Positions 1-44,225 of a stretch of 44,225 nucleotides of DNA are shown here, one piece after another. How positions within the stretch are numbered: the stretch's first letter is position 1; every line of letters begins with the position of its first letter. The position numbers were made by a program, and so were the translations under genes. The notes beneath the pieces were generated by a model. The model saw nothing but the letters and a program-made list of their open reading frames with translations, was not told where the DNA came from and did not search any database. Source of the stretch: a virus; the IMG/VR virus record IMGVR_UViG_3300036819_000050, positions 1-44,225 of that record. One strand, 5' to 3'.

Positions 1-17
1 ACCAGGTGCCCTGTCAT
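1..17 (-). CDS. Start of a gene running off the left edge (partial)
   Basis: The minus strand has an ATG at position 17, preceded by a G-rich ribosome-site-like stretch (GGGGGTGGG, positions 21-30, about 3-9 nt upstream). Only five codons (MTGHL) are inside the window, so no function can be given. It would continue the same-strand tail gene cluster; lysis or further fibre genes would be expected there. Confidence 0.3.
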
Positions 18-47
18 GCACCCACCCCCGGTCTGGCGTGCGTCCCG

Positions 48-371
48 TCAGCGGAACTGGACTTGGACGAGGAACGTGCCTTCGGCTGCTGCCTGGACGT
101 TCCCGGTCCCTGTCCACACGTAGGTGAACTCGTCTCCCGGCAGGTTCGTGGTGTCGAGGTCTGAGTGGTAGGCGCCGGTGTCCTCGCGGATGATCCGGGT
201 GTCGCCCGGGTAGGTGATCTCTGCGATGTCCGCGCCCGGGTGCGGCTGGTAGCGCAGGGTCACCGTGTCTGGGTCGGCGGGAACGCGGATGGGGTTCCCG
301 CCGTCGTCCGTACCCGGCCGGGTGAACGTGACGGTGACGCGCACAAGCGCCCCGGCCAGGAACGTATTCAT
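48..371 (-). CDS. Small beta-rich phage structural protein (hypothetical)
   Basis: This 107-aa protein starts at an ATG that overlaps the stop of the large repeat fibre gene by 4 nt, so it is probably translationally coupled to it. The sequence is rich in Thr, Asp and Val, with alternating strand-like segments (VRVTVTFTRP near residue 10, TFLVQVQFR at the end). This suggests a small beta-sandwich domain like those in actinophage tail-tip or fibre accessory proteins. There are no signal peptide, membrane segment or cysteines. The position after the fibre gene fits a fibre-associated or assembly role, but this is inference from context; no family is recognised with certainty. Confidence 0.6.
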   Translation of the reverse strand: MNTFLAGALVRVTVTFTRPGTDDGGNPIRVPADPDTVTLRYQPHPGADIAEITYPGDTRIIREDTGAYHSDLDTTNLPGDEFTYVWTGTGNVQAAAEGTFLVQVQFR

Positions 372-3301
372 GAGCTCACGCCTGCGGTGGCCGTTGCGAC
401 CTCGAAGTCCGCCACGGACGCCTCCCCGGAGAGCTGTTCACGGACATCTGCTGTGCAGGTGAGATCCGCGCTTGCGGCGGCCCAGGCGGTCAGGTCCTCC
501 GATACGACGGCGGAGAACGCCAGGTCCTCGGTGACCGTCGCGGTGCCGGGTAGCCGCGCGCCCTCGATCCGCCCGGTGGCGGTACTCGAGGCTGACGCCG
601 TGCCGGTGATGCCGAGCAGGTTCCGGACGGCCCCGGTGGTGCTGCCCGCGCTGGCCGCGGTCCCGGCGATCCCGATGACGAGGCCCGCGGTCCCGGTTGC
701 GGCCGTTGCGCCGGCCGCGGTCCCGGTGACTGCCCAGGTCGCGGTGACCGTGCCTGCCGCGATGCTCGTCCCGGCCGAGTGACCGGCGAGCACGGCCAGC
801 GCGGTGACGGAACCGGAGGCCCCGGTGGCGGACGACGACTGGCCGGCCAGCGCGATGAGGGCGGTTGCCGTCCCGGCGGTGACCGGCTGCGTGCTGGCCG
901 AGCCCGCGACGGCGGCGAAGATGTAAGCCGCCGCTGCCGTCGAGCTGCCCGAGGCTGCCGAGCCGGTGAGGTCGTAGAGATTCCCGGTCGCGCCTGCCGC
1001 CGATGACGCCGATCCTGCTGTCCCGGAGACGCCCAGCACGGCCCCGGCTATGCCGCTGGCGCCGGAAACGCTCTGCACGGCCCCGGAGATGGCCAGTGCC
1101 GCGGTGAGCGACCCGTCTGCTGCTGAGGTCGCACCGCTGGTGCCCGCGGCGGCGAGGACCGCGACAGCCTCAGCCGAGGTGCTGCCGGCCAAGACCGCCG
1201 ACCCGGACAGCGCGGCCAGGGCGGTGACGGATCCTGCCGTGGCCGTGTCCGAGGCGGCCGACCCGGCGAGCGGAAGACCGGAGGTCAGCGTGCCCGCTGC
1301 CGTGCTGGTGCTTTCCGACGCCCCCGAGAGGACCGAGACCTGCGTGATCGCGCCGTCCGCGGACGAATCGGATCCGGCCGACCCGACGGCGATGTCCGTG
1401 GCCCGGATCTCGCCCGCAGTGGCGGGCGCCGACGCGGCATCTCCGGCCAGCAGCCCGAGGGCAGTGATCAGGCCGGAGGTGGTGCTCGCGGCCGCGGCCT
1501 GGCCGTCGGGCGCACCCTGGGTGACGATCTCGGCCGAGGTTGACGCGGTGGCCAGCGCCTGCCCGGACAGGACGCCCGACCCGGCCATGGAGCCGGCGGC
1601 ATCCGAGGCCGACGCTGAAGTGCCGGCGGTCGCGAGCAGGGCCCCTATCGCGGCGGACGCCGACGACGCGGAGACAGCCGAGCCCGAGCCCGTGATGAGC
1701 AGCGGCAGCGTACCTGCGGCCGAGGTGGCCGCCGCAGCGGTCCCGGTAGCGGTCAGGGTGGCGGTGACGGTACCGGCTGCCGAGCTGGTCGTGACGGCCG
1801 ATGCGGAGATAACCCCGGCGGCCGTGATCGCAGCAGTCGTGACGCCGAGGCTGATCGCGGTCCCGGCGAGGACGCCGAGGCTGATGACGGTCCCGGCCGC
1901 GGTGCTGGCGCTAGCTGCGGTCCCGGTAGCGGAGCCTTGCAGCGTGACCGAGCCGGCGGTGGCCGGTGCGGAAACGGCGGAAGCGGAGAGGCTGGCTGAA
2001 GCCGTGACGGCCGCTGAGGTCACCGGGACGCTGGCCGCGTCCCCGGCTACCGCGCCGAGCGCGGCGATCGTGCCGGAGGCGGCTGTCGCCGAGGCGGCCG
2101 TGCCGGCGGCGGCCAGGGTGGCGGCCAGGGCGCCTGTCGTGGCGCTGGCCGACGTAGCGGTCCCGGAGGCGGCCAGGTTGGCCGTGATCTGGCCGCTGGC
2201 CGCCGAGGGTGACGCTGAGGCCGCCGAGATCAGCGACGACCAGGTGATCGTCCCGGCCGCGACCGTGACGTTCGCCGCGGTGCCGCCCGCGTACAGCGCC
2301 GCGGTGATGACCCCGGACGCCGAGCTTGACGATGCCGCGGTGCCCGCCGCGTCGCTGGTCACGGCCAGCGCGGGCCCGGAGGTGCTGCTGGCCGCCGCGG
2401 CGGATCCGGCGACCGCCGACAGTGACGTGACCGCCCCGGTCGCGGACGGGTTCCCGGTCGCGGTCCCGGCCGCAGCGCCGGATGCGGTGATCGTCCCGGT
2501 AGCTGCGGAAGCACCTGCGGCCGACCCGGCAGCGGGAGTCAGCCAGAGCAGGTCAGGCCCGGACGCGGACGAGACCCCGGCCGACGAGCCGCCCAGCGCG
2601 CCGACGGCGCCGACCGACCCGGACGTGCCGGACCCGGACACGGCGGACCCGGCCGCCGCCAGCGGGGCGCCCGGCAGCAGCGTGAGCAGGATGATGAACG
2701 CCGTGGAGTTCGAGCCCGTCGACGACGAGAAGGTGACCGCCGCGGTGCCCGACGTGATCTTGTACCCGACGGTCAGGTAGTCGTTGAACCCCGAGTGGAC
2801 CTGGCCGACCTGCGTGAACCCGTTGCCCAGCGTGGGGGCGCCGGCCGCGTTGCCGTTGCCGAGGATGCCGATCGCGAGCTCGGATGCCTGCGCGAGCGTG
2901 CCCGACGTGACGGACGGGGCGTTGGTGAGGGTCGAGTTCGCGGTGACGTCCTGGTCGACCGGGCTGGCGGAGGTTTTCACCCCGGGGCAGCCCACGGCCA
3001 TGCAGCTCTTGGTCCCGGTCGTGGAAGACCAGGTGACGGTGATCGTGTCGGAGGTGGTGAGCGCGATCCCCGTGGTGGAGATCCACACGTCGCCGAGCTC
3101 GCCGGTAGTGACTGCCGTGCCGACCCGGCTGTAGGTGTTGCTCTTGGAGTCGGTTACGGAGTTGACCCGGGGCGTGGTGGAACTGTCGCAGGCGACGAGG
3201 ACGACATCCCCGGTCGCTGTGGCGTGGGTGACCGAGATGACCTGGCTGGTGGCCGTGCCGGGGGTGTTGGAGCCGACGGTGTAGGGGGTTCCGAGGCTCA
3301 C
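368..3301 (-). CDS. Large Ala/Gly/Ser/Thr-rich repeat protein, probable tail fibre
   Basis: This is a 977-aa protein with a GTG start behind GGGGGTGAGCGG. Residues 1 to about 210 form a globular beta-rich domain (Val, Thr and Ser strands, Cys at three places) like the jelly-roll/concanavalin-like heads of actinophage tail proteins. Residues about 212-917 consist of some 33-36 degenerate copies of a unit near 20 residues, pattern AGTAxSAxxAxGTIxALxxx, with almost no charged or aromatic residues. The last 60 residues hold a different, charged short repeat (TEDL, SEDL, SADL). The repeats could form an elongated beta-helical or glycine-zipper shaft. As the last large gene of the tail cluster, host-binding fibre is the best guess. 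The low complexity also creates long spurious open frames on the other strand. Confidence 0.75.
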   Translation of the reverse strand: MSLGTPYTVGSNTPGTATSQVISVTHATATGDVVLVACDSSTTPRVNSVTDSKSNTYSRVGTAVTTGELGDVWISTTGIALTTSDTITVTWSSTTGTKSCMAVGCPGVKTSASPVDQDVTANSTLTNAPSVTSGTLAQASELAIGILGNGNAAGAPTLGNGFTQVGQVHSGFNDYLTVGYKITSGTAAVTFSSSTGSNSTAFIILLTLLPGAPLAAAGSAVSGSGTSGSVGAVGALGGSSAGVSSASGPDLLWLTPAAGSAAGASAATGTITASGAAAGTATGNPSATGAVTSLSAVAGSAAAASSTSGPALAVTSDAAGTAASSSSASGVITAALYAGGTAANVTVAAGTITWSSLISAASASPSAASGQITANLAASGTATSASATTGALAATLAAAGTAASATAASGTIAALGAVAGDAASVPVTSAAVTASASLSASAVSAPATAGSVTLQGSATGTAASASTAAGTVISLGVLAGTAISLGVTTAAITAAGVISASAVTTSSAAGTVTATLTATGTAAAATSAAGTLPLLITGSGSAVSASSASAAIGALLATAGTSASASDAAGSMAGSGVLSGQALATASTSAEIVTQGAPDGQAAAASTTSGLITALGLLAGDAASAPATAGEIRATDIAVGSAGSDSSADGAITQVSVLSGASESTSTAAGTLTSGLPLAGSAASDTATAGSVTALAALSGSAVLAGSTSAEAVAVLAAAGTSGATSAADGSLTAALAISGAVQSVSGASGIAGAVLGVSGTAGSASSAAGATGNLYDLTGSAASGSSTAAAAYIFAAVAGSASTQPVTAGTATALIALAGQSSSATGASGSVTALAVLAGHSAGTSIAAGTVTATWAVTGTAAGATAATGTAGLVIGIAGTAASAGSTTGAVRNLLGITGTASASSTATGRIEGARLPGTATVTEDLAFSAVVSEDLTAWAAASADLTCTADVREQLSGEASVADFEVATATAGVSS

Positions 3302-3324
3302 CCGCTCACCCCCGCCGGGTCAGG

Positions 3325-3636
3325 TCAGGCCTGCGGCAGCAGGTGCACGCCCACCGCGCAGGCGTGCGGGTGGGTCAGGTCTGTCGCGCAGTCCCGGCAG
3401 GACGCCTGCGCGGTGGTCGCCTCCCCGAAATGGGTGCCGCACAGCCGCACCTCACGGCGGTGGCCGTGCGGGCACGTCTTCAGGTACAGGGCGGCCGGGG
3501 TCGCCCCGCAGGTGGTGCCCGGCGTGCTGTTCGGGAACGCCCCGCACGGGTGGCCGCGCGGGATCTTCGCATCCGGCGCGACCGGTTCGACGGTCAGGAT
3601 GCGGCCCGGCCTGATGGAGCTAGGCAACGCGGACAT
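3325..3636 (-). CDS. Small cysteine-rich protein, probable zinc-binding
   Basis: This 103-aa protein carries seven Cys and several His residues, with spacing like a zinc-ribbon or double zinc finger: KTCPHGHRREVRLCGTHFG in the middle, then ASCRDC. It lies between the repeat fibre gene and a small tail-fibre-family gene, all on the same strand. It has no transmembrane segment. The ribosome site is weak (ATAGGTT), so it may depend on coupling to the gene before it, whose stop is only 6 nt upstream. Function is unknown. A metal-stabilised small tail component is possible, but nothing in the sequence proves it is a virion protein. Confidence 0.6.
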   Translation of the reverse strand: MSALPSSIRPGRILTVEPVAPDAKIPRGHPCGAFPNSTPGTTCGATPAALYLKTCPHGHRREVRLCGTHFGEATTAQASCRDCATDLTHPHACAVGVHLLPQA

Positions 3637-3642
3637 AACCTA

Positions 3643-4071
3643 TCAAACCTGGCACGTAAATCCGGCTATCGCGCTCTGGAGCGAGTCGCCTACAGCCGGG
3701 GTCCGGGACGACGACAGCAGGTAGGCCGCGATGAGGTTGGCCGTGGTGCCTGAAGACGCGTCACAGCACATCGCCCACGTGACCGCCGCGCCGGTACCCG
3801 CCGTGAACGGCCCCCACGTGATTGCCGCGGCGTTGGAGATCACCGACGGGCTGGCCGCGCTCGGAGTGCCGGGCCCGTACACCTGCCGGGCGTTGCCCGT
3901 AGCCCCGTATTCGGTCTCGGCCGCCATCGTCGCGTCCGTCCCTGCGGCGGGAGCGGCGGTCAGCAGCGCGAGGTATACCGACCCGGTAGCCGGGCTCTGG
4001 GTCTTGCGGAACACCGCGGCGAGGGCCTGCTGCTCGGCGTAGGTCATGAGCTGCCCTGCGGAAAGCGGCAT
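3643..4071 (-). CDS. Phage tail-fibre-family protein (short)
   Basis: This is a 142-aa protein. The N-terminus (YAEQQALAAVFRKTQSPAT then VYLALLTAAP) matches the general layout of a short protein common in actinophage tail regions: helix, 'YLALLTAAP' strand, a 'TEYG..GNARQ' segment, then 'ITWGPFTAG...VTWAMCCDA'. It is usually annotated as a tail fibre protein and is probably a small trimeric or receptor-contacting beta domain. The ATG overlaps the stop of the upstream 128-aa gene in a TGATG junction, so the two are coupled. Two adjacent cysteines (MCCD) near residue 105 are unusual for a virion protein. Confidence 0.7.
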   Translation of the reverse strand: MPLSAGQLMTYAEQQALAAVFRKTQSPATGSVYLALLTAAPAAGTDATMAAETEYGATGNARQVYGPGTPSAASPSVISNAAAITWGPFTAGTGAAVTWAMCCDASSGTTANLIAAYLLSSSRTPAVGDSLQSAIAGFTCQV

Positions 4072-4457
4072 CAGGAAGCCTTCCCTTCGGTCTCGGCGGC
4101 GCCCTGGGCGGTCAGGAACTGGCCGGCCTGCTCCGGGGTGAACGAGGTGCGCCGCGGGTTGCCCTGCTTGTCGGTCCAGGCGAAGATCAGGTTCCCGGAG
4201 TCCTCGTCGGTGGCCACGTGGGCGAGTTCGGCGCCGCGAGGCAGGTCCAGGTCCGCCATGCTCACCCGGAACTCCGGCAGCATCTGCTCGAGCACCTGCC
4301 CGGGGATGGCCGGCCGTTCGTGCAGCGGGTCATCGCCCGGGTCCGCGTGGTGCTCGCCCAGTCCGTGGCCGTCCGGGTGCTCGTAGACGTGAGTGACGGG
4401 CAGGTCGCGCATGCCGTCCGGCGCGTCGGAGTCGGGGTGGTGCTCTCGGATGGGCAT
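4071..4457 (-). CDS. Hypothetical acidic tail-region protein
   Basis: This 128-aa protein is rich in Asp, Glu, Gly and His in its first half (HHPDSDAPDG, HVYEHPDGHGLGEHHADPGD). The second half looks like a small folded domain that ends by describing a strand and helix (NLIFAWTDKQGNPRRTSFTPEQAGQFL). The start follows a good ribosome site (AAGGACACCC). It is coupled by TGATG to the short tail-fibre-family gene downstream. The many HxH-like and acidic residues could bind metal. No family is recognised, and context only says it is part of the tail operon. Confidence 0.55.
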   Translation of the reverse strand: MPIREHHPDSDAPDGMRDLPVTHVYEHPDGHGLGEHHADPGDDPLHERPAIPGQVLEQMLPEFRVSMADLDLPRGAELAHVATDEDSGNLIFAWTDKQGNPRRTSFTPEQAGQFLTAQGAAETEGKAS

Positions 4458-4474
4458 GGGTGTCCTTCCGTACG

Positions 4475-5548
4475 TCAGGAACTAGTGGCCGGCGCTATGA
4501 GCGCCAAGAGGGCAGCGAAGTCGCCACGGGCGCTATTCATGGGGGTCACCTGGGCGGTTCCGGTGTCGTCGGAATAGACCAGCGAGCCAACGACGAAGGA
4601 GATGAGGCCTACCGCCTGCTCGCCCCCGAAGGGGGCATCCGTAACCAAAAGACGCGCGACGGTCCCGGCTCGCTCGCAGCCGAGATCGACCGGCGTTCCG
4701 CCCGTCGTCAGGTACTGGCCGTACCTGATCGTGAACGGGCCCGCGAACGACGCCCGCTGGTAACGCGCCAGCGTGGCCGCGCCGACCGCCTGTGCCGCGC
4801 TTGCGGACATGACTCCCGCGTTGGACAGGTCCGCGTACACCTCGGTCGGCCCGTGCCGGTTGATGTCGCCCTGGTTGAACGAGTCGGTCAGGTTGTAGGT
4901 GTCATTTCCTGATCCGTCATCGCTGGCGGTGTATTTCAGCCACACGGTCGTGATGTCGTTCGCGATGCTGCGCGCCACCGGGGACGTGGCCACCAGCAGG
5001 CGGTTCACCACGGACGGGATAGCGCCGACCTGGAGGCGGTTCCAGCGGTCCACCTGCCACACCTGGCCGGACTTCCCGCACACCATGTTCAGGTGGTCGG
5101 CGACCGTCTGGGAGGCGTTGTCGGGCTGCTGGGACAGCCAGCCCCCGGCGATGCCCGGGTTGATCCAGGGCAGGCCGCGCAGGATCGCCTGATCCACGGG
5201 GTTGTTAAGCGACCAGCTCGTGTAGTAAGCGGCGAACTGTGACGCCATGGTCGCGGCACCGTGTGCCTGGATGGCCCACCCGGACACGGACGGTACCGGC
5301 TCGTTGAGCTGCCCGTACCAGACGACACTTCCGCCGCGGACCACCTTCACGATGCGCCCCGGATTCAGCGCGGGCGAGCGCGCTGAAGGCGGTATCTGGA
5401 GCGTGCAGGACAACTGGTCCGCACCGCCAGGGCAGGTGAACGAGTAAGACAGTCCGGCTACATGCCCCAGCTGGCCGAGCCAGCGCGCGTCAGTGCCATC
5501 GGGAGCGAAAGTGACCACCTGGGAAGCCGAGCGCCGGTCGATGGCCAA
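4475..5548 (-). CDS. Minor tail / baseplate-hub-like protein
   Basis: This is a 357-aa protein resembling the gp37-like minor tail proteins of actinophages (siphovirus ReqiPepy6 type). It opens with a 'GQLGHVAGLSYSFTCPGG' strand region, then a typical hub-like passage (NPGRIVKVVRGGSVVWYGQL) and repeated beta strands. These proteins sit at the tail tip and correspond to the tail-associated hub domain. The family assignment rests on overall pattern and on position after the distal-tail gene. The start is uncertain: a TTG at 5548 lies directly behind GGGGGTGA, which is too close for normal spacing. An in-frame GTG further in lacks a clear ribosome site. A stop codon immediately precedes the TTG. 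Confidence 0.65.
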   Translation of the reverse strand: MAIDRRSASQVVTFAPDGTDARWLGQLGHVAGLSYSFTCPGGADQLSCTLQIPPSARSPALNPGRIVKVVRGGSVVWYGQLNEPVPSVSGWAIQAHGAATMASQFAAYYTSWSLNNPVDQAILRGLPWINPGIAGGWLSQQPDNASQTVADHLNMVCGKSGQVWQVDRWNRLQVGAIPSVVNRLLVATSPVARSIANDITTVWLKYTASDDGSGNDTYNLTDSFNQGDINRHGPTEVYADLSNAGVMSASAAQAVGAATLARYQRASFAGPFTIRYGQYLTTGGTPVDLGCERAGTVARLLVTDAPFGGEQAVGLISFVVGSLVYSDDTGTAQVTPMNSARGDFAALLALIAPATSS

Positions 5549-5592
5549 TCACCCCCGGCGAGATAGCGCGTCATGGCACTGCGGCGGGGCGC

Positions 5593-6039
5593 TCAAGCGA
5601 ACGGCAGGGTGTGGTTGTGGTTCCCGCTCGTCACTGCGTAGCTGCCCGGGCCGTGGACGTGGTGGCCGTCGTTGACGGAGTAGCTGCCGGGCCCGTGGGT
5701 ATGCGCCGAAGCTCCCCCGACCTGAGGGCCGGACGTGCCGCCGACCGTGCCGTTATTCAGCCCGATATTGCCTGAGCTGCCATTGATGGTCCCGTCCGCC
5801 AGCCCGTTGCTGCTGGTGTTCTGCCCGGACAGGGCGGTCCGTGCGTTCTTCAGTGCTGTCGCGGTGTCAGCGGACCGCTTGTCGAGCGTGGAGACCTTCG
5901 CGTTCGTCGCCGCGGCCGTGACCAGCAGGCAGTTGCAGAGCGCCGTCATGAGCTCGAGGAACTGCGCCTCGCGCCTGACCGCTCGCGGGAGGAGCCGGAT
6001 GGCGACGATGATCGCGACGATCGTGATCAGCTTCTTCAT
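5593..6039 (-). CDS. Tail-tip-like protein with C-terminal HxH repeats and N-terminal hydrophobic helix
   Basis: This is a 148-aa protein. Residues 2-17 form a hydrophobic helix (KKLITIVAIIVAIRLL). Residues 18-75 look helical or coiled-coil. Residues 76-108 are an Asn/Gly/Thr/Ser-rich beta stretch. The C-terminus carries two copies of HxHGPGSYxVxxGxH and a final HNH (HTHGPGSY, HVHGPGSY, NHNH). HxH motifs of this kind bind metal along the axis of trimeric phage fibres and spikes, so a metal-stabilised tip is likely. The ribosome site AGGGGGGAC supports the ATG. The hydrophobic N-terminus is unusual for a virion protein and could insert into membrane or pack in a trimer. Confidence 0.65.
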   Translation of the reverse strand: MKKLITIVAIIVAIRLLPRAVRREAQFLELMTALCNCLLVTAAATNAKVSTLDKRSADTATALKNARTALSGQNTSSNGLADGTINGSSGNIGLNNGTVGGTSGPQVGGASAHTHGPGSYSVNDGHHVHGPGSYAVTSGNHNHTLPFA

Positions 6040-6078
6040 GTCCCCCCTCGGGAAATCTGCGCGGCCAGAATGGCCACC

Positions 6079-7908
6079 TCAGGCAAGCCTCTCGACGTAC
6101 CACCTAGGGCTGTAAGTTGCGGCGATGGCGGGCGCTCCGGTCGCGCTGTAGGCCAGCAACTGGCAGTCGTTGCCACCGTCCACGGTCAGCGGGCCGCCGG
6201 AGACGAACGCCGAATCGAGCACCGATACAGCGCGAGTCCGGTCGCTGCTCGAGCCGAGTACCCGGCCGAGGTCGCGATCGGGAGTCGGCTCGTCAATGAA
6301 GTAAGCCGGGTATCCGGACCCGGCTTCGTTGATGATCACGGTCTCGCCGGCCACGTCGAGGAACAGCACGTCCAGGTACTGGTCGGACGTGATCGTGTCG
6401 GTGATGCCGACCGTGAAATACGCGGCCGAGTTACCGGGCGGAATGTCCTTGCCCGGCAGCGTGAGCTCTCCGACGACGAGAAGCCCGTTCGTTATGTCCG
6501 TGCTCGGCACGAAAGTGCGGCTCACCGTCTGCACGCTCGACGGGCCACCGGAGTACTCGAACTGGTAGACGCTGATCGTGACCGTCCTGCTCGAGGACGG
6601 GCTGTTCCACGAGTTCGCGACCGCGACGATCGTGTAGGTGCCGTTGAACCGGGCGTTCTGCCCCGAGATCTGGCTGGTGACGTTGTACTGCCGGCCGTCC
6701 GGCGGATCGGTCACGTTGGCGGTCGACACGAACGGCGTCAGGTTGGTCGGCGAGTCCGGGCCCGGCCGGTGGGCGATCAGCGTCGGGAAGCTCACCCCGC
6801 CGGTCTGGGTGAACTGCAGGTTCAGCGGCGCATGGCTGGTACCCACCACGCCGTGCAGCGTGTACAGGGAACCGCGGACCGACGCCGGGGCCGTGGTGGT
6901 GACCGGCTGCGCGGTGAGGCTGTCGAGGAACGCGTCGGTGTAGTTGAGCTGGTAGCCGCCGTAGTTCGCGATCGTGATGTCGCACTCGACGACGTGCGTG
7001 ATGTCGAACCCGCCGGAGGGCGACGGGATGTTCGCGGAGACCAGGTTCCACTGCGGTGAGCCGTTCGAGCTGGAGACGCTGGTGTACAGGCTGGTGCCGA
7101 ACTGCATGGACCGGCCCGCGTTGTCCCACAGGGTGTAGGTCAGCGTGACCGGCATGGAGCCTGAGCCCCAGTAGTACCAGTAGCTGGGGGAGGCGAACCC
7201 GGCCCAGTGCTGCAGCACGGACAGGCCGGTGAGGTCTTTCGCCGCGAACGTGCTGGCGTAGGTGGGGGCGTTGTTGCGGCTGGACGGCGCCGACCAGTGC
7301 GCCGAGAACGAGCCGGTGATGTGCGCGGACGAGGCGGACCAGTGCGACCCGGAAACCGTCTCGTAGTCGTCCAGGGTGACCGGGGAGTAGGTCTGTGCCG
7401 GGGTGCCGGACACCGGGGAGGCGAACGCGAGCTGCTGCGGCGTGTCGCTGCGGCCGTAGGGGAGCGCCTGGAAGCTGACTGCCACCCGCGAGACCAGGTT
7501 GCGGTCCTGCCGCACCGAGTAGGTGACGACGGACGGCTGCGCGCGGAAGCAGTCGAAGATGAGCGCGTTGCCGCCGTCGCGGGTCCAGGTGAGTGTCCAT
7601 GTCTGCGCGTCGATAAGCGACAGGAGAGTCTCCCGCGCGCCGGTCAGGGTCGCCTGGTCGGCCAGGTTGTTCCCGGTGGGCGGCACCGTGATCACGATCG
7701 GCAGGGTGATGGTGCGGTTGTCGGCACGGCGGCCGAACGGCCGTGAGCCGTCGAGGATGAGCTGGCCGACCAGATCGGTGACGCTCTGAGGCGACGACAG
7801 GTCGTATCCGGGGGCGACCTGAAACTTGGCCCCCCTGCAGGCCGGCAGGACGGACGCGACGCCGCCGCCGAGCAGCTCGATCGCTCCGGCCAGCAGAAGG
7901 GACGCCAC
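6079..7908 (-). CDS. Minor tail protein, distal-tail (Dit)-like
   Basis: This 609-aa protein directly follows the tape measure gene. The first 200 residues have the flow of a distal tail protein: an opening strand-rich part, GRRADNRTITLPIVI, an internal ETLLSLIDAQTWTLTW segment and a 'RVAVSFQALPYG' closing strand, as in Dit domains whose galectin-like parts form the tail-tip ring. The rest (about 210-609) is beta-rich, Ser/Thr/Tyr-rich and contains sugar-binding-like sandwich segments (HWSASSAHITGSFSAHWSAP). It may be a carbohydrate-binding extension for host recognition. GTG start with GGGGGTGG upstream. The Dit role is inferred from order and sequence style. Confidence 0.7.
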   Translation of the reverse strand: MASLLLAGAIELLGGGVASVLPACRGAKFQVAPGYDLSSPQSVTDLVGQLILDGSRPFGRRADNRTITLPIVITVPPTGNNLADQATLTGARETLLSLIDAQTWTLTWTRDGGNALIFDCFRAQPSVVTYSVRQDRNLVSRVAVSFQALPYGRSDTPQQLAFASPVSGTPAQTYSPVTLDDYETVSGSHWSASSAHITGSFSAHWSAPSSRNNAPTYASTFAAKDLTGLSVLQHWAGFASPSYWYYWGSGSMPVTLTYTLWDNAGRSMQFGTSLYTSVSSSNGSPQWNLVSANIPSPSGGFDITHVVECDITIANYGGYQLNYTDAFLDSLTAQPVTTTAPASVRGSLYTLHGVVGTSHAPLNLQFTQTGGVSFPTLIAHRPGPDSPTNLTPFVSTANVTDPPDGRQYNVTSQISGQNARFNGTYTIVAVANSWNSPSSSRTVTISVYQFEYSGGPSSVQTVSRTFVPSTDITNGLLVVGELTLPGKDIPPGNSAAYFTVGITDTITSDQYLDVLFLDVAGETVIINEAGSGYPAYFIDEPTPDRDLGRVLGSSSDRTRAVSVLDSAFVSGGPLTVDGGNDCQLLAYSATGAPAIAATYSPRWYVERLA

Positions 7909-7954
7909 GGGCAGACCACCCCCGCCCGTCGTGCGCTGACCTGCGTCGGTACTG

Positions 7955-10900
7955 CTAGAACATGGGGGAACTGCTGCTGAACGTGGCCTGCGCGAACGCC
8001 GACCGCGACGTGCCGTTCAGCGCCGCGCCGAGGTGTCCGCCGATTGCCGCCGGGTTCGCCTTCACTGCGGCGATAAGCCGTTCGAGCTGACCCGGGATCA
8101 ATGAGCCGGAGCCGCCGGAGAAGCCGCCAGCGCCGCCGAAGAACGCCTCCAGGTCGCTGAATCCGCCGCGGCCGGACGAACCCGACGGGGCGATCGTGTA
8201 TCCGGCCCCGAGAGGGGCGCCAGCACCGCCGACACCCCCGGTTCCGCCACCGGTGATGTCCGCGCCGCCCGGAGGTGACGGGATGGTGCCGACGAACTTC
8301 CCGGCCGGGGCCGTTGTGTCACCGCTGCTGGCCGCATCTCCGCCGGCGTCGCCCGTGTCCCCGCTGTCGCCGCCCGAATCCGATGACGACGACTTCGGCT
8401 TGGCCGCGGGCTTGCCGTAGATCGCGGTGTAGATCTTCGCGGCCTCAGCCTCTTGATTGGCCAGCGTCTTCTTCAGGGATGCCAGCAGGGACTTCTCGGA
8501 CGCGCTGAGCTTGCCGACCTTGCCGAGCGCGGCGATCTGCTGCTTCAGCTTCGGCTCGGTCGTGCCGGTGATCTGCTTACGGGCCTTGGTCAGCGTGTTC
8601 ATGTAAGCCGTGGCGACCAGGAGCTCGTTGGTGTCCTTGCCCTGCTCGCCCTTGAGCCTGGCGACATCCGGCTTGCCTAGCCCTTTGATGCCGAGTGTGG
8701 TCGCGATGACCTTCAGGTCGGACTTCAGGTTGGCGACGTCTTTCTGCCAGCCGATCTTGGGTGCGCCCGAGATGAGCCCGGCGATCGACGCGGCCGATGT
8801 CTTCGCGTTCGACGTGCCCTTGGCGTAGCCGGGGTGCTGGCTGCCGCCGAGGATCGCGGTGGTGACATGCGCGGGCAGGACGGTCTCGCCGCCGTGGAAC
8901 TGGACGAGTTCAGGCCCCCGCTCGCCCGTGAGCGCCCATCCTGCCGCCGCACCGTCCGTTCCTCGCGCGTAGCCCTTGCCGCTGCCGATGCCACCCCGGG
9001 AGTTCAGCAGGTTCGGGCCGTAAGCGTGCTGGGCGTACTTGATGCCCGCGTAGGTGTTGGCTAGGGGCTGCTCCGAGACGCCATACGCCACCGGTGCCGG
9101 ATAGCCCATCTTCGGGGCGCCGAAGGACTTATACGTTGGCCCGATGACCTGCATGAGGCCCACGCTCGGCGTCCCAGCCGCAGCATTTCGGTCCCAGTGG
9201 TTCACGATTTGCGGCTGGCCGCCACTTTCAGTCTGCATCTGGTGCAGGACGTTGTTGGCCAGGCTCGTGGAAGCACCCGCCAGCGACAGCGCCCGCACGA
9301 CAACCCCGCGCCACTGCTCGACACCCGCGCTCGGCTTGTAGTTCACGTTGCCGCCGACCGATTCCGCCGCCGCCTTGGTGGCAGCCGCTACCGCCGACTT
9401 CATCGCCGACTTCATCGACGTGACCATGGCGTCCTGCATCCGGCGCTCGAAAGCGGAGTACATGCCCGTGACATAGGACCCGGACAGATTCCCGCTGACG
9501 GCCCCTGCGCCGGCGCCGCCGGCTTGGCCGCCAGACGCGTAGCCGATTACGGCTTTGCCCTGGTTCACCGCGTTCATCGCCGCGTGGCCGTACCTGTTCG
9601 ACGACGACGCCCGGATGACCCACTCATCATGCGACAGCGCGTACAGGCCGGCCTTATCGGCCGTGGGGCCGCCCGGTCCGGTGATCCGGCCACCCGTAGC
9701 CAGGCCGCCGGCGGCGTTGCCGCTGCCGCCCTTGCCCTGGCTCTTGGCGATAGCCGAGCCGGTGATGGTGTACAGGCCCTGACCGTTCATGTGGATCGAG
9801 ACGGTCTTGCCGTGGAGGGCGTTAATCGAGGTCTGCAGGTTATTGACCCAGCTCCGCGCCGTCTTCGCCTGGACGCCAGCGCTCTCAAGATCCTGGATGA
9901 GCTTCTGCCGGGCACCGTGCGTCGCCGAGGATTGCGTTCCGGTGTTGATGATCGATTTGGTCAGGCTGTCAACGTCTGCACGGACCGCCGGCGTATTCGC
10001 CTTCATCTGAGACAGCGCCGGCAGCATGTTCGCCTGCAGGGCGCTCGCCGCGTTCTTCGTAGCGGACGTCCAGCCGACAGTGGAGCTCGCCACGGCCGCC
10101 GCCGCCTGCTGCATGCCGCGGAGCTGCTGAGTCTCCTCGGCGTTCAGCGGCCCGCTGTTCTTTAGGGCCGTGATCTGGTTGTTCAGGTCCGCGTAGATCT
10201 CCGACGCCGGCGCATGCGCTTTCTGGAGCGCGGACACCATCTGGCCGATCGAGGTCACGGCCGACTCGAAAGCCTGCTTGGCCGCGAGCGACCCGGAGCC
10301 GTTCTGGCTTACCGCCTGCCCGAACTGCTTGACAGCGCTCTGCGCGTTCAGGATCGCGGTTTCCTTGGACGCGAAGTTGCCGACCAGGATGTTCCACGCA
10401 TCATCGAGAGCGGTCGTCTGCGTCGCGGCGTTCGCCGTGTTGCTGGCCAAGACGGACACGTCGGCCGCGAGGTTCGTGGCGGACGGCTGCGCCTGCTGCA
10501 TCGCCGCGACCGCATGGCCCTGTGCCGTGGCCGCCTGCCCGGCCGAACTGGTCACCCCGAGCCACCCGGCCACCAGGTCGCCGATCGACTTGTGGCCCTC
10601 CGGGGCATGGTCGGTGATCCAGCTGATGCCCTGCTTGAACTTGTCGAAGACGCTGTCGTTGTTCGAGTCCTGCTGCTCGGACGACCTGGCCGCCTGGACG
10701 ACCTTCCCGACGATGCCGAGCGCCTCGCCGCCCTTGCTGGCCACGTTCAGCAGGGCGATCCCGACCGGCTGAAGATCCTCCAGCAACGGCGGAAGGGCGT
10801 TCATCAGCGACAGGAACGCCCGCCCGACCGCCTCGATATCAGGCTCGGCGGTCTGGCCCATGAAGCTGAAGAACTGCCGCCACTCGCTGGTGTGGAAATC

Positions 10901-11878
10901 GGCGTTGATGTCGGCGAGTACGTGGTCAAGGCCTTTGCCGGCCGACGCCGCGACCGGGCCCGCGTCGTGCAGCAGGGTCTTGGCTGTAGCCAGGCCCGAG
11001 TTGAACGCGGAGAACACCTCGGGCTGGAGGCTCTTGGTAAATGAGGCGTAATCGGCTTGCAGGCCGAGGAATCCCCGCGCGACCTGCTGCTGCTCGGGGT
11101 TGAGGGTGGCCAGATTCGCCCGCAGGCCGCCGGCCTGCTTCGCCGCGTCCTCGATCGGCTTGGCTGCCGAGACCGCGGCACCCGCCACTCCCGCGAGCCC
11201 GATCCCGGAAGTAACCAGGATGGGCGCCAGGGCGGCACCGCCGGCGATCAGCGCGGCTATGGGACTCTTCAGCAGGCCCATGGAGCCGGAAAGCAGTCCG
11301 CTGCTCTCGGTGGCACCATCCTCGGCCTGCTGGAGTTTCGCCAGGGCCGCCTGGGCAGCGAGCAGGTCCGCCGACGCCTTGACCCGGACCTCGGTGTCCC
11401 GGGTGTTCAGCCGGTCGAGCTTCACGGTCAGGTCATCGAGTTTCGCCTGCGCCGCGGCGGTGTCCGCCTCGACTTTCGGCGTGGCGTCCAGCCCGGCGAG
11501 TTCGGCGAGCTTCGCCCTCAGGGCGTCGATCTGGGCTTGCGCCTTCTGCGCTTCCAGGCTGACCTGAGGCCGGGCGATGATGTTGTTCAGTCGCTGGATA
11601 CGCGCCTGGGTCTGCGCGATCTGCGCTGCCGCCTGCGCGTCATCGACGGCGATCTTGACCTTGGGGGCGGACTTGCCGAGCTTGTCCGCGCGGGCCTGCG
11701 TGTCAGCGAACGCCTTGTTGGCCTGGGTGTTGTCCGCCTTGACCTTGGCGGTGTAGTCCTTGCCGGAGAACTTCTCCGCGTCCGCCTTGGCGGCGTCGAG
11801 GCCCTTCGTGAAGTCCGACCGGTCAAGTCGCAGCGAGGCCGAGATGCTGCCGGCGTCGTACGTGCTCACGCGCCCCAC
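7955..11878 (-). CDS. Tail tape measure protein with lytic transglycosylase domain
   Basis: This is the longest gene in the window (1307 aa). Residues 1-190 are Ala/Gln/Lys-rich coiled coil. Residues about 205-240 are strongly hydrophobic (IAALIAGGAALAPILVTSG), and long helical stretches follow. Residues about 851-958 form a lysozyme-like transglycosylase domain: HQMQTESGGQPQIVNHWD holds the catalytic-type Glu, then GTPSVGLMQVIGPTYKSFG and ANTYAGIKYAQHAYGP. A GERGPELVQFHGGETVLPA segment typical of actinophage tape measures follows near 982-1005. Gly/Ser-rich tail. The protein sets tail length and probably helps cross the cell wall during DNA entry. GTG at 11878 or in-frame GTG at 11869 could be the start; both follow a G-rich ribosome site. 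Confidence 0.93.
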   Translation of the reverse strand: MGRVSTYDAGSISASLRLDRSDFTKGLDAAKADAEKFSGKDYTAKVKADNTQANKAFADTQARADKLGKSAPKVKIAVDDAQAAAQIAQTQARIQRLNNIIARPQVSLEAQKAQAQIDALRAKLAELAGLDATPKVEADTAAAQAKLDDLTVKLDRLNTRDTEVRVKASADLLAAQAALAKLQQAEDGATESSGLLSGSMGLLKSPIAALIAGGAALAPILVTSGIGLAGVAGAAVSAAKPIEDAAKQAGGLRANLATLNPEQQQVARGFLGLQADYASFTKSLQPEVFSAFNSGLATAKTLLHDAGPVAASAGKGLDHVLADINADFHTSEWRQFFSFMGQTAEPDIEAVGRAFLSLMNALPPLLEDLQPVGIALLNVASKGGEALGIVGKVVQAARSSEQQDSNNDSVFDKFKQGISWITDHAPEGHKSIGDLVAGWLGVTSSAGQAATAQGHAVAAMQQAQPSATNLAADVSVLASNTANAATQTTALDDAWNILVGNFASKETAILNAQSAVKQFGQAVSQNGSGSLAAKQAFESAVTSIGQMVSALQKAHAPASEIYADLNNQITALKNSGPLNAEETQQLRGMQQAAAAVASSTVGWTSATKNAASALQANMLPALSQMKANTPAVRADVDSLTKSIINTGTQSSATHGARQKLIQDLESAGVQAKTARSWVNNLQTSINALHGKTVSIHMNGQGLYTITGSAIAKSQGKGGSGNAAGGLATGGRITGPGGPTADKAGLYALSHDEWVIRASSSNRYGHAAMNAVNQGKAVIGYASGGQAGGAGAGAVSGNLSGSYVTGMYSAFERRMQDAMVTSMKSAMKSAVAAATKAAAESVGGNVNYKPSAGVEQWRGVVVRALSLAGASTSLANNVLHQMQTESGGQPQIVNHWDRNAAAGTPSVGLMQVIGPTYKSFGAPKMGYPAPVAYGVSEQPLANTYAGIKYAQHAYGPNLLNSRGGIGSGKGYARGTDGAAAGWALTGERGPELVQFHGGETVLPAHVTTAILGGSQHPGYAKGTSNAKTSAASIAGLISGAPKIGWQKDVANLKSDLKVIATTLGIKGLGKPDVARLKGEQGKDTNELLVATAYMNTLTKARKQITGTTEPKLKQQIAALGKVGKLSASEKSLLASLKKTLANQEAEAAKIYTAIYGKPAAKPKSSSSDSGGDSGDTGDAGGDAASSGDTTAPAGKFVGTIPSPPGGADITGGGTGGVGGAGAPLGAGYTIAPSGSSGRGGFSDLEAFFGGAGGFSGGSGSLIPGQLERLIAAVKANPAAIGGHLGAALNGTSRSAFAQATFSSSSPMF

Positions 11879-11966
11879 CCCCCGTCGGCAAGGTCACGAT
11901 CTGGCGTCGCACGTACACTTTCCGGCACCGGCCAGCGTCTACCGGTTACGAGCAGGGGGGCACATC

Positions 11967-12410
11967 ATGACCGAACCGTCAGTCGTCAGCACGCACCAGG
12001 AACCAGGCCAGCGACAGCGGACCAGGAAGCGGAGCGTGATCCGCGCCACGCTGGCCGCCGCCGTCGCGGTAGCTGCGTTCTTCGCGCTCGTCTTCATCCT
12101 GTACGGCGGCAAAACGACTCCTGCCGCGCCGCATACGGTGGCGACGTTCAGCGGATCTGGCGATCAGAACACGACCCGCTTCACGGTCGGCAGCACGTGG
12201 AAGCTGAGCTACAGCTTCGACTGCTCGCCGTCCGGAGGGGGCGGCAACTTCATGGTCTACGAAGACGGAACCGGCGGTTCCGCCGTGACGGTCAACGATA
12301 TCGGCGACGGCGAGAGTGCCTCCACCATGGCCTACGGCGACGCCGGGATGCACTACCTCGAGATCCTCAGCGAGTGCTCATGGACGGTCAAAGTGATCGA
12401 CGAGTCCTGA
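11967..12410 (+). CDS. Membrane-anchored extracytoplasmic protein (plus-strand moron)
   Basis: This 147-aa protein lies on the opposite strand to its neighbours. Residues 1-24 are basic and cytoplasmic (GQRQRTRKRSVIRA). Residues about 26-47 form one transmembrane helix (LAAAVAVAAFFALVFILYGG). The rest is a compact beta domain with one Cys pair (SFDC and SECSW) and Gly-rich turns. It resembles small membrane-anchored domains common in Streptomyces genomes; their function is unknown to me. The ATG follows AGCAGGGGGG; an in-frame earlier start would overlap the tape measure gene. A TACACT hexamer at 11914-11919 may be its -10. The stop is 2 nt from the convergent chaperone gene. A lysogen-expressed surface or superinfection-exclusion protein is a reasonable inference. 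Confidence 0.75.
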   Translation: MTEPSVVSTHQEPGQRQRTRKRSVIRATLAAAVAVAAFFALVFILYGGKTTPAAPHTVATFSGSGDQNTTRFTVGSTWKLSYSFDCSPSGGGGNFMVYEDGTGGSAVTVNDIGDGESASTMAYGDAGMHYLEILSECSWTVKVIDES

Positions 12411-12412
12411 GC

Positions 12413-12751
12413 TCATCCCGCGCTCGCCGCGCGCTGCGCCTCCCGGGATTCCCGGATCAGCTTCTGCAGGTCGATCACGTCGGCCCCGGACTCTGCCTGG
12501 CGGGACGCGATCTCCGGCACGCTACCCCCCGAAGGGTCCTCGGTAGGGTTGACGAGACCCTCGGCGATCATGCCCTCCCAGTAGGTCATCTGGAGATCCC
12601 ACGGCAGGGCATCCCACTCAGCTGGGCCCATGCCCAGGTGACGGCGGGTGACATACAGGATCAGCCGGCGGCTGGCAACGTCAGGGTCTAGCCCTGAACG
12701 TTCCCAGCGCCGGTCACGGCTTCCGGGTTGAGCAGCTCCCCGGTTAGCCAG
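12413..12751 (-). CDS. Tail assembly chaperone, T extension (made by probable -1 frameshift)
   Basis: This frame is open from 12751 to its stop at 12413 but has no ATG, GTG or TTG until 12631. The conserved-looking sequence begins well before that ATG (DVASRRLILYVTRRHLG, then EWDALPWDLQMTYWEGM). It is therefore most likely translated as a C-terminal extension of the preceding chaperone by a -1 shift, as in the lambda G/GT pair and most long-tailed phages. The full GT product would be about 223 aa (13083 to 12413). GT bridges the tape measure and major tail protein during tail assembly. If no shift occurs, a 72-aa protein from 12631 is the alternative. Confidence 0.75.
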   Translation of the reverse strand: MANRGAAQPGSRDRRWERSGLDPDVASRRLILYVTRRHLGMGPAEWDALPWDLQMTYWEGMIAEGLVNPTEDPSGGSVPEIASRQAESGADVIDLQKLIRESREAQRAASAG

Positions 12752-13083
12752 TTAGCGAACGCGTTGAACTCCCGGAACGGAAGCTTCTCCAGGTCATCGG
12801 CTGGCGGTTTGCCCGTGCACACCGCGGAGTAGATCTCGGCCTGGCGGCGGTGCCCGGCCCTGGCCTCATCCCCGTTGAGAACCTCGGCGACCTGCTCGGC
12901 TGTAGCCTCCTCGCCGAGGTCTTCCAGGCGCTTGCGCGACCGCTCCGCCTCGACGCTCTTCGCGTTCATGAACTCCTGGAGCTGCGCCGAGGTTGGCTCC
13001 GGGATGTCGCCTTCCCAGTCCGCGAACGGCCTCAGGATGCAGTGCATCGGCTCAACGGCCTTGGCCGCGTCGAAACTGGCCAC
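12688..13083 (-). CDS. Tail assembly chaperone (G-like)
   Basis: This 131-aa, acidic, helical protein lies between the major tail protein and tape measure genes, the standard place for the tail chaperone. Sequence features fit: PFADWEGDIPEPTSAQLQEF, a helix-rich centre, then LPFREFNAFANWLTGELLNP near the end. It binds the tape measure protein and keeps it soluble before tail tube polymerisation. It terminates at a TAG (12688-12690) shortly after the probable shift site. No membrane segments or enzymatic motifs. Confidence 0.8.
   Translation of the reverse strand: MASFDAAKAVEPMHCILRPFADWEGDIPEPTSAQLQEFMNAKSVEAERSRKRLEDLGEEATAEQVAEVLNGDEARAGHRRQAEIYSAVCTGKPPADDLEKLPFREFNAFANWLTGELLNPEAVTGAGNVQG
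12700..12708 (-). other. Candidate -1 frameshift site in the tail chaperone gene
   Basis: Zero-frame codons GCT GGG AAC sit four codons before the stop of the G-like gene. The -1 frame is open from 12751 onward, so the shift must occur between 12751 and 12690. GGGAAC is the closest sequence to a slippery site, but it is not a perfect X XXY YYZ heptamer; CGGGGAG a little upstream is another candidate. The shift itself is well supported by the reading frames, the exact site is not. Confidence 0.4.
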
Positions 13084-13122
13084 GCTTCCCCCTTGATCGT
13101 GCTTGCGGTCCGGCGGGCCCCT

Positions 13123-13725
13123 CTAGGAGGTCGCCGGGGCATTCAGGTCGATTACCTGGAGCGCCGAGTAGGGGCACACCGTGGACAGGGTGCACGGGTA
13201 CAGCCGCTGGCCCGCGCTCCTGCGGAAATCGGTCTTCACGGAACCTGTGCTCTGCACGCCGGGGATGTTGAACACCCGCGCGTAGCCCAGCTGGTTCTTC
13301 CCGACGACCGCGCACGCCAGCGTCGGCAGGACGGTGGACAGCGTGAGGACGGACTTGCCGGGCTGGCCGGCCCCGGCCGCGGTGGTGGCGATGCTGCCCA
13401 TGGCGCCCCAGGCGAGGTTGATGTTCTGCAGCGTCTCCTCGGAGAAGTCGAACGACACCTCGAGCTCGGCCTTCTCGATGAGCACCGCGACGGGGGTCGG
13501 CTGCTCCTCGATGTTGATCTCGGTGGTGCTCGGGTTCCAGTTCAGCGAGACGCCCGAGTCGGTGGCGCCGTTGAAGCTCCAGCCGCCGCCGATCCACGCC
13601 GACCCGACGCCGAGGTTCGCGTCGGACGGCAGCGCAGTGCCCGGCGGGGCGGTGAAGACGGCCGCGAGGCCGACGACGACGTTGCCGGTGTTGACCGCCG
13701 GCGGGGAGTAGGTCAGCGTGGGCAT
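13123..13725 (-). CDS. Major tail protein (tail tube)
   Basis: This 200-aa protein is beta-rich with the style of actinophage tail tube proteins: Gly/Val strands at the start (NTGNVVVGLAAVFTAPPGTA), a WSFNGATDSGVSLNWNPSTT segment, an INIEEQPTPVAVLIEKAELE strand pair, then the helix SFDFSEETLQNINLAWG. The position just before the chaperones and tape measure is diagnostic. It polymerises into the tail tube around the tape measure. A GC-rich hairpin (13747-13775) lies 22 nt upstream of its start and may set its expression apart from the genes before it. Confidence 0.88.
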   Translation of the reverse strand: MPTLTYSPPAVNTGNVVVGLAAVFTAPPGTALPSDANLGVGSAWIGGGWSFNGATDSGVSLNWNPSTTEINIEEQPTPVAVLIEKAELEVSFDFSEETLQNINLAWGAMGSIATTAAGAGQPGKSVLTLSTVLPTLACAVVGKNQLGYARVFNIPGVQSTGSVKTDFRRSAGQRLYPCTLSTVCPYSALQVIDLNAPATS

Positions 13726-13746
13726 AGCGGCCTCCGGGCATGGGAA

Positions 13747-13775
13747 AGCCCCGGCCGCGATGCGGATCCGGGGCT
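13747..13775 (-). terminator. Leader hairpin ahead of the major tail protein gene
   Basis: Arms AGCCCCGG and CCGGGGCT (13747-13754 and 13768-13775) pair perfectly. The loop contains a second small stem, CCGC-GAT-GCGG. On the minus strand the hairpin is followed by TTTC, a poor U-tract. It lies between the stop of the 98-aa gene (13798) and the major tail protein start (13725), so it could be a leaky terminator, a processing site or a 5' stabiliser. The same 8-bp stem recurs at 18498-18519. Confidence 0.65.
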
Positions 13776-13797
13776 GGTGGCGGGTCGGGGTCTGGGG

Positions 13798-14094
13798 CTA
13801 GAGCTCGCGGAGCGCGAACCCGGCGAGCCGGGCCGCCTGATGCGCGCGTTCGGCGGTGGCCTTGTCGACCTCAGTGCCGTCCGCGGTGATGGTGACCGTC
13901 TCGTCGCCCCCCTCGAGCGGCGGGACGGTCAGGTCGCCCATCGGGTGCCGGGTGGCGAGGATGACATGCCCGGCCCTGGCCTTCCGCTCTGTCTTCTCCG
14001 GCTCGGGAGCGGGCTCGGGGAATCCGGTCGGGATCGCCGGGGTCTCGTCCGCGTCTGCCTTGGCGGCCGGCCTGGTGTCCTTGCTGTCTGCCAT
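13798..14094 (-). CDS. Hypothetical charged protein of the head-tail region
   Basis: This 98-aa protein is highly charged at the N-terminus (Lys/Asp/Glu/Pro-rich linker, DSKDTRPAAKADADE) and has a small folded C-terminal half (DETVTITADGTEVDKATAERAHQAARLAGFALREL). The start at 14094 is chosen because GGAGG lies 9-13 nt upstream; longer in-frame versions would run into the next gene. Proteins with a disordered acidic N-terminus and a short beta-alpha domain recur near tail tube genes of actinophages. Its role is unknown. It shares layout with the 148-aa protein at 16589-17035. Confidence 0.65.
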   Translation of the reverse strand: MADSKDTRPAAKADADETPAIPTGFPEPAPEPEKTERKARAGHVILATRHPMGDLTVPPLEGGDETVTITADGTEVDKATAERAHQAARLAGFALREL

Positions 14095-14105
14095 GAGGGA
14101 GCCTC

Positions 14106-14471
14106 CTACTGGGCCGGGACGAGCTGGTAGAGCGTCACGGAGATGTTGGCCTGGGTGCCGCCGAAGTCGATGTACTGCATGCCGGACCCGTCGAGCTGGG
14201 TGTAGTCCTTCGCCGACCACGGGCCCCACTTGGTCACCGCGTTCGCGACCAGGTTGACGGGCGCGACCGTCGGCGCAATGCCCTGGACCTTGCCGCCGAT
14301 CAGCTGGGTGATCGTCTGCGACCCGGCGCCGTTGTTCACGATGAGGTAGAGCAACCCGTTGTTGACGAACTGGACGCCGGTGTAGCCCGCGAGGGACTGC
14401 TGGCCGACGCTCGGGAGGGTCAGGCCGCCCGCTCCGGCGAGCGTGACGGGGGTGAGGGTGACGCGTGTCAC
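14106..14471 (-). CDS. Small beta-rich phage structural protein
   Basis: This 121-aa protein is Val, Thr, Gly, Leu and Gln-rich without charged clusters (VQFVNNGLLYLIVNNGAGSQ, then ANISVTLYQLVPAQ at the end). It looks like an all-beta domain. The gene is 11 nt upstream of the 98-aa gene and follows the tail terminator, so a head-tail or tail ornament is likely. Similar small proteins are common in Streptomyces phages, usually without a named function. GTG start. Confidence 0.7.
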   Translation of the reverse strand: MTRVTLTPVTLAGAGGLTLPSVGQQSLAGYTGVQFVNNGLLYLIVNNGAGSQTITQLIGGKVQGIAPTVAPVNLVANAVTKWGPWSAKDYTQLDGSGMQYIDFGGTQANISVTLYQLVPAQ

Positions 14472-14495
14472 GGGGCCCTCCAGGGGTCGGGTCGG

Positions 14496-14909
14496 TCAGG
14501 TTGTGCTGGCGGTCAGCAAGTACGAGCAGACGAGCTCGTAGCGGTCTCCCGAGTCCGGGGTTCCGGTCAGCGGCGCAGGGGCGCCCCCGAAGCGGTGACA
14601 GTGGATGATCGTGCGGCCGTCCACGACAGCCGGGAACGAGGCGCCGAGGATCAGGCCGTCTAGCGAGAAGGCGAGCTCCTCGGCGGCATCCTGGTCCATC
14701 TGGGGGCCACGGACCCGGGCCTGGAACACCTGGGCGTCAGCGGCGGCCTCGAGCTGGAATCCCGGGCCCGGGGTCGACGTGATCACGACCAGGCGGTCCG
14801 GCATCTCGGGCACGTACGGGCCCGGCTTGACCGGCGCGCCGGTCTCCTCGGTGACGTCCCAGCCGAGCGACACCAACCACTTGATGACGCTTGCGGTCGG
14901 CAGCGGCAC
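14496..14909 (-). CDS. Tail terminator / tail completion-like protein
   Basis: This 137-aa protein has the layout of tail terminator (minor capsid/DUF3168-like) proteins: a helical start (ASVIKWLVSLGWDVTEE), strands carrying DRLVVITSTPGPG and FQARVRGPQMDQDAAEELAF, a helix, and VDGRTIIHCHRFGGAPAP, ending in RYELVCSYLLTAST. Terminators cap the growing tail tube and contact the head connector. GTG start with GAGGTGA upstream. The divergent plus-strand gene begins 31 bp away, and its start signal overlaps this upstream region. Confidence 0.7.
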   Translation of the reverse strand: MPLPTASVIKWLVSLGWDVTEETGAPVKPGPYVPEMPDRLVVITSTPGPGFQLEAAADAQVFQARVRGPQMDQDAAEELAFSLDGLILGASFPAVVDGRTIIHCHRFGGAPAPLTGTPDSGDRYELVCSYLLTASTT

Positions 14910-14927
14910 GTCTGGTCACCTCGCCGT

Positions 14928-14940
14928 TACGCTGGGAGGA
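14928..14940 (+). promoter_or_regulatory. Probable -10 element of a leaderless start
   Basis: TACGCT (14928-14933) lies six bases before the ATG at 14940. This spacing puts the transcription start at or next to the A of the start codon, as in actinobacterial leaderless messages. GGGAGG fills the gap but would touch the ATG, too close to work as a normal ribosome site. No clear -35 is seen. Confidence 0.45.
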
Positions 14941-15338
14941 TGAGGCGTACACCGGGCATCAGGGGTTACATCGGCCGGTATCTCCGCACGTGGGCTGACC
15001 GGATCGACCGGCTTGGGGCCCCCAAGGCCACGCATGTCAGCTTCACATTCGAGGAGGGCGTCGGGATCATGTTCCGCGACGATGGACGCGGGTGCCGCCT
15101 TTGGTACTACGGCGATACCGACTATGAACGTGCCCACGCGGAGGGCGGCCCCGTCGTGGGTGCGACGCGGACGGCGTGGCTGCCTAAACGGCCCGCCGCT
15201 GGCGATCCTCCGCTGCCATCCGAGCAGGACCTGCAACGCCGTCGCCGTGATCTGCTGGAGTACACCGATCGCAACGGTCAGCTAAGTCCGCGCGGCCGCG
15301 AAGAACTGGCGGCGATGCGCGCCGCGGCTCCCCGATGA
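14940..15338 (+). CDS. Plus-strand hypothetical protein in structural cluster (moron 1)
   Basis: This 132-aa basic protein opens with a helical stretch (IRGYIGRYLRTWADRIDRLG). A small beta domain follows (ATHVSFTFEEGVGIMFRDDG, CRLWYYGDTDYERAH), then an Arg-rich helical end (QRRRRDLLEYTDRNGQLSPR). No family is recognised. It is transcribed against the phage operon and appears leaderless. Its stop overlaps the next plus-strand gene in an ATGA junction, so both form a two-gene unit. This arrangement suggests an independently expressed accessory gene, possibly active in lysogeny. Its function, such as defence or exclusion, is not shown by the sequence. Confidence 0.7.
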   Translation: MRRTPGIRGYIGRYLRTWADRIDRLGAPKATHVSFTFEEGVGIMFRDDGRGCRLWYYGDTDYERAHAEGGPVVGATRTAWLPKRPAAGDPPLPSEQDLQRRRRDLLEYTDRNGQLSPRGREELAAMRAAAPR

Positions 15339-15574
15339 GCGCCCACGAGATCGTGTTCCGCTTCCGGCGCCCGTTCAGCGTCCAGGTCGACGGGAAATGG
15401 CAGCACGACGTACGCGAGGTGACGGTCCCGTTCGCCGACCAGGCCTCGGCCGAGGCCGCCGCCCGCGAGATCTCGATCGAAGTACGGCCCGTGCACGACG
15501 CCGGCGGCGAGGACTACCGCCCGGTCGTAGCCGGCGAGATGGTCCGCGAGCCAGCCGAACTTGAGGCCCGCTAG
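15335..15574 (+). CDS. Plus-strand hypothetical protein (moron 2)
   Basis: This 79-aa protein begins with HEIVFRFRRPFSVQVDGKWQ and continues as a beta-alpha domain with an acidic C-terminus. It is coupled by ATGA to the gene before it. Its stop (TAG) shares four bases (CTAG) with the stop of the opposing connector gene at 15571, so the two convergent genes interlock with no terminator between them. No family is recognised. Its pairing with the 132-aa protein suggests they act together, for example as a complex or a two-component moron. That is inference only. Confidence 0.65.
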   Translation: MSAHEIVFRFRRPFSVQVDGKWQHDVREVTVPFADQASAEAAAREISIEVRPVHDAGGEDYRPVVAGEMVREPAELEAR

Positions 15575-16071
15575 GCCTCGCGGCCGAGTATCCCGTTGGC
15601 GTACAGGAAAGCCCGCTGCTTGGCCGTCAGCGTCGACACGTGCGGGTGATGCAGTCGGTACTTCGCCTTCAGTTCCTCATCGGAAAGGCGATGCTGGCGC
15701 GGCTCCCGGTCGTAGACCACCGCGCCGTCCTCTGTGACCGACGGGTGGCCGCTATCACGAAGGTCCCCGAATTCCACGGGGGCGAGCCGCGCCACGCCGC
15801 TGTCCTCGGCCAGGTCCTCGACGGCCTCTTCCATGGCCCGCCTGCCGCCGTCGTCGAGGATGCCGCCGGCGATCTTCCGCAGGTAGTCCTCGTGGTGCTC
15901 CATGAGGGGCTGCTGCAGGTAGAGTGCCTGGCCGCCGCGCGGATGCTCGAAGTCGAGCGAGTTGTGCTGCACGGCGGCGTACCGCTGGTCGATGACCACG
16001 GAACCTACGAGGTCGCCGTGGCCGACGCGTTCCATGAGCTCGTCGATGCGCTCGCCGAAGTCACCAGCCAT
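15571..16071 (-). CDS. Head-tail connector / tail-completion-like protein
   Basis: This 166-aa protein resembles gp10-like structural proteins of actinophages. The segment YAAVQHNSLDFEHPRGGQAL followed by YLQQPLMEHHEDYLRKIAG is the recognisable part; many such proteins carry Q-H-E...P-x-GGQA-x-YL-x-x-P. The C-terminal third (HHPHVSTLTAKQRAFLYANG) looks like an extra DNA-terminus or membrane-contact helix. It overlaps the end of the upstream connector gene by 11 nt and precedes the tail terminator, as in HK97-type head completion modules. The specific role is inferred from order. Confidence 0.7.
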   Translation of the reverse strand: MAGDFGERIDELMERVGHGDLVGSVVIDQRYAAVQHNSLDFEHPRGGQALYLQQPLMEHHEDYLRKIAGGILDDGGRRAMEEAVEDLAEDSGVARLAPVEFGDLRDSGHPSVTEDGAVVYDREPRQHRLSDEELKAKYRLHHPHVSTLTAKQRAFLYANGILGREA

Positions 16072-16561
16072 AGCCGCCCCGCCATCCCGCGCGCTGCGCT
16101 TCGAGCCTGCCGCCCGGGCCGATCTCCGTCGCCGAATCGCCCGGCCCGAAAACGCGGGGCACCGTATTGATTACCCTCGCGCGGACCGGCGCCGGAGGCG
16201 TTCCCGGCGGCCCGGACGGCTGCGACGGCGTGACCTGTACCTGCCCGGCCGCGATGGCCTTCAGCGTGGCCATCGCGTCGAGGTAGGACAGGTACACCGG
16301 GTCCTGCGGGCCAAGATCCTTGCCCTTGCGGTAGGTCAGCGTGGCGTAGTACGTCGCCAGCTGTACCGTCAGGTCCTTGACGAGGTCCGGGACCTCGGAC
16401 GGATCGTAGGCCTCACCGGTGTAGCTGCTGACCCGCGATGAGGCCTGGGCGATCTTGGCCAGCAGGATGGAGGCATCCAGCTGGGCGCAGGTACCCGTCC
16501 CGTCGTCGGTCCCGGCGACGTTGTTCCTGATGTCAGCCGGGGTGCAGTACGAGACGGGCAT
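16061..16561 (-). CDS. Head-tail adaptor (gp36/DUF1320-like)
   Basis: This 166-aa protein starts with YCTPADIRNNVAGTDDG, then a helical block (LDASILLAKIAQASSRVSSY, LVKDLTVQLATYYATLTYRK). This is the pattern of phage head-tail adaptor or connector proteins such as Mu gp36/DUF1320. The C-terminus is Pro/Gly-rich and flexible. It should join the portal or neck ring. Its location two genes after the major capsid gene is typical. ATG start with GAGG about 8 nt upstream. Confidence 0.75.
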   Translation of the reverse strand: MPVSYCTPADIRNNVAGTDDGTGTCAQLDASILLAKIAQASSRVSSYTGEAYDPSEVPDLVKDLTVQLATYYATLTYRKGKDLGPQDPVYLSYLDAMATLKAIAAGQVQVTPSQPSGPPGTPPAPVRARVINTVPRVFGPGDSATEIGPGGRLEAQRAGWRGGYGW

Positions 16562-16588
16562 GGCTCACCTCCTGAGGTCCTCCAGCGG

Positions 16589-17035
16589 TCAGGTACTGCG
16601 GCCGCGCCGCGTGCGCGCCGTGGCGCCGTCGTTGCCCGCGTCCGGGTCGGTCACGTCCGGCTGCTTCGCCTCCGGGTGGTTCGCCGGGTCGCTGGAGTCG
16701 ATGTGGCCGATCTTGGACTCGTTGGTCACGTCCAGCGCGGCCGAACCCTCCGGGACGGGCGGCGGCGCGGGGCGCCCCTTCGCGCCGAACATGCCGGCGC
16801 CGGTGATGCGGGGCATCGGCTCGTTCTTCTCCGACGCAGGCCGGATGACCGCGGTCTTGTGGCGCGAAGGGGCGAGGAACCTGGCTGCTTCATCCTCGGT
16901 CAGCCACACCGTCTCGCCCTTCGGGACGAAATCGGCGGCCTTGTCCTTGTCGCCGCGCCGGCCGATGGACAGGTTGGTCAGCGCCTGGTACTCACTCCGG
17001 CCCGGCTCCGGCTTCGCGGTGGTGTCGTCGGACAT
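16589..17035 (-). CDS. Hypothetical protein downstream of the capsid gene
   Basis: This 148-aa hydrophilic protein has a short folded N-terminal part (SEYQALTNLSIGRRGDKDKA, KGETVWLTEDEAARFL) and a long Pro/Asp/Lys/Ala-rich disordered tail. The 'WLTEDEAARFL' style matches small head-tail accessory proteins found beside connector genes. Charged tails of this kind may contact DNA or the capsid interior. No enzymatic motif. Function unknown; the neighbourhood is the only clue. Confidence 0.6.
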   Translation of the reverse strand: MSDDTTAKPEPGRSEYQALTNLSIGRRGDKDKAADFVPKGETVWLTEDEAARFLAPSRHKTAVIRPASEKNEPMPRITGAGMFGAKGRPAPPPVPEGSAALDVTNESKIGHIDSSDPANHPEAKQPDVTDPDAGNDGATARTRRGRST

Positions 17036-17078
17036 TCGTCTCTCTCCGTTTCAGGGGATGTTGCGCGTGCGGGCCGGA

Positions 17079-17990
17079 TCAGACGCCGCTGAGCACGACG
17101 ATCGACAGGGGCTGGTCCAGGCCGACCGCGGCGGCCCGCTGCACATCGCTCCGGCTGGCCTTCCTCGATTCCTGCCGGTAGAGCGGGGTGGCCTGCATCG
17201 GCAGCTCGTCGGCGATGAACCCAGCGCGGCCGCGCTGCATGATGATCGCGTTACCCGCGGGCATCTGATGGGTGAGCAGCACGTCGAGGTTGAAGATCTT
17301 GTTCGGGAGGACGCCCGTGTACTGCAGGTTCTCCGACGCGATGTCGCCCAGGTACGGCTTGGCGAACGAGTCGGACTGCATCAGGGTGTTCTTGGTGCCG
17401 TACCCGATGATCATCGTGTCGGCTTCGAACCCGAGCGGCTGCTGGAAGCCGATCTGGCTGGTGATGTTCGCCGTCTCGATCAGCGACACCGCGTTGGCGA
17501 TGTCGGCGCGGATCGTCGCGTTCGTCGCGGCCCACGCGTTCGAAACGGCGAGGGTCTGCACGCTGACATTCGCGATGACGGCGCTGAAGAAGGCCTGGTT
17601 CCAGGAGTACACCATGGTGTTCTGGACCTGGGTGAGCTGCTGGTTCACCGGGTCCACGACCCGGCGGCGGCGCATCTCGTCCGAGACCATGATCGCCATG
17701 GCCCGCTCATGGGCGAACACCACCCGCGGGATGCCGACCGACGTCGGGACGACGGGCACCTCGCCGAATTCGGCCCTGATCTCCGGCACATCATCGGCGT
17801 AGAGCGGCGTGCTTTCCCAGTACCGGACGGCGCCGGACTCGGCGAGGCCGCCCGGGCGCAGCACCGCATCGACGATGAACCGGTTCTTGGTCATGTCGAG
17901 GATGAGCGCGGGGATGGTCAGCGGGTCCTTGAGCAGGGCGTCGACGGTGATCCGCGGCCCGTCGAGGCTGGTGTAAGCCGCAGTCGGCAT
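17079..17990 (-). CDS. Major capsid protein (HK97-fold)
   Basis: This 303-aa protein has the usual size and features of a short HK97-fold capsid protein. There is an extended N-arm (RITVDALLKDPLTIPALILD), an E-loop and P-domain region (AVRYWESTPLYADDVPEIRA), a helix around FAHERAMAIMVSDEMRRRRV (spine-helix-like), and later strands with MIIGYGTKNTLMQSDSFAKP and a final DQPLSIVVLSGV strand. It follows the decoration protein, protease/scaffold, head morphogenesis, portal and terminase genes, the canonical order. It forms the icosahedral shell. Confidence 0.9.
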   Translation of the reverse strand: MPTAAYTSLDGPRITVDALLKDPLTIPALILDMTKNRFIVDAVLRPGGLAESGAVRYWESTPLYADDVPEIRAEFGEVPVVPTSVGIPRVVFAHERAMAIMVSDEMRRRRVVDPVNQQLTQVQNTMVYSWNQAFFSAVIANVSVQTLAVSNAWAATNATIRADIANAVSLIETANITSQIGFQQPLGFEADTMIIGYGTKNTLMQSDSFAKPYLGDIASENLQYTGVLPNKIFNLDVLLTHQMPAGNAIIMQRGRAGFIADELPMQATPLYRQESRKASRSDVQRAAAVGLDQPLSIVVLSGV

Positions 17991-18029
17991 GGCTTTTCTC
18001 CTTCAGGTAGGTGTCGTGCCGGCTCTGGC

Positions 18030-18476
18030 TCAGCCGAAGATGCGGGCGCGGGCGACGGTGGCCCCGGCGGAGACACCGCCGGGCTGGGTGCAGCGGCCGA
18101 CGATCAGGCCGGCGGCGTCGGTGCCGGATACCCACGGCGTGACCTGGCCGCTGGCGGCCGACTTGAGCAGCGCGCCGAAGGTGGCGGCCGCGGCGTAGGT
18201 GACGCGGATGTCCTCGCCGTGCCGGACCGCTACGTAGTCGGTCGGGACGCTGATGTCGAGCAGCGGGTCGCCGTAGCTGGTGTTGACACCGCTCTGGTTC
18301 GGGATCGGCGCGGCGTCGTTCCCGGCGACACCGAGGACGTTGGCCGCCCCGGCACCCGCCGTGGAGACGGTGGTGGCGCTGGAACCGTCGGCGACGACCA
18401 GGGTGCCGCCCTTGACCAAGGCACTCACCTGGTAGCTGTCGGGGCCGGTCTGGTAGTGCGGGAGGCTTCCGGGCAT
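18030..18476 (-). CDS. Capsid decoration-type protein (DUF2190-like)
   Basis: This 148-aa protein is Gly, Ala, Val, Thr-rich and all-beta in style (ALVKGGTLVVADGSSATTVS, VLGVAGNDA, DYVAVRHGEDIRVTYAAAA, GQVTPWVSG). This is the layout of DUF2190/gpD-like decoration proteins that stabilise the shell. The start at 18476 is chosen because AAGGAG lies 9 nt upstream; a longer in-frame version would run through the leader hairpin. It lies directly before the major capsid gene with 39 nt between. A hairpin (18498-18519) stands ahead of it. Confidence 0.8.
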   Translation of the reverse strand: MPGSLPHYQTGPDSYQVSALVKGGTLVVADGSSATTVSTAGAGAANVLGVAGNDAAPIPNQSGVNTSYGDPLLDISVPTDYVAVRHGEDIRVTYAAAATFGALLKSAASGQVTPWVSGTDAAGLIVGRCTQPGGVSAGATVARARIFG

Positions 18477-18497
18477 TTCTCGCTCCTTGCATGCGAA

Positions 18498-18519
18498 AGC
18501 CCCGGACACGGCCGGGGCT
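18498..18519 (-). terminator. Leader hairpin ahead of decoration/capsid genes
   Basis: Arms AGCCCCGG and CCGGGGCT (18498-18505 and 18512-18519) form a perfect 8-bp stem with a 6-nt loop, followed on the minus strand by TTCG. It stands between the protease/scaffold stop (18563) and the decoration gene start (18476). The stem is identical in sequence to that before the major tail protein gene. With so short a U-tract, strong intrinsic termination is doubtful. Partial termination or 5' stabilisation of the capsid message fits equally well. Confidence 0.65.
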
Positions 18520-18562
18520 GGAGAGGGACGGCGGGAAGGCCTCGCCGCGGGGGACGGTCGGG

Positions 18563-19219
18563 TTACAGGGCGTGCCGCTGGCGGTACGCGGCCACGAAGT
18601 CGCTGCGCTCGGCCGCTTCGGTCTCGGTCCGGGCTGCCTCGTTGTCAGCGCCTTCGGAGTTGCCGAGCTCGACGTCCATGCCGAGCTGCTGCATGGTCTG
18701 GCCGAACTCCTTGATGAGGTCCCGGACGATCGCGCCCGCGTCGGCGCTCTTGCCGTTCGCGAGGTCGACGGTGCGGCCAGACCCTTCGAGCAGCGGGCGG
18801 GCCAGGTCGGTGAGCCGGGCCGGGATGCCGTAGATGCGCTGGTAGTGGTCGCGCTCCCGCTCGTACGTGGCCCGGTCGAGCTGGATCCGGGTGCGCCGCG
18901 CCTCGGCCATGGCCTCCTCGGCGCGGCTGTTGGCCATCTCGATCGCGGTCTGCGCCTCGTTCGACAGGGACGCCCCGGCCGGCTCCAGTTCCCGCTCGGT
19001 CTCCGTCTCGCCGTCCGCGGTCGTGGATTCGACGTCGGCCTCGGCGAGCATCCGCTGGAGTTCCTCGTCGGTAATGTCACCGTCGGTCTCGTCCGTGACA
19101 TCCGCCTCGTCCCCGCTGCCCTCGTCCTCGGCCTTCGCGGTGATGAGGGCATCGAACTGGTCGTCAGGGAGCGCCAGCAGCTTCGCCAGCCGCGCCTCCT
19201 GCTCAGCGGTGAAAGCCAT
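18563..19219 (-). CDS. Nested scaffold protein from an internal in-frame start
   Basis: An ATG at 19219 (codon 213 of the protease-scaffold gene) is in frame and lies five bases behind a strong ribosome site. The product of 218 aa begins MAFTAEQEARLAKLL and contains only the acidic coiled-coil scaffold part. This matches the lambda C/Nu3 arrangement, where one gene makes a protease-scaffold fusion and, in excess, a free scaffold. The ribosome site is stronger than most in this window, so the free form is expected to dominate. Confidence 0.7.
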   Translation of the reverse strand: MAFTAEQEARLAKLLALPDDQFDALITAKAEDEGSGDEADVTDETDGDITDEELQRMLAEADVESTTADGETETERELEPAGASLSNEAQTAIEMANSRAEEAMAEARRTRIQLDRATYERERDHYQRIYGIPARLTDLARPLLEGSGRTVDLANGKSADAGAIVRDLIKEFGQTMQQLGMDVELGNSEGADNEAARTETEAAERSDFVAAYRQRHAL

Positions 19220-19855
19220 GCCGGCCTCCTTTTCCTGCGCCTTGGGCGCGTCGGGCGCGGCGGGTGCCGTCGCCGGGTCTGGGGTGGTTGCGTACTCCAT
19301 GACCGTGAGGTCGATGACCTCGCCGGGGTCGTCGCCGGAGAAGTCGATGGCTTCCCACAGGCCACCGAGCGGCGCGCTGTCGTTGGCGGCCTCAACCGCC
19401 TGCCACGGCTTCAGGCCGGGAATGCGAGGGTCGAGCGTCCCCAGCACGTGCTGGATCGCGGCGGGGAAGAACCTGCCGTCCGCCCGGTCGTAGCCCTCGA
19501 CAATCCGGGCCGAGACGCCGAGGTCGGGATAGTCCTTCAGGTGCTCGGCCGCGCCGGGGCCGGGCTCGACGATGATGTCCAGGCCGTCGGCGGTGAGTTC
19601 CATGCCGCGGACGGTGCCGCGACGGCGCTCCGGGTCGTTCGTGTGCGTGTTCGCGTGGTCGGCGAACTGGAACGGCACCACGTCGTAGGCCTTGGAGCTG
19701 AACGCCTTGACGAGGCCGGCGAGGTACTCGCGGGTGAACGCGATCTTCCGGCCCTTGTAGTTGATCTCGCCGACGGGGAGCAGCTGCTTGCGCCAGAGCG
19801 TGGCTCCGGACTGGCGGGCCTTTCCCTTGTCAACGGGAGTCAGGAGCGCAGTCAA
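18563..19855 (-). CDS. Capsid maturation protease fused to scaffold
   Basis: This is a 430-aa protein. Residues 1 to about 165 look like a phage prohead protease of the herpesvirus-protease-like type. There is a His in FQFADHANTHT (around residue 66) and a Ser in YPDLGVSARIVEG (around 115), with beta strands between. Residues about 213-430 are a scaffold: acidic Asp/Glu-rich (DEADVTDETDGDITDEELQR) then a long coiled coil (RAEEAMAEARRTRIQLDRAT), ending in basic residues RQRHAL. The scaffold guides shell assembly and is removed by the protease. TTG start behind a perfect AAGGAGGTGA ribosome site. An internal start makes scaffold alone (next entry). Confidence 0.82.
   Translation of the reverse strand: MTALLTPVDKGKARQSGATLWRKQLLPVGEINYKGRKIAFTREYLAGLVKAFSSKAYDVVPFQFADHANTHTNDPERRRGTVRGMELTADGLDIIVEPGPGAAEHLKDYPDLGVSARIVEGYDRADGRFFPAAIQHVLGTLDPRIPGLKPWQAVEAANDSAPLGGLWEAIDFSGDDPGEVIDLTVMEYATTPDPATAPAAPDAPKAQEKEAGMAFTAEQEARLAKLLALPDDQFDALITAKAEDEGSGDEADVTDETDGDITDEELQRMLAEADVESTTADGETETERELEPAGASLSNEAQTAIEMANSRAEEAMAEARRTRIQLDRATYERERDHYQRIYGIPARLTDLARPLLEGSGRTVDLANGKSADAGAIVRDLIKEFGQTMQQLGMDVELGNSEGADNEAARTETEAAERSDFVAAYRQRHAL
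19225..19231 (-). promoter_or_regulatory. Internal ribosome binding site for the nested scaffold
   Basis: AAGGAGG stands inside the coding sequence of the protease-scaffold gene, five bases before an in-frame ATG, at the border between the protease part and the acidic scaffold part. Its position and strength argue that it is functional rather than chance. Confidence 0.7.
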
Positions 19856-19871
19856 CGGCGCTCACCTCCTT

Positions 19872-19884
19872 TAATCTGGGGAAA
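19872..19884 (+). promoter_or_regulatory. Probable -10 element of a leaderless start, overlapping an opposing ribosome site
   Basis: TAATCT (19872-19877) lies six bases before the ATG at 19884, the same geometry as at 14928-14940. On the other strand, bases 19862-19871 are the AAGGAGGTGA ribosome site of the protease-scaffold gene, so the two genes' signals abut. The -35 region is weak. Confidence 0.5.
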
Positions 19885-20279
19885 TGAGCGGTGAGATCGA
19901 ACGACGCGGCGAGCGCGCTCCGGAGCGGACTTTCCCTGCCGAGGCCACGGGCGGCGGCAACCATATGCGCGGCGGCTACGGCCGCGGCCGAGGTTCCGGC
20001 TACAGCTCCGGCCGGGAACCCGGCGCGCTGGATCCGGAATGGGTCATGGTCGGCGTGGACGTGCCGGCCGGGAAGCGGCTGTACGCCTCAAAGGACCTGA
20101 AAGGCACCGCGTTCGCCGTCGCGATGGGCGAAATGGGCTCTGCGGATGGCTGGCATCTGACCTCGACGATGCAGCGCATGCTGGTGATCACCAAGCCGAC
20201 CTACGGTGAATGCCTGGCTGAGCTGACGCGGATCTGGCAGAACTGGGCCGCCGTCGGGCGCGAACTCACTCAGCGGTAG
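19884..20279 (+). CDS. Plus-strand hypothetical protein (moron 3)
   Basis: This 131-aa protein has a disordered Arg/Gly-rich N-terminal third (MRGGYGRGRGSGYSSGREPG) and a folded part from residue 55: WVMVGVDVPAGKRLYASKDL, then GWHLTSTMQRMLVITKPTYG and a C-terminal helix with LTRIWQNWAAVG. No family is recognised. It lies between the histone-like gene and the protease gene, transcribed against them, with a likely leaderless start. Its stop is 7 bp from the opposing stop. The RGG-like N-terminus could bind nucleic acid. An accessory gene expressed apart from the lytic operon is the most likely reading. Confidence 0.65.
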   Translation: MSGEIERRGERAPERTFPAEATGGGNHMRGGYGRGRGSGYSSGREPGALDPEWVMVGVDVPAGKRLYASKDLKGTAFAVAMGEMGSADGWHLTSTMQRMLVITKPTYGECLAELTRIWQNWAAVGRELTQR

Positions 20280-20285
20280 CGCCGG

Positions 20286-21737
20286 TCAGGCGGCCTTAGC
20301 CGCCGGAGCGCTTCCCTGCGCCTTGCCGTGCATCGCCGCGGCGCGCTTGGCCAGCGCCATCGCCTGAGTCGGCTTCATCCCCTTGGCCAGCAGCTTCTTG
20401 TACACCGCCTGCACCTCGGACGGCACCGTGGTCTTCGCGGGCTTGCTTCCGGCCACGGCGGTAACCCGTGGCCCGTCACCCGACGTCGCGGCAGGTGTCC
20501 CGGCCAGTTCGAGCGCGGCCTCGCGTGCGGCCATCGCATGCACCGCGCCAACCGGCTCGGCAGACGCCGCGGCCGCCCCGATCTTGTTGTGGACGCCGAT
20601 CAGCCCGGACAGCGCTCCCGCCATCGACCCGGACGCCGGTGACGGCTTCCCGGTCGCGTGCGTCCCGGCCCACCCGCCGTGCTGCGCGGGCTTCAGGGTG
20701 CCGATCTTCATACCGGTCGGCTTGTGTGTGACGGTCACCTCACCGGGCCCGGTGCGCTTGCAGGACACGTCACCGGGGCCGCGGACACGGGCCGTCTTCG
20801 TCATCATGGCCAGCTCCACCGCCTCGCCGTCGTTGGCCAGCTTCAGGTGCGACGCCTGCGCATCGAGCGCCTTCGCCCGGGACATCAGCGACGTGGCCTG
20901 GGTCCGCAGGTTCGCCCTCTTGGTCTTCAGCTGCGCGGTCGTGACCTTCTTCTTGGCCGCGGACTTCTTCTTGGCGTTCTTCGCCGGGGCCTTCTTCGCC
21001 ACTGTCTTACCCGCTGCCGTTCCCGCGGCCCTCGCCTTGGTCTTAGCCGCCTTAGCAGCCTTTGCGGCCGCGGCCTCGTTGGCCTTGATCTGCTTGTTGA
21101 TGCCCGAGATCTGCTGCAGCAGGGCCTTGGCCTTGGCCCGGTCGGTGTTCGCCTGGGCGTGGAGCTGGGCGGCCTTGGCGCGGTTCGCCTTCAGCTCGGC
21201 CGCGCTCTTAGCGGCAGCCCGAGCCTTGGCGCTCCCCTTCGCGGGCTGCTTCGCCGGCGCCTTGGGCTTGGCTGCGGCGCCGGACTTCGCGGTGCCCGTG
21301 CCTGCGCTGCCGAACCGGCCGCCGCCAGTCTGCCCGGACGGGACGCGGGGATGCAGGGCCGAATTGAATGCGCCGGCCAACTCGACCGCCTCCTGATCGT
21401 TCGCGTGCTCAATGTGGGCGCGAGCCTTCGCCGCCTCCCACTCGGCTAGCGCCTTGGCCGCCGCGGCGCGGACCTCGGCCGAGACTTTGCCGCCGCCGCG
21501 CGCCCACCGCTGGCAAGCGCCTATTGCGAGCTGGATGGCCTGCGATTCCGTGCGCCCGGCGCGCTCGAGCGCTGCCGCGATGTTCTGGATGTAAGCCGGC
21601 AGCTGGAGATCCTTCACCCGGAACAAGCCCGGTCCGCCGGGCCGGCCGAGCGGATGGTGGACCGTGGACAGGACCGGCGTCTGCGCGCTCAGGTCAACGG
21701 CCACAGTCAGCCGTCCACGTTTTCGGGCCAGTGCCAC
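20286..21737 (-). CDS. Histone-H1-like minor capsid/head protein
   Basis: This is a 483-aa protein. Residues about 40-105 form a compact helical domain (KDLQLPAYIQNIAAALERAG, then AIQLAIGACQRWARGGGKVS) seen in actinophage head proteins. Residues about 130-290 are Ala/Lys-rich repeats like eukaryotic H1 and bacterial HC1 tails (KTVAKKAPAKNAKKKSAAKK). A Gly/Ala domain and a final Ala/Lys helix follow. The basic middle should bind DNA without specificity. Between the 2H fusion and the protease/scaffold gene, an internal head protein packaged with DNA is likely. Start uncertain: GTG 21737 overlaps the gene before; GTG 21704, 3 nt after that gene's stop, is an alternative. Confidence 0.7.
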   Translation of the reverse strand: MALARKRGRLTVAVDLSAQTPVLSTVHHPLGRPGGPGLFRVKDLQLPAYIQNIAAALERAGRTESQAIQLAIGACQRWARGGGKVSAEVRAAAAKALAEWEAAKARAHIEHANDQEAVELAGAFNSALHPRVPSGQTGGGRFGSAGTGTAKSGAAAKPKAPAKQPAKGSAKARAAAKSAAELKANRAKAAQLHAQANTDRAKAKALLQQISGINKQIKANEAAAAKAAKAAKTKARAAGTAAGKTVAKKAPAKNAKKKSAAKKKVTTAQLKTKRANLRTQATSLMSRAKALDAQASHLKLANDGEAVELAMMTKTARVRGPGDVSCKRTGPGEVTVTHKPTGMKIGTLKPAQHGGWAGTHATGKPSPASGSMAGALSGLIGVHNKIGAAAASAEPVGAVHAMAAREAALELAGTPAATSGDGPRVTAVAGSKPAKTTVPSEVQAVYKKLLAKGMKPTQAMALAKRAAAMHGKAQGSAPAAKAA

Positions 21738-21949
21738 GAGGGCGCGGCCGACGGCTCCGGGTCGAACGGGACCTCGCCGAACGCCACCACCTTGGCCTCT
21801 TCGGGCACGGCGGTCTGGGTCTCAGGCGCCTCGAACACGGCCAGCGCCACCGTCTGGCCGTCGTCGGCCACGCGGGTCACGATCGCCGCCTGGCATTCGT
21901 GACTACCGGTCGTCAGGAGGTGGACGATCCTGCCCTTAGACGGCTTCAC
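21707..21949 (-). CDS. Hypothetical small beta protein
   Basis: This 80-aa protein starts at GTG behind GGAGG and overlaps the stop of the 42-aa basic ORF before it in a GTGA junction. The sequence reads as a small beta barrel (KGRIVHLLTTGSHECQAAIV, TVALAVFEAPETQ), then an acidic Pro-rich end (DPEPSAAPSWHWPEN). Short proteins with 'G.IVH....G.....AIVT.V' occur widely in actinophages near head genes, function unknown to me. The single Cys is not part of a motif. Confidence 0.65.
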   Translation of the reverse strand: MKPSKGRIVHLLTTGSHECQAAIVTRVADDGQTVALAVFEAPETQTAVPEEAKVVAFGEVPFDPEPSAAPSWHWPENVDG

Positions 21950-22074
21950 GGCTTCCTCCGGTTACGGCGCTTAGCTCGGCGAGGGGACTGGGTGACGCCG
22001 CGGCGCTTGCCATGACCCGGCCGGGTCGGCTCTGGCGGGCCAGCCGGCCAGGTCGCGAACCACCCGGCCGGCAT
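21946..22074 (-). CDS. Very small basic protein (42 aa), possible
   Basis: A 42-aa frame starts at an ATG that overlaps the stop of the 102-aa gene (TGATG) and ends in a GTGA overlap with the 80-aa gene. Its sequence is Pro/Gly-rich, then strongly basic (GVTQSPRRAKRRNRRKP). Coupled junctions at both ends argue that it is translated; there is no independent ribosome site. If real, it would bind nucleic acid or act as a small accessory head protein. The alternative is a 130-bp gap with a chance open frame. Confidence 0.4.
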   Translation of the reverse strand: MPAGWFATWPAGPPEPTRPGHGKRRGVTQSPRRAKRRNRRKP

Positions 22075-22382
22075 CAGGCGCCGCCGCCTGCGACCGCAGA
22101 CAGGAACTCCGTCTGAGCCTCGGCCCACGCGATAGAGTCCTGGCCGAACTGAGCGGCGAGTTGACGCAGGCCGTCCTTTAGGAACGGCGCATCCAGTGAT
22201 GGCACTGCGAATCCGATGCAGGCGTTCTGCCACCGAGAGACCGGAGCGGACTGCCATTCTCCGTAGACCTGCTGAGCGCAGGCCCGGACGGCTGCGACCA
22301 CCTGACCGTAGAACGCCGACCATTCCGCCTGAGTGAGCTTGTCATCGCTGTTGCCAACGGAGACATAGACAGTGATGTCCAC
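22074..22382 (-). CDS. Hypothetical protein of the head region
   Basis: This 102-aa protein starts 4 nt after the stop of the 2H fusion gene. It begins with a strand (MDITVYVSVGNSDDKLTQAE), then helices (WSAFYGQVVAAVRACAQQVY) and ends in a Gly tail. The first half resembles small proteins encoding 'sVGNSDdkLtq.eWs.F', frequent in actinobacterial phages and genomes without known function. It may be a regulatory or counter-defence partner of the upstream gene, but this rests only on adjacency. Confidence 0.65.
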   Translation of the reverse strand: MDITVYVSVGNSDDKLTQAEWSAFYGQVVAAVRACAQQVYGEWQSAPVSRWQNACIGFAVPSLDAPFLKDGLRQLAAQFGQDSIAWAEAQTEFLSAVAGGGA

Positions 22383-22385
22383 GCT

Positions 22386-23351
22386 CTACACCTGCTCTTT
22401 CCCGGTACCGAGCGCGAACCGTCGGAGGTCGCCGCCGCGGTGCACGGACAGGTGGGTGAACGTCACCGGCGTCGGGGCCACCGGATCAGGCAGCGGCTCG
22501 CCCGGGCCGACGTACGCGATCGTGGCGTGCGGCCGCCAGTCCTTGAACTCGCTAGCCGACAGGTCCTCGAGCTGGTCCCGCAACGGCTGCGCGCCGGGCA
22601 GCTTCACCTTGGCGAACGCAGGCCTCTTCCCGTCGCTGCTCGAGGATGGCGGGAACGTGCCGACGCCGCCGACCGTGCCGGACAGCGGGCCCGGCATCGC
22701 CGCGGCCGCGGCCTTCGCGCGCTGGCACGCGGCCGCGAACGCCTGGTCGTCTACATCATCGCCAAGGAACACGACCGTGATGTGATGGTCCGTGACTCCG
22801 CCCGGCATCGGCTTGACCGTGCCAGGTGGCAGGTCGAGGGAGATCATGCCCGACCGCTTCTTGACCACTCCGGCCGGGTAGCCTGCGCCGTTCCCGAGCT
22901 CCAACGCGCCACCGCCGTTCGCCAGCTGCTTGTGGTGGGTGGTTGTCCACGGGCCTGTCGCGGTCTTCGCCGTCCCGATCCACGCCGTGACTGGCTGGCC
23001 GGCCTGGTCGCTGCCGAGGATGCGCGTGTGCCCGTCGACGGCGTACAGCAGGCGCCGGCCCGGTGTCCTGACCAGCACGACCGGCTTGGCCCACCCGGCG
23101 GCGATCCTGCGGGCGAACAGCGCGACTTTCCGCTTGTCGTCCCCGGCCGACCAGTCGCCCGATATCCGGTCGATCTGGTCCACGGGAACGCGGACCGGGC
23201 CGGACCATACGAGGTCGTCAACCCAGGAAAGCGCGCCCGGCGGGTAGTCGCGCTGAAGCTGGGCCTTCACCCGGTCGGCGACGGACGTGCCCGAGGGTGC
23301 GGGGGCGGTGATCACGTCCGAGGGAGCGGCGGTCGTCGTGGCCACGGTCAC
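22386..23351 (-). CDS. ParB-like domain fused to a 2H phosphoesterase
   Basis: This is about 321 aa from GTG 23351 (GTG 23345 also possible). The N-terminal part has a ParB/sulfiredoxin-like fold: VRVPVDQIDRISGDW, a helix, then LLYAVDGHTRILGSD with the GHxR box. The C-terminal part is a 2H phosphoesterase: HITVVFLGDD (His near 190) and HATIAYVG (His near 275), the two HxT motifs of RNA-ligase-like and cyclic-nucleotide-cleaving enzymes. Phage 2H enzymes of the Acb1 type destroy CBASS signal nucleotides; others act on tRNA ends or ADP-ribose products. Both domains are inferred from motifs. It lies between head morphogenesis and histone-like genes, so it may be virion-associated. Confidence 0.78.
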   Translation of the reverse strand: MTVATTTAAPSDVITAPAPSGTSVADRVKAQLQRDYPPGALSWVDDLVWSGPVRVPVDQIDRISGDWSAGDDKRKVALFARRIAAGWAKPVVLVRTPGRRLLYAVDGHTRILGSDQAGQPVTAWIGTAKTATGPWTTTHHKQLANGGGALELGNGAGYPAGVVKKRSGMISLDLPPGTVKPMPGGVTDHHITVVFLGDDVDDQAFAAACQRAKAAAAAMPGPLSGTVGGVGTFPPSSSSDGKRPAFAKVKLPGAQPLRDQLEDLSASEFKDWRPHATIAYVGPGEPLPDPVAPTPVTFTHLSVHRGGDLRRFALGTGKEQV

Positions 23352-23368
23352 CGCCTCACTCGTCGTAG

Positions 23369-24043
23369 TCAGCGTCCGCCAGCGCCCGGCATGACCGGAG
23401 CACCCGGCCGAGGTGGCATCGGACGGCATCGGCAGCGAGGGTGGACCGTGCCCGGAAAGTTTGGCTGACCTTCCACGACCGGCGGGTCATCCACCCGGAA
23501 CGACTTCCCGTCCGCGGCAAGGCACCCGGGCGTTGTGGCCTCATCGACCACGGTTCGCCAGCCCAGCAAGTTGCCGTGGATGGCGGCCATCCCGTCGACG
23601 GCCGAGGTCGCGGCGATGCGCTTCTGCGAGGCGTGAACGTGCTGGGTGAAGTAGCGACGCTCGGTCTGCACCGCTGCCCGGATCGCGTCGATGACCGGTT
23701 CGCCTTGCGCCCGTGCGTCGTCGGCCGCTTTCTGGATCCTTCGCACCGAGGCCAGGGTGAACGCTGCCCGCCTGAGCGTGTTGACCCGTACTGTCCACAT
23801 GGTCGCCGGGCCGATGCCCTCCGCGGGCTGCTCAGGCATCGCCAGGACGACGGCAACGCCGGCCTTCATGGCGCTCGCGCTGATTCCTGAGCGGGCGAAC
23901 GGCTTACGGAGACGGGAGACGATCGCGGAGACGGTGTGCGCGGCGAGGAACGCGGCGATGATGGCAGCGATCAGGGCGGTGTCTGACGGCGCGTCCTGCT
24001 GCTGGGGCTGGGCTTGCTGCGGCGGAACGGTCGGCGTGGTCAT
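23369..24043 (-). CDS. Mu F-like head morphogenesis protein
   Basis: This is a 224-aa protein. The N-terminus contains a hydrophobic helix (DTALIAAIIAAFLAAHTVSA). The centre is helical, including RRYFTQHVHASQKRIAATSA. The C-terminus has the typical Mu gpF/SPP1 gp7 end: ATTPGCLAADGKSFRVDDPP, then NFPGTVHPRCRCRPMPP with a His-Cys-Cys cluster that probably binds zinc. Such proteins sit inside the procapsid at the portal and assist DNA ejection. The ATG at 24043 follows GAAAGGTGG; longer in-frame versions would run back into the portal gene. It follows the portal stop by 17 nt. Confidence 0.82.
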   Translation of the reverse strand: MTTPTVPPQQAQPQQQDAPSDTALIAAIIAAFLAAHTVSAIVSRLRKPFARSGISASAMKAGVAVVLAMPEQPAEGIGPATMWTVRVNTLRRAAFTLASVRRIQKAADDARAQGEPVIDAIRAAVQTERRYFTQHVHASQKRIAATSAVDGMAAIHGNLLGWRTVVDEATTPGCLAADGKSFRVDDPPVVEGQPNFPGTVHPRCRCRPMPPRPGAPVMPGAGGR

Positions 24044-24060
24044 AGCGACCACCTTTCCCG

Positions 24061-25569
24061 TTACCTCGTACCCGGAGCCGTCGTCATCGGCTCGGTGATG
24101 TCCTCCGGCAGCGGAGCCTTCGCCGAGTCCTTCAGTGCCCGCTCGGCCAGCTTGGCGGCCGCGCTGACGCCGCCCGCCAGGCGGCCGACACCAGCAGCGG
24201 CCTGCTTCGGCATTCCGTCCGGCGCCGTGGCCACGGCCTGCGCCTCGCGGGCCTGCGCACCCGCCTCGATGATCTGGTGCACCGAGTCCATCGGCAGGTT
24301 CAGGTACGTCGCCAGCCGCTCGGTGATCACGTCGAGGATCCCCGCCGGCACCTGCAGCGCGGGCGCGACAGCCAGCGCCTGGAACAGCGCCACCAGCGAC
24401 TGCCCGGACTCGTCGGTCAGCGCCCCGAACTTGAAAGAGGGGAACGCCGCGGACGGCCCGAAGTTCAGCGTGACCAGCGGCGCGATCACGTCGTGGGTGA
24501 TCGCCGCTTCCATCTCCGCGGTGACGGCCTGGCGGCTCTTCAAGAAGAACGCGCTCTGGTCCTGGGACAGGGCGAGCGAGCCGCGGCCGAGGCTGGCCAG
24601 GTCCGACAGGCCCATGAACCCGGCCAGCACGCTCGACGTCTGCCACGTCTCCAGGAACGACAAGGCCGCGGCGAACTGGTCGCCGCCCTTCCCGGACGAC
24701 TCGATGATGTCGAACGTCTTCGGCTCGTCCTGGTTCGTCTCGAAGCCGACGATCCCGCTCGCCCGCATGGAGGCGACGTCATCGGCCCGGGCGTTGGCGA
24801 TGTCCTGGCTCGCCCCGTAGGTGATCACCTTCGGGAGGGACTGCTGCTCGAGGTAGGTCAGCCACAGCCAGACCAGCTTGACCTTGGTCCGCCAGCACCA
24901 GTAGCTGATCTGCAGCTCGGACGTGCCCGTCAGCGGCTTGCGGTGCTTCCCGTTGATGTACACCCAAGCCTTGGGGAACGGGATGTCGACCCAGCCGGGC
25001 ATCTTGCTCTTCGTGAGCGCTTTGCCCTGCTGGCCGAAGGACCAGACCTGCTGCCTGAACCCCGTCAGGGCCGCCGTGCGCTCGTCACGCTTGATCTCGC
25101 ACGTGGCCGAAGGCCGGAACGCCAGCTTCTCGTACACCATGCGGCCGTCGGTGTCGCGCGTGGTCCAGACCTTCTCGAAGAAGGCCCTGCGGAACGTCTG
25201 CGCGCTGGTCAGCTGGCCGATCACGTCCTGCAGCGGGGTTTTCATCCCGCCGCCCGTGTGCGGGGTCATCAGCACTGAGCGGGCGAACTCCGCTTCGCCG
25301 TCGTCGCCGTCGGCCTTCTCGATCGCCCGGGAAGCCTGCCGGATCGGCAGGGTCAGGACCGCCTCGATCGCGCCGGCACGCCCGTCCCTGTCGAGCATGA
25401 CCTCGACATCGCGGTCGTTCCAGTCGCCGTAATCGAGCAGCTCTCCGTCACCCGTGTAGGCGAACATGCCCTCGCGGGCGTCGTAGGCAGTGCCGATCTC
25501 GCCTTGCAGGAGCGCCTTCTGCGTCTTCGGGCTGATGTTCGGGAACTTCACCACCCGCGCTGGAGGCAC
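24061..25569 (-). CDS. Portal protein (Mu gp29/DUF935-like)
   Basis: This 502-aa protein follows the terminase gene. Recognisable parts are GEIGTAYDAREGMFAYTGDG near the N-terminus, then DRDVEVMLDRDGRAGAIEAV, WVDIPFPKAWVYINGKHRKP, the helix-rich clip/wing segment WCWRTKVKLVWLWLTYLEQQ with LPKVITYG, and a crown-like C-terminus full of Ala/Glu helices. These match portals of the DUF935/gp29 type, which form the dodecameric ring for DNA passage. The GTG start at 25569 is chosen because GGAGG lies 8 nt upstream and the terminase stop is 32 nt before; a longer open frame would be inside the terminase gene. Confidence 0.88.
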   Translation of the reverse strand: MPPARVVKFPNISPKTQKALLQGEIGTAYDAREGMFAYTGDGELLDYGDWNDRDVEVMLDRDGRAGAIEAVLTLPIRQASRAIEKADGDDGEAEFARSVLMTPHTGGGMKTPLQDVIGQLTSAQTFRRAFFEKVWTTRDTDGRMVYEKLAFRPSATCEIKRDERTAALTGFRQQVWSFGQQGKALTKSKMPGWVDIPFPKAWVYINGKHRKPLTGTSELQISYWCWRTKVKLVWLWLTYLEQQSLPKVITYGASQDIANARADDVASMRASGIVGFETNQDEPKTFDIIESSGKGGDQFAAALSFLETWQTSSVLAGFMGLSDLASLGRGSLALSQDQSAFFLKSRQAVTAEMEAAITHDVIAPLVTLNFGPSAAFPSFKFGALTDESGQSLVALFQALAVAPALQVPAGILDVITERLATYLNLPMDSVHQIIEAGAQAREAQAVATAPDGMPKQAAAGVGRLAGGVSAAAKLAERALKDSAKAPLPEDITEPMTTAPGTR

Positions 25570-25600
25570 TGGCCAACCTCCGATGCTTGCTGCAAGTCGG

Positions 25601-27280
25601 CTACCGCCAGCCCCGGACGTTTCTGCGCCTGGGCTGCGGCGCGTCGTCCTTCGGGGCGAACGATTCGGTATCCCACGGGTCCGCCGGGTCGGGTTGCAGC
25701 CGGTCGGCTGCCCGCGCGTCCCGGCGCGGGCCCGGTGCGGAACCGACCTTGGCCAGATCGGCGGCTCCGGCCCACGTCCGGGCGTTCGCCCTGTGCTCAC
25801 CGAGGTGCGGCACGAACGCCTGCACCACGGCGTCGCCGTCGTCAGTGGACCGGCCGAGCCGCTTGCGGATCTCGTCCTTGCTCTCCACCTGGATTCTCCC
25901 GGCCGACGTCACCGACCACTGCGGCGCCGACAAGTCGCCGAGCAGCATCTCATCGTCCGGCAGGCAGATATCCGGGTCGCCGGACGGGTCCAGGGCCTGC
26001 CGGAGTGTCCACCAGGCCTCGCTGCGCTTGTTCGAGAAACCGAACTCACGCGTGGAGTCCTTGGCCTTCGACCCTCCGGAGGCGTTGAACGCGACGGTGG
26101 CGATCTTCTGCTCGCGGAGCCTGTCGACGACACCGGAGCCGATGCCGATCACGTCCACGACCGGGGTCCGCAGCGCGTCCTCCGCCTCGAGGATGCCCTT
26201 GACCCGGCCTGTCGTCTGCATCGTGTCCTCTTTGACGGACCGGCGCAGCTCGGTGACCACCGGGCCGTTCCGGATCGCGAGGACGGTGCGGTCCGTGCCG
26301 GTGCGGGCCACGTCCACGCCGACCGTGCGCGGTTTGCCCGTGTCAGGCCGCCCTGCCTCGTCCCACTCGCGCCAGCGGGCGGCGGCCGCTTCCACCCAGG
26401 CGAGCGGGATCACCGAATCCTCGTCGCTGGCATAGAACTCGCCGAGGACGCGATTCTGGTAGATCGCGGACTGCTCGCCCCACTGGCGGACCCGCTGCTG
26501 CGCCCACTCCTCGGTGATGCGTCCCGCGGCCATCGCATCGTCGAGGGTGACGTGGACGGGATACCAGTCCTCGTAGCCGGGCTTGTGCTTGCAGATGTCG
26601 TAGAACCGGCCCTGCGGTTGCCCGGGCGTGGACAGGGCCAGCGCGAACGCCTCGGTGCCGCCCTCGCCAGCGCTGGAGAACGCACCCTCGCAAGCGTCGA
26701 ATGTCGGTGCCGGGATGGCCTTGGCCTCGTCGTAGACGAACATCAGCGAGTCGGCGTGCGCACCCTCGATCAGGGCGGCGTTCGCGGACGCCGCGGCGAA
26801 GGCGGCGCCGTGGGACAGCTTCAGGTTGATGTTCTGGAGCTCGTGCGCCCGGGAGAACGGGCGGCCGTCACGCACCTTGTCCCAGCGGAGCTTCCCAGCC
26901 CACTTGTGGATCTCCGGCCATGTGTACGCCGTCAGCTGGTGCCAGGACCCGGCGGTCGTGACGACCTTCCAGTCCACCCCCGCGGCGTCCCGGGTCAGGG
27001 CGAACCACAGAACCGCTATCGCGGCCTGGCTCGATTTACCGAGGCCGTGGGGACCGCGGACGGCTTCCCGCTTGCGCTCCGGCAGCGCGCCGAGGATCTC
27101 CTCCTGGTAGAACGTCAGCCCGTCGCCGGCACCCCAGTCGATGCAGTCATGAGCGAAGCCGACCGGATCGTCGTAGTACTTGGCGACCCCGGCCTTGATC
27201 TGCGCGGCCCGCTTCTGCAGCTCCCGCAGGTAGCGGAGCCGGTCAAGCGGGGCTTCGATCCGCAGGGTCGTTGCGGGCAA
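25601..27280 (-). CDS. terL: Terminase large subunit
   Basis: This 559-aa protein packages DNA into the prohead. The ATPase part holds a Walker A motif of the terminase type (VRGPHGLGKSSQAAI near residue 77), a Walker B (DSLMFVYDEAKAI near 187) and coupling residues. The nuclease part has VGVDVARTGTDRTVLAI (first Asp near 325), VVDVIGIGSGVVDRL and GRSTDDGDAVVQAF, the three acidic clusters of an RNaseH-like resolvase fold. The C-terminal 50 residues are basic and disordered. It overlaps the small subunit gene by 38 nt in a different frame. Length and motifs are normal. Confidence 0.95.
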   Translation of the reverse strand: MPATTLRIEAPLDRLRYLRELQKRAAQIKAGVAKYYDDPVGFAHDCIDWGAGDGLTFYQEEILGALPERKREAVRGPHGLGKSSQAAIAVLWFALTRDAAGVDWKVVTTAGSWHQLTAYTWPEIHKWAGKLRWDKVRDGRPFSRAHELQNINLKLSHGAAFAAASANAALIEGAHADSLMFVYDEAKAIPAPTFDACEGAFSSAGEGGTEAFALALSTPGQPQGRFYDICKHKPGYEDWYPVHVTLDDAMAAGRITEEWAQQRVRQWGEQSAIYQNRVLGEFYASDEDSVIPLAWVEAAAARWREWDEAGRPDTGKPRTVGVDVARTGTDRTVLAIRNGPVVTELRRSVKEDTMQTTGRVKGILEAEDALRTPVVDVIGIGSGVVDRLREQKIATVAFNASGGSKAKDSTREFGFSNKRSEAWWTLRQALDPSGDPDICLPDDEMLLGDLSAPQWSVTSAGRIQVESKDEIRKRLGRSTDDGDAVVQAFVPHLGEHRANARTWAGAADLAKVGSAPGPRRDARAADRLQPDPADPWDTESFAPKDDAPQPRRRNVRGWR

Positions 27281-27833
27281 GGTCCGCCTCCAGGGCGGCG
27301 ATATGCGCCTCGATCGTCTCCGGCGTGATGACCTCGATCCGGGAGCGGGACGGAGCCTCGTAGCCGAAGATCCGGGCCCGGCGGCCGATCAGCTTCTCGA
27401 TCCGGTCGATTGCCGCCAGCAGCGGCCCGTCGTCGAGGACCTCCTCGTACACCGGGATGCGGTTGCCCTGGTCGTCAAGGCGCTCGAACCCGTCGTCATC
27501 CATCTCGTACTCGCCGGTGCGGCGGCGGACCACCTGGCCGTTGGAGTACGCGATGTGCTCGCGTTCCATCACGTCCCACGCCTTGGCGATGAGCCGGTCG
27601 ATCCGCTCCAGGTCCAGCCGCTTCGCGTCCTCGGCATCTTCTGACGGGAGCGCGCCGAACGCTCGCATGATGCCGTCGTGGGCGTGGCCGCGGGAAGCGT
27701 AGCCGAGCTCGTCGGCGATCTGCTGGAGGCTGCGGCCCTTGACGCGCAGTTCGGCGGCCTCGAAGTCCCTGGCGGCTGCTTTGATGCTGGGCACGAACCG
27801 GCCGTTGCCCCCCCGGTTTGTTCGTACGGTCAT
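27243..27833 (-). CDS. Terminase small subunit-like DNA-binding protein
   Basis: This 196-aa protein begins with a basic arm (RTNRGGNGRFVPSIKAAARD), then a helix-turn-helix (AELRVKGRSLQQIADELGYA) of the kind that recognises DNA in phage small terminases. A long helical region with acidic residues and a C-terminal oligomerisation helix follow (TIEAHIAALEADLARN). Together with the large subunit it selects the packaging site. Order, overlap and length agree with this reading. It could also act as a transcription regulator, as HTH and overlap alone do not separate the two. Confidence 0.8.
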   Translation of the reverse strand: MTVRTNRGGNGRFVPSIKAAARDFEAAELRVKGRSLQQIADELGYASRGHAHDGIMRAFGALPSEDAEDAKRLDLERIDRLIAKAWDVMEREHIAYSNGQVVRRRTGEYEMDDDGFERLDDQGNRIPVYEEVLDDGPLLAAIDRIEKLIGRRARIFGYEAPSRSRIEVITPETIEAHIAALEADLARNDPADRSPA

Positions 27834-27851
27834 GATGTTCGCACGGTCACG

Positions 27852-28046
27852 CTAGTTCGCGGTGCCCGGGTTGACTTCGGTGATGACCTTCACCGCGTCC
27901 GGGCCGTCGGGGAGGGCAGCGGCGCCGACGTCGTCCCGCTCCGCCACCTGCTGGCCCTCCGCCACGTCGTCACGCTCACCGGACCCGGCCGTCTTCGCGC
28001 CCTCGTCCTCGGCGTGCTTGCCCTGGTCCTTCTTGGCGTCCGTCAT
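27852..28046 (-). CDS. Hypothetical acidic protein (64 aa)
   Basis: This 64-aa protein is mostly charged and disordered (DAKKDQGKHAEDEGAKTAGS, EGQQVAERDDVGAAALPDGP), ending in a short strand (AVKVITEVNPG). The ribosome site GGAGGCATC before the ATG is good. Similar small acidic proteins with a 'K.V.E..P.' end lie near terminases in actinophages. Function unknown. Confidence 0.6.
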   Translation of the reverse strand: MTDAKKDQGKHAEDEGAKTAGSGERDDVAEGQQVAERDDVGAAALPDGPDAVKVITEVNPGTAN

Positions 28047-28130
28047 GATGCCTCCATCCGAGGGGGTTTTGCTCTGGCGGCTTCTCTAGCCGTCTTTGCC
28101 GGCCGGTGAAGTAAGTTGAGTCGTCGCAGG

Positions 28131-28418
28131 TCAGCGGGCCGAGTCTTCGGCCGATGATTTTGACTTGGGTACTCGATCCGGCCCGGACGCGGGTCCGAAG
28201 GCGTCCTGGCCGCCTCGCCACAGCGCGTTGATGACCTGCATGAGGTCGTCCCAGCCGCGAAAGAACCGCTGGTGCTCCAAGACGGCCGGCTTACCCGGCT
28301 CAGTGCCTGGTGCTGGGCCAGCCAGGCCGGCGGGAATCTCGGCGGTCATCACGAGGCGGAGGCCGCTGTCCGGGTCGGAGCGGACTTCCAGCTCGCCGGG
28401 ATCAATCGCGATGATCAC
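28131..28418 (-). CDS. Hypothetical protein (95 aa)
   Basis: This protein begins with MIIAIDPGELEVRSDPDSGL, then contains FRGWDDLMQVINALWRGGQD and a disordered Ser/Lys tail. It overlaps the end of the zinc-motif gene before it (28402-28418) in another frame. No family is recognised. The sequence could be a small regulator or an adaptor. It belongs to the transcript starting at the promoter near 28.95 kb. Confidence 0.55.
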   Translation of the reverse strand: MIIAIDPGELEVRSDPDSGLRLVMTAEIPAGLAGPAPGTEPGKPAVLEHQRFFRGWDDLMQVINALWRGGQDAFGPASGPDRVPKSKSSAEDSAR

Positions 28419-28596
28419 TGGGCTGCTCCTGTCGACTGGCGCTCATCCCGGGGCCGCCGACCTCATCTAGGTCGGACAGCGGGATGAACGGGACCATGCG
28501 CCAGGATTCGTTGCCGAGTTCGTCGTCTTCGGGTTCGCATGATCCGCAGTCGCACTGGTCGACCGGGTCGCCGGTGACGGGGCAGTGGCGGGCCAT
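28402..28596 (-). CDS. Small zinc-motif protein (64 aa)
   Basis: The start carries HCPVTGDPVDQCDCGSC, a Cys/His cluster that could bind one zinc. The rest is acidic and disordered (EPEDDELGNESWRMVPFIPL). Its ATG overlaps the stop of the DNA-binding gene in a TGATG junction, so it is coupled. Function unknown. The Cys cluster resembles short phage-encoded zinc knuckles seen near regulatory genes. Confidence 0.55.
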   Translation of the reverse strand: MARHCPVTGDPVDQCDCGSCEPEDDELGNESWRMVPFIPLSDLDEVGGPGMSASRQEQPSDHRD

Positions 28597-28868
28597 CAGG
28601 CGGCCAGTTCGCCCGGGTTGCGATGCCGGACCATGCGGGACACTTGCTGGGCTCGCTCGCTGGTTACGGCGTCGACGCGAGCCGCGTCACGCAGGCGGTA
28701 GAGGCCCCGGCCGCGGCGGTCGCGGATCTCGTTGCCCTGCTCGTCCTTCGCTACCGGTAGATGGCCACGGGCGACCCAGTTGCACACGGCGGCTGTGCTG
28801 ACCCCGGCGTACCTGGCGACCTGGGAGGCGGGGAGCAGCGCGTCCATGTCGAGCGGGCCGTCGGGCAT
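28596..28868 (-). CDS. MerR/excisionase-like DNA-binding protein
   Basis: This 90-aa protein contains a winged-helix helix-turn-helix: LLPASQVARYAGVSTAAVCN, then WVARGHLPVAKDEQGNEIRD and YRLRDAARVDAVTSERAQQV, the helix-loop-helix typical of excisionase or MerR-type small DNA-binding proteins. It is the first gene after a strong promoter and leader hairpin, so it may control the late (packaging and structural) operon. The ATG at 28868 is chosen for its GGAGGTGA ribosome site. Whether it is an activator, a repressor or an accessory factor of excision cannot be told here. Confidence 0.75.
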   Translation of the reverse strand: MPDGPLDMDALLPASQVARYAGVSTAAVCNWVARGHLPVAKDEQGNEIRDRRGRGLYRLRDAARVDAVTSERAQQVSRMVRHRNPGELAA

Positions 28869-28894
28869 TTCCCTCACCTCCGGACATAACAAAA

Positions 28895-28916
28895 GCCCCT
28901 GGCTTTCGCCAGAGGC
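28895..28916 (-). terminator. Hairpin with U-tract in the leader of the late operon
   Basis: Arms GCCTCTGGC and GCCAGGGGC (one mismatch) enclose a GAAA loop, followed by TTTTGTT on the minus strand: a good intrinsic terminator. It lies 22 nt downstream of the transcription start predicted from the promoter at 28944-28972 and 27 nt ahead of the DNA-binding gene start. It could therefore act as an attenuator of the late operon as well as stop transcription from the right. Confidence 0.75.
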
Positions 28917-28937
28917 CCAGTAGGCACACGTATCCGT

Positions 28938-28954
28938 ACAGTCACGTTAACTGT
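28938..28954 (-). promoter_or_regulatory. Dyad symmetry over the promoter -10 (possible operator)
   Basis: ACAGT-TAACGTG-ACTGT has 5-bp inverted arms separated by 7 bp, and the -10 hexamer lies inside it. A DNA-binding protein holding this site would block the promoter. Short dyads like this can occur by chance. Confidence 0.35.
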
Positions 28955-28972
28955 GAACAAGACGCTGGTCAA
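28944..28972 (-). promoter_or_regulatory. Housekeeping-type promoter of the late operon
   Basis: TTGACC (28967-28972), a 17-bp spacer and TAACGT (28944-28949) match the -35/-10 pattern well, the best such match I noticed in the window. It points towards the DNA-binding gene, terminase and structural genes. It lies in the 125-bp gap after the zinc-ribbon gene. Transcription would start near 28937. Confidence 0.7.
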
Positions 28973-28993
28973 GCGAGGGTGCCGGGCGGCGCG

Positions 28994-29914
28994 TCAGGAC
29001 GATTCGAGTTCGGCGTCGAGGTCCTCGCCGCGGGCCAGGATGGCGGCCTGCCGTTCGGCTTCGATCTCGTACTGGGACAGGGTGAGGATGCGGCCGCAGT
29101 CCGGGTTCTTGCAGTTGACGGTCGTCTCGCCTTCGGTCCAGAACAGCATGACGCACTTGCAGGACGGGCAGCGCATCGGCTTACGGAGGGTGCGTACCCC
29201 GGCTTTGGCCGCGCCGCAGCTTTCCCGGTGCCACTGCAGGACCTCCAGGCCGAAGTCGGCCGCGATACCGGAGACGAGGATCCCGTTGAGGTGACGGCGG
29301 AGCCAGTCGATGCATTCGGTCTCGCGCGCCGCGAGATCGCCGTGGGGCGCCCCGGACTGCCAGCCTTTCAGGGTGCGGTAGATCACCTCCCAGGTGCTGA
29401 GCATCCGGAACATCTCATCCAGGTCATCGCCCGCGCGTGACTGTGATGACGGCTCCGTGGTGCCGGAGACGCGCTCGAGGTCGCCGGGTTCGCGGTAGCC
29501 GTCGGCCTCGGCGGCGAGCCGGCCGGCGAGCGTGTCGAGCTGGGCGAGGCGCAGCCGGATCTTCGTCGTGCAGTCCGTGCACCACACCGGTGAGCCGGGC
29601 CAGAACCGGGCGGCGGGCGGTTCGGGCCGGGACCGGTCGGCGTCGAGGAGGCCGGTCTCGTTGTAGTCGCCGACGTCGGCGGCGTACTTCGCCCATGCTT
29701 CCTGGTAGCGCTTGTTGCACGGGCCGGGGCAGGCGCCGGGGTCGGGTTTCGCCGCCTCGACCTTCTGGCCTTTCGGCGGTGCGGGCCTGGGCTGGGGGAC
29801 TTCCGGTGCGGTGATCAGGACAGGCGGGGTGCCGGATCCGCCGCCGCGGCGGTGCCGGTCGCCGCGGAAGTCGCTGGAGCGGAACGAGTACCCGGGGTCG
29901 AATTTGCCTGCCAC
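28994..29914 (-). CDS. Zinc-ribbon protein (hypothetical)
   Basis: This is a 306-aa protein. The N-terminus is basic and disordered (RHRRGGGSGTPPV). CPGPCNKRYQEAWAKYAADV follows, with a paired WCTDCTTKIRLRLAQLD: together a four-Cys zinc site near residues 60-120. A helical core comes next. The C-terminal third has RCPSCKCVMLFWTEGETTVN followed by CKNPDCG, a second zinc ribbon, and a helix (QYEIEAERQAAILARG). Similar two-ribbon proteins recur in actinophages and conjugative elements without known function. GTG start at 29914 behind AGGGGGA. The last gene before the late promoter; perhaps a nucleic-acid-binding regulator. Confidence 0.7.
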   Translation of the reverse strand: MAGKFDPGYSFRSSDFRGDRHRRGGGSGTPPVLITAPEVPQPRPAPPKGQKVEAAKPDPGACPGPCNKRYQEAWAKYAADVGDYNETGLLDADRSRPEPPAARFWPGSPVWCTDCTTKIRLRLAQLDTLAGRLAAEADGYREPGDLERVSGTTEPSSQSRAGDDLDEMFRMLSTWEVIYRTLKGWQSGAPHGDLAARETECIDWLRRHLNGILVSGIAADFGLEVLQWHRESCGAAKAGVRTLRKPMRCPSCKCVMLFWTEGETTVNCKNPDCGRILTLSQYEIEAERQAAILARGEDLDAELESS

Positions 29915-29992
29915 GTTGTTTCCCCCTGCCGGTGACCATGCGTTGAACACATGATCACCGATAGTCGCAGGTAGCCGCAAATAGCCCAGGCG

Positions 29993-30202
29993 TTACGCGG
30001 CGCGTCGCATCTCCACGGCGTCAGGATCCCGGCGCGGCTCGCGTTCCTGCTCCTGGACGATCGCATTGTCGGGCTCTTCATCGCCTACAGCCAGGCGCAG
30101 CAGTATCAGCGCGGCGGCTACGACACAGGCAAGAGCGATCCACAACAGCACAGAGACGACCGATCGGCGGGAAACGGGCAGGTCACGGGGCCGAGCGGCC
30201 AC
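29993..30202 (-). CDS. Small single-pass membrane protein
   Basis: This protein of about 69 aa begins at GTG 30202. After a short basic lead (RPRDLPVSRRS) comes one transmembrane helix (VVSVLLWIALACVVAAALIL), then a charged tail (EEPDNAIVQEQEREPRRD). The start is chosen because it lies 7 nt after the stop of the displaced gene end at 30210-30302, which would have been the gene before it in the ancestral operon. A longer in-frame version would overlap that remnant. Small membrane proteins like this are common in conjugative regions; no specific role can be named. Confidence 0.6.
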   Translation of the reverse strand: MAARPRDLPVSRRSVVSVLLWIALACVVAAALILLRLAVGDEEPDNAIVQEQEREPRRDPDAVEMRRAA

Positions 30203-30209
30203 GCCGAGC

Positions 30210-30302
30210 CTACCGGTGCTGACGGGACTCCCGGGACTCCCGGGACTCGCCGTCCGGTGGCAGCAGCGAGCGGAGGAACTGCTCGGCACGCTGGTCCCAG
30301 CC
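30210..30302 (-). pseudogene. Displaced C-terminal end of the zinc-binding gene at 31397-31921
   Basis: The frame reads GWDQRAEQFLRSLLPPDGES and so on to a TAG at 30210-30212, and has no start. The zinc-binding protein across the nuclease gene ends with AWERRVESFLRALLDRTPER. The W-[ED]-[RQ]-R-[VA]-E-[SQ]-FLR-[AS]-LL part is clearly the same sequence. So a second copy of that protein's end lies just after the stop of the GIY-YIG gene. The simplest explanation is insertion of the nuclease gene with its own replacement end. The ESRESRESR repeat comes from a tandem 9-bp DNA repeat (30224-30250). Confidence 0.7.
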
Positions 30303-30316
30303 GTGAAGCGGGCGCC

Positions 30317-31384
30317 TTACGCGGCGACGGCAGATTCGCCGATCGCGTGATCAGCCACATCGAGCACGAGAGCCAGGGCTGAACTGTCGTAATACTCTCG
30401 GCCCTTGATCGGCCGTTCGCCCGCAAGGCGCAGCGCAGCCAGCACCGACCGCTCAAGATCCGGGGCCGCGGTGCCTGGCAGTCCGGTCAGCAGTTTGACT
30501 ACCTCGCGGTAACCAGCTGACCGATGGACGCCGAGCCTCGGTCGAGGATCACCTGATGTGATGCCGAACTTGAGCCGGTGCCGGTCAGTATCAAGCACAA
30601 TGTAGAAAACGTCCCAGATCATGCCGGCACACAGACGGCAGACGCCGCTACCCCCTCGAATGTGCCTCGGGGCCGGATAACATTCATGCCCGGCAGCGCA
30701 GCGGACACGGTGCGGAGTCGTGACATTTTGGTATGGCTCTAGCAAGGTTGCGCCGAGTTCGGCCAGCCGGGCACGAAACGCGGTTTCAGCCGTGGCCGGG
30801 TCGTTACCAGCACATGCACGACAGATGCCTATTCCAGCCTTGACATGATCCGGCCGGGGCCTGCATTCATGTCCGGCCACACACCGAACCCGGTGCGGCT
30901 TGGCTGCTCCGAGCCAGACTGGCTCTAGCAGGGCTGCCCCCAGTTCCGCGAGCCTGACGTGGAACCGCGCCTCGGCTGTAGCCGGGTCGCGCCTAGCGCA
31001 TGCCCGGCAGATCCCTTGACCTATTTGGGCATAACCCGGGCGAGCCATGCATTGATGCCCCGCTGCACAGCGAACCCGATGCGGCTTATGGCTCCCGAGC
31101 CAGCCTGGTTCAAGCAGCGTCGCGCCCAGTTCGGTCAGTCTGGCTCGAAACGCGACCTCTGCCCTTGCTGGATCATTGTGAGGGGTGCATGTACGGCAGA
31201 TGCAGCGACCTTGCTGAACGGCGTTCGGCCTAGGTTGGCACTCATGTCCGGCGGAACATCGGACCCGATGAGGCCTGTAGGCTCCGAGCCATGCAGGCTC
31301 GAGCAGGGTCGCGCCTAGCTCGTCTAGCCGAGCCCGGAATGCTGCCGCGGCTGCGACTGAACGAGAAGTCCTAGCGCCGTTCAT
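30317..31384 (-). CDS. GIY-YIG nuclease with four zinc-finger-like repeats (homing type)
   Basis: This is a 355-aa protein. Residues 15-77, 78-139, 140-201 and 202-254 are four repeats of about 62 aa: helix FRARLAELGATLLEP, then PHRVRCAAGHEC, and CRAC, giving CX5C...CX2C zinc sites. Residues 255-355 are GIY-YIG-like: VFYIVLDTD, LKFGITSGDPRPRLGVHRSA with the FYI/FGI pair and catalytic-type Arg, and DLERSVLAAL with the Glu. The repeats should read DNA, the end should cut it. Lower GC than neighbours and many repeats suggest separate origin. It lies between a gene and that gene's displaced end, as expected of a self-inserting homing gene. Confidence 0.82.
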   Translation of the reverse strand: MNGARTSRSVAAAAAFRARLDELGATLLEPAWLGAYRPHRVRCSAGHECQPRPNAVQQGRCICRTCTPHNDPARAEVAFRARLTELGATLLEPGWLGSHKPHRVRCAAGHQCMARPGYAQIGQGICRACARRDPATAEARFHVRLAELGAALLEPVWLGAAKPHRVRCVAGHECRPRPDHVKAGIGICRACAGNDPATAETAFRARLAELGATLLEPYQNVTTPHRVRCAAGHECYPAPRHIRGGSGVCRLCAGMIWDVFYIVLDTDRHRLKFGITSGDPRPRLGVHRSAGYREVVKLLTGLPGTAAPDLERSVLAALRLAGERPIKGREYYDSSALALVLDVADHAIGESAVAA

Positions 31385-31396
31385 GACCAGGTCAAC

Positions 31397-31921
31397 CTAG
31401 CCCGCTGGTCTGTCATTTTCGACAGGCTCGCGTTCGGGCGTGCGGTCTAGTAGTGCCCGCAGGAACGATTCGACTCGGCGTTCCCAGGCCCCCCAGGTCT
31501 CGTTGCCGCCCGGTGCCCGCTGCCCGTTCATGCGGAGGAACAGGGCAGCCTCGAGCAGCTTGAGGGCCTGGCCGCGCTCGGACCGCTGCACCGGCGACAT
31601 GGGCCGCGTGGCGAGCTCCCACCACACCGCACGCAGGGATTCCTCGGTGGGCAGCTCGCCGGTGACCTGCTTGTGACCGGTTGTGCACCTGCAGCCGCCG
31701 TTGGCCGCGCTCATGATCAGCGCCTGGAACCTGTGCAGCTCTCGGGAGTCTGCGCCGCAGCCCTGGCACCGGCCGGACAGCGCGCCGTCGTAATCCGGAT
31801 CCGTCGTCGGCGCGTACCCGGCGCACGGAGCGCACAGCAGCGCGTAGACGATCGGTGACCGGCCGCCCCGGGCGTAGGTGCCGGGCGGCACGACGCCGCG
31901 CTGGTAGATGGCCTCAGCCAT
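31397..31921 (-). CDS. Zinc-binding protein with replaced C-terminus (hypothetical)
   Basis: This 174-aa protein has LLCAPCAGYAP and GRCQGCGADS as one zinc site, then GGCRCTTGHKQVTGELPTEE and a helical second half. It ends AWERRVESFLRALLDRTPER plus a short polar tail. The final 35 codons use CTA, CTA, AGA-type rare codons and are AT-richer than the rest, fitting the view that they were brought by the GIY-YIG gene. The original end remains at 30210-30302. ATG at 31921 overlaps the stop of the gene before by 8 nt; a TTG at 31942 is a possible longer start. Function unknown. Confidence 0.68.
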   Translation of the reverse strand: MAEAIYQRGVVPPGTYARGGRSPIVYALLCAPCAGYAPTTDPDYDGALSGRCQGCGADSRELHRFQALIMSAANGGCRCTTGHKQVTGELPTEESLRAVWWELATRPMSPVQRSERGQALKLLEAALFLRMNGQRAPGGNETWGAWERRVESFLRALLDRTPEREPVENDRPAG

Positions 31922-32192
31922 CCCGGTCGCCGTCTTCGTCAAGTTCGCGCGGCGGTTCCGCAGGGGCCCAGCCGAGGATGCCTGTCCGGACGATCTCTAG
32001 TGCCTCCCGCATTTTCCGCTCAGCCTCGCCTGCTGCGGCATCGGCCTCGCGAACGACCTTCCACCGCTCGTCCGGGATCGTGACCTCAAGATCGGGTAGC
32101 GGGGCGGCGAACTGCATCAGGCAGTCGCGAGCACCCAGGATGGACATGCAAGCCCGTTCGTAGGCATCCTCGGCGTCTTCGGCGCTAGCCAT
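31914..32192 (-). CDS. Hypothetical helical protein (92 aa)
   Basis: This acidic and helical protein (SAEDAEDAYERACMSILGAR, VREADAAAGEAERKMREALE) ends in a short acidic tail. It is coupled by an 8-nt overlap to the gene before it and to the one after. It contains one TIPDERW-type turn but no recognised domain. It forms part of a run of four small genes between the DUF2637 protein and the zinc-binding protein, likely one transcript. Confidence 0.6.
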   Translation of the reverse strand: MASAEDAEDAYERACMSILGARDCLMQFAAPLPDLEVTIPDERWKVVREADAAAGEAERKMREALEIVRTGILGWAPAEPPRELDEDGDRDG

Positions 32193-32460
32193 TCGCGGCA
32201 TCCTCCGCTTCCATGGCGGCCAGGCCCTCCTGGTTCGCCGACACGTACTCACCCCACGCCGGCCAGTCCCGCTCAGGGTTCGGGATCTCCCCGATCGTGA
32301 TACCGCCGCGGATCCCGACGAGGGCAAACTGGTCGAGCTCGGCCGCTTCGTCCAGCGAGCGGCGGAACGCTTCGTCGTCGCCGCGGCGGTGCGCCTCGAA
32401 CGACTCCGTCAGCAACTCCAGCACGCGTACGGTGCGGCGTTTCTGTTCCAGGTCAGCCAT
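32185..32460 (-). CDS. Hypothetical helical protein (91 aa)
   Basis: This protein begins with LEQKRRTVRVLELLTESFEA, a leucine-rich helix, and a middle part (DQFALVGIRGGITIGEIPNP) that is Gly/Ile-rich. It ends WGEYVSANQEGLAAMEAEDA. No family is recognised. 8-nt overlaps on both sides indicate coupled translation with its neighbours. It is probably a cytoplasmic accessory protein of the right-hand module. Confidence 0.6.
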   Translation of the reverse strand: MADLEQKRRTVRVLELLTESFEAHRRGDDEAFRRSLDEAAELDQFALVGIRGGITIGEIPNPERDWPAWGEYVSANQEGLAAMEAEDAANG

Positions 32461-32806
32461 TGTCCTGCACCTTTCCTGTCCGCGAGGCTGTCACCATGGC
32501 CAGCCACGTCTCGTAGAACCCGTCGCTGAGGAACGGCACGCGGCTGATATCAGCCTTCGGGTCGCGGCCGGACCACAGCCCTGCGGCGGTGGCGATGAGG
32601 AACCGCTCTTGCGTCGACCAGGCCCGGTCCTTCAGCATGGCCGTCCAGTCGACGCCGCCGCGGTCAACGTACCGGCCGAACCGCTCGTGCCCGGCGATGG
32701 GCTGGAAGCCGAGCAGGACCGCGACGGCGGCCGCCTCGCCCCATGGTCCGCCCGCGAGGCTGCGGGCCAGGTCTTCCCGCAGCGCTGTGATGTCGGCGTC
32801 AGCCAT
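32453..32806 (-). CDS. Hypothetical protein (117 aa)
   Basis: This protein shows alpha-helical segments (TALREDLARSLAGGPWGEAA, RFLIATAAGLWSGRDPKADI) and the end YETWLAMVTASRTGKVQDNG. It is coupled by overlaps to genes on both sides. The sequence GLWSGRDPKADISRVPFLSD is frequent in small actinobacterial plasmid and phage proteins of unknown role. No membrane segment or Cys motif. Confidence 0.62.
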   Translation of the reverse strand: MADADITALREDLARSLAGGPWGEAAAVAVLLGFQPIAGHERFGRYVDRGGVDWTAMLKDRAWSTQERFLIATAAGLWSGRDPKADISRVPFLSDGFYETWLAMVTASRTGKVQDNG

Positions 32807-33230
32807 TGCCTTCCCCCGTTTCCTCGTCCCGCGGGTTGCCGCCGATCGCGGCCGTTATCTGAGCAGCAGCGTGCAGCGACGAGTACAGGCCGCCGCCGAA
32901 CGCCGACGCCTCGCCGAACAGCACCTGGAGCTTCTCGACGGCGCCGTCCGGGTTGCCCTTGAAGTTGCCGTAGGCGATCCGGAGCCTGCCCGCGGCGCGC
33001 TCCCGCTCAAACCAGTCACCGAGCTGGCTGAGCAGCTGCGGCAGGCGCATCACCAGCGTGGCCACGGAGCCGGTTACCGAGTCGGCGTCCGCCGGCCAAT
33101 CCAGCGCGGCGGCCTGGTGATGGCCGGTGGCGTGGTTCAGGTAGCGGACGCACTCGGCGGCGAGCGACGCCACCTCGCGGGTCTGCTGCGGGCTGTGCGG
33201 CCCGTCGATGTTCAGGTCAGTGATGGTCAT
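32799..33230 (-). CDS. Hypothetical protein (143 aa), plasmid/AICE style
   Basis: This is an alpha-helical protein: REVASLAAECVRYLNHATGH, then SVTGSVATLVMRLPQLLSQL and an end with YSSLHAAAQITAAIGGNPRD. Proteins with 'A.ECVRYLNHAT' are common in Streptomyces conjugative elements next to SpdB-type proteins, but their task is unknown to me. Here it overlaps the DUF2637 gene end by 4 nt, so it is translationally coupled to it. This supports a common membrane or transfer-related role. Confidence 0.65.
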   Translation of the reverse strand: MTITDLNIDGPHSPQQTREVASLAAECVRYLNHATGHHQAAALDWPADADSVTGSVATLVMRLPQLLSQLGDWFERERAAGRLRIAYGNFKGNPDGAVEKLQVLFGEASAFGGGLYSSLHAAAQITAAIGGNPRDEETGEGNG

Positions 33231-34504
33231 GGATTAACTCTTCCGTTCGTCACTGGAGCACCGGCCTGGGCACCCTTGAATTCGCTGACGCGGAGCTGTC
33301 CCCACCGTCCGCTGCGGCCAACCAGTTCGCCGAGATCCTTCCCGGTGATGCCGGGCTGGGTGGCGAAAATCTCACGGGCTTTCGCCAGCGCCTGCGCGTC
33401 AGTCAAGGCCGGCGGCTTGCCGTTCGTTCGCTGCGGGTCACCGCCCTTGTTCGCCGCATCACCACGGCGCCGGTTCGTGCCGCCAGCAGCGATTTTGCGG
33501 TTCAGGCGCGTGATCTCTTCGCCGGCTTCCGTCAGGCGTGATTCGCTTTCCGTGCGCGCATCGTTCGCCGCTGCGACCGCGGCCGTGAGCGTCTCGATTT
33601 CGCCGCGCATCGCCTCTCGTTCGGCGTGCCATGCGGCCTTCACTTCGGCGTCGCGGGCGGCGAACGCCAGCAGTTCCGACACCCGCTCGAGTGCCTCGCC
33701 GATGCGCACGCCGGACCGCAGCATCCACACCAGGTCCTGCGGCGCGCGTACCTCCCAGAGCCCCGGAGCGTAGTGCGCGGACAGCCGCTCGATCGCCGAT
33801 ACCCGGTCGAGCTCCAGGCCGACAGCGCGGGTGAATGACCGCTCGCCCCACAGCTGCATGCGGCGCCACAGCGACCACGTGCCGGCCGGGGCGAGCAGCC
33901 ACCGGATACGCGGGATCCGGTCCCGCGACAAGCTCCCGGCCCGGCCCAGCATCACCGTCCGGGCCGCCTCGACGATGACGACGAACAGCAGCGGCGCGCC
34001 GCACCGCAGACCCACGCTCACCGGGTCGGGCCAGCCTGCTGCGGCGTTCGCCGCGATCACCCCGGCGGCGAACAGGCGCCCGGTCCACCGCAGCCACCAG
34101 ATCGGCCGGCCCGCGAGGGTGAGCACGATGTCGAACGCGATCACGCCGAACAAGCCGCCGTCGATCCCCAGCGGTGTCAGCTGCCACAGCGGGACGCTCA
34201 GCCGCTTCGCCAGCCGCGACACCGACTCGTAAGAGGCCGCAGCGGAGTAGGCGGCCAGGCCGAGCGCGACAACGGCCATCAGTACCGTGCCCGCAGATGC
34301 CGCCAGCCGGGGATCCGGGCTGTCCTCCACGGTCTCCGCTGAGGGCTGGCCTGCGTCCTCGCGCTGGGGCCGGCCCGCTGCCTGCAGTCCTGCAGGTGAC
34401 CAGCTGGCAAGCCCGGCTGCCGCCCTGAAGTCGCGCAGAGGAGCAGGAGCAGGTCTAGCGTGACCGTTGACGCGCGGAACCTCGCTGGTCATAGAGGCCA
34501 TCAT
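33227..34504 (-). CDS. DUF2637/SpdB-like membrane protein
   Basis: This is a 425-aa protein. After a 65-residue disordered start, four transmembrane helices lie about 68-90, 105-130, 137-150 and 166-180 (LAASAGTVLMAVVALGLAAY, LWQLTPLGIDGGLFGVIAFD), the DUF2637 signature found in SpdB spread proteins of Streptomyces plasmids and AICEs. Residues about 200-330 are a coiled coil, and the end has a helix-turn-helix (LAKAREIFATQPGITGKDLG). Such proteins work with TraB-type pumps in mycelial DNA spread. The ATG follows AAGAGGGAC. The 76-bp upstream gap is AT-richer and may hold a weak promoter. Confidence 0.82.
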   Translation of the reverse strand: MMASMTSEVPRVNGHARPAPAPLRDFRAAAGLASWSPAGLQAAGRPQREDAGQPSAETVEDSPDPRLAASAGTVLMAVVALGLAAYSAAASYESVSRLAKRLSVPLWQLTPLGIDGGLFGVIAFDIVLTLAGRPIWWLRWTGRLFAAGVIAANAAAGWPDPVSVGLRCGAPLLFVVIVEAARTVMLGRAGSLSRDRIPRIRWLLAPAGTWSLWRRMQLWGERSFTRAVGLELDRVSAIERLSAHYAPGLWEVRAPQDLVWMLRSGVRIGEALERVSELLAFAARDAEVKAAWHAEREAMRGEIETLTAAVAAANDARTESESRLTEAGEEITRLNRKIAAGGTNRRRGDAANKGGDPQRTNGKPPALTDAQALAKAREIFATQPGITGKDLGELVGRSGRWGQLRVSEFKGAQAGAPVTNGRVNP

Positions 34505-34580
34505 GTCCCTCTTAGTGATCGTTTTCGGGTATTTGGTGACAATGCGTTTGAGTCAGGTTGCTGGCAGTGGGCCTGAGGCG

Positions 34581-36497
34581 TCACGCGGGCTGCTTCTCGG
34601 TGAGCGATTCGAGGAAGTCGGCGAGCTCGGTGGCGTCGTACAGCGCCTCGGAGCCTTTGTAGCCGCGGACGTCCGGCACGGTCCGGCCTTCCTTCTTCGC
34701 CCTGGACTTGGCGGTGCGGAACGCGCCGCCGGGCTTCGTCCAGTGCGCCGGGAGCAGCCCGGCGTCTTTCGCCTGCCTGATCGTCATCCAGTTCTGCACC
34801 GGCGGAGGCAGCTGCGGCACGGGCGTGACGGTCACTGCGGAACCGTCGCCGCCGGTCACGCCTGAATCGGCGGGCCGCGGGTCTGTGACGCTGCCGGGGG
34901 TGAACACGGTCAGGTGCCTGAGTACGCGCGGGACCTGGCCGCCGCCGTCCTGGGCGAACGCGCGGGCCTCAGCGTGGGTGAAGAACGTGATCTGGACCTC
35001 GGTGAGGTCGCCGCCCTTGACGAACACCTGCATCCGGCCTGCGTGCTTGGACGGCGGCGGCATCGGGGTGCCCTTGCCGACCAGCATGTCCCACGTCGCC
35101 GCGTCGTAGCCCGCGAGGAGCCGGGTGCCCATGTTCATCCGGACGTCCGCCGATCCGGCGGTGGCCTTCGCCGAGAGGCGCTGGGACACGAACAGCAGGT
35201 GGACCTTCAGCTCCCGGCCGATGTAGGAGGCGTTCTCCAGCGCCCGCTTCGCCGGGGACACATTCGGCAGGTTCTCCCGTTCTTCCCTCGGGAGCGACTT
35301 GTCGTCGGCCTTCCGCATGTCCCAGTAGGACTGCAGCCGGTTGGCCAGCAGGTTCAGTTCCTCGAGCACGATCATCAGCCGCGGCCCGGGCGAGCCGGTC
35401 AGGTTGCCGTGGAAGTCGGTGTGCGCGCGGATGAACCGGGCCCGCCGGTCGAGCTCGCCGTCGAGCCACACCAGGAAGTCGTGGATCTTCTCGATGTCGT
35501 CGCAGTACGCGACGTTAGGCAGCCCGCGGGCCCACGGGTGGGAGACGAGCTTGTTGTCCAGGATCGCGCCGATGCCGCCGCGGAACAGGATCTGCGCGAG
35601 GATGCACCGCACCACCACCGACTTGCCCTTGCCGGTGTCGGCGGACAGCGCCAGGTGCGGGGAGTCGTTCTGCAGGCTGACCCTGACGACTTTCGCGGCC
35701 GACCCGACACCGAGGATGAGGTCGTCGATCCCGGCCTCGATCATGGCCTGGCGGATCGCGTCCGCGCCGAGATCGGGCGGGACGCGGCTGCTCCACTCGA
35801 TCCGGTCGAGGTACACCCAGTTCGGCGCGGGGAACGGCGGCACCAGGGTCAGCCGCAGCCGCGGGCCGGTGAACTGCCACGTCTTGTTCGGGTTCTTCAT
35901 GCCGAGCGTGGACGCGGCGACAGCCTCGATCGACTGCCGTTCCTGCGGTTCGGGCAGCGGTGACCCTTTCGGCCAGGTCAGCCGTGCGTAGCTGAGGTCG
36001 CGGGGGATGTCCAGCCACGAGTCGGGCCGGTTCGCCATCGGGATCCCGGCCTTGGCGTGGAGGCGGACGTGAAGCGGCCGGACGTAGCTCCGGCGGTGCG
36101 TCCAGTCCTGCGCCCACAGCCAGGTGCGCCAGGCGCCGTAACCAGCGCCCGCGAGAGCCGTTACGCCCAGGTAGACGGCGGTGCGGCGGGACTGCAGCAG
36201 GACCGCGGCGAGGGTCAGGACCGAGGCGAGGGTCCACTGGATCCGCCATAGGGCGTGCTGCCAGCGGGGCAGGTACCAGCGGCGGTGCGCGTGCCCGGTC
36301 GGGGTGAGCGCCTTGGTGCCGCGGCGCGTTAGGCCGCGATTGGTGACCGGGTGGCCCGCCCAGTTCGACCCGGCGCTCAGAAATCTCCAGGTCAGTGCAT
36401 GGATGCCATGCTTCCTGATGCGGCTGTCATAGTGCCCAGCCGCACCAGACGCCGCGAAAAGTATCAGCGTGACGACGCCAATCCAGACCGCTATCAT
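34581..36497 (-). CDS. FtsK/TraB-like DNA translocase
   Basis: This is a 638-aa protein. Two membrane regions lie near residues 1-20 and 88-120. The motor holds Walker A LSADTGKGKSVVVR (about 284-297) and Walker B PRLMIVLEELNLL (about 372-384), with LKVHLLFVSQRLSAKATAG as a switch region. The end (NWMTIRQAKDAGLLPAHWTK, YDATELADFL) looks like a MerR-type winged helix that could recognise a DNA site, like the clt-binding end of TraB. Streptomyces TraB proteins move double-stranded DNA between cells as hexamers. In a phage it might instead segregate or move phage DNA. It overlaps the HNH gene stop by 4 nt. The first 100 bases are AT-richer than the rest. Confidence 0.87.
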   Translation of the reverse strand: MIAVWIGVVTLILFAASGAAGHYDSRIRKHGIHALTWRFLSAGSNWAGHPVTNRGLTRRGTKALTPTGHAHRRWYLPRWQHALWRIQWTLASVLTLAAVLLQSRRTAVYLGVTALAGAGYGAWRTWLWAQDWTHRRSYVRPLHVRLHAKAGIPMANRPDSWLDIPRDLSYARLTWPKGSPLPEPQERQSIEAVAASTLGMKNPNKTWQFTGPRLRLTLVPPFPAPNWVYLDRIEWSSRVPPDLGADAIRQAMIEAGIDDLILGVGSAAKVVRVSLQNDSPHLALSADTGKGKSVVVRCILAQILFRGGIGAILDNKLVSHPWARGLPNVAYCDDIEKIHDFLVWLDGELDRRARFIRAHTDFHGNLTGSPGPRLMIVLEELNLLANRLQSYWDMRKADDKSLPREERENLPNVSPAKRALENASYIGRELKVHLLFVSQRLSAKATAGSADVRMNMGTRLLAGYDAATWDMLVGKGTPMPPPSKHAGRMQVFVKGGDLTEVQITFFTHAEARAFAQDGGGQVPRVLRHLTVFTPGSVTDPRPADSGVTGGDGSAVTVTPVPQLPPPVQNWMTIRQAKDAGLLPAHWTKPGGAFRTAKSRAKKEGRTVPDVRGYKGSEALYDATELADFLESLTEKQPA

Positions 36498-37270
36498 CCC
36501 GCAGTCACCTGGCCAAACTTCCGGAATACGGCGTCGGCGAACGCGAGCAGCTGATCTGGTGTCGCGTTGCTCTTCATCGCGTTAGCTAGGTAGCTGATGA
36601 CCTCGACGTTCCCCTGGACGTATCCCTTAGCGGGCTCTACGCGGTCGAGCGAAGGGGACGCGGCGTGCTGTATGCCGACGCCGAAGCTCAGCGAGAGACC
36701 GAGGTACGGACAGGTCTCCGGGAAGACTGACTCGACGTACTGCCACGTCAGGTCGAATGGGATTCCCATGAGGTCGGCACGGGTCTGGGCGTGGCGGACG
36801 AGTCGGCAAGCTCGGCACAGGGCGACGTTTACCCGGCGGCCGCGCGGAGCGATGTGGCCTGGCACGTTGAAAGGCCCCACGCACCAGAACCGATCTACCG
36901 AACAGCCCGGACAGAGTTTGTCGTTCCTGCCCCATCCCTTGCGGCGCAGAAATGGCGTAGCGCACGCAGCACACGGCCTCGGCAAGATTCCCTTCTTGAC
37001 CCGTTTGGCCCTGTTGCTCAGCGACACGTTCCGCCGCTTGCACTCCGGGTTCCTGCGGCAGACGCCACGCCGACTACCACGCTGCAGCGGGCCACCACAG
37101 ACGGCGCAGACCTCGGGCGCGGCTTTGCCAGTGGCCGCGTTGTAGCTCTTCGTGTAGACGCGCTGGCAGGCGCGACACTCAGACCGGTGTCCGTCTGGCG
37201 AACTGGCCCGCCGGTTGTATTCGGCCAGATCCTTGGCGAGGCCGCACTTGGTGCAGTCCTTTTCAGCCAT
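36494..37270 (-). CDS. HNH endonuclease with several zinc fingers
   Basis: This is a 258-aa protein. The start DCTKCGLAKDLAEYNRRASS with SECRACQRVYTKSYN is the common zinc finger of phage HNH/endonuclease VII-like proteins. CAVCGG, CAACATP and CPGC, CRACR follow as further zinc pairs. The end (ETCPYLGLSLSFG, ASPSLDRVEPAKGYVQGN, VEVISYLANAMKSNATPDQL) is the HNH core in the form C-x-Y-x-G...SLDR...GNV...N. It probably cuts DNA and may be a free-standing homing gene. It starts in a TGATG junction with the gene before and ends in an ATGA junction with the FtsK-like gene. GC appears lower than its neighbours. Confidence 0.83.
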   Translation of the reverse strand: MAEKDCTKCGLAKDLAEYNRRASSPDGHRSECRACQRVYTKSYNAATGKAAPEVCAVCGGPLQRGSRRGVCRRNPECKRRNVSLSNRAKRVKKGILPRPCAACATPFLRRKGWGRNDKLCPGCSVDRFWCVGPFNVPGHIAPRGRRVNVALCRACRLVRHAQTRADLMGIPFDLTWQYVESVFPETCPYLGLSLSFGVGIQHAASPSLDRVEPAKGYVQGNVEVISYLANAMKSNATPDQLLAFADAVFRKFGQVTAG

Positions 37271-37896
37271 CAGGCGGCCCGCCGCGACGTGTAACGACTC
37301 CGGTAACGACCCAGCCTGAAAATGCCCGGTGACGTCACGGACCGCAGGTCAGAGGCGGTGCGGCCGTTCAGGCGCCCCCGTGACGGGTCTGTCGTTACGG
37401 TTACGCCGCGATCGGCACGGGAAGCTCCCCTTCCTTCTTCCCTTTCCCCTCTGTTTTCACTTCCGTCAAACCCGTCCGTCCTGCTTCTCTCCTCCCGGTG
37501 CCGGAGCATGTCGGCTAGGTTCGCCTCCCTGGTGTCCCACCTGAGCTTGCTCAGGTGGTTGTCGGTCCGGACCCCGTCGTTGTGGCACGCCTCGATGCCG
37601 GGCCCGGGCCGCGACTTGCGGTGCGCCTCGAGGACGAGCACGGCCACGGCCGCCTTGCGGTGCCGCGCGCCGTCGCGGAGCATGACGTACAGGTAGCCCT
37701 TGCCGGGGCGCTTGTCGGGGAACTGCGGCAGGATGCCGCCGAGCCGCAGCCGCCCTTCGGCGTCGAGGCGGTCGAGCATGCGAACCTGGCCGCAGCTGCT
37801 GGCCTCGTGGTGCGGCCAGCCCGGGATGGGGTCCCACTTCTCGTCCTCGCAGCAGCCGCCGAGCGGATCGGCCACGAGCAGGCTAGGCGCGTTCAA
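37270..37896 (-). CDS. NUMOD4/HNH-type endonuclease
   Basis: This is a 208-aa protein. WDPIPGWPHHEASSCGQVRM is a NUMOD4-like DNA-contact motif. AHRKSRPGPGIEACHNDGVR and TDNHLSKLRWDTREANLADM form the HNH_3 core with H-N-N residues. Phage proteins with this pair are typical homing nucleases. The last 75 residues are low complexity (Arg, Gly, Ser, Glu-rich), and part is coded by a purine-only stretch of the message (37425-37452). TTG start behind GGGGGGACTC, overlapping the 73-aa gene before it by 14 nt. It is one of two nuclease genes in a row ahead of the FtsK-like gene. Confidence 0.82.
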   Translation of the reverse strand: MNAPSLLVADPLGGCCEDEKWDPIPGWPHHEASSCGQVRMLDRLDAEGRLRLGGILPQFPDKRPGKGYLYVMLRDGARHRKAAVAVLVLEAHRKSRPGPGIEACHNDGVRTDNHLSKLRWDTREANLADMLRHREERSRTDGFDGSENRGEREEGRGASRADRGVTVTTDPSRGRLNGRTASDLRSVTSPGIFRLGRYRSRYTSRRAA

Positions 37897-38104
37897 GAGT
37901 CCCCCCAGTGGTCTTCACGGCCTTGGCGGCACGCCTCGCCTTGACTGCGGTGATCACCGCAGCCCGGGCGCCCGGCCCCCAGCGCTGCGCCGCCCAGCCG
38001 CCCGCGGCGGCGAGCACGGGGAGCGCCAGGGCGGCCACGGCGGGCCAGCCGGCCAGGATCGCGGTGATCCCGGCCAGCCAGCCGGCGGCGAGAGCGTGCC
38101 TCAC
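37883..38104 (-). CDS. Small two-helix membrane protein
   Basis: This 73-aa protein starts at GTG 38104 behind AGGAGG. It contains two hydrophobic helices (LAAGWLAGITAILAGWPAVA, then ALALPVLAAAGGWAAQRWGP) followed by a basic end (ITAVKARRAAKAVKTTGGTL). It lies between the Arg-rich gene and the HNH genes, in the conjugation-like operon. Its size and layout match small Spd-like membrane proteins of Streptomyces elements, but the sequence is too short to assign. Confidence 0.65.
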   Translation of the reverse strand: MRHALAAGWLAGITAILAGWPAVAALALPVLAAAGGWAAQRWGPGARAAVITAVKARRAAKAVKTTGGTLERA

Positions 38105-38118
38105 GGGTGCGGTTCCTC

Positions 38119-38790
38119 CTAGCTGCGGGTACGGGCGGTGCGGGCCGGGGCCGGCCGGGTGCTGCCAGGGGCGAGGCGCCCCCCGGGCGCTGGCGCAGTC
38201 CTCGCCGGGGCGGGTGCGGGCCGTGGCTGGCGTTGCCGCCTGACCCGGGTCACGACCGAACCGGGCACGTCGCGGCGGGCGTTCTGGCGTCCCCACCTGC
38301 GGCCGGCGCGGGTGGCGCTGAACTGCCGTTCCCGGCTGCCCGGCTGCCGTACGGACTGCCAGGTGCGCCCGGTGGCGCGCCAGGTCCTGCGGGACCGGAT
38401 AGCCCGGCCGACGGCGCGCTTCCCGCGTACGAGTGGTCGCGCGGCCCGGGTGAGGCGGCGCCTGGCCTTGTGCATCCGGCCGGCCAGGAAGCGCCTGCCG
38501 TTCTCCATCTCGGTGACGAGTTCCTTGACGAGCCGCCGCTGGATGACCCACACCTTGGCCCGGCCCAGCTGGGTCAGCAGCTTCTTGGCCCGCCGTGTCA
38601 GCGGCCGCCAGTGGCCGAGCCTGGCGGCAGCCGGCTCAGCGGTTCTGGCGGCGCGGCCGAACCGGCGGCGGTGGATCTCGTTGTTCAGCTCGTGCACGGT
38701 GACCTGCTGGACGGATGCGTGCTTGGTGCGCTTCAGGCGGCGCATCAGGTGCCTTGCCCGGCGGCTCAGGCGACGGTAGTCGAATGCCAT
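38119..38790 (-). CDS. Arg-rich basic protein, possible DNA-binding
   Basis: This 223-aa protein begins AFDYRRLSRRARHLMRRLKR and remains very basic throughout (LTRRAKKLLTQLGRAKVWVI, RRLVKELVTEMENGRRFLAG, ARRRLTRAARPLVRGKRAVG). The last 60 residues are Pro/Arg/Ala repeats. The core looks helical and similar to phage and plasmid proteins that bind DNA or RNA non-specifically. It starts inside the end of the coupling ATPase gene (25-nt overlap). The ATG follows an AGGAGGAACCCG site. Long open frames in this interval in other phases are GC-driven and not supported. Function unknown. Confidence 0.62.
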   Translation of the reverse strand: MAFDYRRLSRRARHLMRRLKRTKHASVQQVTVHELNNEIHRRRFGRAARTAEPAAARLGHWRPLTRRAKKLLTQLGRAKVWVIQRRLVKELVTEMENGRRFLAGRMHKARRRLTRAARPLVRGKRAVGRAIRSRRTWRATGRTWQSVRQPGSRERQFSATRAGRRWGRQNARRDVPGSVVTRVRRQRQPRPAPAPARTAPAPGGRLAPGSTRPAPARTARTRS

Positions 38791-40628
38791 GCGGGTTCCT
38801 CCTCGGTGATGGCGGGCGGGTAACTGGGGACCGCATACGCGCCGGACGGGCTGTCCAGGGCGGGCGCGGGCTCGCGGCGGCCGATCCCCGCTGGGGCGGC
38901 CGGCGGCATGGGGATCGCGTCGCGGCGCGGCGCCGCGATCGCGGCGCGCTCCGGGGCGGCGTCGCGGGCCGGGACGTTGCCGGCTGCGACGTCGGCGCGC
39001 TGGTAGCCGCGCCGGTCCCACACGTGGGTGACCTTCGCGATGACCGGCCTTGTGGTGCGGTGCAGGATCAGGACCTCGCCGGGGGCGAGCTTGCGGATCC
39101 GCTCCGGCGGGACCGTGCGTTCCTGCCGCGGGGTTTTCGTCTTGGACCCGTCGGGGTTGCGGGTGTGGTCCCAGGTGTCCCGCATGCCGCAGACGGCGGA
39201 GATCTCCTCCAGGTCGGCGGCGTCGGTGTCGCCGCCCCAGAACAGCTTGATCGTGGACAGCTTCTTGATGGTGCGGCCGTCGTGGTCACCCCAGCGGGAC
39301 AGCAGCTGGGAGATGCCCTGGACCGCGGCCATGACCGTGACGCCGTGACCGCCGGCTTCGGCCAGCCATTTGTGCAGCGGGACGGGGCAGGTGATCGCGG
39401 CCTCGTCGAGGGCCAGGGTCAGCGGCGCGGGGAGCCGTCCGCCGGGGGAGCGGGACGCGACCCGCTTGGCGGTCTCGAACAGGTGCGCGGCGAAGCTGGC
39501 GAAGTAGGGGGCGAGGGCGCCGTGGGGCCGGTCAGCGCCGATCAGGTACACGGTGCCGTGCCCGCACAGCAGGAACGTCTCCGCGTCGAAGCCGTCGCCC
39601 GGCCGGGGGCAGGCGGCTTCGGCCATCGCCGGGTCGTCCATCCACCCCAGCGCCGCGGCGGCCGACGCGATGATCCCGTTGAGCTGCTCATCGGTCCCGG
39701 CCAGCGCGGCGAGCTTGTGGGCCCAGCCGGGTGCGGCGTACTCGCTGGCCAGGATCGCCGCCGGCGCCGGGTGGGCGGGGTCGGCGATCCAGGCGCGGAC
39801 CTGCTGCATGTCCGCCCCGGCGATCGCGGCGGCGTGAAGCATCAGGCGGAGCAGCTCGGCGCCCTTGGCGTCCCACCAGGCGTCCTTGCCGGACTTGTCG
39901 CGCGGGGCGGCGTCCATCAGGTACCCGGCCCGCTGGATCGCGGTGGCGGGATCGTCGCAGCCGTCCACGGGGGACCATCGCAGGGTCGAGGGGATGTCGC
40001 CGTCGCCGTCCGGGTTCAGCACCCAGACCTCGGCGCCGCGGCGCGCGGCCGCGGTGTGGGCGTACATGTCGGTCCTGGTCGAGGTGGTCAGGACCGATCC
40101 GGGGGCGTCCGCGACCCAGCAGGCCATCAGCCCGGTCTTGCCCGAGCGCGGCCCGGCGACGAGCAGGTAGGAATCCTCGCGGCTCCCGGCGAGGTCCTGG
40201 CCGCGGGCCCGGCCGAGCGTGACCGGCACCCGGGACGGGTCGGTGCCGGGGCAGGTGACCGCGGCACGCCTGGCGACCGAGTTGGGGGACAGGTTCGCGC
40301 GGAGTTCCTTCCGCGTGGCCAGGCCCTGGTAGCGGCGGCGGGCCCGCATCGCGGCTTTCCCGCCGGAGCGGTGCCAGCCGAACGCCTCGTGCATCCGCAC
40401 GCCGGCGACTCCGGCGGCGGCGCTGAGCCCGGCGACGGCGATGTCGGGCTGGCGCAGGATCGCGGCCGCGGCCGCCGCGGCGGCGAGGCTCGCTACGTAG
40501 GGGGCGCCCTCGCGCATGGTGCGGGTCGCCTTGCGGTCGGCCGCGCGCCGGATCCGGCCGGGAGGCTTGCGGACCCGGCGCTGCGGCTCGGCCGCGGCCG
40601 GTGCCTTCGGCCTGGTGATGATGGTCAT
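38766..40628 (-). CDS. VirD4/TraG-type coupling ATPase
   Basis: This is a 620-aa protein. Two hydrophobic segments lie near residues 41-80 (APYVASLAAAAAAAAILRQP). The motor has Walker A YLLVAGPRSGKTGLM (about 155-169) and Walker B APLTLALDEAAITC (about 410). WGDHDGRTIKKLSTIKLFWG and DLEEISAVCGMRDTWDHTRN are typical of the TraM-recognition end of T4SS coupling proteins. In conjugation these dock the DNA-relaxase complex at the membrane. No relaxase or VirB-like channel gene is in the window. ATG behind GGGAGGTCGCG; its start overlaps the stop of the gene before in ATGA. With the FtsK-like pump this makes two conjugation-type motors in one operon. Confidence 0.87.
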   Translation of the reverse strand: MTIITRPKAPAAAEPQRRVRKPPGRIRRAADRKATRTMREGAPYVASLAAAAAAAAILRQPDIAVAGLSAAAGVAGVRMHEAFGWHRSGGKAAMRARRRYQGLATRKELRANLSPNSVARRAAVTCPGTDPSRVPVTLGRARGQDLAGSREDSYLLVAGPRSGKTGLMACWVADAPGSVLTTSTRTDMYAHTAAARRGAEVWVLNPDGDGDIPSTLRWSPVDGCDDPATAIQRAGYLMDAAPRDKSGKDAWWDAKGAELLRLMLHAAAIAGADMQQVRAWIADPAHPAPAAILASEYAAPGWAHKLAALAGTDEQLNGIIASAAAALGWMDDPAMAEAACPRPGDGFDAETFLLCGHGTVYLIGADRPHGALAPYFASFAAHLFETAKRVASRSPGGRLPAPLTLALDEAAITCPVPLHKWLAEAGGHGVTVMAAVQGISQLLSRWGDHDGRTIKKLSTIKLFWGGDTDAADLEEISAVCGMRDTWDHTRNPDGSKTKTPRQERTVPPERIRKLAPGEVLILHRTTRPVIAKVTHVWDRRGYQRADVAAGNVPARDAAPERAAIAAPRRDAIPMPPAAPAGIGRREPAPALDSPSGAYAVPSYPPAITEEEPAWHSTTVA

Positions 40629-40978
40629 CGCGACCTCCCTCGGGTGCGGGTCTGCCGCTCCTGCGGCGGGTGAGCAAGCCTCCGGTGGTCCCGGGCATCC
40701 TCGATGGTGTTCAGGAAGCTTCCGTACGGGCCGGCGAACCGGCGGCAGCCCGTTTCGCGACACCGCCAGAACTCGCCGCCGTCGGTGCTGGCGGTGTCCA
40801 GCGCCCGGTCAGCCTTAGCCCATGCGCCGGCTGGCAGGCGTGGCGCGCGGCCCTGCTGGACCGGGACGTTCTCCCGGATCTGGCCGGGCGTCCACCGGGC
40901 TGCCCGGTCCTCCCAGCGGCCTGGGTCGTCGTCCGGACGCGGCCAGCCGTACGCGTCCCGGTCTTCGCTGCCGCTCAT
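40625..40978 (-). CDS. Hypothetical protein with Cys pair (117 aa)
   Basis: This protein begins GSEDRDAYGWPRPDDDPGRW and contains EFWRCRETGCRRFAGPYGSF, a CX4C pair like half a zinc finger, then a basic end (DHRRLAHPPQERQTRTRGRS). The YGWP..DDPGRW..RA..W style occurs in small actinobacterial plasmid and phage proteins. ATG at 40978 follows GGGAGG, and both ends are 4-nt overlaps with neighbours, so it is coupled to the coupling ATPase gene. Confidence 0.65.
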   Translation of the reverse strand: MSGSEDRDAYGWPRPDDDPGRWEDRAARWTPGQIRENVPVQQGRAPRLPAGAWAKADRALDTASTDGGEFWRCRETGCRRFAGPYGSFLNTIEDARDHRRLAHPPQERQTRTRGRSR

Positions 40979-41193
40979 CGCGTCCTCCCGCGTTCCCGGT
41001 TCCGGGCGATGATCTGCGCCTTGCGGGCGTCGCGGGCGATCCGCTCGGCCACGTCGCGGGCCGGCCGGTTGCTCTCCCGGTCCTCGGCGCACACGACACG
41101 GTGGCCGCGCTCGATCAGGTCGCCCGGCAGGGAGCCGTAGCCCTCGTGCAGGTCGCCCTGATCCCAGCGGTCGTCCCGGGCCTGCGCGGTCAT
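40975..41193 (-). CDS. Hypothetical small charged protein (72 aa)
   Basis: This is a hydrophilic protein: QARDDRWDQGDLHEGYGSLP then LIERGHRVVCAEDRESNRPA and a basic Arg-rich end. 4-nt overlaps at both ends and a GGGAGG ribosome site define it. No family is recognised; the RVVCAEDR segment may form the core of a small fold. Confidence 0.6.
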   Translation of the reverse strand: MTAQARDDRWDQGDLHEGYGSLPGDLIERGHRVVCAEDRESNRPARDVAERIARDARKAQIIARNRERGRTR

Positions 41194-41408
41194 CGGGACC
41201 TCCCTTCGCGTGTCCGGAAGGCCCGATCGGCGGCAACCTGGTCGCTGCGGTCCTGCGCTTCCCTGGCGCGACGGATCACGGTCCGTGCCGGGCTGACCTG
41301 CTCGAACAGTTCGGCACGCAAGGCGCGCAGGCCGATCTCGACGGCACGGGTCGGCTCGCGCTTGACCTCGCACGCAAAGTCGGAGATTGAGTAGCGCGGG
41401 TCGCTCAT
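41190..41408 (-). CDS. Hypothetical small helical protein (72 aa)
   Basis: This protein begins with DPRYSISDFACEVKREPTRA and continues as a helix (VEIGLRALRAELFEQVSPAR) with a basic end. Proteins containing 'EP..AVEIGL..LRAELF' are seen in actinobacterial mobile elements near transfer genes, without known role. Start behind GGAGGAGG; coupled at both ends by 4-nt overlaps. Confidence 0.6.
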   Translation of the reverse strand: MSDPRYSISDFACEVKREPTRAVEIGLRALRAELFEQVSPARTVIRRAREAQDRSDQVAADRAFRTREGRSR

Positions 41409-41599
41409 CGTGACCTCCTCCGAGTCCGGGTCGGCTGCGGACGCTCCTGCTGAGGGCCGCGCTCGCGGAGCCGCCGGGCCGCGATCTCACGCGAATACGG
41501 GCCGGTCCATGCGCCGACCCAGCGGCGGTCCTGGGTGTCGTACACGCCGTGGGAGCCGCCGCTGACCGGGCGGACCTCGAACCGGACGCTGCCGCTCAC
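41405..41599 (-). CDS. Hypothetical small protein (64 aa)
   Basis: This small beta-rich protein (VRFEVRPVSGGSHGVYDTQD, RRWVGAWTGPYSREIAARRL) has a basic end. The 'GVYDTQ.RRWVG.WTG.Y..EI.A' pattern looks like a WxxG beta hairpin found in many actinobacterial small proteins. GTG start with GTGA overlap; coupled on both sides. Confidence 0.6.
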   Translation of the reverse strand: MSGSVRFEVRPVSGGSHGVYDTQDRRWVGAWTGPYSREIAARRLRERGPQQERPQPTRTRRRSR

Positions 41600-42024
41600 C
41601 GGGACCGCCCCGGTCGTCCAGGACGACGATCCTGCGCATACTGCCGCGCCCTGGCGGGCTCCCGCCGCTGGCGCTCAAGCGCGCGCTCGGCGGCGTTGAT
41701 GCGGGCATTGGTCGGCCGCCTCCAGGCAAGGTTCGCGTCCAGGAGTCGCCCGGTCCGCCTGCTGTCACGGTTCGGGCGGCCCGTGGAGGGGTTGATCCGG
41801 TTGCGGTAGACCGGCAGCGAGGAGCGGAGGCTGTCTGCGGCGCGGCGCGGCAGATCCCTCCGTCCTCGCTGCTGAGCACGGACGACCCGCGCGTTATGCA
41901 GTCGGCCGCGGGCTCCTTGAATGCGGTGCCCGGCCGCGCGGTACCACGCATTGCTGACGTGGACTCTGCCGCTGGCGAGGTGCACGCGCAGGTCGTGCAG
42001 GTGGTCGCGGAAGCTGTTTTTCAT
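41596..42024 (-). CDS. Arg-rich basic protein (142 aa)
   Basis: This protein is basic throughout (HLHDLRVHLASGRVHVSNAW, YRNRINPSTGRPNRDSRRTG, NARINAAERALERQRREPAR). It is similar in style to the larger Arg-rich gene at 38119-38790 and probably binds nucleic acid. Both lie in the same operon. ATG start, coupled by 4-nt overlaps to its neighbours. Function unknown. Confidence 0.6.
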   Translation of the reverse strand: MKNSFRDHLHDLRVHLASGRVHVSNAWYRAAGHRIQGARGRLHNARVVRAQQRGRRDLPRRAADSLRSSLPVYRNRINPSTGRPNRDSRRTGRLLDANLAWRRPTNARINAAERALERQRREPARARQYAQDRRPGRPGRSR

Positions 42025-42281
42025 CGGATACTCCTTGCGCGGCGCGGGACGCGGTCCTCTCGTGCATTTCTCGCGGAAGCCTCGGTGTAGGCGCGCCGGC
42101 CGGCCCGGTAGTGCCGCCAGTAGGCGGGGCCGTACACGGTGTCCGCGCGCTGGTCGCGCTGCACGCCGTCGATCGCGTCGGCAACGCCGTGGCAGATCGC
42201 CTGACTGGTCTTGCCCCGGTGCATGAGCCAGCTGTCCCGCAGGTCAACTGGCGTACCGTCGGGCGCGGTGTAGGTCGTCAT
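42021..42281 (-). CDS. Hypothetical small protein (86 aa)
   Basis: This protein starts YTAPDGTPVDLRDSWLMHRG and continues with KTSQAICHGVADAIDGVQRD and YGPAYWRHYRAGRRAYTEAS, then a basic end. The DGTPVDLRD motif resembles beta hairpins of actinobacterial element proteins. 4-nt overlaps on both sides. No function assigned. Confidence 0.6.
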   Translation of the reverse strand: MTTYTAPDGTPVDLRDSWLMHRGKTSQAICHGVADAIDGVQRDQRADTVYGPAYWRHYRAGRRAYTEASARNAREDRVPRRARSIR

Positions 42282-42736
42282 CGCGGCAGTTCCTCACGCC
42301 CGGCCGGGACGATGACGGGTGCTGGCTGCGGCTGCTGCTGGGCATACAGGAGGGTGGCGACTTCGGCGGCCAGTTCAGCGGCGAGGCCCCCGAAGTTGTT
42401 GATCACGGTCACCGGGGCCGGGGCGATAGCCCTGGGCTCGCGCGCTGGCAGGGCGTGCGGGTTCGGCTGCCACAGCACGGCCTGGGCCGGGTGGCCGCCG
42501 ACTGGGGACTGGCGGGGGCGCCGGGTCTTCACGATCACGTAGCGCACGACCGCGGCGACCGCGAGGGTGCCGGCCGCGATGAGCACGTCACCCAGCACGT
42601 TCCCGAGCACGCTGGCCGCCGACTTCGCCGTCTCGTACGCGAGGAAGCCGACGGCGACGACCGCTCCGATGGCGACCGGGGCCTTCCAGTCGCCGCCGTC
42701 GGTCTGGCCGCTGAACGTGCCGCTGAACTTGGTCAT
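42278..42736 (-). CDS. Small membrane protein (Spd-like position)
   Basis: This 152-aa protein has hydrophobic helices at about residues 18-35 (PVAIGAVVAVGFLAYETAKS) and 39-65 (VLGNVLGDVLIAAGTLAVAA). A Pro-rich middle and an Ala-rich end with TVINNFGGLAAELAAEVATL follow. Membrane protein, Pro-rich region and position suggest a spread-type (Spd-like) protein, but the family is not certain. ATG at 42736 overlaps the stop of the 30-aa gene by 4 nt. A second ATG at 42748 is in frame but breaks that overlap. Confidence 0.65.
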   Translation of the reverse strand: MTKFSGTFSGQTDGGDWKAPVAIGAVVAVGFLAYETAKSAASVLGNVLGDVLIAAGTLAVAAVVRYVIVKTRRPRQSPVGGHPAQAVLWQPNPHALPAREPRAIAPAPVTVINNFGGLAAELAAEVATLLYAQQQPQPAPVIVPAGREELPR

Positions 42737-42825
42737 GACGTGCTCCATGCGTACGAGGCGGGGCGGGAACCGTGCAGCAGGTACAGCAGGCCGGCGATCA
42801 GCGCCGCGACGACACGGGGCTTCAT
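42733..42825 (-). CDS. Tiny membrane peptide (30 aa)
   Basis: A frame of 30 codons, below usual annotation limits: MKPRVVAALIAGLLYLLHGS then a polar end. It forms one membrane-spanning helix. It has one of the best ribosome sites in the window (GGAGGTGA, 6 nt before the ATG). Its start overlaps the upstream stop by 4 nt, and its stop overlaps the downstream start by 4 nt, fitting the operon chain exactly. Function unknown. Confidence 0.7.
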   Translation of the reverse strand: MKPRVVAALIAGLLYLLHGSRPASYAWSTS

Positions 42826-43427
42826 GCCGTCACCTCCGGCAGCGCGCCGTCCAGCACGTCCCACAGCAGCGCCTCGCGGCCGTACATGGGATCGATGAAC
42901 GTGACCTGCCACGCTGAGCACAGGGCATTCACGGCCTCCCGAGAGCACACGCCGTGACCGATGTGCCGGTCGCGGATGTGGCGGCGGGGGATCCGGACGC
43001 CGAACCCAGTGAAGTGCCGGCCGGCGACCTTGGTTACCGTGATGTCACGGTCGTAGTGGTACCGTCGGCGGGGCACCTCGTCCGGGCGGCACGTGACGAT
43101 GAGCAGGTCCGCAGCCTCGGCGGCGTCATACAGCTGGCCGCCCAGTTCCGGGGGGACGTACCCCTGGACGCCGGCGCGCTGCTCGATCAGGCCGAGCCTG
43201 CGGCTTTCCTCGGTGCAGCCGGGCTGGCTGGTGTCGGTGACGAACCCGGCGCGGTTCAGCCTCGCCAGGACCGGCACCAGCGGGATGGTCTCCTCGTCCG
43301 GTCCGCCGTAGTAGCCGGGGGTGGAGGCGATGCGGCCTTCCAGCCACTGCGCGGTGAGCTCTCCGAGGCCGGAAAGGGTGCGGGCAGTGGCCCACGTCTC
43401 GCGGTCGGTGCAGTTCACGGTGGTCAT
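42822..43427 (-). CDS. DUF6919-like protein
   Basis: This 201-aa protein begins TVNCTDRETWATARTLSGLG, then ELTAQWLEGRIASTPGY and ETIPLVPVLARLNRAGFVTD, the layout of DUF6919 proteins found in actinobacterial conjugative elements and phages. The rest includes strand-helix segments (ADLLIVTCRPDEVPRRRYHY) and an end with WQVTFIDPMYGREALLWDVL. Function unknown; not obviously enzymatic. ATG at 43427 overlaps the stop of the membrane protein gene (43424), and longer in-frame starts would lie inside it. Confidence 0.72.
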   Translation of the reverse strand: MTTVNCTDRETWATARTLSGLGELTAQWLEGRIASTPGYYGGPDEETIPLVPVLARLNRAGFVTDTSQPGCTEESRRLGLIEQRAGVQGYVPPELGGQLYDAAEAADLLIVTCRPDEVPRRRYHYDRDITVTKVAGRHFTGFGVRIPRRHIRDRHIGHGVCSREAVNALCSAWQVTFIDPMYGREALLWDVLDGALPEVTA

Positions 43428-43819
43428 GCCCCCTCCCCCTCGGGCTTCGGCTTCGAGCTCAGCGCCTGCAGCACCCTCGGAGGCGGCGAGTAGCCGACCT
43501 CGGTTATGTACGTCAGGTCTTCGGGCCTGGGCCTCGCGACGGGGCGCCCCGTCGGCGCCAGGCGCAGCTGTGCTATTTCCAGCACGGCCAGGGCGCACAG
43601 GAACGCGACGAAGGCGACGCGCCAGTCGCCCGGCCACGACGTAAACGGCTGCGGGCGGAACGAGCGGAGCCGGAACAGCGGCCACACCCATTCCGTGATC
43701 GCGAGGGACGCCGGCGCCGCGGCCAGTTCGGCCAGGACGCGCAGGCCGTACTCCAGCGGGCCGCAGCGGCGGATCCTGAACACGCGGCGGGGATCGGGGA
43801 ACCGGGGGATGCCGCTCAT
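43424..43819 (-). CDS. Membrane protein (131 aa)
   Basis: This protein begins SGIPRFPDPRRVFRIRRCGP, has hydrophobic helices near residues 28-45 (LRVLAELAAAPASLAITEWV) and 66-82 (WRVAFVAFLCALAVLEIAQL), and ends in a cytoplasmic Pro/Lys tail (PPPRVLQALSSKPKPEGEGA). It heads the chain of overlapping genes, after a long perfect hairpin (43843-43875). ATG at 43819. Membrane location suggests a part of a transfer or regulatory complex. No family is recognised. Confidence 0.65.
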   Translation of the reverse strand: MSGIPRFPDPRRVFRIRRCGPLEYGLRVLAELAAAPASLAITEWVWPLFRLRSFRPQPFTSWPGDWRVAFVAFLCALAVLEIAQLRLAPTGRPVARPRPEDLTYITEVGYSPPPRVLQALSSKPKPEGEGA

Positions 43820-43842
43820 GCCGCACCGGCCAGTGTGTCGTG

Positions 43843-43875
43843 CGGGAGCGGCATCAGGGAAGGATGCCGCTCCCG
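43843..43875 (-). terminator. Long perfect hairpin ahead of the membrane-protein operon
   Basis: Arms of 13 bp (43843-43855 and 43863-43875) pair without mismatch around a 7-nt loop. It lies between the stop of the 68-aa gene and the first gene of the overlapping chain. It has no U-tract on either strand; actinobacterial terminators often lack one. It may end transcription from the right or stabilise the operon message. Confidence 0.7.
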
Positions 43876-43884
43876 GGTCTGTGG

Positions 43885-44091
43885 TCACGGCCGGGACGCC
43901 TGCAGGTCCTGCGCCGAGCTCATCGCGGCGGTCAGCTCGAGCGCCGCTGCGGCGGGCAGGTCCAGCCAGCCGATCCGGTCCGCCGGAAAGCCTGCGGACA
44001 GCAGGACCGCGGCTACCTCGGGGATGAACGGGTCGTCGTCCGGTGCGCCCTTGACCAGCGTCAGGGCGGGGCGTGCTAGCGTGTCGGCCAT
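43885..44091 (-). CDS. Hypothetical small protein (68 aa)
   Basis: This protein begins ADTLARPALTLVKGAPDDDP and contains FIPEVAAVLLSAGFPADRIG and ALELTAAMSSAQDLQASRP. A soluble, Ala/Leu-rich alpha protein. AGAAAGG lies about 8 nt before the ATG at 44091; an earlier in-frame GTG is possible. It lies between two hairpins, so it may be a single-gene transcript unit. Function unknown. Confidence 0.6.
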   Translation of the reverse strand: MADTLARPALTLVKGAPDDDPFIPEVAAVLLSAGFPADRIGWLDLPAAAALELTAAMSSAQDLQASRP

Positions 44092-44136
44092 CGGTGAGCC
44101 TTTCTTCGTGTCCACGGGGCTTGGTTGCCGTCACGG

Positions 44137-44162
44137 CGAGTCGGTGTTCAAGCACCGGCTCG
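44137..44162 (-). terminator. Hairpin after the right-edge gene
   Basis: CGAG-T-CGGTG and CACCG-G-CTCG pair with one mismatch around a 6-nt loop, 15 nt after the stop of the partial gene at 44178. There is no U-tract on the minus strand; CTTTCGTTT follows on the plus strand. Probably a terminator. Confidence 0.5.
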
Positions 44163-44177
44163 CTTTCGTTTGCGGGG

Positions 44178-44225
44178 TTACTCGTGCTTGGCGCAGTAGA
44201 CGTCGCCAGCCGGGACGCTGGTGCC
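44178..44225 (-). CDS. C-terminal end of a gene entering from the right (partial)
   Basis: The last 15 codons read GTSVPAGDVYCAKHE and end at TAA (44178-44180), followed by a hairpin. The window cuts the rest. The DVYCAKHE end resembles short zinc-binding tails, but nothing more can be said. Confidence 0.4.
   Translation of the reverse strand, partial: GTSVPAGDVYCAKHE

Follow-up and report, generated by a model that had tools for sequence, protein, structure and literature searches.

The window, as we call the whole stretch of DNA analysed, is an entire linear IMG/VR record of 44,225 bp with a GC content of about 70%, from a virus of a soil bacterium. Its phage genes include those of a Mu-type portal, a major head protein, and a tape measure protein, and alongside these in the same record is a conjugation-type coupling protein gene. 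This TraG/TraD-type gene (window 38766-40763, minus strand; PF12696, 1.5e-18) is not obviously an assembly error, because it is also present in the sister record of L014. The latter is the closest record found, with 80-90% DNA identity over much of the element and other genes at the positions of X, G, and M (see below), while the 9.5 kb around the X-G locus gave no matches among named phages. Read along the minus strand, the locus comprises gene X (31942 or 31921 to 31397), nuclease gene G (31384-30317), a startless reading frame that extends to 30210, the small membrane gene M, and gene U. A sequence-only reading of this DNA had placed X, G, M, and the frame without a start at these positions, and this was borne out by the open reading frames, including the stop of the startless frame 7 nt before M.

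Gene X (31397-31942, minus strand) begins with either a TTG at 31942 or an ATG at 31921. Based on the reading frame, the module alignment, and a GC3 of 0.91, its body extends up to the conserved NETW codons (31493..31942, minus strand), and contains a zinc-ribbon-like N-terminus and the start of what we call the APGGNETW module. The C-terminus reads ...APGGNETW-GAWERRVESFLRALLDRTPEREPVENDRPAG followed by a stop, with the present tail (31397..31492, minus strand), which begins GAWERRVESFLRALLDRTPERE, having a GC3 of 0.61, fitting the module HMM, and probably being imported together with G. As a whole, the module with which X ends (31397-31600, minus strand) is a conserved one of 43 residues (LLEYALHLRxxGExAPGGxETWxxFDRxAExFLR) that we found in 17 other viral records, where it occurs once per record and uninterrupted in all 17. 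Elsewhere, the module usually lies near the C-terminus of otherwise unrelated proteins with differing N-termini, in records resembling soil actinophages. No relative of G is carried by any of the 15 module records tested. X itself has no Pfam match, neither X nor the module was matched in the named phages, plasmids, and GTDB genomes searched, and two scans of genome contigs returned unrelated proteins only.

Twelve nucleotides (31385..31396, minus strand) separate the TAG stop of X from the ATG start of G, which lies in the frame of X. G (30317..31384, minus strand) encodes a 355-residue protein whose best PHROG is 681 (endonuclease, 3.9e-16), and whose four CxxGH...CxxC repeats resemble zinc fingers. 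An alignment-based scan with G revealed 31 viral loci at 34-60% identity, and the residues invariant across 24 members include Tyr261, Lys272-x-Gly274, Arg283, His287, Glu311, and Glu330. Modelled with AlphaFold2 (pLDDT 93.6), the catalytic domain matches models of T5orf172, CapR-homology, and ICP1 ORF88 proteins in a viral library (Foldseek probability 1.00, TM about 0.7), and a Foldseek search of the PDB with the full-length and domain models gave no match. In Pfam, G falls below the T5orf172 threshold, with two of 24 relatives matching this family (best 2.8e-4), three relatives matching MUG113, and one each weakly matching CapR and DUF4379. On its core residues and modelled fold, G is assigned to the T5orf172-type GIY-YIG nucleases. 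Its named relatives are gp30 of phiSAJS1 (34%) and, at weaker similarity, T5-like phage nucleases, of which some are annotated as GIY-YIG or homing endonucleases. Relatives with identities of up to 60% occur in a variety of phage contexts, as is expected of a mobile gene, and G is probably a selfish DNA-cutting gene. Relatives on Streptomyces plasmids are 64% identical, and no upstream same-strand host gene is within reach of these. In T5-like phages (L044 and L047, 2962-5638), there is a 14-nt overlap between a related nuclease gene and the beginning of a gene for class III ribonucleotide reductase.

Past the stop of G and an 11-nt gap (30306..30316, minus strand), which on the right change point described below is the right edge of the insert, there is a frame (30210..30305, minus strand) that lacks a start and is still open. 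It reads LHGWDQRAEQFLRSLLPPDGESRESRESRQHR, or (L)HGWDQRAEQFLRSLLPPDGESRESRESRQHR, up to its stop, with homology to the end of X beginning at HGWDQRAEQFLRSLL directly after G. The first homologous codon is a CAC at 30305, the stop is at 30212-30210, and the GTG start of M (29993..30202, minus strand) is at 30202. M had no Pfam matches and no convincing PHROG match. Next comes U (28994..29980, minus strand), a DNA-binding protein by PHROG that serves as a syntenic anchor to L014 (73%) and L001 (51%). In L001, a distant relative, the order is a module gene, a Phd-like reading frame, an HNH homing-type nuclease gene, and a homologue of U (4977-6932); here, with a different nuclease in the same neighbourhood, we looked for a remnant and none was detectable.

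The sequence-only reading had regarded the end of X and the frame after G as homologous, and the module family substantiates this. Compared pairwise, the two tails are only modestly alike (28/51 nt identical), and their score against random windows of related phages (p 0.004) would not by itself settle the matter; it is the family profile that secures the homology. For the stretch that follows ETW, a profile of 12 residues was derived from 15 relatives, X being left out. On this profile, the remnant reached 24.6 bits, the own tail of X 23.4 bits, and the next best candidate 15.5 bits, making the remnant the best of the 72,760 twelve-mers in the six frames of the window. None of 1,106,923 null twelve-mers from other loci attained the score of the remnant, and the chance expectation of such a score in the 120 nt after G is about 1e-4. 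Moreover, the module HMM, which includes X, matches the record at exactly two places, these being X (6.5e-24) and the remnant (1.1e-3), the latter at profile positions 28-42, i.e., the part after NETW. Thus, rather than vanishing in a family alignment, the similarity of the remnant grows stronger. Joining the X body in silico to the remnant gave a gapless match of 70.1 bits to the module HMM, compared with 66.8 bits for X as it is and 43.5 bits for the body alone, and so the remnant suits the family slightly better than does the present tail. It had been expected that uninterrupted relatives would continue into remnant-like sequence, and these do run from ETW or ENW straight into it. One of them (L016) reads AACTGG-CACGGCTGGGA, the latter matching the opening 11 nt of the remnant (CAC onward) exactly, with 32/42 nt identical overall.

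As to which of the two tails is foreign, base composition is informative. The GC3 values are 0.91 (X body), 0.61 (X tail), 0.62 (G), 0.88 (remnant), and 0.87 (U), and so the X tail is indeed AT-richer, as had been claimed. By Fisher's test, the X tail differs from the X body (p 1.4e-4) and does not differ from G (p 1.0), whereas the remnant resembles the body. We also scanned for change points with a two-change-point model that uses GC3 alone and is blind to homology, for which the log-likelihood gain was 29.8. The left break falls at X codons 141-148 (Thr141-Arg148), with NETW being codons 139-142, and the right break, within 2 lnL, falls somewhere from late G to about the tenth remnant codon. 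Among 13 uninterrupted relatives, the change in GC3 from body to tail is not significant in 12, the exception (L005) being a rise. Where the two tails of X share a residue with synonymous codons, different codons are used in six of seven cases. Since the X tail and G form a foreign segment in the GC3 scan, the new tail of X most likely came in with G, and the old tail was most likely displaced. The old divergence of the tails, taken together with an undecayed remnant, fits the recent import of a tail that had diverged elsewhere. Neither a donor with the new tail nor an empty sister allele was found, and L014 has no X at this place.

In a survey of G-family loci, we compared the tail of the upstream gene with the 160-200 nt after each nuclease gene, using predicted genes and random-window nulls; a tblastx and stop-to-stop ORF comparison of the flanks at 31 loci had produced GC-rich noise and was replaced by predicted genes. 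Among real genes, the survey singled out the window and a prophage contig (L056), in which a DUF6907 gene (PF21848, 2.8e-21) is followed by a G-family nuclease gene and then by a stranded DUF6907 tail. Here, the C-terminus of the DUF6907 protein is ...FADQLVAHAAQLRALAASITD and a stop, and the startless frame LVAHAAVIRSLAERLSA, likewise closed by a stop, lies two nucleotides after the stop (TAG) of the nuclease gene. The DUF6907 body on its own scores 57.3 bits, rising to 77.4 bits with the present tail (+20.1) and to 76.1 bits with the remnant (+18.8). Both tails stop after 17 codons, and seven of their nine shared residues have different codons, while the parts in this contig are not separated by composition. 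The footprint was absent from about 18 other non-redundant G-family loci, in which the nuclease genes lie between genes. As it occurs in only two of about 20 non-redundant loci, tail replacement is not the rule in the family; it is one of several ways in which G-family genes sit in phage genomes.

Several other candidates were rejected. L048/L052 had been considered as a second case; 51 relatives show that the upstream gene has its native tail, and a cassette hot spot adjoins the conserved frame downstream. L058 and L063 (p 0.003) gave a signal only in spurious antisense frames. In actinophage contigs (L082-L132), a cassette hot spot follows a constant 127-residue gene and its constant downstream linker; a variable gene (HNH, GIY-YIG, or unrelated) comes next, and then a constant startless frame, (G)LATVTVLYPVDCPITTRVQLLADALAA with a stop. 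In L059 (3812-5587), a G-family nuclease gene lies directly 5' of a gene for DUF6907, the host family in L056, which suggests that some G-family members land repeatedly at DUF6907 genes.

The reading that we favour, with a probability of about 0.7, is that of a two-part homing element made up of a recoded X tail and G, which would repair the gene that it cuts. The sequence-only reading had likewise seen a homing gene with a recoded end of X and the old end left behind, and it gains support from the module family, the composition, and the prophage contig. The element would be the 1187-nt block at 31492-30306, in which G is preceded by the final 31 codons of X in a differently coded version. We infer that G binds and cuts uninterrupted X-type genes near the conserved ...GGNETW|xxWD... 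codons, whereupon repair from a G-bearing phage would join the 5' part of the recipient X to the donor tail and insert G, thereby moving the element and stranding the recipient's own tail downstream of G. X would remain full length after the repair, and it should escape re-cutting because the repair would have changed the DNA on the right-hand side of the cut. Both the empty site and the immune site predicted by this model can be read from the sequence, the former as the X body joined to the remnant (GGCGGCAACGAGACCTGG followed by CACGGCTGGGACCAGCGTGCCGAGCAGTTCCTC, also written GGCGGCAACGAGACCTGGCACGGCTGGGACCAG) and the latter as the present site in X (GGCGGCAACGAGACCTGG followed by GGGGCCTGGGAACGCCGAGTCGAATCGTTC).

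The main rival, though an unlikely one in our estimation, is mosaic recombination, by which a block of X tail and G was acquired from another phage with G as a passenger that cut nothing. The same anatomy would result from a single crossover within the conserved module plus an illegitimate join, and the DNA at the left join, with 13-17 of 18 nt common to X and the module relatives, is conserved enough for recombination. Phage genomes are mosaic, too, and most G-family loci are without tail replacement. Against this, the same footprint accompanies two G-family nucleases at two host genes, with the remnant within 11 nt of the nuclease stop, and the core motif of G is intact. Considerably less probable is that the record once had two X-module genes, or a duplicated end of X, and that G replaced the front of the second, in which case the X tail would be native. 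The presence of two tails that are homologous at the protein level suits this explanation, but the module is single-copy in all 17 other records, the GC3 of the X tail departs from that of the body and equals that of G while that of the remnant equals the body, and no such drop in GC3 is seen in the uninterrupted relatives. We consider it very improbable that X contains a group I intron or an intein that harbours G and whose removal joins NETW to HGWDQ; while the joined flanks restore a perfect module, the window has no Rfam matches at the gathering threshold, and X already runs to a stop of its own through a full homologous tail, ahead of the start that G itself provides. Lastly, a chance likeness of the tails in GC-rich sequence, for which the only moderately unlikely pairwise comparison might speak, is refuted by the family profile, with none of the 1.1 million null twelve-mers matching the remnant's score, and by a gapless fit in a frame that is unbroken to its stop.

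If the two-part homing element is accepted, it brings along a patch for repairing the gene that it cuts, and such an element can reside within essential coding sequence with no need of an intron or intein. It would follow that the same solution arose more than once, and on an unrelated nuclease, and that there is a route by which the ends of phage genes become chimeric. At about even odds, we further propose that tail-swapping is a recurrent mode of movement of T5orf172-type zinc-repeat GIY-YIG nucleases, independent members of which have entered phage genes unrelated to each other (APGGNETW-module and DUF6907) at the 3' end, with recoded ends that keep the genes working and should give immunity to re-cutting. 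In the papers that we searched, a limited set with most subscription journals outside its scope, this anatomy is described for fungi only, and none reports it for phages or bacteria.

Among known systems, stand-alone phage homing nucleases are usually described beside their target and spread by co-conversion. Some prophages, e.g., e14 in icd, insert themselves at the 3' end of a gene and rebuild it, with the old end remaining as a fragment. Like these, the incoming element here supplies a new 3' end while the old one remains, but e14-type elements involve an integrase, att sites, and tens of kilobases, whereas the 1187-nt insert holds only a tail and a nuclease gene, with no integrase and with two tails that share only 28/51 nt. 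Homing nucleases of the T5orf172 class carry repeated zinc fingers like those of CapR, DUF723, and DUF4379 (PMC10448857), an architecture to which G corresponds. These and the T4 seg/mob genes (PMC2988022) are, like G, stand-alone phage nuclease genes, though the parts of these two papers that we consulted describe insertion beside genes with co-conversion of the flanks, and not a carried host end or a displaced remnant.

Closer in anatomy are the mitochondrial mORFs of Glomus (atp6, atp9, cox2, and nad3) and Allomyces (atp6), in which the native and inserted ends are more diverged in DNA than in protein (PMC3630166). There, too, the host gene continues in frame into a foreign C-terminus, after which come a nuclease ORF and the native C-terminus, and the atp9 nuclease is a GIY-YIG one. 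The mORFs differ in belonging to fungal mitochondria and in being mostly of the LAGLIDADG type, with the zinc-repeat T5orf172-type architecture not described in that work (PMC3630166). In the WHO elements at FBA1 of Torulaspora and Lachancea yeasts, for which the model of such an element was developed, the WHO gene and an upstream FBA1 3' region that confers resistance act as a functional unit, the old 3' end is left downstream, and both cutting and allele-specific resistance have been shown (PMC7282813). As in WHO and mORF loci, G lies directly 3' of an otherwise complete host gene (12 nt away), a foreign host 3' end appears from GC3, the change points, and codon usage to have travelled with it, and a fragment of the old 3' end comes directly after the nuclease gene, both in the window and in the prophage contig. 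The chimeric host gene is a further likeness to WHO elements, as are the zinc fingers of the WHO nuclease, which have their counterpart in the zinc-finger-like repeats of G. On the other hand, WHO elements form clusters with several remnants, whereas we see a single unit, and their cutting and resistance have been demonstrated, whereas those of the present element are predicted. The WHO nucleases are also LAGLIDADG or intein-like enzymes of eukaryotes, to which the phage-borne GIY-YIG architecture of G, as judged from its sequence, is unrelated. By the descent of its predicted nuclease, then, G is not a WHO element, but by its anatomy it is WHO-like.
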